Shown in pieces: positions 1 to 13,108 of a stretch of 13,108 bases of DNA. The DNA comes from Tannerella sp. Lineage in GTDB: Bacteria > Bacteroidota > Bacteroidia > Bacteroidales > Tannerellaceae. Location: positions 1-13,108 of the forward strand of contig JAISTJ010000205.1 of the NCBI GenBank assembly GCA_031272655.1. The letters run 5' to 3'. Positions within the stretch are counted from its first letter, which is position 1, and each line of letters begins with the position of its first letter. Below the pieces are notes generated by a model that was not told where the DNA came from, ran no database searches, and saw only the letters and a program-made list of their open reading frames with translations. The translations under genes were made by a program, and so were the position numbers.

Positions 1-2
1 AT

Positions 3-143
3 ATGATACAGGAACAGATTGCAGAAAGTCGCATGCAGAGCGCAATGGAGCCAGAGACCATTCAAAATAACGGGGCATTTCGAAACGTCTTCGGTTTCGA
101 GCAAACCATCATGTCCGAAAAAGGAGCGGACGTAAAACATTAA
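3..143 (+). CDS. small leader-like ORF, unknown function
   Basis: This 46-residue ORF opens with ATG at 3, but it may be the tail of a longer gene cut by the window edge. I recognise no domain. Its middle reads MEPETIQNN, which resembles the starts of two other small ORFs in the window (IETIQPN from 396 and AETISKN from 4436). At DNA level the stretch around 44-75 aligns with 4469-4500, sharing the core cagagaccatt. It ends 5 nt before the HNH gene, so the two may be co-translated. The resemblance to the other leaders is the main reason to list it; whether it is translated cannot be judged from sequence alone. Confidence 0.35.
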   Translation: MIQEQIAESRMQSAMEPETIQNNGAFRNVFGFEQTIMSEKGADVKH

Positions 144-148
144 TTATT

Positions 149-379
149 ATGCCAAGATGCAACAATAGAACCGAATTAGAGGTACATCACATAAGACGTG
201 ATGGTGGCAACGGGATTAATAATGCACAAGTTTTGTGTCAGCAATGTCATGAAAACACAAGTAGTTATGGGGCGCATGGAGATTCTCCTGAACCCTTTTC
301 AGATATTACAAGAGTTCGTGCTTTGAGAAATGCGGAGTTCAGATGTCAATGCGAACAAGATGATTGTGGTTTTCACTAA
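149..379 (+). CDS. small HNH endonuclease-like protein
   Basis: A 76-residue protein with a compact HNH (beta-beta-alpha metal) nuclease signature. It has a His-His pair at 13-14 (EVHHIRRDGGNG), Asn25 in NNAQVLC, and His34 in CQQCH. Cys4, Cys30 and Cys33 could form part of a structural zinc site, and C66, C68 and C73 make a second cysteine group at the C-terminus (CQCEQDDCGFH). HNH domains cut DNA using a divalent metal. Small stand-alone versions with the LxVHHxRRDGGNGxxNAQVLC pattern are, from memory, common in Bacteroidales and often sit in mobile or defence loci. The length fits such a single-domain protein, so the gene looks complete. It lies 5 nt after the leader-like ORF and 16 nt before the next gene. 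The substrate is unknown. Confidence 0.8.
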   Translation: MPRCNNRTELEVHHIRRDGGNGINNAQVLCQQCHENTSSYGAHGDSPEPFSDITRVRALRNAEFRCQCEQDDCGFH

Positions 380-395
380 ATTTAAATAAAGATAT

Positions 396-833
396 ATGGA
401 AAGGATTGAGTATAACAGAGAGAGCCGAAACACTGGCAACAGCATAGAGACGATTCAACCGAACTTTCGGTCAAGTCCGAAAAGCAAAAAGAGTCCGAAG
501 TCCGATGATGGAGGGACTAAAAGTCATGGTGGCATTGCTGATTATGATGGAAATACTTTTGTGGCTTTCGTAGATATTTCTGGTTTAAAAAAAATGATGG
601 GGGATGGGGAAGAGGGCGCGAAAGACGCATTGTATGCATTGGGTTGCAGTAATATACAGTCAATACACTGTAAAAGTTCTACACCGCCAACGGTCATCAC
701 AATATTTAGTAAAACCTCCCCCTTCGAAGGCATAAACAGCAGTACTTGCATACTATACGTTCCAACAGGTTCCAAAGCTGCCTACCAAACCGCTGTCTAC
801 TGGGACACCTTTGTGAATATTATAGAAGAATAG
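396..833 (+). CDS. chimeric ORF: leader peptide, cyclase-like fragment, BspA-type LRR tail
   Basis: A 145-residue ORF that looks assembled from three unrelated pieces. Residues 1-40 are hydrophilic and contain IETIQPN and SSPKS, resembling the small ORF at 4436. Residues 54-80 (TFVAFVDISGLKKMMGDG) resemble the first strand of a nucleotidyl-cyclase-like domain (pattern FVAFxDISGFKxMM), but the rest of that domain is missing. From about residue 82 (ALGCSNIQSIHCKSSTPP) to the end it is a typical BspA-like LRR_5 C-terminus, with the hallmark CILYVPTGSKAAYQ and a closing NIIEE. BspA proteins are normally long surface adhesins; here only the last repeat survives and no signal peptide is visible. 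The product is probably non-functional, or a fresh fusion. Confidence is high for the BspA tail and lower for the cyclase piece. Confidence 0.55.
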   Translation: MERIEYNRESRNTGNSIETIQPNFRSSPKSKKSPKSDDGGTKSHGGIADYDGNTFVAFVDISGLKKMMGDGEEGAKDALYALGCSNIQSIHCKSSTPPTVITIFSKTSPFEGINSSTCILYVPTGSKAAYQTAVYWDTFVNIIEE

Positions 834-839
834 ATTATA

Positions 840-865
840 TTAAATGATTAAATATTAAATGATTA
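840..865 (+). repeat. 11-bp direct repeat before the first HEPN gene
   Basis: TTAAATGATTA occurs at 840-850 and again at 855-865. The second copy runs into the ATGATTATG start of the next gene. The same AAATGATTATG start context recurs at the lipoprotein gene (about 1972-1982). It may be a small tandem duplication or simply an A/T-rich leader. Confidence 0.4.
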
Positions 866-1326
866 TGTACAAATTAGAACAAAATTTTATCGAACGGACA
901 GTTAGACTTGTTAAAAGCTATCGTGATAATAAAACGATTACATTGTTGATCAACTGCATGTTAGGGCTACTTGTTTTCCCAAAAGAGAAGTATTTGGATA
1001 CAATCCCCGACGTGTCGTTTACAGTTTGGGGGATAGGAAAAGACCACGTTTCCAAGTGCTTGTCAGATGGAAATGAAAGCGAAGAAAGTAAGGATTTTGT
1101 CCGGCATCTCAGGAATGCTGTCTGTCATGGAAATTTCCGTATCCAGTCCGCAGGAAATGGTAATGATATAACCGATATTGACTTTCATGACTATCCCAGA
1201 GGAAATCCCCAAAACCAAGAAAACTTCTCGGCAAGAATTCCCGTAGGTGAATTGAAAGCGTTTCTACTAAAGTTCGCGGAAGCAATTCTTCAAGAGTTAC
1301 AAAAAATGTCTAACACTAATAATTAA
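865..1326 (+). CDS. HEPN-like protein 1 (RNAVCH motif)
   Basis: A 153-residue mainly helical protein. The key feature is RHLRNAVCHGNFR, in which Arg83 and His88 form the Rx4-6H motif of HEPN domains. That motif is the catalytic site of many metal-independent RNases in toxin-antitoxin, Abi and CRISPR effectors. The RNxxxHGN form recalls the pEK499_p136-type HEPN family, from memory. I chose the second ATG (865) because MYKLEQNFIERTV fits a natural first helix; ATG at 859 adds only Met-Ile. It begins 25-31 nt after the chimeric ORF and ends 6 nt before another HEPN-like gene, so the two are probably one transcript. No nucleotidyltransferase-type antitoxin partner is visible nearby. HEPN identity is likely from the motif; RNase activity is inferred. 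Confidence 0.65.
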   Translation: MYKLEQNFIERTVRLVKSYRDNKTITLLINCMLGLLVFPKEKYLDTIPDVSFTVWGIGKDHVSKCLSDGNESEESKDFVRHLRNAVCHGNFRIQSAGNGNDITDIDFHDYPRGNPQNQENFSARIPVGELKAFLLKFAEAILQELQKMSNTNN

Positions 1327-1332
1327 CAGATT

Positions 1333-1908
1333 ATGGATACAAAAGATGGAATATTTTTCTCACCGAAAATACGGATGCAAGAATTAAATTTGGATAAAGA
1401 CACGCTTATTGCTGCTTTTGAAGATAGAATCAAAGGATACTATCTTGATCCTATTAAGTCGCTTAATGACAATGCACATGCTTTTGCGGCAGGCATCCTT
1501 GAATTTGCACTGATTGATGCTCTGGCACGGTATTATTACGACACTAAAGGACTATTGGGTATCGCCAACAGAGTAAGAGTTAGAATGAAAAAGATGCTGA
1601 AGTTAATATTTCCAGAAATAAATAGAAAAATCGCTAATAATGCATATTATGATTTTCGTAATGGATTACTGCATGAAAGTCGTATAAAAAACTGCGGTCA
1701 GTTCTCATATCTTCACCCAAGTCCATTTGTCCTTTTCGGCAAATATTTGAAAATAAATACTTTAATAGTTCATGTGCGACTTGAAAAGTTTTTTAATGAT
1801 TATATAGATGATTTAAATAACAATAAAGAGCAACGTTATGATACTTTCTTCAAATTGTTTAAAAAAGATTTTGAGAAAGAAATAAAAATGAGCAAGAAAG
1901 TTCAATAA
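1333..1908 (+). CDS. HEPN-like protein 2 (RNGLLH motif)
   Basis: A 191-residue, Lys/Asn-rich, largely helical protein. It contains YYDFRNGLLHESRIKNCGQF, with Arg109 and His114 spaced as in the HEPN Rx4H motif, preceded by a helical stretch typical of the fold (AFAAGILEFALIDALARYYYD, about 50-70). The charged C-terminus after residue 150 looks like a separate helical tail. It starts 6 nt after HEPN-like protein 1, suggesting translational coupling, so the two may act as a pair or one may be a degenerate partner. There is no signal peptide, so it is cytoplasmic. Exact family and function are not recognised. A single-domain RNase of abortive-infection type is the best guess; a ligand-binding, non-catalytic HEPN is the alternative. 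Confidence 0.6.
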   Translation: MDTKDGIFFSPKIRMQELNLDKDTLIAAFEDRIKGYYLDPIKSLNDNAHAFAAGILEFALIDALARYYYDTKGLLGIANRVRVRMKKMLKLIFPEINRKIANNAYYDFRNGLLHESRIKNCGQFSYLHPSPFVLFGKYLKINTLIVHVRLEKFFNDYIDDLNNNKEQRYDTFFKLFKKDFEKEIKMSKKVQ

Positions 1909-1979
1909 TATCATGCCCTTACCGGCAGTTGCTTTGGTCAAATCCAAATTATAAGTAATTAACTTATAAATAAATGATT

Positions 1980-4268
1980 ATGAAAAGGAAATACTTTTAC
2001 ATACTGGCCGCGCTTTTGATAGCTGCATGCACCACAACTATCGTATCGCACGGAGATGACGAAGACCAACCGGCAACCGTCAGCGTCAATAAACTGAACT
2101 TTGTGTCAGACCTTTCGGCGCAGCAGTTCGCGATAAAGAACGAAAGCAGCGTACCGGTATCGTATTCCGTCACCTCAAACAAGGACTGGATAACGCTGAA
2201 AAGCGGCTCGTCGTCTGCCGTCGCTGCAAAGTCTGCATCAGGCGCCATTGACGTCGGCGGCTCGGTGGTTATCATTGTCGTCATTGACCCGTCCGGGCTG
2301 TCTAAAGGCACCTACACAGGCACGATTACGATAGATGTTGACGGCACAAAATACGCCATATCGGTAACCATAACAGTTGATGATGTTGCAGTTTCAGGCA
2401 TATCCCTCGACCGCACGACACTCGCCTTGAAGCCGGGCGAAACCGCGACCCTGCAAGCAACCGTATCTCCCTCAAACGCTGTAAACAAGACAGTTACGTG
2501 GACTTCAAACAGTTCGGCAGTAGCCACCGTTGACAATACCGGCAAAGTAACCGCCATCAAGGAAGGCACGGCAGTAATCACAGCCAAAGCAGGCGAAAAA
2601 ACAGCCACATGCACAGTAACGGTTGCTGCTGCGACAGTTGCCGTAACCGGAGTTTCGTTGAATGTAACCACTCTTGCATTGACAGTCGGCGAAAGCGCTA
2701 GCCTCACTGCGACCGTTATGCCGACAAACGCAACAGACAAAACCGTAACATGGACGTCAAGCAATTCCGCCGTAGCCACCGTTGACGCAACCGGCAAAGT
2801 AACATCCAAAACCGTAGGCACAGCCACTATCACCGCCACGGCAGGAGGAAAATCAGCAACCTGCGTTGTAACGGTCAATAATAGTACGATAGCCGTAACT
2901 GCTATAACTATCAGCAATTCCACCCTCGCGTTGAAAGAAGGCGAGTCGGCAACGCTCACGGCAACCGTTACTCCTTCGAATGCGACCAATAAAACGGTTA
3001 CATGGACGTCAAGCAACACCGCGATTGCCACCGTTGATGCTAACGGCAAAGTGACTGCCGTTGCAGCAGGAACAGCAACAATCACCGCTGCAGCCGGAGG
3101 AAAATCGGCAACCTGCACGGTAACGGTTACAGCAAATACGGTAGCCGTAACCGCCGTAACGCTCAATCAGACAACGCTTGCGTTGAAGACAGGCGAAACC
3201 GCTACTCTCACAGCGACGGTTACGCCGGCAAACGCGACCAATAAAACGGTTACCTGGACGTCAAGCAACACCGCGATTGCCACCGTTGACGCCAACGGCA
3301 AAGTTACTGCCGTCAAGGAAGGCACGGCAGTAATCACAGCCAAAGCAGGCGAAAAAACAGCCACGTGCCCAGTAACCGTTACTGCGGCAACCGTTGCCGT
3401 AATCGGAATTTCGTTGAATATAGCAACTCTTTCATTGATAGTTGGCGAAAGCGCTACTCTAACAGCAACCGTTACCCCAACAAACGCAACCGACAAAACC
3501 GTAACATGGACGACAAGCAATTCCACCGTAGCCACCGTTGACGCCACCGGCAAAGTAACTGCCATAACTGTAGGCACAGCCACTATCACGGTAACGGCAG
3601 GAGGAAAGTCGGCAACCTGCGTTGTGACGTCTATCGGTGAATATGTTTGGGATGGGGCATCCACTGTAGTTATCAATGGTGTTACTTGGGCTACCTGCAA
3701 TGTGGATATGCCCGGCACATTTGCCTCCAGCCCCGACGTTCCCGGTATGTTCTACAAATGGAACAGCCTAATCGGTTGGAGCGCAGAAGACCCGTTAAAG
3801 GACAGCAATGGCGGCACGGCATGGGACGTTCGTAATCTATCCCCTCCAACCTACACAAACGCCGGCAGATGGCAATACTCCCCCTGTCCATTGGGGTTTC
3901 ACGGTCCATCTAGAGAAGAATACGAAAAACTATTGTCAGGAGCAAACTATAAATGGACTACCTACAATGGTATGTCCGGCGGGTTGTTTATTGATAAAAC
4001 TACATCACGTGCTGTGTTCCTGCCTGCTGCTGGCTATCGCGGCATCTACGACGAAAGCTACCATTTAGTCATTTACCCTACGCTCAACTACGTCGGCACG
4101 CAGGGATTCTACTGGACGAGTGAATTCTTTAGAAAAGATTATTACCCGTACACTGGTAGCTGCATCTACTATATTACCTTCCGCAGTGTCGGCTGGTCCA
4201 TGAGAGGAGGCTTATGGATTGAAGGTTACTTGGGCTTCGCCTTTTCAGTCCGGTGCGTGCAAGATTAA
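1980..4268 (+). CDS. lipoprotein with BACON-like domain, five BIg2 repeats and FISUMP C-type-lectin-like domain
   Basis: A 762-residue surface lipoprotein. MKRKYFYILAALLIAAC is a lipoprotein signal with Cys17 as the acylated residue, so I start at 1980 rather than at 1974, which would add Met-Ile. Residues 33-133 (DWITL, GTYTGTITI) resemble a BACON-type beta-sandwich. Five bacterial Ig-like (BIg2) repeats of about 80 residues follow at about 136-215, 220-299, 304-384, 388-468 and 472-550, each with TVTWTSxxxxxATVD and GxATITA. Residues 553-762 form a Fibrobacter-succinogenes major paralogous domain (NGVTWATCNVDMPGTF, FLPAAGYRG at 681-688, YWTS, closing FSVRCVQD), which has a C-type-lectin-like fold. 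The likely role is adhesion or ligand binding outside the cell. The gene is more G/C-rich than its neighbours, and the variable-looking last 45 residues suggest a DGR target. Confidence 0.85.
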   Translation: MKRKYFYILAALLIAACTTTIVSHGDDEDQPATVSVNKLNFVSDLSAQQFAIKNESSVPVSYSVTSNKDWITLKSGSSSAVAAKSASGAIDVGGSVVIIVVIDPSGLSKGTYTGTITIDVDGTKYAISVTITVDDVAVSGISLDRTTLALKPGETATLQATVSPSNAVNKTVTWTSNSSAVATVDNTGKVTAIKEGTAVITAKAGEKTATCTVTVAAATVAVTGVSLNVTTLALTVGESASLTATVMPTNATDKTVTWTSSNSAVATVDATGKVTSKTVGTATITATAGGKSATCVVTVNNSTIAVTAITISNSTLALKEGESATLTATVTPSNATNKTVTWTSSNTAIATVDANGKVTAVAAGTATITAAAGGKSATCTVTVTANTVAVTAVTLNQTTLALKTGETATLTATVTPANATNKTVTWTSSNTAIATVDANGKVTAVKEGTAVITAKAGEKTATCPVTVTAATVAVIGISLNIATLSLIVGESATLTATVTPTNATDKTVTWTTSNSTVATVDATGKVTAITVGTATITVTAGGKSATCVVTSIGEYVWDGASTVVINGVTWATCNVDMPGTFASSPDVPGMFYKWNSLIGWSAEDPLKDSNGGTAWDVRNLSPPTYTNAGRWQYSPCPLGFHGPSREEYEKLLSGANYKWTTYNGMSGGLFIDKTTSRAVFLPAAGYRGIYDESYHLVIYPTLNYVGTQGFYWTSEFFRKDYYPYTGSCIYYITFRSVGWSMRGGLWIEGYLGFAFSVRCVQD
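4110..4264 (+). other. putative DGR-type variable region in the lipoprotein gene
   Basis: From the YW codons (4110-4115) to the stop, the lectin-like end is unusually rich in Phe, Tyr, Gly, Ser, Cys and Ile encoded by NNC or NNT codons. That is the residue set made when AAY codons of a template are randomised. It closes with ttcagtccggtgcgtgcaag (4244-4263), a G/C-rich segment repeated with one change at 5746-5765. This fits a variable region ending in an initiation-of-mutagenic-homing site. No template repeat or reverse transcriptase is in the window, so this rests on composition and the shared end. Confidence 0.4.
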
Positions 4269-4316
4269 AATTTGATTTGTTTTTACTTTTTTTTGACTAT
4301 TTAAAAAATTAAAAAA

Positions 4317-4439
4317 ATGGACATAACAGAAAAAATCAGCCATGTCACCCCGGACGAGGTGCGATTGTACAAGGAAGGCGTATTCTGGGTCGCTTATGAA
4401 CAGAGCGCTATAAACAAAATAAAACATAACTCATTATGA
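4317..4439 (+). CDS. truncated small ORF, MDITEKI-type
   Basis: A 40-residue ORF beginning MDITEKISHVTPDEVRLYKE and continuing GVFWVAYEQSA, after which the sequence turns into an unrelated Lys/Asn tail. From memory the first 31 residues resemble the N-terminus of a longer family of small Bacteroidetes proteins (xITEKIxxLxPxExxLYKEGxFWxAYEQSAY) that I associate, with limited certainty, with DGR or other accessory loci. Here the family body seems lost after YEQSA. It starts 48 nt after the lipoprotein stop. Its TGA overlaps the ATG of the next mini-ORF (TTATGAAA), suggesting coupled translation. It is probably a remnant. Confidence 0.45.
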   Translation: MDITEKISHVTPDEVRLYKEGVFWVAYEQSAINKIKHNSL

Positions 4440-4558
4440 AACAGTATCATTTCAACAGAACCCGAGACATGGAGGCAGAGACCATTTCAAAAAACGCGGC
4501 GAGTCCGAAAAGCCAGATGAATAAGGGAAACATTACTAATGACCGCAAAGCGGTGTGA
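4436..4558 (+). CDS. small leader-like ORF, unknown function
   Basis: A 40-residue ORF, hydrophilic, with RDMEAETISKNAASPKS in the middle. This resembles residues 11-30 of the chimeric ORF (NSIETIQPNFRSSPKS), and its DNA resembles 44-75 near the left edge. It starts inside the stop of the preceding mini-ORF. Its last codons form a small GC hairpin followed by eight T's, so a transcript could end here. A 13-nt gap then leads to the SEFIR gene remnant. No function is known. The recurrence in front of three different genes is what makes it notable. Confidence 0.4.
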   Translation: MKQYHFNRTRDMEAETISKNAASPKSQMNKGNITNDRKAV

Positions 4559-4566
4559 TTTTTTTT
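4542..4566 (+). terminator. weak intrinsic-terminator-like hairpin
   Basis: accgc-aaa-gcggt (4542-4554) folds into a 5-bp stem with a three-base loop, followed after gtga by eight T's (4559-4566). The stem is short and overlaps the end of the small ORF, so activity is uncertain. Confidence 0.3.
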
Positions 4567-4571
4567 GAAAT

Positions 4572-4682
4572 ATGAACTGGAATCAAGCATTTAACAGACT
4601 TTGGGATTTAATAGGCACTAAAGGAACATCACCCTGCTATATGAAAGGAAATATGTTTCTAAACTTGGCACGAGAAAATTGA
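4572..4682 (+). pseudogene. detached N-terminal piece of the SEFIR protein (frameshift)
   Basis: A 36-residue reading frame (MNWNQAFNRLWDLIGTKG ... FLNLAREN) that stops at TGA 4680-4682. It resembles the start of Bacteroidetes TIR/SEFIR proteins, which in my memory open with MxWNEAFxRLxxLxxT, then a REFDPxxPxYNxYIxER segment. In the neighbouring frame the DNA continues as IDNTIPSYNMFIQERAKKE, exactly the expected next part. Removing one A from the AAAA run at 4675-4678 gives ...LARE-IDNTIPSYN... and joins both parts into one 308-residue protein (4572-5499). It is therefore a single-base frameshift, a sequencing error, or possibly a slippage site. Confidence 0.65.
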
Positions 4683-4704
4683 CAATACAATACCGTCATA
4701 TAAC

Positions 4705-5499
4705 ATGTTTATCCAAGAGAGAGCAAAAAAGGAACTGTCAACATCAAGAAATGTCTTTTTCTCTGATGTTATTATGAATATGCATGAGGACAAACGATAT
4801 GAGTTTTACGTACTAATAATAAAGTATTTAGAGCAACATTGTCCGAATAATTTGCGAGACATAAAAGCGTTATTCCCAAACATTGATAAATCTTACCATA
4901 CTATCAAGACCAATAATTCGGTTATGATAATCTCAAGGCAACAAAAAGAAAACAATCCCGTTGATACAAAGAACGTAACAACAGATAAAGATGAATTCAA
5001 ACGTCCGATAGTTTTCATTTCATATTCGCATGATAATGAACAGCACCAGTCCTGGGTGAAAAATTTAGCCGACAAACTTATTGGGCATGGAGTGCAAGTA
5101 TTGTTAGATATTTATGAATTAAGCGTCGGGAAAGATATTCCACATTTCATGGAAAAATCTGCTAATGCAGATAAAGTAGTTTTAATACTAACTCCAGAAT
5201 ATAAAAGAAAAACGGAAAACAGAGAAGGCGGTGCCGGTTACGAGGCTCAAATCATAACATCTGCATTATACGATAAACAAAATAGTGATACATTTATACC
5301 GGTTATACGCGGCAGTAAAGAGAGTAGCGTTCCTGTTTTTATTAAAAGCAAAATGTTTATTGACATGAGTGATGACAGTAAATTTGAGGAAAGATTTAGT
5401 GATTTATTGTATGGAATATTTGACGTGTCGCAATCAGACCGTCCTGCTTTAGGCGAAATACCAGAATCTATTTTGTTGAAACTAAATAAAAGGAAATGA
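4705..5499 (+). CDS. SEFIR (TIR-like) domain protein, N-terminus frameshifted off
   Basis: A 264-residue ORF. Residues 1-70 are a helical region (MFIQERAKKELSTSRNVFFSDV) that belongs to a domain whose beginning lies in another frame upstream; the Met at 4705 is probably internal. Residues 100-205 form a SEFIR domain: RPIVFISYSHDNEQHQSWVKNL, then VQVLLDIYELSVGKDIPHFMEK, VVLILTPEY, and GGAGYEAQII. SEFIR is related to TIR. Bacterial TIR/SEFIR proteins act in anti-phage abortive infection, usually by degrading NAD+, and a stand-alone bacterial SEFIR defence protein has been described. Glu180 or Glu138 could be functionally important, but I cannot assign the catalytic residue. The protein is cytoplasmic. 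Its stop lies 1 nt before the next ORF. Domain assignment is confident; function is inferred. Confidence 0.8.
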   Translation: MFIQERAKKELSTSRNVFFSDVIMNMHEDKRYEFYVLIIKYLEQHCPNNLRDIKALFPNIDKSYHTIKTNNSVMIISRQQKENNPVDTKNVTTDKDEFKRPIVFISYSHDNEQHQSWVKNLADKLIGHGVQVLLDIYELSVGKDIPHFMEKSANADKVVLILTPEYKRKTENREGGAGYEAQIITSALYDKQNSDTFIPVIRGSKESSVPVFIKSKMFIDMSDDSKFEERFSDLLYGIFDVSQSDRPALGEIPESILLKLNKRK

Positions 5500-5500
5500 C

Positions 5501-5776
5501 ATGAATACTTACGAATTACAAATACAGATAAATTACACGGCGCATATTAGCGCTCTTGATGCTGGCTGTAGAGACGAAGACGATGGTAGATTATACGTAG
5601 GAGATCTAAATGACTCCGAAAAGCCAATTAGATTCGGCCGCTACTGGTCAAGTACTGTTTCTGGTGAAGATTTTGCCTTCTGCATGTATTTTTATGACAA
5701 TTACGGTGTGAATTGTTCTGAAGATTGTGTCCGTAACAGAGGTCGTTCAGTCCGCTGCGTGCAAGACGAACAATAG
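5501..5776 (+). CDS. FISUMP-domain tail fused to an unrelated start
   Basis: A 91-residue ORF. Residues 1-22 (MNTYELQIQINYTAHI...) match nothing I know. From about residue 23 (GCRDEDDGRLYVGDL) onward it reads as the last third of a FISUMP/C-type-lectin-like domain: FGRYWSSTVSGEDF ... NRGRSVRCVQDEQ. The core that should precede it (WATCNVD, GMFYKWN, LPAAGYR) is missing and there is no signal peptide, so this is a displaced fragment, not a working surface protein. The ATG lies 1 nt after the SEFIR stop, which could allow read-through coupling. Its last 21 coding bases nearly equal those of the lipoprotein gene at 4244-4264. A recombination product or DGR-target remnant is most likely. Confidence 0.6.
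   Translation: MNTYELQIQINYTAHISALDAGCRDEDDGRLYVGDLNDSEKPIRFGRYWSSTVSGEDFAFCMYFYDNYGVNCSEDCVRNRGRSVRCVQDEQ
5642..5766 (+). other. second putative DGR-type variable region
   Basis: Starts at the YWSS codons and ends in ttcagtccgctgcgtgcaag (5746-5765), differing by one base from the end of the lipoprotein gene. Between them lie F, A, F, C, Y, F, Y, D, N, Y, G, V, N, C, S, D, C, V and R, most with NNT or NNC codons, as expected if AAY codons of a template had been randomised. The framework (YWSSTVSG ... GRSVRCVQD) matches known FISUMP lectin-like ends. Confidence 0.4.
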
Positions 5777-5818
5777 TAAATACTTATAAATAAGAATATT
5801 AACTATAAATAGTAACTT

Positions 5819-6340
5819 ATGGCAACTCAAAGAGTAATAAACTGGATTAATAGAAAATTTTCTGCGTATCGTAGTAAAAATGATTTTGAAGAAATGGAAA
5901 GTTTTTGTTTGTTGTGGAATGTCTTTGAAAAGGAAGCAGGAAACGGTCAAACAACATCACTGGGACTAAGAAGGATAGAAACTTTCATTTCCAATGTTAA
6001 TATTAGCAACCATCAAATAATAAAAGATGGCTTCGATTTTTTCAAACGACGTTATATTAATATTAATACAGGAAGTACAAATAGAAATTTCGATACACTG
6101 TTTAGTAGAACACCAAAAAAAACAGAGAAGAACTATAAGGATAGATTAGAAGTATTTCTTACTAACAATAATGCATCAAAGAAAGATATGATACTTGGCT
6201 TGTCAATTATCGCTTACCGTATTCGTAATAATTCTTTTCATGGAACAAAAGGCTTGGATGAAATAGTTACACAACAAGACACTTTCAAACACTTGAATGA
6301 TTTTCTAATGGAGGTTTTGACGGGATTCAACTTAATATAA
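5819..6340 (+). CDS. HEPN-like protein 3 (RNNSFH motif, Apea-like)
   Basis: A 173-residue Asn/Lys-rich protein of about 25% aromatic-plus-basic character, all helical by appearance. Near the end is IAYRIRNNSFHGTKGLDEI, with Arg136 and His141 as a HEPN Rx4H motif. The RIRNNxFHG form recalls the Apea-like HEPN family found in phage-defence genes. The following helix (TFKHLNDFLMEVL) fits the last HEPN helix. No signal peptide or other domain is visible. It is the last + strand gene before a 637-nt gap and begins 42 nt after the FISUMP fragment behind an A/T-rich leader. RNase or sensor function is inferred. A partner toxin or antitoxin is not evident. Confidence 0.65.
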   Translation: MATQRVINWINRKFSAYRSKNDFEEMESFCLLWNVFEKEAGNGQTTSLGLRRIETFISNVNISNHQIIKDGFDFFKRRYININTGSTNRNFDTLFSRTPKKTEKNYKDRLEVFLTNNNASKKDMILGLSIIAYRIRNNSFHGTKGLDEIVTQQDTFKHLNDFLMEVLTGFNLI

Positions 6341-6530
6341 AAAACCTATCTGCTATCGCCAGAACTTATCTGCTCACGCCTATTTCCAAATCGGTATGCT
6401 TCTTTGCGTTATATCCTGATACAAAACAATGTATATCACGTTATTAACCTGCACGCGCCTTAAGCGAAGTTTTGATCCTTACGAGCAAGCGAGGCATTCA
6501 GCCCTTTGTGCTTCCGTGTTCTTGTACTTT

Positions 6531-6560
6531 TGAGGAAAATTCACAAAACGCTTTTCCTCA
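6531..6560. repeat. inverted repeat, 9-bp stem
   Basis: tgaggaaaa (6531-6539) pairs with ttttcctca (6552-6560) around a 12-nt loop. On the minus strand it overlaps the stop of the antitoxin-like remnant. Neither side is followed by a T run, so it is not a standard terminator. Confidence 0.35.
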
Positions 6561-6650
6561 TCGCCTTACAGCCTCTATTTCGGCATTAATCTCGTCCGCA
6601 GTCATTGACGACAAGCCGTTCCTGCTTGCAATATCTACGCAACGGCGCAT
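6558..6650 (-). pseudogene. antitoxin-like C-terminal remnant
   Basis: The minus strand encodes 30 residues from an ATG at 6650: MRRCVDIASRNGLSSMTADE followed by INAEIEAVRR and stop. The NGLSxMTxDEINAEIxxxR ending is, from memory, typical of small type II antitoxins in Bacteroidetes and other phyla. The same frame stays open upstream for about 26 further codons (reading ITDLIECQIAKQA just before the Met) until a TAA, but with no other ATG. The usual partner gene, starting at or after the antitoxin stop, is absent: the following frame closes after six codons. It is therefore probably a relic of a toxin-antitoxin pair, although a complete mini-antitoxin cannot be excluded. Confidence 0.45.
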
Positions 6651-6737
6651 TGCCTGCTTAGCAATCTGACATTCAATCAAATCCGTTATCTCTGAGAATA
6701 GGCAAGCAGTATTCGATATAGTTGGGGTTTATTGACT

Positions 6738-6766
6738 GGATTGCTTCACATTCGTTCGCAATGACG
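6738..6766 (+). repeat. dispersed repeat copy (GGATTGCTTC...CGCAATGACG)
   Basis: ggattgcttc at 6738 and cgcaatgacg ending at 6766 bracket a short variable centre. ATTGC and GCAAT form an imperfect inverted repeat. The same frame of sequence occurs at 10576-10608 and, incomplete, at 10613-10636. Such elements are common intergenic repeats in many genomes. Confidence 0.6.
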
Positions 6767-6774
6767 GGAGCTGG

Positions 6775-6802
6775 GTAGGGACGTATCGCGATACGTCCCT
6801 AC
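6775..6802. repeat. perfect 28-nt palindrome
   Basis: gtagggacgtatcg (6775-6788) is followed directly by its exact reverse complement (6789-6802). It has no loop, so it could form a cruciform or be a protein-binding site or part of a mobile repeat. It sits 8 nt from the dispersed repeat copy. Confidence 0.85.
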
Positions 6803-6848
6803 AGTTGCGACGGGATGCGACGGGATGTGCAAGCCTTATAGGGTTTGC

Positions 6849-6894
6849 AAAAAAAATGTAACGGCTTCGCTTTGTGAAAAAGGGAAGCCGTTAC
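6849..6894 (-). terminator. intrinsic terminator of the outer-membrane protein gene
   Basis: On the minus strand gtaacggcttc (6894-6884) pairs perfectly with gaagccgttac (6868-6858) around a 15-nt loop, followed after one base by eight T's (complement of 6849-6856). It lies 84 nt beyond the stop of the outer-membrane gene and should end the minus-strand operon. It is also positioned to prevent minus-strand read-through into the left block. Confidence 0.85.
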
Positions 6895-6977
6895 TGATGA
6901 CAAACTATGAACTAATTCTAAACTCAATACTTGTCCGGTTTGTTGTTCTTTGCGACAACATGCTAATTATAAACTAT

Positions 6978-8789
6978 TTACCTGTAACGTTTGTTGCACT
7001 CGGGACAGCCGTCGGAATTCATAACCCGGACAGGCGGGCAAGGCTTGTCCTTCGTTGGGACGCAGACGGCTTTTTTGCCTCCTATGCCGAAACCTATACC
7101 GATCCTCAAACCGACCGCAAACGGACGGACGTCATTGATTGCACCTGTACGAAGGAGGCTGTTTGGAGTATATTCAAGCGGAAAGTACTTATACTGAACA
7201 AGATACTTGTCTGCTTTTGCAGGCTCACTGTAGATATTGTTAAGACCGTAATCCACATAGACGCCTGTATAGACAGAGTTTTTGCCGCCTGAAATCTTCC
7301 ACTTGACACCACCTTCAAACGCCGCTAAAAACGCCGTTTTATAAGTGATGTCGTAATCTTTCTTCTTGTTTGTGTAAGTGCCGAAGCCGTACTCGTCCGT
7401 ATAAACACGTTCCGAAGCCGGATCATAGCCTGTTATAGTAGCAGAACTTATTGTTTGTGAGGAAGTTACAGATAACGGCAAACCGATTTTACCACCTGCG
7501 CTCAGGTAAACATAAGTAGATTTCGCCACAGGTATCTGCCAGTCGAGCATTAAAGGAATCTGCAAGAACAACGCACTCTGAACTTCTTCCAGATCTTTAA
7601 AACTTGAACGGATAACAAATTCGGATTCATCATCTACAACAGGATTTTTATGAACGGTAAGATCTTCAGCTGCCAATTCTTTAACAGCAAACGAAGAACC
7701 GTACAATCTGCCTTCAAGACCGACATGGAAACCGAAGCTGCGGTTGAAGAAGTGTCGAAATCCGAAACCGAAGTCGCCTTCAAATCCCGATGAAATCGTC
7801 CCTTTGTTGAGGTTGTACCTCATATCGGACATACCGCCGCCGGCTTGGATATAGAACTCGCTTGAGTAGTCGCCGGATGCGGACGTTCTGACCTGCGGTC
7901 TGCTGCCAACGGGCGTCAAAGCGCCGTCCATCGGTGTGGCGTTATGCCAGTTAGCGCCTTTACCTACGCGGGACAAATACCATTTACCGTCTTCCTGAAC
8001 TATCAATCCTGCAAGTTGCATATCAATCCTGCCGACGTTGACGACCGGTATTACGCATACTCCACCAAGGAAATTCTTGGGAAAATCGGGAGGAGTAACC
8101 GGCAACACGCCTACTCCATGAGTAGCAAGCAGTGCGTCGCGCTGTGCAAAGATAGTAACTTCGGATGCGGGCTGCTGGCTTAACTGCTGGTCGGTAGCAA
8201 GCCAGACAATCCATGCCTGATCAAGGCTAAGACCGTCATAAACGCTCAGACCGTTCTGAAAATAGAAGGAATTTTCTATTCCATAAACCATCTTCGGGTG
8301 GATCATACTGTAGTCATACAGGTCGGACGAGAACAAAGTGTAGTTAAACCGCTCAAGTTCACGGTATTCGACAGCTGAGAGAGTAGGAATATAGATACTC
8401 TTGCAGTCGAACATCTGAAATTTCTTATCGTAGTTCCATGGGCGGTAAGACCTGTCGGTGGTATAGTAACCGCACTGCACCTTGACGCCGAAACTGTAGA
8501 TGGAATCGCCGAAATGGCATCCGTTATTCCATCCGTAATAGCGTCCGGTACCGCACTCACGCAACTGATACGACGAACGGATAATGAGCAACGCATCTTT
8601 CATCGCGCTCTCTACCTGATCCCGCTGCGGACTAATCATCGGAGCCTCACCAGCCGGAGGCTCCGTGATTATCTTAATGACTTCTATCGGTTGGGGTTCT
8701 TGTTTAACTTCCTGTTTATCAGCTTTTTTCTGTGAGCTAACCAAGCCAACACTCAATAGAAATATTGTTAGAAATAATAACTTTTTCAT
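6978..8789 (-). CDS. outer-membrane beta-barrel protein with novel N-terminal region
   Basis: A 603-residue exported protein. MKKLLFLTIFLLSVGLVSSQ is a clear signal peptide, so the start is 8789; the upstream in-frame ATG at 8837 would bury the signal and overlap the protease gene. Residues 21-50 are a Lys/Glu/Pro-rich linker. Residues 55-300 (QRDQVESAMKDALLIIRSSY ... GGVCVIPVVNVGRIDMQLAG ... GKWYLSRV) form a region I do not recognise. From about 311 to 570 alternating strands rich in Gly and aromatics (YIQAGGGMSDMRYNL, FGFGFRHFFNRSFGFHVGLEGRLYG, RPFAVGLRIGIGFGIG) indicate an outer-membrane beta-barrel. The tail (571-603) has four cysteines. It starts 22 nt after the protease gene, so it is co-transcribed and may be the outer-membrane partner or substrate of the protease. 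Confidence 0.75.
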   Translation of the reverse strand: MKKLLFLTIFLLSVGLVSSQKKADKQEVKQEPQPIEVIKIITEPPAGEAPMISPQRDQVESAMKDALLIIRSSYQLRECGTGRYYGWNNGCHFGDSIYSFGVKVQCGYYTTDRSYRPWNYDKKFQMFDCKSIYIPTLSAVEYRELERFNYTLFSSDLYDYSMIHPKMVYGIENSFYFQNGLSVYDGLSLDQAWIVWLATDQQLSQQPASEVTIFAQRDALLATHGVGVLPVTPPDFPKNFLGGVCVIPVVNVGRIDMQLAGLIVQEDGKWYLSRVGKGANWHNATPMDGALTPVGSRPQVRTSASGDYSSEFYIQAGGGMSDMRYNLNKGTISSGFEGDFGFGFRHFFNRSFGFHVGLEGRLYGSSFAVKELAAEDLTVHKNPVVDDESEFVIRSSFKDLEEVQSALFLQIPLMLDWQIPVAKSTYVYLSAGGKIGLPLSVTSSQTISSATITGYDPASERVYTDEYGFGTYTNKKKDYDITYKTAFLAAFEGGVKWKISGGKNSVYTGVYVDYGLNNIYSEPAKADKYLVQYKYFPLEYTPNSLLRTGAINDVRPFAVGLRIGIGFGIGGKKAVCVPTKDKPCPPVRVMNSDGCPECNKRYR

Positions 8790-8811
8790 ATTATTGAATA
8801 TTAAAAAGTTA

Positions 8812-10476
8812 TCAATAAAGCGCAGATATCGGAACAACTAAACCTGTAGATCTACCGCCACCGCTTGAAATAATGCCTACAACAACCATGTTACCGGTGT
8901 TATCGGTATAGAATACGGGGCCGCCCGAACAACCGCTTTCCGCACCACTTGCAGTTGTGTAAATAAGCCCATTATTCAAACCTTTGGCCGAAGTTGTAGC
9001 AGTTGATATTATTGGAGTGAAGTTTATAATCTCTTCATCAGTTGCCGCCGAACCGAAAGGATAACCGAGAATGACTAGGTCAACTCCGCGATCCAACGAT
9101 TCTGCCGCGTTTATATCAATTTTTAATCCGCCTTTGTGATTAGTCTTGACATACGCCCAGTCATGCCCGATGGTTTCGTCAACAAGGAATTTCTTTCTAT
9201 CAATATAGACGCCATAATCAACATCATCGCGGCGATTAACTTGAAATTCTTCATTTGTGAACTGCAACTGTTCATAAACGTAAGATGAAGGAGATACGGC
9301 CGAGAAATGAACGATTATTCTTCCACCGCTTCTAACATGCTGCTTAGCTTCCTGTATAAACCTGTAATACTTAAGGACATCTGCTTCCTGACATTTCGGA
9401 CATTTTATATCAGACTTCAACAAAATTGATTTTGTCATCCATGGTTCAACAACGTGTCTTGCCGTAACCAAACGGCCGTCTTCCAACAGAAATGCGCTTC
9501 CCGACCACTGTATTGCAGGATCAACAATACGTTTTACATTTCCGTTAGCCTTTTTCAACTCAATATATGTAGTACGAATATAGTACACATAACGGGAACA
9601 GCCATCAATAGCCGGATTATTAAATTTAGGATTTACAGTGCCCGAACCGCTCTTTTTAGGTTTGCGTTTCAAAGCGCTCCAAATTTTGTTTACATCAGTC
9701 CACAAACTGTCTGTTTCATGCTGTAACTCCACTTTAAGCGTGTCCAAGTCGCTTTCCATGCCATTGAGTCTATTTTCAAGCTCATCAATTTTGGCCAGAT
9801 TATCAGCGATTTGCGAACGCAAGTTTTCGTCCTGAGCCTGCAGGTAGTTGTAGTTGTCGAGAGCGTCCTGTTCGATCTGTGCAAAATGCTCTTCGGTTTG
9901 TTTGTTCTCGTAGATTTCCCAAGCGAGGATGCCTCCGATGGTTAGTAGAAGCAGGATTCCAAGGATAATCAGCGCTGTTTTGTATGGGCGGATAGCCTGA
10001 TCCCAGAAAAGGCCGAGGCGGTCAGTGATCCTGCCGAGGTTTTCCCTGTATCCGGCGCCGTCAGAAGATGCAGGAGGCGGAATGATGAAGCCCATGCGCG
10101 GTCCGCGCAGTGAGAGCTGTATCTCGTCGCCGTTCTGCAAATAGTAGTAATCAACGACTTTCTCGCCGTTGACGAACGTCGGATTGACATCCGACAGATG
10201 TACAAGTTTCCACTGATCGCCCTCACGAACGATAGCCGCATGACGGCGGCTGACCGTCGGGAAAGACGCGTCGTCGAACCTTACCTGACAATTGGAATCG
10301 CGACCAAGGAGTGCGTTGTCAACGATTATTGTCTGCGTTTGACCTCTTCGATAATACCTCGAATTGTCTTTGTGTTCCAGCATAAAATACGGTTTCCCGT
10401 TGCCGAAAACGGCGCCCAGTCCGGCGCCAACTGTTCCTGAAAATGACCTTGTATTAGGTCTTGTCTGTTGAGCCAT
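8812..10476 (-). CDS. FHA domain - transmembrane - coiled coil - trypsin-like protease
   Basis: A 554-residue protein that spans the inner membrane once. Residues 48-128 are an FHA domain with a complete phosphothreonine site (LLGRD at 57-60, VSRRH at 75-79, VNG at 102-104). A hydrophobic helix, ALIILGILLLLTIGGILAW (168-186), follows, then a Glu/Gln/Asp/Leu-rich coiled coil (about 190-268) and a Ser/Gly linker. Residues 295-554 form an S1/trypsin-fold protease with His341 (TARHVV), Asp439 (HDWAYVK) and Ser517 (GCSGGP), a complete triad. One CPKC pair sits at 359-362. FHA domains are normally cytoplasmic, which places the protease in the periplasm; this topology is inferred. It starts after a 215-nt repeat-bearing gap and is followed 22 nt later by the outer-membrane gene. 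It could be a DegS-like stress protease gated by phosphorylation. Confidence 0.85.
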   Translation of the reverse strand: MAQQTRPNTRSFSGTVGAGLGAVFGNGKPYFMLEHKDNSRYYRRGQTQTIIVDNALLGRDSNCQVRFDDASFPTVSRRHAAIVREGDQWKLVHLSDVNPTFVNGEKVVDYYYLQNGDEIQLSLRGPRMGFIIPPPASSDGAGYRENLGRITDRLGLFWDQAIRPYKTALIILGILLLLTIGGILAWEIYENKQTEEHFAQIEQDALDNYNYLQAQDENLRSQIADNLAKIDELENRLNGMESDLDTLKVELQHETDSLWTDVNKIWSALKRKPKKSGSGTVNPKFNNPAIDGCSRYVYYIRTTYIELKKANGNVKRIVDPAIQWSGSAFLLEDGRLVTARHVVEPWMTKSILLKSDIKCPKCQEADVLKYYRFIQEAKQHVRSGGRIIVHFSAVSPSSYVYEQLQFTNEEFQVNRRDDVDYGVYIDRKKFLVDETIGHDWAYVKTNHKGGLKIDINAAESLDRGVDLVILGYPFGSAATDEEIINFTPIISTATTSAKGLNNGLIYTTASGAESGCSGGPVFYTDNTGNMVVVGIISSGGGRSTGLVVPISALY

Positions 10477-10575
10477 AATTGTTTAAATTTTTAAATGGTT
10501 TAACATAAAATCCAATTTTTTTAGAATTTTCGTTGTAAATTAATAAATATTGTTTATAAAATCTTTTGTTTTAGT

Positions 10576-10608
10576 AGATTGCTTCAGGCTAAAGCCTTCG
10601 CAATGACG
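10576..10608 (+). repeat. dispersed repeat copy (AGATTGCTTC...CGCAATGACG)
   Basis: agattgcttcaggctaaagc continues to cgcaatgacg ending at 10608. It has the same ends and orientation as 6738-6766 with a different centre; the centre ggct/agcc is itself self-complementary, so the element can fold into a hairpin. It lies between the kinase and protease genes, without removing either. Confidence 0.65.
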
Positions 10609-10612
10609 AGCC

Positions 10613-10636
10613 GGATTGCTTCACTGCCTCCGCAAT
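10613..10636 (+). repeat. incomplete dispersed repeat copy
   Basis: ggattgcttcactgcctccg followed by caat repeats the element just upstream but lacks the closing gacg. Two copies side by side suggest local insertion or duplication. Confidence 0.5.
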
Positions 10637-10650
10637 AAGCCTCCAAACTC

Positions 10651-10678
10651 TTAATTCTTAATTCTTAATTCTTAATTT
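10651..10678. repeat. 7-bp tandem repeat (TTAATTC)
   Basis: Three TTAATTC units and one TTAATTT follow each other 13 nt beyond the kinase stop, on the 3' side of that gene. It is simple-sequence DNA, likely variable in copy number, with no assigned function. The rest of the 10477-10691 gap is A/T-rich. I found no clear TAnnTTTG promoter element for the protease gene in it. Confidence 0.8.
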
Positions 10679-10691
10679 GTAATTAAGCCAG

Positions 10692-11966
10692 TCAATATCC
10701 TTCCGCTCTAAGAGCCGTCGCTCCGAGGGTGATGATGTCGCCGGGGAGCAGTAGGGCGCCGTTCTTATCCGCCTTTGCGGAATTGACGTAGGTGCCGTTG
10801 TGCGAGTAGCGCCATTCCCTTGGCGCGGACTTGTCCCATTGCCCGTCGCGGACATACCAGTTGCGGCTGTCGGTGTCATACTCCAGCGTGCATTGCTTGC
10901 GGGAAATATAGCCATCCTGATTGCCTGTGATAGAGATACGGTTGTCGGTAACGCCATCGGCACGCCCCATTGTTAAGACGCATTTTTTGCCGTTAATCAT
11001 ATCATTTAGTTTAAACGACTTACCGTATTCATCCCCATAAAGCACCTTGAGCGCCAAGCCTTTCCTGACCGGCTGCACCGACGGATACCGCCAAGAAGTG
11101 GCTTCATCGGTTGAAGGCGGCGTCAGTTCGAGCGCACAGTCAGCCGTTTGCAGCCTTTTCCGGTAGTCGGGGACGAGACATCCCTCAATGACAGGAAGGA
11201 AAAGATTGCCGACAGGACTGCTTTTGAGCAGCGTCCTGTCCCAGTCGCCCGCCTTGCCGCGCTGTTTATACTTAACCAGATCCCCCGGCTCACTCAGTCT
11301 GCCGAACGGAAGCTGGCCTGTGATGATTTCAAACATCGTTACGCCGAAAGAGAAGATGTCGGTGGAAGGCAGCAGGATAGCGTCGCTGTCGCCTTTGACC
11401 TGCTCGGGCGACATATAGGCGTAAGTGCCTACAACTTCCTTTTTCATGCCCCATCTACGCTTTTTTCCGCCCGTACAGTCGCCTGAGGTGCCGAAATCGC
11501 TTAGCGCCGCTGTGCCGTTAGATTTGAAAAGAACGTTTTCGGGTTTCAGATCTCGATGGACTATCCTGTGCCGGTGAAGATCCCTCAACCCGCCGAGTAT
11601 CTCACGCGCCGCTTTCGCCAGCAGATAGACATCGCTGCAACCGGAAAGCCGCCTCAAATTGCCGTTCGGACAGTGTTCTATCACCATAAAAGGATTGTTC
11701 ATGATGTAACCTGTTGTGAGTGAACGGACAATATACGGGCTGTTGATCTGCCCCGTCTCGAAGTCTGCTTCAAAACGTTCTACCAACTTTTTCCGTACTA
11801 CAGGAGGGAACTCCCAGAGTTTGAGAATCTTAAGCGCATAACTCCTGTCGTAAGCGTCCGTTACCCTATAGACATTTCCGAAAGAGCCTTCGCCAAGCGT
11901 AGATTCTACGCGGTATTCCCCGATGTAATCTCCACTTTTGAAATCACAGCGTTCCGATGCTTCCAT
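10692..11966 (-). CDS. Ser/Thr protein kinase with C-terminal FHA domain
   Basis: A 424-residue Hanks-type kinase. Residues 13-285 contain the P-loop GEGSFG (25-30), the ATP-anchoring Lys46 (ALK), the catalytic HRDLKPEN (137-144), DFG (157-159) and SPE (186-188), so it should be active. There is no membrane helix, which makes it cytoplasmic. Residues 310-424 form an FHA domain (MGR at 333-335, ISRKQ at 354-358, NGTYVN at 390-395); the usual His of SRxH is Gln358. Kinase-FHA fusions often bind their own autophosphorylated threonines or recruit substrates. The start follows the zinc-ribbon FHA gene by 19 nt; AAGGAG (11987-11982) overlaps that stop but is 15 nt from the ATG. A PP2C-type phosphatase is not in the window. 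Confidence 0.92.
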   Translation of the reverse strand: MEASERCDFKSGDYIGEYRVESTLGEGSFGNVYRVTDAYDRSYALKILKLWEFPPVVRKKLVERFEADFETGQINSPYIVRSLTTGYIMNNPFMVIEHCPNGNLRRLSGCSDVYLLAKAAREILGGLRDLHRHRIVHRDLKPENVLFKSNGTAALSDFGTSGDCTGGKKRRWGMKKEVVGTYAYMSPEQVKGDSDAILLPSTDIFSFGVTMFEIITGQLPFGRLSEPGDLVKYKQRGKAGDWDRTLLKSSPVGNLFLPVIEGCLVPDYRKRLQTADCALELTPPSTDEATSWRYPSVQPVRKGLALKVLYGDEYGKSFKLNDMINGKKCVLTMGRADGVTDNRISITGNQDGYISRKQCTLEYDTDSRNWYVRDGQWDKSAPREWRYSHNGTYVNSAKADKNGALLLPGDIITLGATALRAEGY

Positions 11967-11985
11967 TATTCAACTGTTTAACTCC

Positions 11986-12672
11986 TTAAAATTCAGGGAT
12001 TGTGAGGAATAATAGCTTAGTTGCGCCAACGGTGATGATGTCAAGATTTTTCAGTTCGCCTTCGTCCTTGAGCTTGCCGTTGATGAGCGTACCGTTGCTC
12101 GACTGCAAGTCCTTGAACCTGAACTTTTTATCGGCAGCTCTGTAGAGAATCACACAGTGTTGCTCCGATACCTGTCCGTCGCCCTGAATAGACGTCTTAC
12201 CCGTTTTGCGCCCGATGATGTTCCGCCCCTCATAGATGGGGAACGAAAAACCATTCGGATTTTGTGAGTATGAAACTAATATACCCACAAGTTTCTTACC
12301 TACTGAGGATTTGGCTGTTGATTGCCTTTCGGCGGAAATGCCGGTAGCTTCTTCCGAAAATTTGCCCGTACCGGTAACTGTCTCATTACCATAACTATAG
12401 GCATGAGATGTATCCGGAACAGTTTCTTTAGGGATTTTGCCGGCCATTTCTGCGCCGCAGTTGGGACATTGCTTGGCTGTAGGTCTGACGATATAGCCGC
12501 ACTTGGGGCATTTGACCCCCGTGCCGGAAAGCGAATCGTCAACTGTAGTGCCATGAGCAGCCGCAGAACGTCCGTAAGTCTCCTCTGTGGACCCCAACGG
12601 AGCCCCGCATTTTAAACATACCTGATTGTTGCCGGGATTATTCCACCCGCACTGCTTGCATCTGTTATTCAT
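11986..12672 (-). CDS. double zinc-ribbon protein with C-terminal FHA domain
   Basis: A 228-residue cytoplasmic protein. Two zinc ribbons precede the FHA domain: Cys5/8/19/22 (CKQCGW ... CLKCGAPLG) and Cys55/58/69/72 (CPKCGYIV ... CPNCGAEM). Residues 78-125 are a Ser/Thr-rich, likely flexible linker with many threonines that could be phosphorylated. Residues 128-228 are an FHA domain (IIGRK at 152-156, VSEQH at 168-172, SSNGTLING at 191-199). The Arg of the SRxH motif is Glu170, so phosphothreonine binding may be altered. It is the first gene of the minus-strand block, 19 nt ahead of the kinase, and is the natural candidate for a kinase substrate or adaptor. A promoter-like element lies 26 nt upstream of the ATG. 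Confidence 0.88.
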   Translation of the reverse strand: MNNRCKQCGWNNPGNNQVCLKCGAPLGSTEETYGRSAAAHGTTVDDSLSGTGVKCPKCGYIVRPTAKQCPNCGAEMAGKIPKETVPDTSHAYSYGNETVTGTGKFSEEATGISAERQSTAKSSVGKKLVGILVSYSQNPNGFSFPIYEGRNIIGRKTGKTSIQGDGQVSEQHCVILYRAADKKFRFKDLQSSNGTLINGKLKDEGELKNLDIITVGATKLLFLTIPEF

Positions 12673-12697
12673 AATTCATTTTATTTAAAAAACGGTG

Positions 12698-12729
12698 CAA
12701 AGAAAAATATTTTTTTTGAAACTTCCAAA
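12698..12729 (-). promoter_or_regulatory. Bacteroidetes-type promoter for the FHA-kinase operon
   Basis: On the minus strand TTTG (12729-12726) is followed after 20 nt by TTTCTTTG (12705-12698), one base off the TAnnTTTG -7 element, with the expected -33/-7 spacing. The ATG of the zinc-ribbon FHA gene is 26 nt further on. The region is A/T-rich enough for chance matches. Confidence 0.45.
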
Positions 12730-12781
12730 AAAAAACGCACTTTTTTTCAATTTTTTTTGAAATTTTTTTTTCGTTTTTTTT
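12711..12781. other. phased A/T tracts upstream of the operon
   Basis: At least six runs of 7-9 A or T lie within 71 bp (for example 12711-12717, 12727-12735, 12741-12747, 12772-12780). Such tracts bend DNA and can act like UP elements for RNA polymerase on the minus-strand promoter next to them. They also generate a spurious Lys-rich ORF. Confidence 0.5.
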
Positions 12782-12828
12782 GCGGGATGCTTCAAAAGGC
12801 TGATTAAATGCGGTTTTTAGGCATACGC

Positions 12829-12858
12829 CGATAAAATCGTTTTTTTCTGATTTCATCG
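12829..12858. repeat. hairpin 1 between aspartokinase and operon
   Basis: cgataaaatc (12829-12838) and gatttcatcg (12849-12858) form a 10-bp stem with one G-T pair and a T-rich 10-nt loop. No T run follows on the minus strand. Confidence 0.4.
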
Positions 12859-12876
12859 CATTTTAACATTTCCGGC

Positions 12877-12902
12877 GATGGAATCGTTGTTTCGATTCCA
12901 TC
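12877..12902. repeat. hairpin 2 between aspartokinase and operon
   Basis: gatggaatcg (12877-12886) pairs perfectly with cgattccatc (12893-12902) around a 6-nt loop. No T run follows on either side. Confidence 0.6.
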
Positions 12903-12929
12903 CGAATGCTCGCTTTTGGCCGTTTTAAG

Positions 12930-12960
12930 CGCCATTGCGAAGGATTTTTACGCAATGGCG
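12930..12960 (-). terminator. hairpin 3, possible transcription end after aspartokinase
   Basis: cgccattgcg (12930-12939) pairs perfectly with cgcaatggcg (12951-12960) around an 11-nt loop, beginning 4 nt after the minus-strand aspartokinase stop. The position suits a terminator or mRNA 3' end protector, but the bases after it on the minus strand lack a U tract. Confidence 0.5.
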
Positions 12961-12964
12961 AAAC

Positions 12965-13108
12965 TTAAAACAGGTTGTCGCTGAGCGCCTGCAGTGCGCG
13001 CTGCTTGTCGGCGGCGCGCACAAGCAGGGAGACGTTGTAGTTGCTGCCGCCGTAGGAAATCATACGCACGGGGACGTCTTTGAGGGCGTAGATGATTTTT
13101 GCCTCGAA
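12965..13108 (-). CDS. lysC: aspartate kinase, C-terminal ACT end (partial)
   Basis: The last 47 codons of a gene that enters from the right edge. The protein ends ...ALKDVPVRMISYGGSNYNVS followed by LLVRAADKQRALQALSDNLF. The RMISYGGSNYNxS segment is the closing ACT-domain strand of Bacteroidetes aspartokinases, which phosphorylate aspartate at the start of lysine, threonine and methionine synthesis; the ACT domain binds the feedback amino acid. The catalytic domain is outside the window. Base composition is more G/C-rich than the neighbouring intergenic DNA. A bifunctional aspartokinase-homoserine dehydrogenase is excluded because the protein stops at the ACT end. Assignment rests on the motif from memory. 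Confidence 0.8.
   Translation of the reverse strand, partial: FEAKIIYALKDVPVRMISYGGSNYNVSLLVRAADKQRALQALSDNLF

Follow-up and report, generated by a model that had tools for sequence, protein, structure and literature searches.

The four genes that lie consecutively on the minus strand of the window, by which we mean the whole analysed stretch of 13,108 nucleotides, very probably form part of a larger, conserved and uncharacterised module that recurs in the Bacteroidales and apparently has no name. They encode a zinc-ribbon FHA protein (ZnFHA), a kinase-FHA protein (KinFHA), a membrane-anchored FHA-protease and a protein in which a secreted domain, here called X, is fused to an outer-membrane beta-barrel. 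We see an even chance that the window holds one copy of a Bacteroidota module that connects transmembrane phospho-signalling to regulated proteolysis. Among the open-licence papers listed, no title or abstract start described or named a kinase-FHA-protease module of this kind, in agreement with the initial annotation of this DNA, in which the row was not recognised as a named system.

Gene content and layout of the window

The window is an entire contig (C11) of a 2.18-Mb genome that is 72.5% complete. The four open reading frames lie where the initial annotation had placed them, on one strand (Table 1), and Pfam matches above the curated cut-offs support all four protein types: Zn_Ribbon_1 (6.1e-13) and FHA (8.3e-11) in ZnFHA, Pkinase and FHA in KinFHA, FHA and Trypsin_2 in the protease, and OMP_b-brl_2 (27.6 against a cut-off of 27) in the barrel protein. 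The residues K46 and D139 of KinFHA, in which D157 is also intact, and H341, D439 and S517 of the protease are the expected catalytic ones. The strong terminator that had been proposed after the last gene is likewise present: a hairpin, inside a 68-nt stretch that folds at -22.3 kcal/mol (z -7.02), precedes a U run. The promoter-like element proposed before the first gene was not recovered: the site list of the window holds no sigma-70-like minus-strand site upstream of 12672, and the promoter pattern of Bacteroidetes, TTTG-N19-25-TAnnTTTG, has 0 matches in the window.

Table 1. Features of the four-gene row, numbered from the first nucleotide of the window.
Feature	Positions	Strand	Description
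Module genes, four ORFs	12672-6978	minus	ORF list and Pfam
ZnFHA	11986..12672	minus	Double zinc ribbon and FHA, 228 aa, no TM
KinFHA	10692..11966	minus	Hanks-type kinase and FHA, 424 aa, no TM
Intergenic gap KinFHA/protease	10477..10691		215 bp, short copies of dispersed repeat
FHA-TM-coiled coil-trypsin protease	8812..10476	minus	554 aa
Signal peptide and X domain	7881..8789	minus	Residues about 50-300 of the fusion protein
OmpA-like outer-membrane beta-barrel behind X	6978..7880	minus	Residues about 304-603 of the fusion protein
Intrinsic terminator hairpin and U run	6858..6894	minus	Folding; inverted repeat I6

The gaps between the four genes are, in order, 19, 215 and 22 bp. The second is long compared with the median of 23 bp in 53 adjacent kinase-FHA/protease pairs, so that a reading of the row as two transcripts is possible from its spacing. 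A promoter-like match begins at 10695, near this gap, and the repeats within the gap match D13 (82% over 17 nt) and I4 (89% over 18 nt). No PP2C or second kinase gene adjoins the row in the window; the contig stops at 13108, and a neighbour could lie beyond it.

Conservation of the module in relatives

A scan of a genome collection returned 179 proteins related to the FHA-protease. The loci of the 80 best, from 77 isolates, were examined with their flanks; 79 loci were counted, L043 being left out since it has no protease ORF over 400 aa. A run was taken as the same-strand genes around the protease with gaps under 250 bp. Where a run reaches the locus end, a missing gene was not counted (PP2C in 3, the second kinase in 12, KinFHA in 4 and ZnFHA in 5 of the 79 loci), and for X no loci but L044 and L078, both at contig ends, were set aside. 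The window has a kinase and FHA proteins with no adjoining PP2C, yet among these best 80 of 179 relatives a PP2C gene is part of the run in 76/76 testable loci. A second kinase, for which a kinase-domain hit was required, occurs in 66/67 testable loci, KinFHA in 71/75, a ZnFHA-profile protein upstream of the protease in 66/74 and X in 61/77. At least two CxxC motifs are found in 65 of the 67 ZnFHA-profile proteins of the loci.

The typical order in relatives is KinFHA-protease-X-PP2C-second kinase. Directly consecutive genes are seen for FHA-KinFHA-protease in 46 of 79 loci, for protease-X-PP2C in 59 and for protease-X-PP2C-second kinase in 34, and labelled genes are separated by a median of 11 bp (346 gaps). 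The gene order is therefore not confined to the window. The check on conservation across Bacteroidetes that the initial annotation had suggested does not refute the gene set, which recurs in 79 loci, but its distribution is patchy and not general to Bacteroidetes: with the genome studied here included, the protease was found in 3/296 genomes of a phylum sample, 12/393 of an order sample and 10/98 of a family sample. The genes do travel together, as all 12 order-sample genomes with the protease lie within the 14 of 393 that have KinFHA at E 1e-60, the genome studied here being in both sets. Protease and PP2C also occur in two genomes whose relationship to this one goes no further than the phylum, and one of these has ZnFHA, KinFHA and a second kinase in the same row. 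Full modules occur in Barnesiella sp. An22 (L032) and Palleniella intestinalis strain PINT (L060).

Hydropathy, calculated with a crude script of our own, gave no TM segment in 71/74 ZnFHA and 76/79 KinFHA proteins and one TM segment in 71/82 proteases, 72/75 PP2C and 87/93 second kinases; in the last three, the segment is mostly single and placed after the signalling domain. The phospho-signalling gene set of the initial annotation thus stands as a conserved, same-strand set in which the kinase and FHA parts are soluble, the FHA-protease sits in the membrane and further partners belong to the envelope, but its list lacked PP2C, the second, transmembrane kinase and X. Accessory genes of the runs look secreted more often than opposite-strand genes (138/172 vs 63/189, again with a crude script of our own). 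When 102 accessory genes hand-picked from the 172 were scanned beside 102 control genes drawn at random from 161, BACON domains were found in 25/102 accessory genes vs at most 1/102 controls, and OMP_b-brl_2 in 5/102 accessory genes. The upper bound for the controls follows from their 25 commonest families, which reach down to a count of 1 and do not include BACON. In 11 loci a 246-aa gene stands close to the protease, from a family with one member that matches MotA_ExbB.

The FHA-protease and KinFHA

The structure model of the protease comprises a GarA/OdhI-like FHA domain (about 30-131), a single TM/coiled-coil helix (162-268) and an HtrA-like protease domain (284-554) that matches the folds of HtrA1/DegQ/DegS and Rv3671c, has the His-Asp-Ser triad of a trypsin fold and has a predicted position on the periplasmic side. 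The disordered N-terminal tail is conserved. In 123 sequences, a set that counts two copies of this genome twice, T5 occurs 112 times, R10 118 times, S/T11 121 times and S/T15 120 times; the corresponding counts in the 82 locus sequences are 68, 62, 78 and 81. The triad is complete in 90/123 database and own sequences, 73/82 locus sequences and 84/96 when added genomes are included. Proteolysis, to which the path in the initial annotation leads, cannot be a requirement of all copies, since several lineages have lost the triad, among them that of one of the copies in this genome. Among the matches listed (120 of 622), one relative (P0004) is 65% identical to the window protease.

The KinFHA of the window departs from most of its relatives in two places. 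Position 358 of its FHA domain is Gln (H in 75/77 and Q in 2/77 sequences), and the conserved activation-loop Thr of the R-M-T motif is missing from its aligned place. In the activation-loop comparison, from which the unparsed loops of L062, L080 and L089 are left out, L046 and L095 have Ser in place of this Thr. A joint loss of PP2C and the activation-loop Thr was considered and found not to be specific, as the kinase-FHA proteins of L069, L077 and L086 have activation loops without the conserved Thr and their loci keep PP2C.

X and the fused barrel

X is predicted to be a secreted family of pseudoproteases with a chymotrypsin fold. A signal peptide was called in 59/61 X proteins with a crude script of our own, and there was no Pfam match in the X proteins looked at. 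The fold search assigned X to the chymotrypsin fold, which ruled out our earlier candidate of an unknown fold; the protease matches of Foldseek itself were at E 0.0034 or worse. The triad is absent: no alignment column has His in over 60% of the 111 X sequences, K/R stands at the His-equivalent position in 53/111, and among the Asp and Ser columns some are conserved. Profile comparison gave weak support for shared ancestry of X and the protease (probability 16.7%, p 0.0015).

The occurrence of X is associated with an intact protease triad. With the window counted as having X by fusion, 94 copies could be scored (the duplicates L138, L140, L147 and L150 were left out, and no protease row was obtained for L149 and L153), and X accompanies 69/82 intact-triad vs 1/12 broken copies (Fisher p 3.7e-7, ignoring relatedness). 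It is absent from 13/82 intact-triad copies, and L082 is an exception to the association. The tree yields four independent pairs when only supported branches are used and six when all are, with 2.8 in the same direction, none in the opposite direction and p about 0.25; these are too few for significance, and we treat the link as suggestive rather than proven.

The last protein of the window row has both a signal peptide and, behind X, an OmpA-like barrel domain, as expected of an outer-membrane barrel. This outer-membrane partner of the initial annotation is local, with a homologous barrel gene in 1/80 loci and two database proteins. A search with the single sequence returned two relatives, both covering the barrel half, and among the loci scanned the barrel half is matched in one, L019; the barrel was accordingly rejected as a conserved module part. 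A same-genus relative keeps X and the barrel as separate genes.

Copies in the same genome

The genome has 14 FHA hits over five contigs. Two further cassettes, on C42 and C224, contain ZnFHA, KinFHA, FHA-protease, PP2C and second kinase genes; their KinFHA proteins are 49 and 50%, and their proteases 31 and 41%, identical to those of the window. The C224 protease has Ile where the catalytic Ser is expected, and the last protein of this cassette has weak, below-cut-off matches to BACON and OMP_b-brl_2. The C42 copy is flanked by what we take from the translations to be housekeeping genes (deformylase, RuvX, ThrS). X was found on C11 only, and PP2C_2 matches on C150, C224, C36 and C42 with none on C11. 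A recent duplication within the genome is rejected, since the three proteases group with different relatives (window and L020 with a support of 89, below the star of the tool).

By its sequence, the window copy appears as a reduced version of the module, without an adjoining PP2C or second kinase gene and with the barrel fused to X. It may rely on parts encoded elsewhere, or it may be specialised or in decay, as the missing neighbours, the missing activation-loop Thr and the one replaced FHA His could indicate.

C150 and C36 hold other groups of FHA, PP2C and kinase genes. The row on C150 (L009, 6342-11089) encodes two FHA proteins, PP2C, a third FHA protein, which carries a gag-asp-type aspartyl protease domain, and a kinase; it is a second way in which this genome joins FHA to a protease.

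Proposed mechanism

To our knowledge, few outputs are established in the Bacteroidales for Hanks-type kinases, PP2C and FHA proteins. In the mechanism that we propose, with a confidence that ranges from tentative to about even, the second kinase would sense the state of the envelope or the cytoplasm; in the window, KinFHA would act alone or with partners in trans. The kinases would phosphorylate the conserved Ser/Thr tail before the FHA domain of the protease, or other module proteins, and FHA-phosphothreonine binding could assemble or cluster the FHA-TM-protease, as in GarA/OdhI tails and in TssL-Fha of the type VI secretion system (T6SS). The long helix would pass the assembly state to the periplasmic protease, for which X, as a dead chymotrypsin-fold relative, might be a cofactor, adaptor, inhibitor or substrate. 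The protease-X pair may process outer-membrane or surface proteins, and PP2C would reset the phospho-switch. In the window, the fused barrel would tether X to the outer membrane, and the protease-X pair would then bridge both membranes.

More tentatively, and at somewhat less than even confidence, we suggest that the module stands for a bacterial type of transmembrane signalling that is new as a class. Cytoplasmic Thr phosphorylation, read by the protease's own FHA domain, would here switch a periplasmic protease-pseudoprotease complex on or off and so control envelope proteolysis from the inside out, with branches in which X is welded to the outer membrane or the protease is a dead scaffold. 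Such a module would be a concrete and physically linked output, its FHA domain and its protease lying on opposite sides of the membrane. It also ties a secreted pseudoprotease family without a Pfam entry to kinase, FHA and protease genes, its X-barrel fusion predicts an outer-membrane partner, and its natural dead-protease variants make the mechanism testable.

The PpkA-PppA-Fha system of the T6SS has in common with the module a Ser/Thr kinase, an FHA reader and, in the relatives, PP2C, whereas its output is a secretion machine and that of the module a protease. TssB/VipA (PF05591) had 0 matches in the 72.5%-complete genome studied here, and of 14 control genomes only E. coli matched. Thr14 of TssL is bound by Fha in Agrobacterium (PMC3953482), and a conserved Thr in the N-terminal tail of an inner-membrane protein is common to TssL-Fha and the module. 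In GarA/OdhI the FHA protein is free, while in the module it is fused to a TM protease, and the OdhI model gave 37.4 bits against a cut-off of 200. The tail and its Thr are conserved in the module protease, and the tail may be phosphorylated and bound by the FHA domain as in GarA/OdhI; solved FHA structures with phosphorylated tails include Rv1827 (pThr22) and Bdellovibrio DgcB.

Alternative explanations

It is possible, if rather unlikely, that the module is an envelope quality-control or surface-display device, in which the protease and X would act like DegS or MarP, the phospho-arm would set the level only, and barrel and BACON proteins would sense. HtrA/DegS and MarP-type proteases share a membrane-anchored trypsin fold, predicted to be periplasmic, with the module protease, and its matches to HtrA1/DegQ/DegS and Rv3671c, the fusion of X to a barrel in the window and the linker between TM and protease (108 residues in the window, median 82) fit such a device. 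The module protease, however, has an FHA domain where HtrA has PDZ: the window protein ends with its protease domain and has no PDZ match up to E 0.1, and it scores 16.7 bits on the MarP model NF033740 (NCBIfam) against a cut-off of 250. Moreover, FHA domains and kinases are conserved together, which argues that phosphorylation is central, as in the mechanism that we prefer.

We regard it as improbable that the module serves defence or conflict, as a kinase-phosphatase system similar to KKP or to the trypsin-bearing conflict systems of PMC7159879, with the protease as effector. Its attraction lies in the two kinases and PP2C of the relatives, which recall KKP, where PfkB carries an FHA domain (PMC11341870), so that two kinases, one with FHA, and PP2C are common to both; trypsins described in conflict systems are mostly inactive (PMC7159879). 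The patchy distribution and the bSEFIR and HEPN genes on the opposite strand of the window are also in keeping with it. PADLOC returns 34 kinase-type models for the window KinFHA, with mad6 the best at 6e-47, and RT-Protease_XI for the protease (2.9e-10); these matches may reflect shared kinase and trypsin domains, and they keep the explanation alive.

The KKP order of PP2C and then two adjacent kinases is, however, not that of the window, which has one kinase and no PP2C, and Pfam found no cold-shock domain in five kinases (the window KinFHA, the second kinases of C42 and C224, and kinases of C36 and L033). The module differs from KKP in gene order and membrane topology, and it adds an FHA-protease, X and secreted proteins. 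Only 1/102 accessory genes match PADLOC at 1e-10, and these genes are largely secreted, with BACON domains, so that the scan gave no support for a defence island. The predicted periplasmic protease and the position of the C42 copy between presumed housekeeping genes also speak against defence. Control flanks include restriction-modification and other defence-model matches, and single loci may therefore lie near defence genes.

That the window copy is a non-functional remnant which has lost PP2C, the second kinase and the activation-loop Thr, as its 215-bp gap and dispersed repeats might suggest, seems very unlikely to us given four open frames, intact kinase and protease catalytic residues, a strong terminator, the existence of the protease relative P0004 and four PP2C genes elsewhere in the genome that could act in trans.

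Other features of the window

The plus strand of the window, opposite the module, encodes an HEPN pEK499_p136 protein (859-1326) and two proteins of 191 and 173 aa without a Pfam match (1333-1908 and 5819-6340). Between these lie a large protein with five Big_2 Ig-like repeats, whose N-terminus resembles a lipoprotein signal by eye (1974-4268), and a TIR/SEFIR protein that matches the PADLOC bSEFIR model at 6.6e-67 (4705-5499). A perfect 28-bp palindrome is located at 6775-6802, and imperfect repeats of the type ATTGCTTC...CGCAATGACG at 6740-6766, 10570-10608 and 12930-12956 bracket parts of the module.
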